A stretch of 35,540 bases of DNA, from assembly GCA_030836185.1 (NCBI GenBank), contig JAURQH010000003.1, positions 1-35,540 on the forward strand, written 5' to 3'. The first letter of the stretch is position 1. The number at the start of each line of letters is the position of its first letter. The notes beneath the pieces were generated by a model that searched no databases, was not told the origin of the DNA, and was given only the letters and a program-made list of their open reading frames with translations. Both the position numbers and the translations under genes were made by a program. The stretch comes from Planctomycetota bacterium. GTDB lineage: Bacteria > Planctomycetota > Planctomycetia > Planctomycetales > Planctomycetaceae. Shown one piece after another: positions 1-35,540 of this stretch.

Positions 1-2
1 AC

Positions 3-161
3 TCATCGGAGAAGACGCGTCTGGTGCGTTTTGGCTTCTCGGATGAGTGGGAATGGTTGGCAGAATTGTTTGACATGGGCTTCCTCCAAATGGATGATAA
101 AGGTTCCATTTGTTCTCCGCCATTGTTGGTCTACCGCAACTGTTTTGTGTCCACACTGTAA
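3..161 (+). CDS. C-terminal fragment of an unidentified protein
   Basis: An open frame runs from the window edge to a TAA at 159-161 and encodes about 52 residues with coding-like composition, including WEWLAELFDMGF and a C-terminal SPPLLVYRNCFVSTL. The start lies outside the window. It sits 24 bases before the MIP channel gene on the same strand, so the two may be cotranscribed. No family is recognised. The antisense frame over the same DNA is longer but overlaps the well-supported channel gene and looks like a shadow. Confidence 0.5.
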   Translation, partial: SSEKTRLVRFGFSDEWEWLAELFDMGFLQMDDKGSICSPPLLVYRNCFVSTL

Positions 162-185
162 AAGATTCTCAATAAGGGTAAGGAT

Positions 186-854
186 GTGACTTCCAGACAA
201 CTGACTGCAGAAGCCATCGGCACGTTTGCGTTGGTCTTTGCTGGCACTGGAGCAATTATCTCGAACGATGTTAGTGGAGGAGCGGTGACTCATCCCGGTA
301 TCGCTCTCACCTTCGGCCTGGTTGTGATGGCAATGATCTATGCCGTCGGAGACATCTCGGGCGCTCATCTGAATCCGGCAGTCACCTGTGCCTTCTGGAT
401 CGCTCGTCGATTTCCAGGAAAAAGCGTCTTGCCGTATATTGCCGCTCAATTGTTGGGGGCTTTCGCGGCGAGCGTATTATTACGAAGTATGTTTCCCGAT
501 CATAATACTTTGGGGAGCACTTTACCTGCAGATGGATGGTGGCAGTCGTTCGTGTTCGAGTTGTTTCTGACGTTTCTTTTGATGTACGTGATTCTCTGTG
601 TGGCGATTGGTGCGAAGGAGAAGGGGATCATGGCGGGAGCCGCCATTGGCGCAACAGTGGGATTTGAAGCCATGTTCGCAGGACCAATCTGCGGAGCCTC
701 TATGAATCCTGCTCGATCTTTAGGCCCTGCGATTGTGAGCGGAACATTCCAAGATCAGTGGCTGTATGTTGTCGCACCAGTTCTTGGGGCCGCTTTCGCA
801 GTGGTGGCTTGGCAAATGACGCGCAATCCCGAAGAAAATCCATCCCCGGAATAA
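186..854 (+). CDS. MIP-family channel (aquaporin/aquaglyceroporin-like)
   Basis: Integral inner-membrane channel of the major intrinsic protein family, passing water or small neutral solutes. The 222-residue product has the two NPA half-helix motifs, HLNPAVT (NPA at 63-65) and SMNPARS (NPA at 174-176, followed by R177), and about six hydrophobic segments, which is the normal size for the family. The start is GTG at 186; AAGGG lies about 7 bases upstream, and the overlapping ATG at 184 is followed at once by a stop. Counting back from the second NPA, the positions matching AqpZ His174 and Thr183 appear to be Ala162 and Ala171. By inference this is a wider filter than a strict water channel, but the substrate is not settled. 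It ends 4 bases before the convergent isomerase-like gene. Confidence 0.9.
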   Translation: MTSRQLTAEAIGTFALVFAGTGAIISNDVSGGAVTHPGIALTFGLVVMAMIYAVGDISGAHLNPAVTCAFWIARRFPGKSVLPYIAAQLLGAFAASVLLRSMFPDHNTLGSTLPADGWWQSFVFELFLTFLLMYVILCVAIGAKEKGIMAGAAIGATVGFEAMFAGPICGASMNPARSLGPAIVSGTFQDQWLYVVAPVLGAAFAVVAWQMTRNPEENPSPE

Positions 855-858
855 TCTC

Positions 859-1605
859 TCACAGGAGTGATTCCGTCAATAATCGCAATTTGCGAAGTTC
901 AAGTTCGCGAGTCTCTTTCGGTGTTTTCTCGGGTAATAAGTCGATACTGAGAGTGCGATTGAAGTTCACAGTCTCCAATTGTGCGATCAGACGGTTATAG
1001 TCGATATGACCGAGTCCTGTGAGGACTTGCAGTTCGTCATAACTTGAGTCTCGCAGATGCAGGTGGAAAATATGCGGCAGAAGAAGGTCGTAGTCGAGTT
1101 CTTTTCCAGTGGGATTGCACAGGTAGTAACTCGGATCAAATGTCAGCCCCAGATGTTTCACGGCTTGGCAGATTTCGACTGCTGTGTGCGGATCTTCTGT
1201 GAGCATGCCTGTCTCGGTCTTGATTGAGAGACGGACTCCTTCCTGGGTCGCAATGGCGACAAAGTCTTTCAGACGGTCCACTTCCGTATTGTAAGGAGCG
1301 CCGACCGGAGAAGAGGGCAGGGTAATCTGTGTGACTTTCAGTTTCTTGGCGAACTGGCACAGACCTTTGAGATCCTCACGGTCAATGTCGTAAAGCACGT
1401 AAAAAGCGACCGGCGTTAGCCTAGTTAGCTCATAGTACTTGGAGGCGTAAAGCTCTGGCTCTTGAGAAATTTGAGAAGCCGACCATTCGCTCTGATTTTC
1501 GGAAAAACAGAGCTCAAGCTTGTCATATTCGAGCTCGGAAGCCGCCTGACAGGTTTCGGAGAAGGACAAATCCTGAAAAATACGAGTTGTGATGGCAACC
1601 TGCAA
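859..1605 (-). CDS. Sugar phosphate isomerase/epimerase-like TIM-barrel protein
   Basis: Predicted cytoplasmic protein of the xylose-isomerase-like TIM-barrel superfamily (AP_endonuc_2 fold), which holds sugar and inositol epimerases and isomerases. The 248 residues show barrel-strand motifs with the acidic and histidine residues usual for the metal site: LSIKTETG (Glu131), LTFDPSYY (Asp157), HLHLRD (His183) and a late SIDLLPE strand. GLGHIDYNRLI (198-206) matches the family's G-G-x-I-D-[FY] segment. The start is TTG at 1605, chosen because a perfect AGGAGG lies 8 bases upstream. Its substrate cannot be told from sequence. It is convergent with the MIP channel gene. Confidence 0.8.
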   Translation of the reverse strand: MQVAITTRIFQDLSFSETCQAASELEYDKLELCFSENQSEWSASQISQEPELYASKYYELTRLTPVAFYVLYDIDREDLKGLCQFAKKLKVTQITLPSSPVGAPYNTEVDRLKDFVAIATQEGVRLSIKTETGMLTEDPHTAVEICQAVKHLGLTFDPSYYLCNPTGKELDYDLLLPHIFHLHLRDSSYDELQVLTGLGHIDYNRLIAQLETVNFNRTLSIDLLPEKTPKETRELELRKLRLLTESLL

Positions 1606-1883
1606 AAGATGATCCTCCTGATACCTGGATGCCGCAAACCAAGCATTTGCTGTTATTTACGGCGAATAATTCGCGGAATCCGTACCGCGATAGAGTGTTA
1701 ATTTATATCGATTAGGGCGTCTCTGCAAGGTCGAAGGGTTATTGTTGGGGAACCGATTGTAAGTGAGGGGGGGATTTTCACCATTTTGAGACCGATTCAG
1801 CCGATAACTATCTCTGGAGTCACCGCAATCCAAAGATTGTTGCGTGTGAATTACGTGATCCCGCAAACAAGGGAGTGTTTACT

Positions 1884-2372
1884 ATGAATACCCGACTGAC
1901 CACCGGGCTGTTGTCCTTTTTGATGATGCCCCTCTTCGTTGGCTGTGCGACTTCGCCAAGCCTGATTCGTGGGCAAAGTCCCGTTCCGCCCTCTCCGGCT
2001 TCGATCGGTGAACTGACACCAGTCTCCACAACGGCAGCTCCCGGTGAAGACCTGCCGTTCCCGTTTGATCAAAAACCGGCTCAAATGATGCGACAACACG
2101 TTCAAGGTTACGCCCATCAGCAGGCTGGCGGTCATCCTCAGTATTGTCCTGATTGCTACAAGCAAGGACAGAAGCCACATTGGGATGGTCAAAAATGGTC
2201 TCACAACGATGGCAGCCCATACTGGGGCTGGGCACCACACCATATGTACCAGCATATGTACAAGATTCCTCAGAATATGGCCTACCCACAGAACCCGACT
2301 CAGGCAGCCGTGACGGTCTATCCTTATTACACTCACAAAGGACCGGACGACTTTTTCTACACCGGAAAATAA
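1884..2372 (+). CDS. Small predicted lipoprotein, His/Tyr/Trp-rich
   Basis: A 162-residue protein with a hydrophobic N-terminus ending in a lipobox-like LFVGC (Cys21), so probably a lipid-anchored envelope protein. The mature part has a CPDC motif and many His, Trp, Tyr and Pro residues, then a YPYYTHKGPDDFF motif near the C-terminus. I associate such tails with short planctomycete lipoproteins of unknown role. ATG at 1884 is preferred over the in-frame GTG at 1875 because GGGAG at 1871-1875 lies 8 bases before it. The CxxC and His content could bind metal, but that is speculation. Confidence 0.75.
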   Translation: MNTRLTTGLLSFLMMPLFVGCATSPSLIRGQSPVPPSPASIGELTPVSTTAAPGEDLPFPFDQKPAQMMRQHVQGYAHQQAGGHPQYCPDCYKQGQKPHWDGQKWSHNDGSPYWGWAPHHMYQHMYKIPQNMAYPQNPTQAAVTVYPYYTHKGPDDFFYTGK

Positions 2373-2395
2373 GGTTTGGTATCGGCTGAAAACAA

Positions 2396-2434
2396 AAACA
2401 GACTCTGCGGGGAGGTCGCCCGGAGAGTCTGTTT
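2396..2434. terminator. Bidirectional intrinsic terminator
   Basis: Arms AAACAGACTCT (2396-2406) and AGAGTCTGTTT (2424-2434) are exact complements. The interior can pair further through CGGG/CCCG. A-rich and T-rich flanks let it act on both strands. It lies between the convergent lipoprotein (ends 2372) and ppiC-like (ends 2479) genes. Confidence 0.8.
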
Positions 2435-2478
2435 GAGTGCGCGGTATAAAACTCAACGAGTCTTCTCAGTCGAGTCTC

Positions 2479-2760
2479 TCAGTCTTCGCGACTGGTTACT
2501 TCCAGCAAATGATATCCAAACTGAGTTTGAATAGGGCCTTGAAGTTCCCCGACATTACCAGTGAAAACGGCGGTGTCGAACTCCGGGACCATCTGTCCTG
2601 GACCGAATGACCCCAGTGCTCCACCTTGAGCGCTTGAAGGGCATTGCGAATGCTCCTTCGCGACTTCCGCGAAATCAGTACCCCCTTCGATTTTCTGCTT
2701 CAGTTCGTTACACGCTTCTTCCGTCGGGACGAGGATGTGTCGAGCGCTTGCTTTGGGCAT
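2479..2760 (-). CDS. ppiC: Parvulin-type peptidyl-prolyl cis-trans isomerase
   Basis: A stand-alone 93-residue parvulin, about the size of Escherichia coli PpiC (Par10), catalysing cis-trans isomerisation of prolyl bonds during folding. Family landmarks are all present: ARHILV at the N-terminus, the DFAEVAKEHSQCPSS segment, GGALGSFGPGQMVPEFDTAVF, and the C-terminal QTQFGYHLLEV strand. There is no signal peptide, so it should be cytoplasmic. The ATG at 2760 is preceded by AAGGAAGAG at suitable distance. It lies 133 bases downstream of the DUF1559 gene on the same strand and may be its own unit. Confidence 0.92.
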   Translation of the reverse strand: MPKASARHILVPTEEACNELKQKIEGGTDFAEVAKEHSQCPSSAQGGALGSFGPGQMVPEFDTAVFTGNVGELQGPIQTQFGYHLLEVTSRED

Positions 2761-2893
2761 GGCTCTTCCTTTCTTGATCTATAAAATTCATGAATGGTTG
2801 AACTCTCTAACTTAATCGGCTCAATCACCGACGCCTAGTCTTCTCACGCCGGAGATTGAGGATTTCCGAAAAGTCTTCTTTTTGAGACGATCT

Positions 2894-3865
2894 CTACCAC
2901 TCGCCGAGGACGTTGCCGTCCGCTCGCTGTCCCAGGAACCGGAATGTGTTGTAGTCAACATTTTCACTCAGAAAATGGACCGATCCATCGGAAAGGAGGA
3001 ATTGCATTCCTCCGGTGTGGCGACTCGAAAAGTTGACAATGTGGTTTGTCGTATTTGGCGTATGGTGCATTTGCATCATGCCCATCATGGCGGCTTGCCC
3101 CACATGTCCCAAAATCAAAGAAGGATGGGCTTCGGTCATTGCCGGGTTCATCATGCCGGCGGGTCGAACCGCTCCAGGAATCGCGGCATACCAAGTGGAA
3201 TTCGCGTTAATCTGGGGCATGGCATTCACAAAATCGTGCTCGGAGGCACGTTCACCCACCATCAGGACGTTTGAGGTTCCATCAATGATGTCGGCCATTC
3301 TCACGCGTGAGTTACGGAAAAATAAACCGGCAGGGTTGGGGGCTCCCGGTCTCATCGAGACGCTGCCGTAACCGTAGATTCCGACGTAGTTTGCCTTCGG
3401 CAGTTCGTAATCATTGGATCCATCGTTGACCGTAAATCGGTCTGGTCCCGGATCACTCGGGCACATAAACACGTTCAGGTTCTGTTGAGCAACATTGAAG
3501 TTTGCCGTAGTGGTCGCGTTCAAGTTGAGGTCCAGTTGGTTGTATAGAGGAGCCTGATCAGTGAACGGCAAAATCATTGTCCCCCAAGAGAATCCTGGGC
3601 CCGTGTCGCTTGTCGCGGGATCGTTAGTATTTACATTTCGGGAAATGTAGCCGGGAGGAAAGACGCGATGCGTATCGTGATAATTGTGGATTGCCAAGCC
3701 AAGTTGTTTCAGGTTGTTTTTACATTGCGACCGGCGAGCCGCTTCTCTCGCCTGTTGTACGGCCGGCAATAGCAACGCAACAAGAACGGCAATAATGGCG
3801 ATGACCACCAGTAACTCAATCAGCGTGAATCCGCGCTGGCGCGCAGTGATAGTTGACTTCAACAT
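2894..3865 (-). CDS. DUF1559 pseudopilin-like protein
   Basis: Member of the large planctomycete DUF1559 family. The N-terminus has a type III (prepilin) signal: a short basic leader, then [14 protein letters not shown] and a hydrophobic helix, then [30 protein letters not shown]. The central part carries the YVG and FRNSRVRMADIIDGTSN motifs, and the C-terminus has HTGGMQFLLSDGSVHFLSENVD. The product is 323 residues from ATG at 3865, chosen over the in-frame upstream ATG at 3931 because AGGAG lies 9 bases before it and the leader length then fits. It is expected to be processed by a prepilin peptidase and exposed at the envelope; the family's function is unknown. Confidence 0.92.
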   Translation of the reverse strand: MLKSTITARQRGFTLIELLVVIAIIAVLVALLLPAVQQAREAARRSQCKNNLKQLGLAIHNYHDTHRVFPPGYISRNVNTNDPATSDTGPGFSWGTMILPFTDQAPLYNQLDLNLNATTTANFNVAQQNLNVFMCPSDPGPDRFTVNDGSNDYELPKANYVGIYGYGSVSMRPGAPNPAGLFFRNSRVRMADIIDGTSNVLMVGERASEHDFVNAMPQINANSTWYAAIPGAVRPAGMMNPAMTEAHPSLILGHVGQAAMMGMMQMHHTPNTTNHIVNFSSRHTGGMQFLLSDGSVHFLSENVDYNTFRFLGQRADGNVLGEW

Positions 3866-3943
3866 AAGATGTAACTCCTGATGAGAATAGGAATGGGTAA
3901 GACACCGGCTCTGCCAGATGGCAAAGCGCATTGTCTTAAAGAC

Positions 3944-4438
3944 TCAACAGCATGAGACGCTGTTCAGGAGTTCGGGAGGAGGATTCTCTGGTTGTGCTTT
4001 TTCCAAGCCACACAGCGTGATCGAGGACGGTTTGTGATCGGAAATGATCTCTGAAGGAAAGAGGGAGACAATCGCTTGGCCCAAGCGAGGTTGCCCTGTC
4101 AGTAACAATTGACTCTGTGATCCAGAGCAATCACATGATCGTAGAGCGGGAACAGAATCTGTTCCTCTTTTTTGGCCGCAAGTCGATTGTCCCTGACAGC
4201 AACAAGTCCCCGATGTTCGTTTTTCTAATGAGCATCCACAGGCGGAAAGACTGGAGGTTTGAGAAGTGAGTCTGGCAGCACAGCAGGATGGAACGGCCGG
4301 TGCAGATTCAATAACTGGAGGGAAGGCGGTCAGCGGTAGATCGATGATCAACATCGCGATCAAGGTCATCGCGACCGTGCATTCTCTGAGCAGGCGTTGT
4401 GCGATGATTGTGAGTTTTTGACGGCGAAAATGGAACAT
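3944..4438 (-). CDS. Hypothetical Cys-rich exported or membrane protein
   Basis: A 164-residue open frame from ATG at 4438 (a TTG at 4474 is an alternative). One hydrophobic segment, TLIAMLIIDLPLTAF, may be a signal anchor. It is followed by a region dense in Cys with SCC, CGC and TCCC, and the protein ends in SVSCC. No domain is recognised. It lies 78 bases upstream of the DUF1559 gene on the same strand and 104 bases downstream of the glycan operon. No clear ribosome binding site is seen at either start, so gene status is moderately supported. The Cys clusters suggest metal binding or disulphides, by inference only. Confidence 0.5.
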   Translation of the reverse strand: MFHFRRQKLTIIAQRLLRECTVAMTLIAMLIIDLPLTAFPPVIESAPAVPSCCAARLTSQTSSLSACGCSLEKRTSGTCCCQGQSTCGQKRGTDSVPALRSCDCSGSQSQLLLTGQPRLGQAIVSLFPSEIISDHKPSSITLCGLEKAQPENPPPELLNSVSCC

Positions 4439-4542
4439 CGAGGTCGGCAATTGGTGAGGCAAGGGAGGTGCCAAAGGTTGATGACACTTTACTTAGCCTA
4501 AAGCGACCAACTCCAGGAATCAAGTTTCGGCCTGATTCTTTG

Positions 4543-5466
4543 TTATTGTTGTTCTACCGCATACTCCCTCATCCGGGCTTGAAACCGCTCAGAAAGCAAT
4601 ACTTTTGGGTTTTGGAGAAGTTGCGGGGCAATTTTGCAGCGGCACTGCCAAAGGGACTCCCCGGCTGTGGCCGAGTCTGTGATAAGCCCCGCGATTTGCG
4701 ATTCGTAGAGCCAGTCGGCTTGTAATCTGCGTCGCAGGGAACGATCCAGTCGAGCTTTCGGATTCCACAAAACGGATTCAATGACCGCCAGTTCTTCTTC
4801 TGCTTGCACATCGGAATAGGCTGAGCTTTGTCCCGTGGGAAACCGATGGCGACTCAGTTCTTTGTCGATGCGTTCGACGTTTGCGCCGGAAAGAAAGAGG
4901 CGAGTCCAGTATTCATAGACAAAGGCACGGTCAAGATCTTCACGGAACGAACGGACTTTGAGAAAAACGCGGCGTGACCAAAAACATTCTGGCTGAAGAA
5001 AGTTTCTCCCTTTCCACCAGACATTCCATAAATCGAGCAGCTCTTCTAACTTGAAGAGATTGCCTCGATGCGTTTTGAGGGTCTCTCCCTGTTGATCGAT
5101 GATTTGGCACTGCCCATAAAGGAAATCTGTTTTCGGATGATTTCGGAAATATTCTCCGACCTCTTGCAGGGTTCCCGGTAGGTACGAATCCCCACAGTTG
5201 AGGACAGCGATGATATCTCCCGTGGCTTTGTCGAGTCCTTTGTTGATCGCTTGTGCCGGGTTCTGAAATCTTTGCTGACACCACCAATGTAAGCGATCAT
5301 CATACGCTTCGAGGATTCGTTTTGATTCTTCCCGATTGCTACCATCGACAACCAAATATTCGAGATTCGGATAACTCTGATCGAGAACAGAGCTGATCGT
5401 CTGGTTCAGAAAATCAGTATGATCAAAGCAGGGGGTAATAATTGTGATGCGGGGCAGATCGCTCAC
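4543..5466 (-). CDS. Glycosyltransferase family 2
   Basis: A GT-A fold glycosyltransferase of 307 residues, expected to transfer a sugar from a nucleotide-sugar donor at the cytoplasmic face of the membrane. The N-terminus has the family start ITIITPCFDHTDFLNQTISSVLDQSYPNLEYLVVDG, with the donor-site Asp41. AINKGLDKATGDIIAVLNCGDSYLPGTL (73-100) follows; the usual LNSDD metal motif reads LNCGD here, keeping the second Asp (D93). The start is GTG at 5466, 42 bases after the GT10 gene, making it the last gene of the glycan operon. The acceptor and sugar are unknown. Confidence 0.9.
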   Translation of the reverse strand: MSDLPRITIITPCFDHTDFLNQTISSVLDQSYPNLEYLVVDGSNREESKRILEAYDDRLHWWCQQRFQNPAQAINKGLDKATGDIIAVLNCGDSYLPGTLQEVGEYFRNHPKTDFLYGQCQIIDQQGETLKTHRGNLFKLEELLDLWNVWWKGRNFLQPECFWSRRVFLKVRSFREDLDRAFVYEYWTRLFLSGANVERIDKELSRHRFPTGQSSAYSDVQAEEELAVIESVLWNPKARLDRSLRRRLQADWLYESQIAGLITDSATAGESLWQCRCKIAPQLLQNPKVLLSERFQARMREYAVEQQ

Positions 5467-5508
5467 AGCGTGTGATCCTCTGAATCTTTGCTTGTTGCGG
5501 TCGTGGAA

Positions 5509-6507
5509 CTATCCCTTAAAAAACTTCTGCTGGTGAAACCGTAACTTTTGTCGAAAAGAGAATAGAAACTCTGAGTGCGGTTGGATAGTCACGAGCGAGG
5601 GAGCACTCTCGGGGGCTGCATTCCAGATTTTACGGTAGGTTTCGTGGGGGTGATGGTCTTGAAGCAGTCGTTTTCTTGCAGTCTGCATGGCGGGTTGACG
5701 TGTGTTGGCGAAATCTTGATCGATGGCAGATTCAATAGCCGCAATACAACGGTAGGGGTGATCGATGTCGATAGCGACCAGCGCGTCGGCAGGAAAGTGT
5801 TCGGTGATTTTTGGATCGCCCCAATAAAACGGAAAGCTGTTCGAGACAAATGCGTCGGCGATTTTCTCTGTCCAATAATGAGGAACCGATGAGTTCTCTA
5901 TCACGATGTGATATTGGTAAGGAAGAACCCCCTCACGTTTGTACTTCAGTTCCTGAACGCCGCGTCCGAACCAGTCAATACGATCCCCAAAATGTTCCTT
6001 CAGGGCTTGAGCCAGCTTCCAGCGTTTACGATGTCCTTCGGTATCTTGTTTTGACGAGATGACCATGGAAAGGAGTTTGGTTTTCTCAATCTCCGAACAG
6101 TCGAGAATCTGGTTGTAGGCTCGTTCAATAAACCAGTGGTGTCCCGAATGTGAAACAATCGGGTTGCGACATTTCATATGCCTTGATTGACTCAACACCG
6201 AATGAAATTGATTGGTGAAGCCATCCGCGAGTGTCAGGATTTCGGGAGGCTCCAAAACGGCCAGTAATGTTTTGGTGGGAGGGACTTGAAGTCGATATTC
6301 ACGATCAATTGGTTGGACGCTTTGAAAGACAACCAGCGCGTCGAAAACTCCTTCGGTCGGATTGGTGACAAACTCCCATTCCTTCCAGCGGGGGCGACCA
6401 TCGGGACAGATCAGCGGGAAATAGATGTCAAAGTGCTCAAGGACCTCATCGTTGGCAATAAACGCCGCTTTCTTGAGGGGAGGGCTTGTGGAGTGGGTAT
6501 CCGTCAC
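5509..6507 (-). CDS. Glycosyltransferase family 10 (alpha-1,3/4-fucosyltransferase-like)
   Basis: GT10 enzymes move fucose from GDP-fucose onto GlcNAc-type acceptors. The 332-residue protein carries the hallmark donor-binding block YHIVIENSS...YWTEKIADAF, followed by SFPFYWGDPKITEHFP (about 199-239), and an upstream region consistent with the acceptor half. No membrane segment is evident. The start is GTG at 6507, whose bases overlap the TGA of the methyltransferase gene as GTGA, so translation is probably coupled. By context it decorates the exported glycan. Fucose is inferred from the family; no GDP-fucose synthesis gene is in the window. Confidence 0.87.
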   Translation of the reverse strand: MTDTHSTSPPLKKAAFIANDEVLEHFDIYFPLICPDGRPRWKEWEFVTNPTEGVFDALVVFQSVQPIDREYRLQVPPTKTLLAVLEPPEILTLADGFTNQFHSVLSQSRHMKCRNPIVSHSGHHWFIERAYNQILDCSEIEKTKLLSMVISSKQDTEGHRKRWKLAQALKEHFGDRIDWFGRGVQELKYKREGVLPYQYHIVIENSSVPHYWTEKIADAFVSNSFPFYWGDPKITEHFPADALVAIDIDHPYRCIAAIESAIDQDFANTRQPAMQTARKRLLQDHHPHETYRKIWNAAPESAPSLVTIQPHSEFLFSFRQKLRFHQQKFFKG

Positions 6508-7520
6508 GACAGCCCCTCACTTTTCAAAAGTTCAGGATCTCGCTTGAGATAAAACGCCGCCCGTCCTGCTTGGCCCGCCTCGACATCTGCGTGAGAGAGT
6601 TCCCCAAATCTTTTAATATCTTTATCAGAGAATTCTTCATCAATGAGGTTTTTTCCATCCCGGAATAACGGTTTATCCCGCAAGTACAACTCACTGCCGG
6701 CGTAAGGAAACGGAGTTTCTTCGTATTCTGTCTTCACAATTTTCAGACCACATTGCTTCGCTGAGTGGTCCAAGCTACGTTCAGTGTGCAAATGAAAGTG
6801 TCGAGGCGCGTCGAGTTCAGCCCAGTGAGTTCCATACCGTTTCCAGGGGCCGGCGGTTGCGATGGGAATCCGTATCAGACAAACACCGTCCGAGGAGAGT
6901 TTCGCTGCGGTGGCTTTCAGTGTTGTCAGCGGGTCTGGCAGATGTTCAAACGAATGATGAAACATGATCAATTCAAAGCCGGCTTCTGGAAACTCTTCCA
7001 GTGAGACTGCAAAGAGTCGCAATGGGTCAGGAGCAGTCTCATCCGACAGAAACGGGTCCACTCCGGTTAAGCTTTCAAAGCCCAAATTTGCCAAAGAGGA
7101 AAGCAGCACTCCGTTACCACAGCCGACATCGAGGAGTCGTGATCGCAGGTGAAGGTTTTGGTTTTCCCGAAACCACGGGCGATACAACTCAATTCCGGGA
7201 GCTGGTTTTTTCTTAGCGAGTTTTCCCATGATGCCTTTAGTTTGCCACAACTGTGCTTCGTTTCTTTTTCGTCGTAACCAGCGACGCCAGAGTGAAATGG
7301 GAATAATCGGTTCCAATTCCTCGTGATAAGAATAATATTCACCGGGTGGATAATATTTGCCGAGATCTTCTGGTGGATTAACGAGCTGTAAACATCCACA
7401 CTGACCGCATTCAAAGTATTCGAAGGGATCACCCCAGCCGAACATGCGTTCTTCAGCATGATGCAGTTGCCCATTGGGGCTTTGGCAGATCGAGCATTGA
7501 GTTGAAGGGGGATTTGTCAC
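6504..7520 (-). CDS. Class I SAM-dependent methyltransferase with N-terminal Cys motif
   Basis: A 338-residue cytoplasmic methyltransferase. The N-terminus has a zinc-ribbon-like pair, C9-x2-C12 and C38-x2-C41. A linker with WRRWLRRKRNE follows, then the Rossmann motif I, RLLDVGCGNG (128-137), the acidic post-I strand LTGVDPF, and FHHSFEHLPDP as motif IV. This layout is common in methyltransferases of surface-glycan clusters that methylate or cap sugars. The start is GTG at 7520, overlapping the upstream gene's TGA as GTGA. A longer frame to 7577 would overlap the DUF5672 gene by 60 bases and lacks support. Its substrate is inferred to be the glycan of this operon. Confidence 0.88.
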   Translation of the reverse strand: MTNPPSTQCSICQSPNGQLHHAEERMFGWGDPFEYFECGQCGCLQLVNPPEDLGKYYPPGEYYSYHEELEPIIPISLWRRWLRRKRNEAQLWQTKGIMGKLAKKKPAPGIELYRPWFRENQNLHLRSRLLDVGCGNGVLLSSLANLGFESLTGVDPFLSDETAPDPLRLFAVSLEEFPEAGFELIMFHHSFEHLPDPLTTLKATAAKLSSDGVCLIRIPIATAGPWKRYGTHWAELDAPRHFHLHTERSLDHSAKQCGLKIVKTEYEETPFPYAGSELYLRDKPLFRDGKNLIDEEFSDKDIKRFGELSHADVEAGQAGRAAFYLKRDPELLKSEGLS

Positions 7521-8371
7521 GACAAAGAAACCTTTCCGTTGATGTCGTAGCCCGCTTGTAGGAGATGAGGCTTCCAAAACTCGACATCATATCGCCACCA
7601 GGCATGGCAACCCATGGGGAGTTGACCATCTCGCTGTTCGACCCAAAATCGCGGATGGGTTTCCAGTGAGAAGTGAGCGGATTCTTCGGGAGAAGGAACA
7701 CGAAAACATCCCGTTTTCGGAGCTTCCATGGTCCAGAACGCATCTTCGTTCCAAGGGTAATGTTCGATGAGTTGCCCGAAAGTATTATGGAGTCCCAATG
7801 AGCGGGCGAGAAATCCCGCCAGTGCTCGTGGGGATAACAGTCGATTCGTGTTGCGATATTCAGTCCATAATGTGAACGTCGATTTCACGCGGCGGTGTCG
7901 GCATCGCGTCAGAATGTCGAGACAGGCATCGATTCGCCGAAGAGAAAACCCCCCGTTGCCTCCCACCCAATTGTGGAGAGTTTCGATGTCTTCTGCGTCG
8001 TTTTTCAAAAACGGAGCCCCGACATAGTCGTAGCCTGCATCGCACCATTTTTTTAATTCGTCCCGAAAGATAAAAGCGTTTGTCTGGTACAGTAGCATGA
8101 ATTCATGCTCGCGAAAGCGTGCGTAAAATTCTGGGCTGAGTAAGAGTCGACTGTAATTTTCAATGGAAGAGAAATGCTTTGTGGCGAATGTTTCCCAGCG
8201 AATCTCGCCAAGAATCTCGCGATAAACTTCCGTGCTGAGACCATCAGGGCCACATAACACGATCGGATACGAATGCAGTACCCGTGCGCATTGTTCCATA
8301 GCGATTTGTTCCAAAGGACTAAGAACATCGCGATAGACGGGAATAACAATGGCACATCGATTTGCTGACAT
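7517..8371 (-). CDS. DUF5672 protein, putative glycosyltransferase-like
   Basis: A 284-residue protein with the signature of the DUF5672 family seen in bacterial glycan clusters: CAIVIPVYRD at the N-terminus, LLLSPEFYARFREHEFMLLYQTNAFIF in the middle, then WCDAGYDYVGAPF and the Gly-rich NWVGGNGGFSLRRI. QTNAF occupies the place of a DxD-like metal site (usually QTDAF), so the Asp is replaced by Asn here. A transferase role is inferred from the fold-like pattern and neighbours, not shown. It starts with ATG at 8371, 15 bases after the ABC ATPase gene, and ends in the GTGA overlap with the methyltransferase gene. Confidence 0.85.
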   Translation of the reverse strand: MSANRCAIVIPVYRDVLSPLEQIAMEQCARVLHSYPIVLCGPDGLSTEVYREILGEIRWETFATKHFSSIENYSRLLLSPEFYARFREHEFMLLYQTNAFIFRDELKKWCDAGYDYVGAPFLKNDAEDIETLHNWVGGNGGFSLRRIDACLDILTRCRHRRVKSTFTLWTEYRNTNRLLSPRALAGFLARSLGLHNTFGQLIEHYPWNEDAFWTMEAPKTGCFRVPSPEESAHFSLETHPRFWVEQRDGQLPMGCHAWWRYDVEFWKPHLLQAGYDINGKVSLS

Positions 8372-8386
8372 AACGAATCGTCGGGT

Positions 8387-9631
8387 TTATTCTTGGGACA
8401 CCAGTTTCCAATCGACTTTGGAAAGAGTGCATCCGAATGCGGCGGGCATTGTGCGACCCGTTCCAAAATAGTCACTTTCACTCACATCGAGTACAATCGA
8501 TTTTTCCCAACTGGAAATCACTTCTTGGCCATCAACAACAGTGAAGGTGACATAGTATCGTCCTGCTGAGAGATTGAAGTCCGGCCAGTCGACTTGAATG
8601 GTGGCTTTCTTTTCAATTCGCCAATGTTTGGTCGACTGATACATCGTGTAGATGGTCGTGATCGAATTGCCGTTATGATCCATCACGCGGAATCCGACTT
8701 CCGCATCGGCCAGTGGCCGGTCCAACTCCAGATTGATTGTCCAGATTGTAGGGCGTCCAGCCGCAAGGATGTCTCCACCTTCTTCGTTGGTGATTCTCAC
8801 GCTGGCTTTTACGCCGTTCTGTTTGGGAAGCTCAGCCTCTGCCTGATCCCAATCGCTGTCGATACAACTCATATAAGTTTGGATGGTCTCCGACGTTGGT
8901 CCTTCTTTTGTGAGTTGACCGTGTTGTAACAAAATCGCGCGATTACACAGATTTTCCACTGCGGCCATGTTGTGACTGACAAACAAAACCGTACGACCAC
9001 TTCCTGCGACTTCACTCATTTTTCCCAGGCACTTCCGTTGGAAGTGCGCGTCACCCACGGCGAGAACTTCATCGATGATCAATATTTCAGGATCGAGATG
9101 CGCAGCCACTGCGAAGGCAAGTCGAATACCCATTCCGCTGGAATAGCGTTTGAAGGGAGTGTCGAGAAACTGTTCGATGCCTGAGAAATCGACGATGGCA
9201 TCGAAGTTCGCGTCGATCTCTGTGCGCGACATTCCCAAAATGGAGCCATTGAGATAAATGTTTTCGCGTCCTGTCAATTCGGGATGAAAGCCGGTCCCCA
9301 CTTCGAGCAAACTGGCCACACGACCCCGGATTTTGATCTGACCTTCGGTTGGCTCGGTGATGCGCGAGAGAATTTTGAGTAGAGTGCTTTTGCCGGCTCC
9401 GTTGTGGCCGATGATCCCGACGACTTCCCCTTCCGGGACTTCAAAGTTGATGTCTTTTAATGCCCAGAATTCTTCTGAAGAAGGCGCGTTCTGAGACAGA
9501 CGCTGAAATCGCTTGAGCGGTGCCATCATGGTTGAAGAGATCGCGTCGTAGAACGTGGTCGCACGCTCTTCGGCAGCGCCGATCAAGAAGCGTTTGCTGA
9601 GATTTTCTACTGAAATGGCCGATTGAGTCAC
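8387..9631 (-). CDS. ABC transporter ATPase for polysaccharide/O-antigen export (Wzt-like)
   Basis: ATP-binding subunit of a two-component glycan exporter working with the adjacent permease. From GTG at 9631 the protein has 414 residues: Walker A GHNGAGKST (75-83), the signature YSSGM (163-167) without the usual full LSGGQ as in other Wzt/TagH proteins, Walker B ILIIDE (183-188), D-loop and H220. Residues about 260-414 form an extra beta-rich domain like the Wzt C-terminal domain, which in known systems recognises the modified glycan end. GTG 9631 is preferred over TTG 9640 because GAGGA lies 9 bases upstream. A 12-base gap separates it from the permease gene. Confidence 0.92.
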   Translation of the reverse strand: MTQSAISVENLSKRFLIGAAEERATTFYDAISSTMMAPLKRFQRLSQNAPSSEEFWALKDINFEVPEGEVVGIIGHNGAGKSTLLKILSRITEPTEGQIKIRGRVASLLEVGTGFHPELTGRENIYLNGSILGMSRTEIDANFDAIVDFSGIEQFLDTPFKRYSSGMGIRLAFAVAAHLDPEILIIDEVLAVGDAHFQRKCLGKMSEVAGSGRTVLFVSHNMAAVENLCNRAILLQHGQLTKEGPTSETIQTYMSCIDSDWDQAEAELPKQNGVKASVRITNEEGGDILAAGRPTIWTINLELDRPLADAEVGFRVMDHNGNSITTIYTMYQSTKHWRIEKKATIQVDWPDFNLSAGRYYVTFTVVDGQEVISSWEKSIVLDVSESDYFGTGRTMPAAFGCTLSKVDWKLVSQE

Positions 9632-9643
9632 GATGGACAATCC

Positions 9644-10555
9644 TCAAATGATGTCGGCGAATCGTTGTTCGACGCGACGGAAATACATAACACCGGCAAT
9701 CAGAAACAGGACACTGGAAACACCCGAAATTGCAATCACATCCCACAACAATGGCTCTCCCGTGATACTACGACGGAAACCAACAATGGCACCCGTCATG
9801 GGATTAAGGGCCATTAATTGCCACCAGCGTTCGGGGACTCCATTCTTGCCACCGAGGACATAAGCCACAGGAGATGCGAACATCCAGAGTTGCACCAAAA
9901 ATGTTAACACGTAGCGAAAATCTCGATAGGCAATCGTCAACGCCGATAATAATGTGCTGACACCGAACGCTGTCAGAATGGTAATCAGAAGGAATACCGG
10001 AAGTAGAGCCAATTGCGGAGAGATGACGATGCTGTCGACTCCCGTCGCCATATACCAACCAATCATGGCGACCAGCACTCCCGAAGAAATGGCAAAGTCG
10101 AGCAGAGGAGCTCCCAGTGTCGACATCGGAATGAGCAACCGGGGAAAATAGACCTTTGTGATCAGGTGAGAGCTATTCACCAGACTATTCCCGCCCTGAG
10201 AAATCGAGTTGGCGAAGAACGTCCAGGGGAGTAACGCCGAGAAGACGACAATCGGGTAGGGGATATTTGAGCCTTCTGCCATCCCTCCAAACTTCCCGAA
10301 GAAAATCGTGAAGACAACCATGGTCATGACCGGCTGAATAATGGCCCAAGCGGCTCCCAAGACCGTTTGCTTGTAACGAATTTTGACATCCCGCCAAACC
10401 AGAAAATACAAAAGCTCCCGGTAACGCCAAAGTTCAGCAAAGTTGACCGCTTGCCAACCACTGCGAGCGCGGATCACCGTCGATATCACATCTGAAGGAT
10501 GTTCAGGTGAATCGTTTGATGTCTCTTGTTGAGATGTTGTTGTTGGGGAAGTCAC
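9644..10555 (-). CDS. ABC-2 type permease for polysaccharide export (Wzm-like)
   Basis: Membrane subunit of the glycan exporter, 303 residues. A cytoplasmic N-terminus ends in the characteristic LWRYRELLYFLVWRDVKIRYKQTVLGAAWAIIQP, followed by about six membrane segments and a conserved SPVAYV and LNPMTGAIVGFR near the C-terminus, as in Wzm/TagG permeases. The start is GTG at 10555. It is the first gene of the minus-strand operon running to 4543, so a promoter should lie in 10556-10700; I could not pick out a convincing one. Confidence 0.93.
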   Translation of the reverse strand: MTSPTTTSQQETSNDSPEHPSDVISTVIRARSGWQAVNFAELWRYRELLYFLVWRDVKIRYKQTVLGAAWAIIQPVMTMVVFTIFFGKFGGMAEGSNIPYPIVVFSALLPWTFFANSISQGGNSLVNSSHLITKVYFPRLLIPMSTLGAPLLDFAISSGVLVAMIGWYMATGVDSIVISPQLALLPVFLLITILTAFGVSTLLSALTIAYRDFRYVLTFLVQLWMFASPVAYVLGGKNGVPERWWQLMALNPMTGAIVGFRRSITGEPLLWDVIAISGVSSVLFLIAGVMYFRRVEQRFADII

Positions 10556-10799
10556 AAAAGTGCCATCGTGGTCTGGAGCATACTGGACGAGAACACACTG
10601 GATCGAAAAAAGCGTTAAGTCATTGTCGTTCTTGACTCTACAACTCTTCCAAAGATCGGCAATCCGATTTTGGCAAACTCTCTGAAATGAGCTTTATCAA
10701 CGTCCGATTGTCTGTTGTGCGCGAATCTGCGGCCCATCTAACCGATCCAATTCCTACGAACGGAGCTTGGCAAATGATAGGAGCGACAACCATGATTGG

Positions 10800-11024
10800 C
10801 TATTTGAGCGGAGTGGGGCGGAGGTTTCGTGTCGCTTGGTCAAGTTGTGCTTGCAGAGTTCTTAGATTGCCGCAACTTCCAGCCGGGCAATCTGACTTTG
10901 TGCAATTGGTGTCATCAGGATCTTGCCCCGAGGCACTGATTGTGGATTGCCAGCGCTGCATGCTGGGAATCAGCACGACCGTCAGTGCCAGTGTGAACAG
11001 GATTTTCCAGATCCAACGGGACAT
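10800..11024 (-). CDS. Small predicted exported protein
   Basis: A 74-residue open frame beginning at ATG 11024, with GAGAGA just upstream. The N-terminus, RWIWKILFTLALTVVLIPS, is a plausible signal peptide or anchor. The remainder is short and polar, with CTKSDCPAGSC holding three closely spaced Cys. In-frame ATGs further upstream (11045, 11093) would put an improbable leader before the hydrophobic part. No family is recognised. It could be a shadow of the opposite-strand frames, but the signal-like start followed by a hydrophilic tail favours a gene. Confidence 0.45.
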   Translation of the reverse strand: MSRWIWKILFTLALTVVLIPSMQRWQSTISASGQDPDDTNCTKSDCPAGSCGNLRTLQAQLDQATRNLRPTPLK

Positions 11025-11280
11025 CGTCTCTCGTTTCTGGTTCATAATTGCGGGAATGATCAATTGTGTGCTGTGTGTCGGGCAATGCAAAGTCATGTTT
11101 TGAGTGATTCCGAAAGAATCTGTACATTGGATTGTCCGACGTCCTGCGGGAAAGAGCATAAGTCCTCTGGGAATTTACGGTTCGGGCGGTGGATAACGCT
11201 TGAATTCGAACCGGTATCGGGAGAAGATCAAGTCCAGACCATAGCGTGTCAACCCTCCTAGACATAATCAGGACAATAGA

Positions 11281-12960
11281 ATGCTTCGGGACTACATCAA
11301 TAATTTCAGTATCAGTCAGCGTTTGTCAGCCATGATGTTCCTCCAGTTTTTCATCTGGGGAGCCTGGTATGTGGTTGGTCCTCTCTACTTGGGGTCGATT
11401 GGTTTTGATGAAGGTGATTTTGCCTGGATGTATTCTGTGGGGCCGATTGCCTGCCTGATTTCCCCATTCTTTGTGGGAATGATCGCTGACCGCTTTTTCC
11501 CAACGGAAAAAGTGCTTGGTGTCATGCATTTGCTGGCCGGATTGGTGATGATTTATGCAACAACATTAATGAAGGCAGAAAATCCTGATCCTCAAATGAT
11601 CAATATCGCGTTCTTCGTTCATATGATCTTCTACTTTCCAACGCTGGCTCTCACGAACTCGTTGGCGTTACACACGATGACCGATCCCGAATCGCAGTTT
11701 CCTGTCATCCGCGTATTCGGAACAATTGGCTGGGTGGTTGTCGGTGTGCTGATTAGCTGGTTGGCTTGGGATGCCAGTATCAACGTCTTTTATCTGGCAG
11801 CAGGAAGTGGGCTATTATTGGGAGTTTACAGCTTTACGCTGCCTCACACACCGCCTCCATTAGCGGGTGAAAAAGTCTCTGCCCGCGAATTGATTGGTGC
11901 GGATGCTTTTGTCTTACTCAAGCACAAACCATTTTTGATCTTTCTGGTCAGTTCGATTCTCATCTGTATTCCTTTGGCCTTTTACTATCAAATGGCCGCC
12001 CGAGCGGTCGGTCAGGCGGGGATTGGGAATGTTGGCGGGACGATGGCTTACGGCCAGATGTCTGAAATCATTTTCATGTTGTTGATGCCTCTGTTCTTTA
12101 AGCGTCTCGGTGTGAAGTGGATGTTGTTGGTGGGGATGTTTGCTTGGGTGTTACGTTACGGCTTGTTTGCTCTTGGTTCTCCCGTTGATGAAGCAACGGG
12201 AGTATCCGACCTGCAATTGATGCTGATTCTGGGGATTGTCTTACATGGAATTTGCTACGACTTCTTCTTTGTGACGGGACAGATCTATACGGATAAAGTC
12301 GCTCCAAAAGAAATTCGCGGGCAAGCTCAGGGGATGTTGGCCTTGTTCACGCTCGGCTTGGGAATGTTGATTGGTGCCTTTTCTGCTGGTCAGGTTGAAG
12401 GGATCTTCACTCCTGAGGAATCAACCAAACTCCATAAAGAGATCAAAGAGATTGGAACAGCAGCCAGCACAATTGGTGAAGAACTCGATGGAAAGTTGGC
12501 CGACCTCAGCGAAGAAAAGAAATCAGCTTTCAAGAATCAAACCAAAACACTCGCCGCGTTTCAGACGATTTATCGGAATTCGGAAAAGGAAGTTCCCGGC
12601 ATAGAGGCTCTGAACGAAAATTATGTTGCCGTTGCCAATAAAACTTTTGATTCGGACCTGATGCCTCTCATGCAGCTACAATCTGAGAAGTCAGAACTCA
12701 CAGCCGATGTTGAGGCTAAGGCGCTCAAAGAACAGCAGTTGAAAAAATGGTTCTGGATTTGGACCTTCCCGGCGATCTTTGCGGGAGCGATTATGGTTGG
12801 GTTCTTCATGATGTTTAATGAAACGGAAGAGATCGACGCGGGAGACGTTGACGCGGATGAGGCCGAATCTCCCGTCGCCAATGAAGTGGTCGAGTCGAAT
12901 GAACAGTCGGATGAGAGTTCGTCTTCCTCGACGGATGACGAAAGTGAAGGTCAATCCTGA
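11281..12960 (+). CDS. MFS nucleoside:H+ symporter-family transporter (NupG-like) with large insert
   Basis: An inner-membrane transporter of the Nuc_H_symport branch of the major facilitator superfamily. The 559 residues show the branch's start, RLSAMMFLQFFIWGAWYV, and the VIRVFGTIGWVVVG segment after the fourth helix region. About eleven helices run to residue 374; a polar, coiled-coil-prone stretch (about 375-488) follows, then a last helix (491-512) and a Glu/Asp/Ser-rich tail. Typical members are near 420 residues, so the insert and tail are unusual. AGGA lies 8 bases before the ATG. The next gene is a shorter paralogue 80 bases downstream. The substrate is unproven; planctomycete members often sit near nucleoside or sugar catabolism genes. 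Confidence 0.87.
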   Translation: MLRDYINNFSISQRLSAMMFLQFFIWGAWYVVGPLYLGSIGFDEGDFAWMYSVGPIACLISPFFVGMIADRFFPTEKVLGVMHLLAGLVMIYATTLMKAENPDPQMINIAFFVHMIFYFPTLALTNSLALHTMTDPESQFPVIRVFGTIGWVVVGVLISWLAWDASINVFYLAAGSGLLLGVYSFTLPHTPPPLAGEKVSARELIGADAFVLLKHKPFLIFLVSSILICIPLAFYYQMAARAVGQAGIGNVGGTMAYGQMSEIIFMLLMPLFFKRLGVKWMLLVGMFAWVLRYGLFALGSPVDEATGVSDLQLMLILGIVLHGICYDFFFVTGQIYTDKVAPKEIRGQAQGMLALFTLGLGMLIGAFSAGQVEGIFTPEESTKLHKEIKEIGTAASTIGEELDGKLADLSEEKKSAFKNQTKTLAAFQTIYRNSEKEVPGIEALNENYVAVANKTFDSDLMPLMQLQSEKSELTADVEAKALKEQQLKKWFWIWTFPAIFAGAIMVGFFMMFNETEEIDAGDVDADEAESPVANEVVESNEQSDESSSSSTDDESEGQS

Positions 12961-13040
12961 TGATCGGAGCCCGAAAAACCTCTTGACGAGTTTCTATCAC
13001 GTAATCATCGTCGAACGTAGAGACAGAGTCGGAGATCATT

Positions 13041-14399
13041 ATGAACGCAAAACCCAAACTGAAATTCGGTTTGGGGTGTCGTCTTTCTCTGTTGTGGGCA
13101 TTGCAATGGGGGATTACGGGGGCACTGCTCACGTACCTGCCCATCTATTTTGTGGATAACGGTCTCTCTCAAGAGCAACTTGGCAAATTGATGGCCGTTG
13201 CCGCAATGGGACTCTGGGGAGCTCCCTTCATCGTGGGGCAATTGTGTGACCGTTGGATGTCGAGTGAACGCTATTTGGCAGTGGCTCATTTCACGGGTGG
13301 GCTTTCGTTGTTGGCGATACCTGTTGCGACCGAGATGTATCGCGCGACGGGAACCAACTTTTCTGCCATGATGGTGCTCATTGGTATTTTTTCCTTTGCG
13401 TACTTTCCGACAATCCCTCTCGCTTCTGCGATGACGTTTCGGCATTTGCCCGACCCGGCTGCCGACTTTGGAAAGGTTCGCATTTGGGGGACGGTGGGCT
13501 GGATGTTGGCAGGCTGGTGTCTGTCAGTCTGGTTAGGGCGGGGAGACGCTTATCGTTGGTTGAGTGAGCGGTATCCTGAATGGAAACCGACACTGGATCA
13601 ATTTGTTTATACGTTTCGTTGGGTCAGCCCGCCATCGAGTGCCGACTGTTTCAAGCTGGCTGCGATTCTCTCGTTTGCTTTGAGTAGTTTTTGTGTCTTT
13701 TTACCGCGAACCCCGCCGGCACGATCCAAGTCACAGTCAGCCATCGCGCCTCTGGCGACATTTCGGATGTTTGGTGATAAAACCTTTTCACAGCTCATTG
13801 TGATCAGTTTTCTGCTGGCGCTTGTTGTGCCGTTCTATTCGGTAGCCGCACCGCAGTTGTTATTGCAGTTAGAGTATGAAGCCGATTGGATTCCAGCGCT
13901 CATGACGTTGGGGCAAATTTCAGAATTTCCTGCATTGATCCTTCTCCCGTTTTTTCTCAAACGCTTCGGTCTGAAGACAACCTTCGCGTTGGGGATGATC
14001 GGCTGGCTATTACGTTATGCGTTCTTTGTGGCAGAAGAACCTTCGTCATTGATCTTGACGAGCATCGCGCTCCAAGGAGTTTGCCACGTCTTTTTGATCA
14101 TTGTGATTCAGCTTTATATCGACTCTCGGGCGCGGGCCGACTTGCGAACCTCGGCTCAAAACTTGTTCGCGTTTTTGACGATGGGTATCGCCATGCCTTT
14201 GGGGTTTCTCGTGGCGGGAAAGTTTGGCACCTGGCTGACTGACTCTGGGAGCGGTGAAACCAACTTCCAGTTCTTCTTTTTGGTCCCTTCGATTGCGATT
14301 CTGGTACTGCTGTTTCTCTTTTACCAGCTCGTTGATATTGACGAGGGCATGGGGCAGCAATCATTGCACGAACGACTCGCGGGAGACGCCGAAGGTTGA
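13041..14399 (+). CDS. MFS nucleoside:H+ symporter-family transporter (second tandem copy)
   Basis: A 452-residue paralogue of the preceding transporter, sharing the pattern LLWALQWGITGALLTYLPIYF, GKVRIWGTVGWMLAGW, LPRTPP and LRYAFFV at matching positions, but lacking the long polar insert and acidic tail. It is expected to be a twelve-helix inner-membrane importer. GGAG lies about 7 bases before the ATG. The tandem arrangement suggests duplication followed by divergence. It ends 22 bases before the convergent SH3-protein gene. Confidence 0.87.
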   Translation: MNAKPKLKFGLGCRLSLLWALQWGITGALLTYLPIYFVDNGLSQEQLGKLMAVAAMGLWGAPFIVGQLCDRWMSSERYLAVAHFTGGLSLLAIPVATEMYRATGTNFSAMMVLIGIFSFAYFPTIPLASAMTFRHLPDPAADFGKVRIWGTVGWMLAGWCLSVWLGRGDAYRWLSERYPEWKPTLDQFVYTFRWVSPPSSADCFKLAAILSFALSSFCVFLPRTPPARSKSQSAIAPLATFRMFGDKTFSQLIVISFLLALVVPFYSVAAPQLLLQLEYEADWIPALMTLGQISEFPALILLPFFLKRFGLKTTFALGMIGWLLRYAFFVAEEPSSLILTSIALQGVCHVFLIIVIQLYIDSRARADLRTSAQNLFAFLTMGIAMPLGFLVAGKFGTWLTDSGSGETNFQFFFLVPSIAILVLLFLFYQLVDIDEGMGQQSLHERLAGDAEG

Positions 14400-14421
14400 T
14401 GCGGTCACAAAAAAAAGTTCT

Positions 14422-15690
14422 CTAGCGTTTGAGACGCACAGGAGTCACGCCTTCAACTTCAATAAAATCGGCCTGAAGATCGGTCCGATAACTACGCTTG
14501 CCGAAGATTCCTCTTGGCTTGCCGAGATGAGTGTTGAGATTGATTGATGTTGAGGACAGATACGCCAGGACTTCCCCTGTTGGAGAAATTAGCACAAACA
14601 TCGGTCCATTGGGCGTGGCAACGACGGCTTTTTGAATCAGCCCCGCACCCGACATCTTGGCCGGATCATTGCTGATTGTTGATTTACGCGCGGTGGCTGG
14701 TTCCGAAGACTTTTCAACAGATGGAACCGATTTGGGAGGTGCCACAATGTCGGGCCTCATTCCGGTGTTAGAAAGAATCTGGGCATCTCGATTGGCCGTT
14801 TCTTCTGTGAGTCGTAAAAAATCATCGTATTGATCTTTAATTTTTTGATACTTGGCCAATGCCGCGAATCGCTGATCGAGTTGATCTTTCAAGGCATCGG
14901 TCGAAGCAGATTCTGCGAGTTTCTGATAGCCGGTTTCAATGGGGGCCAATTCCCACTGCGAAGTTTTGCTGCGAATGGTTTGTCGGAATTGTTCGTCTAG
15001 TTGAGCCAGTTGTTGTGCTTCTGACTGTGTGGCTTGGGGTTTGTCAGTTCGAACGACACCGGGATTATTCGGCTTCTTGGTAACAGGTTTGTTGGGTGTG
15101 GCGAAAGGATCAATTTCTGGCTTGGCTTTTTTTGCGACAGCGGGTGTTTTGATCTCTTCAAAGGGGTTACCGGCTGGCGGTCGTTTGGCAATGGAGTCTG
15201 CCGCGGCAATGAACTGCCCTGGTACCCAACGATATTCCCCTCGTGGTGGAGAAATCTTGTACATATGCACGAGACCTTCCGGGGTGTTGAACGACTTTTC
15301 TCCGAGGATGTTGACGCGATCACCGAGAGACAATCGTTTCTGCTCGACGTCTTTTTTATCGCCAAACAAGCTTCCGACCCGAACGACCACCTGGTTGTCA
15401 TTCACGGTTCCGGTTTTGTTATCGGAGGTCTGAACGTATTCGGCACGAATCCAGCTAAAGCTTCCTGAGGGGGGAGCAATCATATACCAGCCACCAGGGT
15501 CGTGTCGGTGGACTGTCACGTTCGCACCTTGGGACATTCTTGCAGTGGGATAATAGCGCGAACCGGGGCCGCTCCGAACGTATGTTTCGTTTTCGGTGAT
15601 GACGGCTTGGTACGGAAATTTGCGCGACTGACCCTCAGCAGGTAATAGATGTGTGAGTACCAGCGCAGCGAGTGTGATGATCCGAATCAT
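14422..15690 (-). CDS. Exported protein with two SH3-type domains
   Basis: A 422-residue protein with a signal peptide (RIITLAALVLTHLLPAEG). Two SH3b-like domains follow: about 27-88, with TYVRSGPGSRYYPTARMSQGANVTV and a conserved GGWYMI, and about 92-162, ending EYRWVPGQFI. Then comes a Pro/Lys-rich linker and a helical region (about 240-330); the C-terminus, near GPMFVLISPTGEVLAYLSS, forms a small beta-rich end. SH3b domains commonly bind cell-wall or peptide ligands; in this lineage the role is unknown. ATG 15690 is chosen over the upstream in-frame ATG at 15813 because GGGGAGG lies 8 bases before it. Confidence 0.85.
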   Translation of the reverse strand: MIRIITLAALVLTHLLPAEGQSRKFPYQAVITENETYVRSGPGSRYYPTARMSQGANVTVHRHDPGGWYMIAPPSGSFSWIRAEYVQTSDNKTGTVNDNQVVVRVGSLFGDKKDVEQKRLSLGDRVNILGEKSFNTPEGLVHMYKISPPRGEYRWVPGQFIAAADSIAKRPPAGNPFEEIKTPAVAKKAKPEIDPFATPNKPVTKKPNNPGVVRTDKPQATQSEAQQLAQLDEQFRQTIRSKTSQWELAPIETGYQKLAESASTDALKDQLDQRFAALAKYQKIKDQYDDFLRLTEETANRDAQILSNTGMRPDIVAPPKSVPSVEKSSEPATARKSTISNDPAKMSGAGLIQKAVVATPNGPMFVLISPTGEVLAYLSSTSINLNTHLGKPRGIFGKRSYRTDLQADFIEVEGVTPVRLKR

Positions 15691-15864
15691 GATCGGAACC
15701 TCCCCTGAGGTGGGCTGAATCAAAGTCAGATAGTAAATTGGGAAAAAGGGTGTGAGTAGGACACTCACAAAGGTAGGATTCAGGAGAATTTGTAAGGAAA
15801 ATTGACGAATCACTCAAGAGAGAGTCTGTGATCGTCGTAAGTCGTTACCTGCTCTGGCGCAATG

Positions 15865-15894
15865 AAAAAGGCTCCGGGAAAGTTCCCAGAGCCT
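15865..15894 (-). terminator. Intrinsic terminator after the PQQ-propeller gene
   Basis: Read on the minus strand, AGGCTC and GAGCCT arms enclose further GGGAA/TTCCC pairing and are followed by five U residues. It lies 34 bases past the stop of the PQQ-propeller gene, so it probably ends that transcript before the SH3-protein gene. Confidence 0.85.
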
Positions 15895-15927
15895 GATGGA
15901 CTCGATTTCGAGAAATGGTGGGATTGA

Positions 15928-17220
15928 TTATTTCTTCTCAATGGCCCAGAGCGAGTCGAATGTTCGCAGGTAAATGCGACCATTGGAAATCACCGGCGAC
16001 GCCGACATGTCTTCTCCCACATCATTTTGTGAAGCAATTTCAAATTCACGTCCCGCCTTGATGACGGAAACCTTACCATCGCGTCCGGTGAGATAGACAT
16101 GTCCATCCGCATAAACGGGTGAGGCACGGTGGCGAATGCGATGAACGCGTTCATAATAAAGTTCGTCGCCCGTTTTGGCATCCATGGCGATCAAGTCACC
16201 ATTTTCTCGGCAGAGGTAAACGATGCCATCAACAATGAGTGGTGAAGAAACGTCGGGAGTGTCGCGATCACGTTTCCAGTGATAGGCTGAGACATCAGAT
16301 GTGATATTCCCCTTGCCATCTGGCTTGAGTCCCAAGACTGGTCCTTTCTTGGCCGAAGGGACAACGATGATTCCGGGAGCCATCGCCGGTGATGCGACGA
16401 GACGCAGAAACTTGTTGTACTTGTCTTTGGGGTTGAGTCCTCCGCAGCGCCACAGTTCGTTACCGGTTTCCAGGTCATGGGCGATGACATAGTCTGCACC
16501 GTGAGTTAACAAAAATTGTTGCCGGTCATCTTCGTAGAGGATTGGGGAAGCATAGGAATGGACGTTTTCAGCGAAGGCATCACTCTTGCGATAATGTTTC
16601 CAGATTTCCTTGCCGGTCGTTTTATCGAGAGCAATCACCCAAGCCGGTTGCGGCTCTTCGTTCCATTCTCCGTGAATCAGTTGGAACAACAATTTGTTAC
16701 CGGTCAGGACGGGCGAGGATGTGAATCCAAATTGAATGTCAAATTTTCCGTACCGGTCTTGAAGGTTGGTCTTCCAGACGACGTTACCTTCAAAGTCGAA
16801 GCAGAACAGATCTCCCGTTCCGATGAATCCCCAGACGTGTTTGCCATCAGTGACGGGAGAGGGAGCCGCAGGATTGTTTCCTTCGTCGCCCCGTGCTTTG
16901 TTGGTTCCACTGCCGAGTTTGTGACGCCAGAGTTCTTTGCCCTTTGTGTTGAGCGCGATCAGGTAGGCATCTTTTCCCTCTCCCGAATTATCCATCGAGG
17001 TCAAGAAGATGTGATCTTCCCAGACGACGGGTGTCGAACCTGCGGGGCCGGGCAGAGGAGTCTTCCAGGCGACGTTTTTATCTGCCGACCATTTAACGGG
17101 AACATTTTTCTCAGTAGAAATACCGTTATTGAGGGGGCCTCGCCAGTTGGGCCAGTTTTCTGCATGGAGGGAATTGGTGGCGAGCAGTAATCCGCAGAGC
17201 AGGGCAGTCAATCTCAACAT
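15928..17220 (-). CDS. PQQ-like beta-propeller repeat protein
   Basis: A 430-residue exported protein with an N-terminal signal peptide ending near LHAENWPNWRG. The mature part is built of beta-propeller blades of the PQQ-dehydrogenase-like repeat: NVAWKTPLPGPAGSTPVVW, LIALNTKGKELWRHKLG, VIALDKTTGKEIWKH, LETGNELWRCGG and LIAMDAKTGDELYYERV, each with the W-x-x-x-L/D-x-x-T-G-x-x-x-W pattern. The family is abundant in planctomycetes and is not necessarily PQQ-binding; no quinoprotein catalytic set is visible. The ATG at 17220 has AAGGATG about 10 bases upstream. Likely periplasmic, function unknown. Confidence 0.88.
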   Translation of the reverse strand: MLRLTALLCGLLLATNSLHAENWPNWRGPLNNGISTEKNVPVKWSADKNVAWKTPLPGPAGSTPVVWEDHIFLTSMDNSGEGKDAYLIALNTKGKELWRHKLGSGTNKARGDEGNNPAAPSPVTDGKHVWGFIGTGDLFCFDFEGNVVWKTNLQDRYGKFDIQFGFTSSPVLTGNKLLFQLIHGEWNEEPQPAWVIALDKTTGKEIWKHYRKSDAFAENVHSYASPILYEDDRQQFLLTHGADYVIAHDLETGNELWRCGGLNPKDKYNKFLRLVASPAMAPGIIVVPSAKKGPVLGLKPDGKGNITSDVSAYHWKRDRDTPDVSSPLIVDGIVYLCRENGDLIAMDAKTGDELYYERVHRIRHRASPVYADGHVYLTGRDGKVSVIKAGREFEIASQNDVGEDMSASPVISNGRIYLRTFDSLWAIEKK

Positions 17221-17289
17221 TGAATTTCATCCTTCGGTCAATGATTACTTGTGAGTGGAGGGAAGAGGGCAGGGGGGATTTGATTCGCT

Positions 17290-17317
17290 CCGAGGAAGAG
17301 TCATGACTCTTCCTCGG
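17290..17317. repeat. Perfect 28-bp palindrome
   Basis: Arms CCGAGGAAGAGTCA and TGACTCTTCCTCGG are exact reverse complements with no spacer. It lies 58 bases past the stop of argG and 70 bases before the start of the PQQ-propeller gene, both on the minus strand. No U-tract follows, so a classical intrinsic terminator is not obvious. It may be a hairpin 3' end or a protein-binding dyad. Confidence 0.8.
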
Positions 17318-17375
17318 TGTACTGTCCAGTTTGTCGGCACTGTTCTCGTGAGTCAAATCTTTCTTCCTGCTTCGG

Positions 17376-18590
17376 TTAATATTGTCGCGGTCGAACATGT
17401 CCCTGAACACGGCTGGGAAGACCAACAATACGAAGGAAGCCTTCCGCGTCATCTTGATTGTAGGAGCCGCCACCTTCCATGCTGGCGATGGCTTCATCGT
17501 ACAAACTGAACGGACTGGTTCGGCTATCGACCATAATGTTCCCTTTGTATAAGCCGAGTGTGACCTCTCCGGTGACGTACTTTTGTGCCTCTTCATTGAA
17601 TTTGAACAGGGCATCCATTTTGGGAACGAACCACAAACCGTAGTACACCATCTCGGCCACTTCGGGAGCGAGTCGGTCGCGGAGGTGAATCAAGTCACGA
17701 TCGACGGTGATTTCTTCCAGAGCATGATGAGCCGAGTAAAGAACCGTCATGCCGGGAGCTTCATAGACGCCCCGGCTCTTCATTCCGACAAACCGATTTT
17801 CGACGATGTCGATTCGTCCGACACCGTTACGTCCACCAATCTCATTTAATGTTTCCACGATTTCCAGAGCCGACAGTTTTTCGCCGTTGACTCCCACAGG
17901 AACGCCGGCCTCAAACTCAACAGTCACTTTTTCGACTTCGTCCGGTGCCTCTTGTGGAGAGACACCCATGCCGAAATCGACAATCTCGACGCCGTTCACA
18001 GTCAGGTCTTCCAATTGACCGGCTTCGTAACTGATGTGCAGACAGTTTTCGTCAGAGCTATAAGGTTTCTCGACAGAGGCTTTGACGGGAATCCCTTTTT
18101 CTTCGCAGTATGCAATCAGTTCGGTTCGTCCCGGAAACTGATCGCGGAATTCTTTGATGCGCCAAGGGGCAATGATTTTGACAGTGGGATCGAGTGCTTC
18201 CGCGGCGAGTTGGAAGCGACATTGGTCGTTTCCTTTTCCTGTGGCGCCATGAGCGTAGGCTTCGGCTCCCACATCGCGTGCGACTTGCAGGCAAATTTTC
18301 GAGATCAACGGACGTGCGATGGAAGTTCCTAAAAGGTAAAGACCTTCGTATTTCGCCTGCCACTGCAAGACCGGAAAGGCGTACTCTTTACAGAGTTCTT
18401 CCTGAACATCGATAATTTGTGCGGAGGCGGCCCCTTGATCGTTGGCCTTTTTCATGATCTCTTCACGGTCTTCGCAGGGTTGACCGAGATCGACATAAAC
18501 ACAATGGACATCATATCCTTTGTCTTGAAGCCAACCGAGAATGACTGAGGTGTCGAGTCCGCCGGAATAAGCCAATACGCAACTGGGCAT
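17376..18590 (-). CDS. argG: Argininosuccinate synthase
   Basis: Cytoplasmic enzyme joining citrulline and aspartate with ATP to form argininosuccinate, the penultimate step of arginine synthesis. The 404 residues are full length for the family. Landmarks are the PP-loop AYSGGLDTS (8-16), the HGATGKGNDQCRFQL citrulline/ATP-site segment, KIIAPWR, YSSDENCLHISYEAGQLED, the GRNGVGRIDIVENRFVGMKSRGVYEAPG block and the SPFSLYDE end. It starts with ATG at 18590 with only a weak GAAAGA upstream. No other arginine gene is nearby, so it appears to be a lone cistron. Confidence 0.98.
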   Translation of the reverse strand: MPSCVLAYSGGLDTSVILGWLQDKGYDVHCVYVDLGQPCEDREEIMKKANDQGAASAQIIDVQEELCKEYAFPVLQWQAKYEGLYLLGTSIARPLISKICLQVARDVGAEAYAHGATGKGNDQCRFQLAAEALDPTVKIIAPWRIKEFRDQFPGRTELIAYCEEKGIPVKASVEKPYSSDENCLHISYEAGQLEDLTVNGVEIVDFGMGVSPQEAPDEVEKVTVEFEAGVPVGVNGEKLSALEIVETLNEIGGRNGVGRIDIVENRFVGMKSRGVYEAPGMTVLYSAHHALEEITVDRDLIHLRDRLAPEVAEMVYYGLWFVPKMDALFKFNEEAQKYVTGEVTLGLYKGNIMVDSRTSPFSLYDEAIASMEGGGSYNQDDAEGFLRIVGLPSRVQGHVRPRQY

Positions 18591-18721
18591 GTCTGTCTTT
18601 CGTAATCTGCTGTGAAAATATTAAGTTTGTATGGTTCATCCGACTGCTGCGTATTCAGATTGGTGAAGCGATAGAAATTTCAGTTCGCTTCAAGCTCTCG
18701 GTCTCGTTGTTAACCTCACTT

Positions 18722-18814
18722 GTAGCTGAACTCGCAAGAGTTCAGAAGGACTGACGCTGCCCCTTCATTTCGTCTAAATTCTTGCGAATCCAGCTACATT
18801 TCGTTGCTTCATCG
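18722..18814. repeat. Dispersed inverted-repeat element, copy 1
   Basis: Starts GTAGCTGAACTCGCAAGAG and ends CTTGCGAATCCAGCTAC at 18797, so its arms (about 25 bases) form a long imperfect hairpin around a less conserved centre. A trailing TCGTTGCTTCATCG is also shared with the second copy at 29332. It has no coding frame. It resembles a REP or MITE-like mobile hairpin of unknown origin. Confidence 0.85.
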
Positions 18815-18876
18815 TGCGGTTGACGTAATTGACAGCATGTTTGATTTCCCCGTGAGGGATCGTTGAACAATTCAGC

Positions 18877-18905
18877 ATGGGAAAGCGATGTTTGATTTCC
18901 CATGC
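18877..18905. repeat. Stem-loop with 9-bp perfect arms
   Basis: CATGGGAAA and TTTCCCATG are exact reverse complements with an 11-base loop. No T-tract is attached, so it is not an obvious terminator. Role unknown. Confidence 0.5.
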
Positions 18906-19255
18906 CTCGAAGTGAATACGCGAATTTCGGATGAACCGTTTCTATCATCGATTATGTCGCTTGTGGGACACGTCTTCCACCCTGTGGTACAGGTTCCCTG
19001 TGAGGCTGGGCAAAATACGTTCAGTTTGACACTTCCGTGAATAGAATCGTTTCTCCTTATATAGTCTGATGTTCGGGTCGTGTGGTTCGAAATTTCTCTG
19101 AATCGTTGAGCGGATTTGTCCGATAATTCCTGTAAGGAGTGTCACATCGCGCAGGGATTGCGAAGATCGACTCTCACATCAAGGTAGATTTGGGACCACT
19201 CATGGGCACTGTCATGTCGTCCCCGACGTGACCTATTCAGAGGAAAGAGACAGGG

Positions 19256-20233
19256 ATGTCGTTCTCCGCTAAAAATTGGATTCAATCCATTAAATTAATG
19301 CTGGTCGCGGTCGTTTGTGCCGGTGGCGTTTCTTCAGCCGATGCACAAAACTTTGTCCCCGGTAGCGGTAAACAAGTTGCCCGTGTCGGTGATACTTTTG
19401 AAGATGAAAACTGGCAGTTTATTTTGAACCTGCCAAAAGCCAGTCGCAATATCGACGGTCAGACTCGTGGTCCCGCTGGCACTTCTCGCAATCGTCGCGT
19501 GCTGGAAAGTACCTATCGAGGTACCGCAGACGTCGTCAAACGAGTCCCCACGCCTCCCGGTGGAATCGAAGGTTCCAAGGGCGCGTTGTTGATGCAGTCC
19601 AAAGTCACTGGAATTCCCGGTCGTCCCAGCAATGAAATGCAACAGGACGATATGATCTTCAATGTCAAAGGTGTGCTCGGTCGCGTGGCGACTAGCCGTA
19701 ACCCGAGTGTCGTCGTTCGCGTTTATCTACCACCCTTCGATGAATGGGAAGAACGGAACGGCTCACACTTCGGTTTTCGAGCAGAGACAACCGGCATGAT
19801 TCGTAAAGAAGTGGAAAAGAAAGTCGGCTTGTTTCGGCGTAAGACTGTCAAGAAATGGGATACCGTCAACGATGCCTATTGGCCCGGCTTCTTCATTCAG
19901 TTCAATCGTAAAGAAGTCACCGGTCACGAAAAAGATTCCGCCACCTTGCTGGTTCGCGGTGACAAGAATGGCCACGAAATCGTTGGTCGGCAGATGGATG
20001 CCGGTTGGTGGACACTGGGCATGTCATTCTCGGGTGATGGACAAGTCCATTATTACGCTCGTCCCGGCGTCGAAGACCTGCGACCTCAAGATCACATCAC
20101 GTCTCAGTTCCCATATTCGGCCAAAGCCGATTATTTCACGACGTTCTTCTTTAACATCGTGAACTGGGACAACGGACGTACTTGGTCCACAAAATGGATC
20201 ATCGACGATCCCAAAATGTACCTGGGACGTTGA
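19256..20233 (+). CDS. Exported protein of unknown function
   Basis: A 325-residue protein with a signal peptide, IKLMLVAVVCAGGVSSADAQ, predicted to be cleaved near residue 31. The mature part is rich in beta-prone segments (for example VVVRVYLPPFDEWE, HFGFRAET, GFFIQFNRK, GWWTLGMSFSGDGQVHYYARPG), resembling a concanavalin-like jelly roll, but I recognise no named family. GWW and the Trp/Tyr-rich strands could form a carbohydrate face, which is speculation. AGAGGA lies upstream of the ATG. A strong terminator follows, so it is probably monocistronic. Confidence 0.8.
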   Translation: MSFSAKNWIQSIKLMLVAVVCAGGVSSADAQNFVPGSGKQVARVGDTFEDENWQFILNLPKASRNIDGQTRGPAGTSRNRRVLESTYRGTADVVKRVPTPPGGIEGSKGALLMQSKVTGIPGRPSNEMQQDDMIFNVKGVLGRVATSRNPSVVVRVYLPPFDEWEERNGSHFGFRAETTGMIRKEVEKKVGLFRRKTVKKWDTVNDAYWPGFFIQFNRKEVTGHEKDSATLLVRGDKNGHEIVGRQMDAGWWTLGMSFSGDGQVHYYARPGVEDLRPQDHITSQFPYSAKADYFTTFFFNIVNWDNGRTWSTKWIIDDPKMYLGR

Positions 20234-20285
20234 TCAATATGATGAAGACATCTCGATGAAGTTCTTTGAGCTTTGAGTACCCAGG

Positions 20286-20325
20286 AAACCGGCCGGTGGT
20301 TATTAAATCACCGACCGGTTTTCTT
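20286..20325 (+). terminator. Intrinsic terminator of the exported-protein gene
   Basis: AAACCGGCCGGTGGT and ATCACCGACCGGTTT form a stem of about 15 bp with two imperfect pairs and a short AT loop, followed by TTTTCTTT. It lies 52 bases past the stop codon. Confidence 0.85.
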
Positions 20326-20503
20326 TACGCTGTCAGGTCAGGTGTTCTCCCGATCCCGCTTGGTCCCATGCAGCGTGCTTAAAATCTCCGTCATGCATTT
20401 CTTCTCACTATGGAATGTGAGGAGAAATGTTGGCTCTGGTACTGGAGGTGATCAATAGCAGATTCTTTATTCCATAAGCTTGAAGAAGAATATCAGGCAT
20501 GGA

Positions 20504-21637
20504 TTATTGATACTTTTTGGCCTCCTCAAAATTACCGAGTTCCTGATTGAGTCGAATCACTTCCTGCCTGAGACTGGTTTGTCCGGGATCTTCAGCAAGC
20601 TTTGAGGTGAGATCAAGCAAACGCACTGCTTTCTGATTCAATTCTTCCGAGATTTCTGCGTGAATCTGTGCCAAGTCAATCTGATCGAGAGAGCGATAAG
20701 CCATCGCAAGTTTGGAATGCGCTTCTTTGTGCCAAGGTTGCTGTTTGATGACTGTTTTGAAATCTCCGATTGCAATTTCGAGGTTTTTCAAGTCCAAGCG
20801 AAGAAGGCCGCGGAGATAGACGGCTTTGATGCGTTGGGGATGATCAGTTTCACAGAGTTGTTCGATCCGCTCCAGTCCCTGTTCGGGATGTCCTTCCAGT
20901 CTCAACAAATACGCTTCTTCCAAACGAACTTGCGCAGTCCGCAAAAATTTTTCGAGGTAGGTATCAAGTTCTTTTCTCGCTTCTCTCACGTTTCCTCGGT
21001 CGATGAGAATCTGAATGAGATTTTCTCTGACACTTTGTTCTTGATCTTGGTTCTGAGTTAATTTGAGGCATTCCCGAAAAGCACGTTCTGCTTCTGCGAG
21101 ATGACGTTGATTCAATTCAATGTTACCCCGAATTTGCCAAGCAAGCGGATCTTGAGAGTTCACTTCTATCAACTGATCGACGAAAGTGAGTGCTTTAAAT
21201 TCTTGCCGAGTGAACAGCAGGACCTGGATGAGAGCTCGCAGAGCAACAACCTGATGACTGGGATTTTTCGCAGCGGCTTGGTAGGCAAGTTCAGAAAGAA
21301 AATAATTTCTTGATTCCTGAGCCAATTTCCCGATTTCCAAAAGCTTCTCCGCAGGTAACCGCTCGGGGTGTTCGATGAGGCTAAATGCCCCCAAAGACTC
21401 CTCCCTGCGGCCAGAGAGAATCAAAATCTTCACTCGAAGTAATTCGGCTTCGGGATAATCGCTGACAGAACGAAACATTGCCTCCTGAACAAGCTCCAAA
21501 GCTTGACGAGGATGATTTTGAGCGAGCTCGTTTGCTTGATCCAAAAGGTTTTGCGGAGAAATTACGGAATACCAAATCCACCCACAACCACAAATCAGTA
21601 ATAAAGCTGCCAGGCAGATGAGTTTTTTTGAGTTCAT
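20504..21637 (-). CDS. TPR-repeat protein with N-terminal membrane anchor or lipobox
   Basis: A helical-repeat protein of about 377 residues. The N-terminus, MNSKKLICLAALLLICGCGW, is a membrane anchor or lipoprotein signal (lipobox-like LICGC). Tetratricopeptide repeats fill the rest, with the usual pattern in LAWQIRGNIELNQRHLAEAERAFRECLKL, AVYLRGLLRLDLKNLEIAIGDFKTVIKQQP and AHSKLAMAYRSLDQIDLAQIH. In-frame starts at 21670 (ATG) and 21679 (GTG) are possible; 21637 is preferred because it gives a normal signal sequence. It follows the ASPIC/UnbV gene by 50 bases, and the pair probably forms an operon. TPR and FG-GAP/ASPIC proteins often co-occur in planctomycetes; partner and role are unknown. 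Confidence 0.8.
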   Translation of the reverse strand: MNSKKLICLAALLLICGCGWIWYSVISPQNLLDQANELAQNHPRQALELVQEAMFRSVSDYPEAELLRVKILILSGRREESLGAFSLIEHPERLPAEKLLEIGKLAQESRNYFLSELAYQAAAKNPSHQVVALRALIQVLLFTRQEFKALTFVDQLIEVNSQDPLAWQIRGNIELNQRHLAEAERAFRECLKLTQNQDQEQSVRENLIQILIDRGNVREARKELDTYLEKFLRTAQVRLEEAYLLRLEGHPEQGLERIEQLCETDHPQRIKAVYLRGLLRLDLKNLEIAIGDFKTVIKQQPWHKEAHSKLAMAYRSLDQIDLAQIHAEISEELNQKAVRLLDLTSKLAEDPGQTSLRQEVIRLNQELGNFEEAKKYQ

Positions 21638-21687
21638 CACAAAGAACCAACTGAAGAGAGACTCGCTCATAAAAATCACGAGTCGTC

Positions 21688-23484
21688 TTAGGGAGTATCT
21701 AATATCGGTCTACCTAGACCTTCGACCAACCGATGATACTGGTTTGGAGGCATCTCTGAATAGAGTTCTATTTGTCCAGAAGGCCATTCCACTCGCACAT
21801 CGACAGGCTCCGACTGCTTCTGCAGTGCAGAGAACAATAAGCGTGGGTCGGAGGATGAAAGATAGCTTCCTCCTGAACGTAATGTTCTCTCATGAAATCT
21901 TGGTAAGGGAAAAATTTGGACGCGTGCTCCGATAGCGTCTCGGCTGCTTGCAGATCCCTGAAGTGTGAAGCCGATCCATGAGTTCGCTTTGTGTTGATTT
22001 TTTAATACTGAAATGGGGCCTTCCCATTCCGAAATGACCAAGTCTATTGCGCCATCATTGTCAAAATCCGCGCGTGCCATGCCACGGACAACACGGGGAA
22101 CGCTGAACCACGCTCCGGCTTGATCTGAAACATTGCCAAACCTTTTCCCATTTTCATTTTTGTAGAGCATTGAAGGTTGCTGAAAGTCCGACTGTCGATT
22201 GTGGTAAGTGATATGGCCGTTTCCGATAATCAGATCTGGAAGATTATTCAGATCTGCATCTAGAAACAGAGTCCCGAATCCGACGTATGGACGCACGAGA
22301 CCACTCAATCCAAAAGCGACCGTCTGATGATTAAATAGCCCGCGACCTTCGTTGCGATACAAACTGTTATCTTCGTTTTCATAATTTGTCACAAACAGCT
22401 CTGAGAATCCATCACCATCCACATCGGCGGCATCCACCCCCATACTTCCTTCGGGAGCACCAAATTCATTTCCTACAAGGCCTCCCAGCACTGCTGTTTC
22501 TGCGAATGTGCCGTCTCCGTGGCCTTTGTAGAAGTAATTTCGGATCACGTCGTTGGCGACGTAAATATCGAGGGAGCCATCACGATCAAAATCTTCCAAG
22601 ACGACTCCTAACCCTTTTCCTCCCGGCAGAAGCCCGGCATCGGATGTCGCTTCGCGAAACTTTCCGTTTCCCAGATTGAGGAAGAGGTGATCCTGCGCAT
22701 CGGGGAAGTTTCCCGGCATGCAAACATCGCGTCGACCGCTTTCAGGATCTTTGCAAACCTGGTCCTCTTCAAAGGACCATTGAAGATAGCCAGCCACATA
22801 AAGATCAGTCAAACCATCCGAGTTAACGTCTCCGAAAGCACATGCAGTGTGCCAGCCTGCTAATGAGATTCCACTCTCTTCCGTAATGTCGACGAACCTT
22901 GTCCCTTCTTCATTGCGAAAAAGACGCGATTGCCCAAACGCAGTGATCAAAATGTCGGGATCTCCATCGTTCTCGATATCGCCGATTGCCACCCCATGGC
23001 TGTAATCGACGGGGACATTCAGCCCGACCTGCTCTGTCACATCGGTAAACTGGAAGTCACCATTATTTTTAAACAAGCCGCAGGGAGCCCCGGAAAACTT
23101 CCCATCAGGAGAGATCGTGCCGCCTCCCAGGCAAAGCAGATCCATTTTTCCATCGGAGTCATAATCGAGAACAGCCACGCCTGCGCCGAATCCTTCGGGC
23201 ATTGTGAAGAGACCAGCTTTTCTTCCCGATTGGTGGGTGAAATTCACTCCCGATTTTGTGGTGACGTCCAAGAACCAGTCTGTCTGCCTTGATGATCTCG
23301 GAGCATGATCTGACATCAACTGGAACTCAACGCGATGATCTGCGGGAGACGTTTCGACAGACTCAGGTATGTCCTGAGCCGATGGTGTGCAACCAACTAG
23401 AAACAGAAAAAAAAAGGCTTCTCGTAGAACGAGAAACCTTTTTATTGAAGTGCGCGATGAGCGATTCATGCACTGATTATTCAT
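21688..23484 (-). CDS. FG-GAP/VCBS repeat lipoprotein with C-terminal ASPIC/UnbV domain
   Basis: A 598-residue envelope protein of the CRTAC1-like family. After a lipoprotein signal (LFLVGC) it has many FG-GAP/VCBS blades with Ca-binding loops, such as DYDSDGKMD, DIENDGDPD, DVNSDGLTDLYV, DFDRDGSLDIYV, DVDGDGFSELFV and DFDNDGAIDLVI. The C-terminal ASPIC/UnbV domain has RDAIGARVQIF, RTLRSGGSYLSSSDPRLLF and VRVEWPSGQIELY. It likely folds as an extracellular beta-propeller for adhesion or ligand binding. ATGs at 23484 and 23469 are both possible starts. A terminator-like hairpin lies inside its signal-peptide codons. Confidence 0.9.
   Translation of the reverse strand: MNNQCMNRSSRTSIKRFLVLREAFFFLFLVGCTPSAQDIPESVETSPADHRVEFQLMSDHAPRSSRQTDWFLDVTTKSGVNFTHQSGRKAGLFTMPEGFGAGVAVLDYDSDGKMDLLCLGGGTISPDGKFSGAPCGLFKNNGDFQFTDVTEQVGLNVPVDYSHGVAIGDIENDGDPDILITAFGQSRLFRNEEGTRFVDITEESGISLAGWHTACAFGDVNSDGLTDLYVAGYLQWSFEEDQVCKDPESGRRDVCMPGNFPDAQDHLFLNLGNGKFREATSDAGLLPGGKGLGVVLEDFDRDGSLDIYVANDVIRNYFYKGHGDGTFAETAVLGGLVGNEFGAPEGSMGVDAADVDGDGFSELFVTNYENEDNSLYRNEGRGLFNHQTVAFGLSGLVRPYVGFGTLFLDADLNNLPDLIIGNGHITYHNRQSDFQQPSMLYKNENGKRFGNVSDQAGAWFSVPRVVRGMARADFDNDGAIDLVISEWEGPISVLKNQHKANSWIGFTLQGSASSRDAIGARVQIFPLPRFHERTLRSGGSYLSSSDPRLLFSALQKQSEPVDVRVEWPSGQIELYSEMPPNQYHRLVEGLGRPILDTP
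23407..23443 (-). terminator. Intrinsic terminator overlapping the ASPIC/UnbV gene's signal-peptide codons
   Basis: On the minus strand a 15-bp stem with one mismatch (arms 23429-23443 and 23411-23425, 3-base loop) is followed by a run of U; nine A residues lie at 23407-23415 on the plus strand. It is placed to end transcripts from the upstream lipoprotein gene (stop at 23530), yet it lies within codons about 14-26 of the next gene. Confidence 0.75.
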
Positions 23485-23529
23485 ATTATGGAATAGGGCT
23501 GAGTGTCACGAATATCTTGGTATGCTAAA

Positions 23530-23964
23530 CTACTTCTTCAATTCCAAGTCAAATGTATTCTGACCTTCTGTAATCGTGGCTGTCGCATCGGAACTACCTG
23601 CCGAACGATATTTTTGGGGGATATCATCTCGTTTTGGAGGTTCGGGGATCTTTCCATCATCACTCATGGTCATAGGCGTTGATGGGGCAGAAGGACTAAC
23701 AGTCACTTTGAAATCACCGACAGTTGCGTCAAAAGAATAGCTCCCATCATCACCCAGCGGTCCACCATATGTCCCCAGAGAATCACTCTGAAAACTGATA
23801 ATCGCTGAACTGACCGGTTGACCTGCATGGGTGACTTTTCCACTCACTTTGGCATTGATCTCCGGTCCGACCGATTCCGAACCTCCCGAGCATCCTGTAA
23901 GTACGAAAGCAAAAATGGTTGTCATCGCCAAAGCGGCAGTCCGTGAATTAGTGAAACGTATCAT
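23530..23964 (-). CDS. Small lipoprotein with carboxypeptidase-regulatory-like domain
   Basis: A 144-residue lipoprotein. The signal MTTIFAFVLTGC carries a clear lipobox (LTGC). The mature part is a transthyretin/carboxypeptidase-regulatory-like beta-sandwich: VSGKVTHAGQPVSSAIISF, GPLGDDGSYSFDATVGDFKVTVSP, then IPQKYRSAGSSDATATITEGQNTFDLELK. This small protein is a usual companion of DUF1559 genes in planctomycetes. ATG 23964 has AGGAG 8 bases upstream, so the longer frame to 24096 is not used. It lies 153 bases after the DUF1559 gene, separated by a hairpin. Function unknown. Confidence 0.88.
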   Translation of the reverse strand: MIRFTNSRTAALAMTTIFAFVLTGCSGGSESVGPEINAKVSGKVTHAGQPVSSAIISFQSDSLGTYGGPLGDDGSYSFDATVGDFKVTVSPSAPSTPMTMSDDGKIPEPPKRDDIPQKYRSAGSSDATATITEGQNTFDLELKK

Positions 23965-24044
23965 TGAAGCGGCTCCTGGTCTCTGAATTGATAGTGCGTA
24001 GAAACAAACAGAATTGGTTAGTCCAACCCCATTGTAGTGATCAC

Positions 24045-24085
24045 AAAAAGAAAACCGCCGCCCGAAAATAGGCTCCGGGCGCGGT
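24045..24085 (-). terminator. Intercistronic terminator between DUF1559 and lipoprotein genes
   Basis: On the minus strand, ACCGCGCCCG and CGGGCGGCGGT form a GC-rich stem with one bulge, followed by TTTTCTTTTT. It lies 33 bases past the DUF1559 stop. It may be partial, giving more transcript for the pilin-like gene than for the lipoprotein gene. Confidence 0.8.
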
Positions 24086-24117
24086 GCAGGTTGCAAATAC
24101 CTTTGGTCATGTGGCGA

Positions 24118-25092
24118 TCAGAAGTTACCCATTGGAACACCGTCTCGGCGGTCTGCCAGATTCAATGCAATGCCCATATCGATGTTGTCCGATAGAAAAC
24201 GGACCGAGCCATCACCAAGGCAAATTTGCACACCGCCCGTATGGGCTGATTGGATTGGGAAATTTCCCCCTCCTTCACGTCCCAGAAAAATATGGCTCGA
24301 AACAGCCGGCTTGGCACCAACCCGCCAGTTGGGATGCAGATTGGTAATACTAGCCATATGAACTGCTTGCGATAGTCCAACATCGTTGAGGTTATAGCAG
24401 TTGGCACACCCCATCCAGCTCCCCCAGTCCCAACTGGATCGGATATCAGTGTTGTTCAATCCCCAGTCAGACTGTTCGGCTACCATCATCGTGTTTGAAG
24501 AACCGTCGGTGATATCACGAAATTGGACATCACTGATTAACCCCAATATTCCATTACCACCTTTAACCGAACCATTGTTGACATAGCTGGAGCGTACTCC
24601 ATCTTGTGGCCGACGACCGAGATCTGGGTCAGCAGGGTCACCCGACGTGGAACCCATAATCCCAACATAACTCGAAACGAACAGCTTGACGTTGTCTCGT
24701 TCTCTCCACTTGGGAAGCGGACTGGAAGGGCATGAATAGGTTGCAATTTCCAGATTGTTGTAAACGGGGAAGTTTGTTGCCCAGCCTGGCCAAGTATTGA
24801 AATTGACCTGGTTGAACGCGTTTGCTTCTTCAACGTAAGGAAGCAAACTCAACATCCAGGATGATCCCCAATTTTGTGGAGAATTGTTGGCTCCATAGGG
24901 AAACTTGCCATAGACATCATGATAGTTGTGGAGAGCCAAGCCAATCTGTTTCAGATTGTTCTTGCAGGCTGATCGTCGTGCCGCTTCGCGTGCTTGTTGA
25001 ACCGCGGGGAGTAGTAACGCGACCAGCACAGCAATGATGGCAATGACGACTAGCAATTCAATCAGAGTGAATCCACGACGTATATGATGCAT
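24118..25092 (-). CDS. DUF1559 pseudopilin-like protein
   Basis: Second DUF1559 protein of the window, 324 residues. A very short basic leader (MHHIRRG) precedes [52 protein letters not shown], the prepilin-type signal followed by the family's conserved helix. Motifs [24 protein letters not shown], and [22 protein letters not shown] follow. The ATG at 25092 has no strong ribosome binding site; an 8-bp-arm hairpin lies 19 bases upstream. It leads the minus-strand set continuing into the lipoprotein gene. Likely envelope-exposed; function unknown. Confidence 0.93.
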
Positions 25093-25458
25093 GTCTTGCT
25101 AACTCTCGATAAATCATCTGCAAGATGATTTGTTGATTTCAAAGATTCGCAGGTCCATGACAATGGAGATCTGTCGAATTTGGTCGCGAGGCAAACCAGG
25201 CGGGAAACTTGGAGGGGAACTCTATTCTATGGAGCATTTCAACCACTGACAAGATCAGGCTGCGCCCGAATGATCTCATTGGATCTACTGAACTTGACGC
25301 ACCCGAAAAACGCTAACAATCGCGACGTTCCAACTTGGTGACAGGCGCAGGGCTGCTTCTGTTGAAAAATCTGATTGAGTGTTTGTGGTATCTATGCTTC
25401 AATATCAACATGTGGACAGTATTTACGTTTCGTTTATCAAATTTCAAGAAGTCTCTCA
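25093..25458. other. 366-base divergent intergenic region
   Basis: Separates the DUF1559 gene (minus) from the peptidase-like gene (plus) and should hold both promoters. Apart from the stem-loop at 25111-25131 I see no gene, and no promoter with good spacing. Confidence 0.5.
25111..25131 (-). promoter_or_regulatory. Stem-loop in the 5' leader of the DUF1559 gene
   Basis: AAATCATC and GATGATTT are perfect 8-bp arms with a 5-base loop, ending 19 bases before the start codon. It could stabilise the leader, affect ribosome access, or be an operator dyad. Confidence 0.4.
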
Positions 25459-26706
25459 ATGATGCAATCTCACAAATTGATTTGCGTTTTAGTAATCGTA
25501 TTATTGGTCTCGTTCTTTCCCGCCAGAGTCTCAGCACAGACGGAAACTCCTGCGACCGAAAACGGACCACGAACTTATCGATCTCCTAATTTTGTTGTGC
25601 ATTCTGATGTGAAGCCCGAAGAGGCCAAGGAGTTGTTGCAGCGTTTGGAGACGATGCTTGGTTTGATTTCGACCTATTGGGGACAGCGCAATCGTAAGCC
25701 AATTGAGTGTTTTGTGGTGGAAGATCTGAAAACATGGCCACAAGGTGTCCTTCCACCTGATGCCATCGATAAGATTCGAGGTCAAGCTGGAGTCACGATT
25801 GCTCAAGGCCTCACGAACGGTCGACAGTTCAACATCAACGCGAAAGTTTATGCGGTTTCCGATGCGGGAGTTCCCCAACATGAAGCCGTCCATGCTTATT
25901 GTGCGCAAACATTCGGAACCACCGGTCCGGTCTGGTACTCCGAAGGGATGGCCGAGATGGGGATGTATTGGAAGAAAGGCGATTCGAGCGTGAATGCCAA
26001 CCCCATCGTGATCGATTATCTCAAGAAGAGTGAACCCAAAAGTTTGAACGAGATTGTCAACGGGCAGGAAACCACCGGCGACTCCTGGCAGAATTACGCC
26101 TGGCGTTGGGCGTTGTGTCATCTGCTTGCCAACAACACAAACTATCAAAAACGGTTCCGTCCACTCGGGCTTGCTCTGTTACAAAACAAGGGGACTTCTT
26201 TCGAGCAAGTTTACGGCTCGATGGCCGATGAAATCATCTTCGAGTATTTGCTATTCCTCGAAAACATGCAGACCGGGTATCGAGTCGATATTTGCAGTTG
26301 GAATTGGAAAGCCCGCCCACGACTTCTTAAAGGAGTCCGTCCCAACAAAGTCGATGTCGAAGCTAAGGCGGGTTGGCAACCGACCAAAGCACAACTCGCC
26401 GAAGGAGAAGAGTACGAATTCACCACCGAAGGAACTTGGACGATTCTCGAAAACGGCGATGAGATCAATGCCGATGGTAACGAACTGGGAGCCGGCAAGC
26501 TGGTCGGCATCCTCTTTGACGATTACAAACTCTCGGAGGAGTTTGAGATCGGCGCATACGGCAAGTTCACCGCTCCTGCCGACGGGCATCTCTTTCTTCG
26601 CTGCAAAGATGAATGGGGCACGATTGCCGACAATGACGGCGAGATCGAATTCCAGATCCGCGCCGCCGACCCGAATGCCAAGCCGTTGCCAATGCCGGGG
26701 CAGTGA
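25459..26706 (+). CDS. Gluzincin-like peptidase (HEAVH) with C-terminal PA-IL-like lectin domain
   Basis: An exported protein of 415 residues from ATG 25459; a second ATG follows at once, and the in-frame ATG at 25375 would add an improbable leader. A signal peptide (LICVLVIVLLVSFFPARVSAQ) is followed by a peptidase-like domain with HEAVH (141-145) and a downstream WYSEGMAEMG that can supply the third ligand, as in zinc peptidases of the MA/DUF1570-like kind. The C-terminal 100 residues (WQPTKAQLAEGEEYEFTTEGTW ... FEIGAYGKFTAPADGHLFLRCKD...ADNDGEIEFQI) resemble the PA-IL/LecA galactose lectin fold. It may bind a glycan and cut nearby protein, by inference. Activity and lectin specificity are untested. 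Confidence 0.8.
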   Translation: MMQSHKLICVLVIVLLVSFFPARVSAQTETPATENGPRTYRSPNFVVHSDVKPEEAKELLQRLETMLGLISTYWGQRNRKPIECFVVEDLKTWPQGVLPPDAIDKIRGQAGVTIAQGLTNGRQFNINAKVYAVSDAGVPQHEAVHAYCAQTFGTTGPVWYSEGMAEMGMYWKKGDSSVNANPIVIDYLKKSEPKSLNEIVNGQETTGDSWQNYAWRWALCHLLANNTNYQKRFRPLGLALLQNKGTSFEQVYGSMADEIIFEYLLFLENMQTGYRVDICSWNWKARPRLLKGVRPNKVDVEAKAGWQPTKAQLAEGEEYEFTTEGTWTILENGDEINADGNELGAGKLVGILFDDYKLSEEFEIGAYGKFTAPADGHLFLRCKDEWGTIADNDGEIEFQIRAADPNAKPLPMPGQ

Positions 26707-26721
26707 GCTCTGAATTTATCG

Positions 26722-27153
26722 ATGAGGTGTTGTCGAGTGAATCAACTCTTGAAGAAATCTAGAACGATATCGATTTGTATTAGATCATTCGCCGTGATCT
26801 CTTTCACGAGTGGACTTTTTTTGGCAGCGATTTGGGTTCTGAACTCTTCGAACTCGTTTGCGGACATTGCTTGGTGGTGGATCGCGATAGGAGTCGTGAT
26901 GGTTCTGTGTTTGGATCAATGTTACCGAAGATTTGATTGTACTCACGCACGTTTTGTATTGCGTGCGGCATTCTTCATTTGCGTTCTGTTTTTTGCAGCT
27001 CATTCACAGGGGGATTACGAACAGTATTCCTTCTTTAAATATCTTGCTTATGTTGTGCTGATGGGGTCTTTACTCGGTGCACCTGTGAGTGCTTTGCTCG
27101 CTCTGGTGGAACTCATCAGTATGAGTTTTTCAAAGAAGGCCCAATCTCAGTGA
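26722..27153 (+). CDS. Small integral membrane protein of unknown function
   Basis: A 143-residue frame with four hydrophobic stretches (about 19-41, 48-63, 79-94 and 105-130): FAVISFTSGLFLAAIWVL, WWWIAIGVVMVLCL, LRAAFFICVLFFAAH and LAYVVLMGSLLGAPVSALLALVEL, and a basic C-terminus. It follows the peptidase-like gene by 15 bases and may be cotranscribed with it. ATG 26722 or GTG 26737 could be the start. No family recognised. Confidence 0.6.
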   Translation: MRCCRVNQLLKKSRTISICIRSFAVISFTSGLFLAAIWVLNSSNSFADIAWWWIAIGVVMVLCLDQCYRRFDCTHARFVLRAAFFICVLFFAAHSQGDYEQYSFFKYLAYVVLMGSLLGAPVSALLALVELISMSFSKKAQSQ

Positions 27154-27206
27154 TTTGGAAATAGTCAATTCTTAAACTGAGAAGTCTTGCAGAAACAAAT
27201 TTTTGT

Positions 27207-28166
27207 TCAATTGCCGCCACAACATTTCTTATATTTCTTGCCGCTGTTGCACGGGCAGGGATCGTTTCGACCGATCTTTGGATTCAGGTTTCTGATGGTG
27301 TCGGAGTCATCATGATCGTCCCAATCTTCAGTATCCCAGTCCTCATCGTCGAAGGGGACTGCTAGCTCAGGTCGGGAATCGTTATCTTGGCTGTTAAAAG
27401 AGGCCCACTTCGATAACTCCTCGATCGTATCTTCGATTCCGGTTGGACGACAACGGCTCAGAGCCTCTTGGAAGTACTCTTCACCTTGCTTCAGGCTCTC
27501 TTCGACTCTCTTAAGGCTGATCGTGGTGCCATCGACGAGGTCTTCTGCGAAAGCTTGCCGAATCTCCGCTTCGGCTTCATGCGGTGAATAGTCGCAAAGC
27601 TCGCAAATCAGGTATTGTGCAATTGGATCTGATTTGTTTTCGATGGCAATGACCAGATGGTGTTTCAGCCGGGCAACGGCATCATCCCGCGTCATTTTTC
27701 CATCACGTACGAGATGCAGGTATGCGCCTGCAGCACTCCAGCGGACGAACTCATTCGCATCTTCGCAAGTAATGATTCGTTCGATTTCGTCAAAGGGATC
27801 GCTGTCTAAGGCTGCCAAAATACCAGAGAGCTTTTCTGTAATGGTATCCCCATACATGTCGTGTGGAATTTCGCCGGGCAGCAGCACTGAATCCACAATG
27901 GCTGGCAACGCTTCTTTCGCTTCAAATTCCGATAATAAGAAGAGTCCATAAAAATGAGCGTTCTCTTCAACGTACTCTCCAGTTTTTGATCTGACAGTGG
28001 CCTCTTGAATCGCTTCGATCAAGAGGGGAATGATCTGTTCGCGGTGTTCTCGGGCTGCTCTGAGCGCGTCTTCGGGAAGCGTATCAAAACTGCGAGAATT
28101 CAAAGTGGCCATGATCTGATTGATGGTTGAGAGTTCTGATTCATTCATAGGAGGTTCTGAAGTCAT
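27207..28166 (-). CDS. DUF1186 protein with C-terminal SEC-C zinc motif
   Basis: A 319-residue cytoplasmic protein. Helical DUF1186-like repeats fill residues about 10-240 (for example [29 protein letters not shown] and [19 protein letters not shown]), resembling HEAT-type scaffolds. An acidic linker ([18 protein letters not shown]) is followed by the SEC-C motif [17 protein letters not shown], which binds zinc in SecA and many unrelated proteins. Function unknown. It is divergent from the MraZ-like gene and shares its upstream region. The start could be ATG 28166 or ATG 28148; neither has a good ribosome binding site. Confidence 0.87.
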
Positions 28167-28231
28167 AGGTCACAGCATATTTTCAGGGTTTGTGAGTATT
28201 TCGACATTCTTTTTATCAATTCTGTCCTGTG

Positions 28232-28246
28232 TGGGATCTCTGCCCA
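28232..28246. promoter_or_regulatory. TGGGA-N5-GCCCA dyad, site A
   Basis: Sequence TGGGATCTCTGCCCA. It has the same half-sites and the same 5-base spacer as sites B and C. It lies 66 bases before the SEC-C gene's start codon and could also affect that gene. Confidence 0.55.
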
Positions 28247-28288
28247 ATCGGAGTTTTCGGAAAAGTTGGAAAAATCGTCATATTTGAT

Positions 28289-28317
28289 TTGAACTACTCA
28301 GATACTCACGGTATCTT
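28289..28317 (+). promoter_or_regulatory. Candidate promoter upstream of the MraZ-like gene (distal)
   Basis: TTGAAC (28289-28294), 17-base spacer, TATCTT (28312-28317). It is weaker than the proximal promoter. Dyad B starts just past its expected transcript start. Confidence 0.35.
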
Positions 28318-28329
28318 AATTTTCAGAAG

Positions 28330-28344
28330 TGGGTAAACAGCCCA
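28330..28344. promoter_or_regulatory. TGGGT-N5-GCCCA dyad, site B
   Basis: Sequence TGGGTAAACAGCCCA, starting 41 bases before site C, which is close to four helical turns. It lies 19 bases upstream of the proximal -35 element. Confidence 0.6.
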
Positions 28345-28363
28345 AAATGATCTTTGATAACAA

Positions 28364-28392
28364 TTGAAAATGGGTATTTCGCCCAATAGAAT
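28364..28392 (+). promoter_or_regulatory. Proximal promoter of the MraZ-like gene
   Basis: TTGAAA (28364-28369), exactly 17 bases, TAGAAT (28387-28392): each box has one mismatch to the sigma-70 consensus. The expected start is near 28399, giving a leader of about 45 bases. The spacer is almost filled by dyad C. Confidence 0.7.
28371..28385. promoter_or_regulatory. TGGGT-N5-GCCCA dyad, site C, inside the promoter spacer
   Basis: Sequence TGGGTATTTCGCCCA. It fills the spacer between the -35 and -10 boxes of the proximal promoter, the position where a bound repressor would exclude RNA polymerase. Confidence 0.65.
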
Positions 28393-28443
28393 CGATAGAG
28401 AGTTCTCTCGTTCGATTCTTCCTGTCTGATTTCAGGCACTTCC

Positions 28444-28926
28444 ATGGCGACCAACATTCTGATTACCGGAGAAATCAAACGAACGCTCGATGAGCGGCAT
28501 CGTTTGACGCTTCCCACTGAGATGGCCAACGCCGTCACAGATGAAGACGGTAAAACGGTACTGGTCAAGGAACGTGCGGGGTGTTTGAGTTTATGGCGGG
28601 CGGCAGACTGGCAGAAGCGGTTGGATGATGGCATTGCCATTATCGAGCAGAAGATGTCAGCCGGTCGGATGGAGGAGCGATGGAGTGAAGTGCAGCGGCT
28701 CGGACGCCTGCTGTCGACTCGATCCAAAGATATTCAGTTGGCGAAGCGATCACGGGTGTTAGTGCCCGAAGGGTTTCGTGAGTTTTTGAATGTCAAACCG
28801 GGTGGAGAGGTGATGATTGTCGGTGCAGCGATTTGCATCGAGATTTGGAATCCCTCCAATTGGTTGGAATTATTGCAAGCAGAGATGCCAGAGTTTAGCC
28901 CTTTGTTTAAGGATTTATCGGGCTAA
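28444..28926 (+). CDS. MraZ-like transcriptional regulator (double AbrB/SpoVT-type)
   Basis: A 160-residue protein with the MraZ layout of two swapped-hairpin DNA-binding repeats. Repeat 1 has [19 protein letters not shown], with the DXXXR motif at D16-R20, then [11 protein letters not shown] like the CLLLYPLPEWE of Escherichia coli MraZ. Repeat 2 has [15 protein letters not shown] and [19 protein letters not shown]. Its second motif reads AKRSR (A100-R104), lacking the Asp. MraZ represses its own operon and the division/cell-wall cluster by binding TGGG boxes. Here no mraW, fts or mur gene follows; downstream is 709 bases without a gene. Three TGGG dyads lie upstream. The regulator class is well supported, its targets unknown. 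Confidence 0.8.
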
Positions 28927-29248
28927 TTGGAAACGCAATTCATTGACGAAGTACGGAGAAAATCGTTCGGACTGAAGATGATGGCTGCAAGATCACTCAC
29001 TCGTTCACAAAGAGGATCAACTGGCTTTCACTCTTCTCTTGAGATACCAGGGATGGACTGATTGGCAGGGACGCCGCTTATTTTTCAGCCGAACGTTTTC
29101 TCTTTTTTGAATCAAGCAGCAAAACATGGATGGTGGTCAACAAGGCTGTTGATCTCTTGGTTACGGATGGTGACTTAGCTGCCTGGTTGTGACATACGGT
29201 TTGGTGATGTGTGCTGACGGATTGGCTGCATTAAATTAAACGTCACGG

Positions 29249-29272
29249 AGTCCCGCTTGCGGGGCTTTTTTT
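29249..29272 (+). terminator. Strong intrinsic terminator
   Basis: AGTCCCGC and GCGGGGCT pair around a very short loop and are followed by seven or eight U residues. It lies 322 bases past the MraZ-like stop with no annotated gene directly before it. Confidence 0.85.
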
Positions 29273-29331
29273 ATGCGCAAAACTTGAGATCTTGAGCAGT
29301 CCCGTTGAGATCGGCTGCTTGAATCTCCCCC

Positions 29332-29425
29332 GTAGCTGAACTCGCAAGAGTTCAGAAGGACCGACGCTGTTCTTGTATTTCGTCTGAATTCTTGCGAATC
29401 CAGCTACCTGTTCGTTGCTTCATCG
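29332..29425. repeat. Dispersed inverted-repeat element, copy 2
   Basis: Nearly identical to the element at 18722: the same outer 30 bases, the same GTCT-AATTCTTGCGAATCCAGCTAC end (29407) and a shared TCGTTGCTTCATCG trailer, with differences concentrated in the centre. The 76-base hairpin part has the same length in both copies. Confidence 0.85.
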
Positions 29426-29635
29426 ATTGATTGGCGGTTAGTTTATGTCAATCTCTTTCTGCTTCTCGGCCTTTGCTTTGCGTATACTATTCAGTCTACC
29501 AAAGTTATCAGGTAGGCAGGGCGATTTGCTGGCACACCGCTCTCTTATGAGCCCAACCACTCTTGTTGTAAATACCGTGTTCTACTAGGATTCCGGCCAA
29601 TGACCGGGTGACCTCAAGGACAAGATTTCCCCTTT

Positions 29636-30838
29636 ATGCGGATACGCCTTAGTTTTATCAAACATATGCTCTGGGCCGTGGTGTGGTTGATCTGTTTGAT
29701 CTGCTGCATTGAGGTGGGGCTTCGCGTGCATACATTTCTGGCAGACAAGCCGATCAGCGAGAATGCGGAAATCGAGCGTGTCGCCTGTCATCAGGTTCAT
29801 CATCATCTCAAGCCGCTCGAACAAGTTGAGTTTCAACATCCCGATACGGGGCATCAGTTCTCCGAACGCTTAAATTCTTTTGGGTTACGCGGTCCCGAAC
29901 CATCCCTGGATAAGTCGAGTGATGTGATTCGCATTCTCTGTCTTGGTGATGAAATGACGTTTGGTCCGGGGTTAACATCTCAAGAGTTGTTTTCTTCACA
30001 GCTTCAAGGCTTATTGAAAGATTACCTGCCTAAAAAACTGGAAGTGATCAATGCGGGAGTCCCCGGGTACTGTCCGCTGTTATCGCTCCTACAATATCGA
30101 CATCGATTGCGGGCTCTCAATCCTGATGTGATTGTGCTCACTTTTGAAATGGGAGATGTTGCCGACGATTATCTGGTGCGGGGTTTTACATCGCACGATG
30201 AAAATGGAATCCCGCTCGGTTGTCGCAATCCGTTGTTGGGAAATGAGTCGGAGCTTAAGAAAATTCAGAATCATTTTGTCACAATGAAATGGCTGAAGGC
30301 GCAATCCGAACATTGGCGGACCGAATCGACCTTCGATTCCCTCGATCAAATCGATCATCCCGTTGGCCGGTATGCCTGGATACGTGACAACCCCGTTGAT
30401 TGGGGGCCTTATTTGCAAAATGCTTTAAAGCCAATCGAAAAACTCGGTCTCCTCGGGAGAGAACAGGGGGCGTTGGTTGTGTTTTCTGTGTTACCGGCTC
30501 CTTGGCAGATCTCGTCTGAAGCAACCAGTGATCCCGCAACACGCAAAAAGTACGGCGTCGCACCGGGTGTCGTTTATTCGAATCGGGAACCGTTTCAGAA
30601 GCTGGCCACTTTCGCCGAAGAGTCCGGTTTGGCGTTTCTTGACAACTCGAATGACTTTGCAGAGCTTGGTAATCCTGAGGAGTTGTATTTGCAGACTGAG
30701 CCGTGGCTATCGGCGCGAGGGCAAGAAGTTTATGCGACTTTGTTGGCCCGTTATTTGTTCCCGCGTTTACAATATCGATTTCAACCGCAGCCACCAGCGA
30801 ATCACATTCTGCCTGCGGGTGGCGTTCAGCCGCAGTGA
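29636..30838 (+). CDS. SGNH/GDSL-fold protein lacking catalytic residues
   Basis: A 400-residue protein with an N-terminal membrane anchor (MLWAVVWLICLICCIEVGL) and an SGNH-hydrolase-like domain. Block I, normally GDSxTxG, reads LCLGDEMTFGPG (102-112), so the nucleophile Ser is Glu106. The Gly block INAGVPGYC (138-146) and a VLTFEMGDVADD segment are kept. The C-terminal DxxHLS block reads TEPWLS (354-359), losing both Asp and His. It is therefore unlikely to be an esterase and may act as a binding or scaffold protein in envelope glycan work. Its 3' end overlaps the convergent hydrolase gene by 13 bases. Confidence 0.8.
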   Translation: MRIRLSFIKHMLWAVVWLICLICCIEVGLRVHTFLADKPISENAEIERVACHQVHHHLKPLEQVEFQHPDTGHQFSERLNSFGLRGPEPSLDKSSDVIRILCLGDEMTFGPGLTSQELFSSQLQGLLKDYLPKKLEVINAGVPGYCPLLSLLQYRHRLRALNPDVIVLTFEMGDVADDYLVRGFTSHDENGIPLGCRNPLLGNESELKKIQNHFVTMKWLKAQSEHWRTESTFDSLDQIDHPVGRYAWIRDNPVDWGPYLQNALKPIEKLGLLGREQGALVVFSVLPAPWQISSEATSDPATRKKYGVAPGVVYSNREPFQKLATFAEESGLAFLDNSNDFAELGNPEELYLQTEPWLSARGQEVYATLLARYLFPRLQYRFQPQPPANHILPAGGVQPQ

Positions 30839-31530
30839 GAGTTCTGAAACGCTCGTATTGCGTTCCAACATCCATTCGGGTGTGTCTGTAGCAATAAATG
30901 TGGCCCGTCGATGGCGTGATGCTGTATGTCAGGTCGGAGTTTTTGAATCAGCTTGAGTGCCGATTGGGGAACGAGTCGGTCTTTGCTGGCTTGCAGGTAG
31001 AGCAGGTGAGTCGGGCAATCTCGTAAGGATCTTGTCGCATCACAGGAAAAGATCATTTGCAGGCGTTGTGAGAGAGTATGAGTTGGAACAGATCGCAACA
31101 CACTTCTCAGCAGGTCAACAAGTGAACTGTCTGCACTCCATCCAGTCATCAACCATCGTAGGGCAAAACTCGGCATCGGTAATTTGGCCAGTAATCTCCA
31201 AGGCAGCCACTTGAGCCATCTCGGTCGTGGTGAGCGAATAAACGAAGCCACCAAGATTACTCCCATCAGTCCTTTCGGTTGACGACAGGCAATCTCTAAC
31301 GCCAATGGTCCCGAGAAAGATTCTCCCAGCAACAGAAACGGTTCGTCTGAGGGAAGCTGTGAGATCAATTCCTCGGCCAAATCTGGGTAAGTGAAGCATT
31401 GCGTTTTCGGCAGCGGAACAACGACCGAATCAAACTCCGACGGGCATTGTTCAATCAGCGGATCAAACAGTTTCCCAGTGCCGTCCATACCGGGCAGGAG
31501 GACGATTTTGAAAAGGCGGGCGTTCTTCAT
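30826..31530 (-). CDS. Alpha/beta hydrolase
   Basis: A 234-residue hydrolase of the alpha/beta fold. LLPGMDGTGKLF near the N-terminus supplies the oxyanion region; GESFSG (69-74) holds the nucleophile Ser71; ASKDRLVP supplies the acid Asp and DGPHLLLQ the His. The core therefore looks catalytically complete. The substrate is unknown; esterase or acyltransferase-type activity is typical. ATG 31530 is chosen because it gives a normal fold start; an in-frame ATG at 31656 would add 42 residues with no recognisable domain. The gene is convergent with, and overlaps by 13 bases, the SGNH-like gene. Confidence 0.85.
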   Translation of the reverse strand: MKNARLFKIVLLPGMDGTGKLFDPLIEQCPSEFDSVVVPLPKTQCFTYPDLAEELISQLPSDEPFLLLGESFSGPLALEIACRQPKGLMGVILVASFIRSPRPRWLKWLPWRLLAKLPMPSFALRWLMTGWSADSSLVDLLRSVLRSVPTHTLSQRLQMIFSCDATRSLRDCPTHLLYLQASKDRLVPQSALKLIQKLRPDIQHHAIDGPHLLLQTHPNGCWNAIRAFQNSHCG

Positions 31531-31700
31531 GATTGACTCGACTCTATCTATGGTTACCCAACCGCGAAGTCGCGCAGTTTGATAACGCACATTCTCGACA
31601 AACTTGATCGCGTCTTCAATTTCTGAGTTGATCCGAGGAGTTGCCAGAGTGAACATGGAATCTTATTTGATCTAGAACCTCCGCTCGCAAGGACACTGTT

Positions 31701-33008
31701 GTGAAGTCAAGTAAATCAAGAACGCTCGGCATTTGGATGATCTTGATCGGCATTGTTGTGCTTGCCATCTTCTCACAAAAGGATGAGGAACTCGATTCCG
31801 ACGAGATTTTTTCTCATTATGAAAAAGTCGGGTGGTCAAGATTTACAGAGGATCTGGGATCCAAAAAAATTACCCAAATCATCGTCTACTCAGATGTCGG
31901 ACTATTGCTGGCATTCACAACTGATCAAAAATATTACCGTACCGATGATTTACTCGACACACTCAACGATGAAGAGCAAGCATTGTTGGACGATGTCGAG
32001 GATGTGATGCACTTATCTGCAACCGAGATGTCGGAGGCGCCATCCGGTTCTGATGCTGTGGGGAATTTGCTTAAATATATTTTGATCATCGGGGTTGCGT
32101 TGTGGGCAATGATCTTCTTCCTCAAAAAGTTCGGCGGTCGGGGGATGGACAATGTCCTCTCGCTCCGACATAGCAAAGCCAGGTTCTTTACCGATTACCA
32201 AACGGTTAAATTCTCGGATGTGGGTGGTTGTGAGGACGCCAAAGAAGAACTGGGCGATGTGGTTGATTTTCTCAGTAACCCGGATCGCTGGGTCGATGCT
32301 TACAGCATCCAGAAATATTGTGTCGCAACATTGCTGATTGTGTCGGCAACAAGCAGCTACGCGGGAATCGTTGACTTCGAATCGATTCCCACGGGAAGTC
32401 TGAGCGAGGGACTCACTATTTCCAACCAATACTTAGCCTCTCAGGGAATGTCATTCCGACTCAAAGGTGGAGGAACTCCTACACTTGTGCAGCGCGGTGA
32501 TCAGGGCATCGGAGCTGCTGCTTTCGTGAGTAGCTCAAAAAATGTCGCAGACTCACTCAATGACGAAAATGTGGGTGGTCAGTTCTTTTTGGCAGATGAC
32601 CTGACGAACGGCAATATCCCCCCGACATTGATCATCGATTTGAACGATCCGATGGCGAATTTTTCGATGAGTATTTATGACATCGAGTCACGTGCAGATG
32701 GCACATATGAAGCTTGGAGGTTGAGCTTTTATGATCTGAGTGACAATCTGATCAACTTCATGGATATCGATGTCAATTCTCCAATGGCTTCGGATGGTGT
32801 GGCGACTCCCGTGAGTTTTGGGACCGTGGGGGCCATGATGAGCCGCGTGGAATTGGAATACACGGGGACTGCCGTTGCACCTGGTATTGGATGGGACGAC
32901 TTTGCCACTTCTGCCGTGGCCGTTCCCGAACCGGGTTCAATGGTCTTATTGAGTTGCTTGGCGGGTTTTTGGAGAATTCGACGCCGAAAACAAAGTGTCG
33001 CGTCGTAA
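31701..33008 (+). CDS. Chimera: truncated FtsH N-terminus fused to PEP-CTERM protein
   Basis: One 435-residue frame from GTG 31701 (AGGA 8 bases upstream). Residues 1-200 match the FtsH protease N-terminal half: helix (9-24), FtsH-extracellular-like segment, second helix (124-141), then FSDVGGCEDAKEELGDVVDFLSNPDRW, which precedes Walker A in FtsH. The ATPase and protease domains are missing. At about residue 201 the frame continues as an exported protein: QKYCVATLLIVSATSSYAG (a signal peptide), a beta-rich domain, and a PEP-CTERM tail (VPEPG, hydrophobic stretch, RIRRRK). Normal FtsH is about 600-700 residues. It looks like a deletion fusion of two genes; product function and export are doubtful. 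Confidence 0.85.
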   Translation: MKSSKSRTLGIWMILIGIVVLAIFSQKDEELDSDEIFSHYEKVGWSRFTEDLGSKKITQIIVYSDVGLLLAFTTDQKYYRTDDLLDTLNDEEQALLDDVEDVMHLSATEMSEAPSGSDAVGNLLKYILIIGVALWAMIFFLKKFGGRGMDNVLSLRHSKARFFTDYQTVKFSDVGGCEDAKEELGDVVDFLSNPDRWVDAYSIQKYCVATLLIVSATSSYAGIVDFESIPTGSLSEGLTISNQYLASQGMSFRLKGGGTPTLVQRGDQGIGAAAFVSSSKNVADSLNDENVGGQFFLADDLTNGNIPPTLIIDLNDPMANFSMSIYDIESRADGTYEAWRLSFYDLSDNLINFMDIDVNSPMASDGVATPVSFGTVGAMMSRVELEYTGTAVAPGIGWDDFATSAVAVPEPGSMVLLSCLAGFWRIRRRKQSVAS

Positions 33009-33209
33009 GCTTGCGAATCATTGCCATTTCTCTTCTCAACTCGAATGGAATGGCTTAAATCGTGGATGCAGTTGTGACTCTTTGGGGAGGATACAGCATG
33101 TGTCACTAAGGCGAGAGGAAGGCAGCTCAGAAAAAAGGTTGATCTGCATGTCACTTCTCGGCAGGATGAATCTCTAAGACGCTCTCGTCGAACCCAAGGA
33201 GATCTCTCA

Positions 33210-34694
33210 ATGCTGACCTTATTCCGACTGGTGAGCTTCACAGTTTTATTCACCGTTCACCTTGTTTCTTCACTCAAGGCTGCTGACTGGCCGCAGTTTC
33301 GAGGGCACAACAGCACGGGAATCGCGCAAGAAGATCAGCCTCTCCCCGAATCATTTTCGGACACGGAGAATGTACTCTGGTCAGCGAAAGTGGGTGACGG
33401 AATCGGATGTCCGGTTGTTGCCGATGGTCGTGTTTTTACGAGTGGAATGGTTGACGATCAGACTCTCGGATTGTTTTGCTACGAAGCCGAAACCGGCAAA
33501 GAATTATGGCGAAGAGAATGGGCGACGCCGGATTTAATGGAAGTTCACGCCACAAATTCTCACGCCAGCACAACTCCCGCCGCCGATGCCGAGCGTGTCT
33601 ATTTTTACTTCAAGACTCTGGGAATGATGGCTCTCGATGCCAAGTCGGGCGAGCTTGTCTGGCAACAGAAACTGCCACGCCCATTCTTTGTTTTCAAGTG
33701 GGGAGCGGGAATGTCTCCTGTCCTGTACGAAGACAAAGTGATCTTCTGCCAGGATGATGATCTCTCTCCGGTGATCTATGCTTTTGACAAGAAAACTGGA
33801 GATGTTATCTGGAAAGAACAACGCCGCGAAATGGCCGTCAATTATTCACATCCGGTCATTTGCCAAACTGATCGTGGTGCTGAATTAATCGTGGCGGGAA
33901 CGGGAAAGTTGATCGGATACGATCCTCAAACCGGTGAACGGCTTTGGTATGCGAAAACTCTGTTGCGGAACATTAAAACCACTCCTGTCTGTCGGGACGG
34001 CATCATTTACATTTCCTTACAAAGTGGTGGAATCGCCAATCAATGGTTGGTGTCCGTCGATCAGGCTGATACGGGCAACAGTGACGGCAAGGTGTCGAAA
34101 ATGGAGATTCAGGCGTTCGTCGGGAAAGACAAAGTGCCCGACGATTTCTATGAGCGGACCTTCGATCAAGGTGATGAAAATGGAGATGGATTGCTGGAAG
34201 GTGTCGAACTCGACAAAGCGTTCCTGTTTCCCGATAACTTTGCGGGAGCCAAGTTTGGAGATAAAAATCCCGCCGATGAATACATCTTGGCGGTGCGCGG
34301 AGGTGGTCGAGGTGAAGTGACCGAATCGCACGTGCTCTGGAAGCATCGTACCAAGCATACGGATCACATTGTTTCTCCGTTCGTCATGGGTGATCGAATG
34401 TTGCTGGTGAAAGGGGGCGGAGTGACGACGTTGTTTGATCTTGCCACCGGCGATGCGATTCGTCCGCCGAAAAGAATACCGAATGCGAGTCAGTATTTTG
34501 CTTCACCCATTTACGGTGACGGAAAAATCTTTATTGCTGGTGAGAACGGTCGCATTATTGTCCTGAAAAATGATTCAGAACTGACCGTGTTATCAAAGAA
34601 TGATATGGGAGAAGGAATTGTCGCGACGCCCGCGATTTCTGAAGGTCGGTTATTTGTGCGGACGCGCACGAAACTCTTCTCCATCGGAGAGTGA
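33210..34694 (+). CDS. PQQ-like beta-propeller protein with inserted EF-hands
   Basis: A 494-residue exported protein (signal peptide ending near LKAADWPQFRG). Propeller blades carry the repeat pattern, for example YEAETGKELWRREW, LDAKSGELVWQQKL, FDKKTGDVIWKEQ and YDPQTGERLWYAK. Between blades, residues about 284-340 hold a degenerate calcium loop (T288-E299) and a canonical EF-hand loop, DENGDGLLEGVE (322-333), so calcium binding is probable. The propeller then resumes (HVLWKHRTK, LFDLATGDAI). No quinone-enzyme catalytic set is seen. Compared with the propeller protein at 15928 it adds the EF-hand insert. Likely periplasmic; function unknown. Confidence 0.88.
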   Translation: MLTLFRLVSFTVLFTVHLVSSLKAADWPQFRGHNSTGIAQEDQPLPESFSDTENVLWSAKVGDGIGCPVVADGRVFTSGMVDDQTLGLFCYEAETGKELWRREWATPDLMEVHATNSHASTTPAADAERVYFYFKTLGMMALDAKSGELVWQQKLPRPFFVFKWGAGMSPVLYEDKVIFCQDDDLSPVIYAFDKKTGDVIWKEQRREMAVNYSHPVICQTDRGAELIVAGTGKLIGYDPQTGERLWYAKTLLRNIKTTPVCRDGIIYISLQSGGIANQWLVSVDQADTGNSDGKVSKMEIQAFVGKDKVPDDFYERTFDQGDENGDGLLEGVELDKAFLFPDNFAGAKFGDKNPADEYILAVRGGGRGEVTESHVLWKHRTKHTDHIVSPFVMGDRMLLVKGGGVTTLFDLATGDAIRPPKRIPNASQYFASPIYGDGKIFIAGENGRIIVLKNDSELTVLSKNDMGEGIVATPAISEGRLFVRTRTKLFSIGE

Positions 34695-34980
34695 CCGGTT
34701 ACCTCCGCTCATGCTCTACAAAGTGAACCGCCAGTCTTCTCGCCGCTGCGTGAGTCAATTCTTCACCGCTGGACCAGCCAGCGATCTTGTCATTTCTCCG
34801 CGTCCCTGCGAACTCTGCGGTTTGAACTCATTCCCCTGCCAACTACCTTCGGCGATTATCATTACTCCCACCCTTTGCGTTTCTTTCCGTCTTTGCGTCA
34901 AAATAATAATCTCTCGCAATACTCGTCTTGCCAAACGCGATCTACCAGAGTTAGCGTTCGTGGTTCTTGGTGATTTTCAT

Positions 34981-35079
34981 AAACCGTGGGCTAGCGCCCA
35001 GCGGCTGATCGGGCTGAAGAGCAATTTGGCTTCGCTGCTTGTTCGATTTCATCAGCCGGAACGCGCTAGCGTCCGGTTT
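34981..35079. repeat. REP-like inverted repeat
   Basis: Left arm 34981-35009 and right arm 35051-35079 (29 bases each) are imperfect reverse complements that share AAACCG, GCTAGCGC and CGGCTGAT, around a 41-base loop. Palindromic extragenic elements of this kind, built around GCTAGCGC, are familiar in planctomycete genomes. Confidence 0.85.
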
Positions 35080-35265
35080 TAGACGAGCACTCCAGTTCGA
35101 TCTTTGGCAATTTGAACGTCATGACGACATCAACATAGCCCTACTGCGCAAGCAGTTGGGGCAGGTTCAAGTGTCATTGCGTGTCGCAGGTGATTTGTAC
35201 GAGCCCGCAGTTCTCGCGCACTGCGGCTATGCCATCGCGTTTGACGAGCACGGTGAGTATTGCTT

Positions 35266-35341
35266 GGGTGGCTGTGGATGACCGTCAGGTCACCCACAGA
35301 ATCAGAAAAGCTGGGGGCTCACTGCGTTCGTCCCTAGCCAC
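35266..35341. repeat. Nested hairpin element
   Basis: The inner hairpin at 35272-35299 has CTGTGG/CCACAG and TGACC/GGTCA pairs around a GTCA loop with one mismatch. An outer GTGGCT (35268) can pair with AGCCAC (35336-35341). No coding frame. Probably another dispersed repeat. Confidence 0.6.
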
Positions 35342-35478
35342 ACCTGAGATTCAGCCAGTCGCGTGTTCATCAATGACGACCACTGCAACGTGAGAAAGAG
35401 AGCGATCTCGCGTGACGTGGAAAATGCGCACCCACAGAAAGTGACACTCACTCATACAATGAAGATCGACGTAAGGTG

Positions 35479-35540
35479 ATGAGCATCAACAAGTTGCTCA
35501 AGAGTACACAAGATACGGAATCAAGATTCGGGAAGATTTG
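35479..35540 (+). CDS. Possible 5' end of a gene cut by the window edge
   Basis: ATG at 35479 opens a frame of 20 codons (MSINKLLKSTQDTESRFGKI) without a stop to the edge. AAGG lies only 2-3 bases upstream, which is too close for a good ribosome binding site. It may equally be chance. Confidence 0.25.
   Translation, partial: MSINKLLKSTQDTESRFGKI

Follow-up and report, generated by a model that had tools for sequence, protein, structure and literature searches.

An in-frame join of an FtsH-like ATPase N-terminus and a PEP-CTERM protein in a planctomycete draft genome

The N-terminal domains of FtsH oligomerise. PEP-CTERM proteins have been described (Haft et al., 2006; PMC1569441) as exported proteins whose signal peptide is N-terminal in nearly all cases. 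In a further paper (PMC12078418) PEP-CTERM appears in the reference list only, and a literature search for FtsH, PEP-CTERM and fusion together found no paper. Here an open frame that joins the two kinds of protein was analysed in a planctomycete contig of 35,540 nucleotides (C49). The whole contig is referred to as the window. The draft genome to which it belongs comprises 107 contigs with a total of 5.16 Mb and is 97.94% complete.

The fusion frame and its halves

A single open frame of 435 codons lies at this place, made up as follows.

31701..33008, plus strand: fusion ORF, GTG start, 435 aa; upstream in-frame stop at 31668
31701..32300, plus strand: front half, residues 1-200, FtsH-like N-terminus (TIGR01241 match, alignment, tree)
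32300..32301, plus strand: junction between Ala200, the last FtsH-like codon, and Tyr201, the first codon of the PEP-type signal region (two alignments)
32301..33008, plus strand: back half, residues 201-435, a PEP-CTERM protein that has no start codon of its own (TIGR02595, homologues, alignment)
32922..32993, plus strand: PEP-CTERM sorting motif with basic tail, residues 408-431 (TIGR02595)

The front half is laid out as helix 1, extracytoplasmic loop, helix 2 and the start of an AAA module ahead of Walker A. TIGR01241 was matched over residues 32-198 (model positions 22-188, E 1.1e-14) with 54 bits, far under the cut-off of 600 bits for a whole FtsH. PF06480 (FtsH_ext) was matched under its cut-off over residues 11-88 (E 4.6e-4), and a PDB search with the front half returned FtsH (best E 3.3e-9). 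Alignment with four FtsH-like proteins stops at the invariant Ala200, and the residues leading to Walker A are absent. Walker A, Walker B, the AAA lid and M41 (HExxH) were not found in the ORF by Pfam, NCBIfam or alignment.

Alignment of the back half with PEP-type relatives extends over the signal peptide. One of these has only MRYN ahead of the fusion's first aligned residues, which places the join at, or a few codons from, the lost start of the exported protein. The sorting motif was matched by TIGR02595 with E 4.1e-4 and 21 bits, over the cut-off of 16; PF07589 was under its cut-off (E 0.0053). A search of the PDB against a back-half profile gave nothing up to E 0.1. Matches to this half were found in 8 of 296 other genomes, and a paralogue (38%) on contig C35 of the same genome contains an in-frame stop.

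L085 4050-4763, minus strand: paralogue of the back half in the own genome, with TAA in frame at codon 43

That paralogue adjoins another gene with a PEP-CTERM-like tail (by eye). In the genome G177 a domain like the exported half lies inside an open frame of 9028 aa (L084 4946-5515, minus strand).

The base composition is alike across the junction, with GC contents of 0.459 (front) and 0.499 (back), and of 0.532 vs 0.523 at third positions. The 120 bases of the junction region share no exact stretch longer than 13 bases with the small part of the own genome that was compared, and only short, imperfect repeats were found around the junction. RNA elements were absent from 31000-35540 at gathering score, and defence-system models gave no match to the fusion.

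The first-pass annotation had described an in-frame join of two genes near base 32300, with residues 1-200 following FtsH to just before Walker A and neither half complete as its parent gene. Frame, junction and parentage of the halves bear this out, and the two genes are unrelated. The joint is placed exactly at 32300/32301, the FtsH-like character of the first 200 residues agrees with both TIGR01241 and the alignment, and what is missing is everything from Walker A onward in front and the start codon in the back. The same annotation called the back half beta-rich. It is drawn mostly as strands in AlphaFold single-sequence models (n = 2), but their mean pLDDT values (35.8 and 38.2) denote low confidence, so this description was not established.

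Predicted membrane topology and maturation

Segments relevant to insertion and processing, located by hydropathy, and a candidate start codon are the following.

31725..31775, plus strand: hydrophobic segment 1, about residues 9-25, ends approximate (Kyte-Doolittle 17-residue maximum 2.73 over residues 4-29)
32070..32123, plus strand: hydrophobic segment 2, about residues 124-141, ends approximate (Kyte-Doolittle maximum 2.31 over residues 117-146)
32259..32261, plus strand: candidate start, an in-frame GTG (residue 187) that is the closest start codon ahead of the complete signal peptide
32319..32363, plus strand: core of the signal peptide, residues 207-221, with the likely cleavage site between S-Y-A and Gly222 (hydropathy; predicted site)

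The signal-like core (residues 207-226) has a modest hydropathy maximum of 1.71; it aligns with the signal peptides of relatives, yet is internal. The C-terminal helix (404-422) is weak (1.48). The extracytoplasmic loop contains another stretch of weak hydrophobicity at 56-73. Loop charges of -17 and -18 outside, and of +3, -1 (10 K/R) and +4 inside, fit the order N-in, out, in, out, C-in. Since two helices precede the signal peptide, its orientation is the normal one, N-in/C-out. The odd topology that had been expected of such a product was not borne out, given the two helices ahead and the positive charges on the cytoplasmic side.

Signal peptidase follows an AXA-type rule, and on this basis the site was placed between SYA and Gly222. 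SYA|G is a plausible signal-peptidase site, and cleavage there could release an ordinary PEP-CTERM protein from the fusion. The exosortase model PF09721 had no match in the own draft genome and matched in 1 of 14 control genomes, a weak negative; no enzyme for the last maturation step was thus found with it.

The ATPase lineage and its M50 neighbour

In other genomes the front half is best matched (30-33% identity) by four FtsH-like ATPases, of genomes G023, G177, G151 and G097, that have no M41 domain. The matches ranked below these lie in frames of 681-767 aa. The M41-less proteins are about 490-507 aa long (open frames 503-525 aa) and have an FtsH N-terminus and an AAA module. HExGH is absent from the three that are rows of the tree, and Pfam gave no M41 match in the three that were scanned; each of the four was thus checked at least once, G023 without a Pfam scan and G177 outside the tree, where it failed the motif filter. 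In two scanned with NCBIfam, TIGR01241 was matched to position 398 of 598 only (420 and 409 bits vs 600). The scanned proteins received no Pfam or NCBIfam name more specific than AAA/FtsH. Their C-terminal domain is conserved, with a QLAEPTGRA motif, and the G177 protein has a sub-threshold Hfq_1 match. The AAA module of two scanned members resembles IetA in defence-system models, which is taken to be general AAA likeness.

The motifs VGGC..AK and DFL..P.RW are common to the front half and the M41-less group, VGGC standing where FtsH has DVAG. A tree of the matching span (31 rows) groups the fusion with the three M41-less rows at 100/98, apart from 27 HExGH rows; the fusion forms a long branch (2.01), a placement of the kind that the tree program warns is unsure. 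By motifs and tree, the front half is assigned to a separate M41-less FtsH-like ATPase, and not to the FtsH protease gene that had been named as donor. A housekeeping ftsH was ruled out by the signature and the tree, and both full FtsH frames of the genome (696 and 685 aa, with HECGH and HEAGH, on contigs C12 and C68) are still in place.

A search of the own genome with the whole G023 ATPase gave hits to the fusion, to both FtsH genes and to three further AAA genes (28-32%) without the motifs of the M41-less group. No place for the missing ATPase core was thus found in the draft assembly, and a search for its remains within the window gave only chance-level hits (E 0.66 and 0.70).

An M50-type gene with HEWAH lies directly 3' of the ATPase, on the same strand and about 20-200 bases away, in all four carriers examined.

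L078 7385-9509: M41-less ATPase and M50-type neighbours
L079 6783-8917, minus strand: M41-less ATPase and M50-type neighbours
L080 8602-10975: M41-less ATPase and M50-type neighbours
L081 201-2374: M41-less ATPase and M50-type neighbours

Pfam assigned the HEWAH gene to M50 in the two cases scanned, and the other two are related at 50-52%. The M50 query found relatives adjoining the ATPase in 3/3 other carriers. It had no match in the own draft genome, and no M50 remains were found in the window at E up to 1. A literature search for an FtsH-like/M50 pair recognised none from titles and abstract starts.

We suggest, tentatively and as the less probable view, that a two-gene system for membrane proteolysis, undescribed as far as these literature searches go, left the fusion as its remnant. 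In that system a ring of protease-less FtsH-type ATPase would feed a separate M50 intramembrane protease. Here the system would have been dismantled, and its start and anchor taken over by a PEP-CTERM protein that signal peptidase would release as from a polyprotein. The fusion itself is an ordinary evolutionary event, of modest interest. It matters more indirectly, in that tracing the front half uncovered the ATPase/M50 neighbour pair. The pair has been little noticed, is the better lead and deserves its own study; it makes testable whether an FtsH-type ring can serve a protease in trans.

Origin of the join and relation to known systems

No match row over both halves was found when the whole protein was searched in 58 other genomes and in 391 others across the phylum, or when each half was searched in 296 other genomes (the three sets overlap). 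The front-half search was run at E up to 1e-9 and the back-half search with at most nine candidates scored per genome; the phylum-wide search was run at E up to 1e-9 with at most four. An exact-seed scan of one genome per species (84,980 species), which reaches close relatives only and from which the own genome may be missing, confirmed a single locus, a fragment of FtsH (residues 169-197). In two congeners (G001 and G002) the back half had no match at E 1e-3 and the front half none at E 1e-9; their lower-significance matches lie in frames of 685-747 aa. A fused architecture conserved in many species was rejected on the lack of a both-halves row in any other genome searched. G177 and G270 match both halves, on different contigs, and the front-half match of G270 is an FtsH with HExGH. 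Among the genomes matching both halves none had the two parent genes side by side.

The surroundings were compared with the congeners.

31537..33114, no strand: interval without DNA match in the corresponding loci of G002; flanking blocks on separate G002 contigs
34874-34958 and 35358-35540 of the window, and L088 14484-14535: dispersed repeat, about 180 bases and longer

On the left, the matches in G002 are on contig C73, at 89% for 29001-30939 and 79% for 31360-31536; on that contig a DUF1501-like gene (by eye) follows after a piece of the dispersed repeat, and the alpha/beta hydrolase gene is a remnant (L088 14819-15109) with about 420 bases missing and an unrecognisable 5' end. On the right, 33115-34695 matches contig C66 of G002 (84%), where a gene that by eye resembles a short-chain dehydrogenase lies upstream. 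G001 has yet another arrangement at the corresponding loci. The fusion thus sits in an interval of about 1.6 kb that is variable within the genus, and synteny changes at 31536 and 33115, away from base 32300. Searches of the congeners' loci for back-half remains gave only E 0.31 and 0.71. The dispersed repeat has dozens of matches across the own genome, nine or more of which fall within 1 kb of where a contig starts, and it is present in G002 as well; it may break the assembly and mediate rearrangements. BamB/PQQ-like propeller paralogues (window 15928-17220 and 33210-34694) are also numerous, with at least 50 matches to one query in the own genome, several per gene.

The explanation that we consider probable is an illegitimate join, specific to this lineage, by which the ATPase was disabled and its start and anchor went to the exported protein. 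The join would have linked ATPase codon 200 to the first codons of a PEP-CTERM gene, most likely removing the ATPase core and the neighbouring M50 gene. That this was a simple deletion rather than another rearrangement is our inference, since no genome shows the parental gene order that would demonstrate it. In a draft of this contig number and completeness the ATPase core and the M50 gene could also be unassembled. The missing exosortase match, the modest signal core, the weak C-terminal helix, the stretch at 56-73 and the long branch of the fusion in the tree also count against this reading. The ATPase remainder, without Walker A, Walker B or arginine finger, would be unable to work. The exported protein, its own start lost, would be made from the GTG start and promoter of the ATPase gene; the upstream hydrolase gene is divergent and 44 bases off, so the fusion's promoter is probably the former ATPase promoter. 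The two FtsH-type helices would insert first and the old signal peptide would follow N-in/C-out. Signal peptidase would cut after SYA221, so that a normal PEP-CTERM protein would stay anchored through the C-terminal helix and an inert two-helix stub would be left over. The join has the look of a single accident after which the exported protein could still mature normally. It offers a single clean case in which such a protein could gain a new start and two helices with its topology still workable.

An assembly chimera, with two loci of the same or a co-sampled genome joined at 32300 and the frame open by luck, is rather unlikely. It would fit a draft in so many contigs, the lack of matches to either half in the two congeners, the position of the interval where G002 synteny switches contig, and the occurrence of the dispersed repeat at the end of C49 and within a kilobase of the start of several contigs. 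Against it, the two halves share phase and orientation, the joint falls exactly where the signal peptide begins, the matches to G002 end at 31536 and resume at 33115 instead of 32300, and the remainder of the ATPase was not found elsewhere in the assembly. The similar base composition on both sides, and the lack of an exact share over 13 bases in the part of the genome compared, also speak against it. Somewhat less doubtful is a real join whose frame is a decaying pseudogene, not expressed or with a degraded product. The TAA in the own-genome paralogue and the hydrolase remnant of G002 indicate gene decay in this family and region, and the fusion is present in one genome only among those searched; yet no stop interrupts the 435 codons, and alignment of the FtsH-like half still extends from its start as far as residue 200.

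Two further alternatives were considered. A functional new fusion would keep the FtsH-type anchor as a useful part, for example by holding the exported domain near FtsH hexamers or by setting its membrane delivery. The open frame, the workable topology and the oligomerisation of FtsH N-domains agree with this, but no other genome searched has such a fusion, and the likely signal-peptidase site just past the joint would part the halves; we consider it improbable. Equally hard to credit is an internal start, by which the exported protein would begin at GTG 32259 and the front half would be just a leader. That codon is in frame and 34 residues ahead of the likely cleavage site. However, no clear ribosome-binding site was seen for it by eye and the n-region would be acidic, and the hydrophobic core contains the start codons at residues 211 and 214. 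A further in-frame GTG is at residue 174.

With the FtsH protease, the fusion shares two helices, an extracytoplasmic loop and the start of the AAA module in residues 1-200; it differs in being without Walker A and B, AAA lid and M41, and is kin of the M41-less side branch. With the M41-less ATPases of G023, G151, G097 and G177 it shares the VGGC and P.RW signature, whereas their full AAA module, C-terminal domain and adjacent M50 gene have no counterpart in it. With PEP-CTERM proteins, as PMC1569441 describes them, it shares the exported domain, PEP motif, helix and basic tail, and its internal signal-like core aligns with the signal peptides of relatives; it differs from them by two extra membrane helices ahead of the signal peptide.
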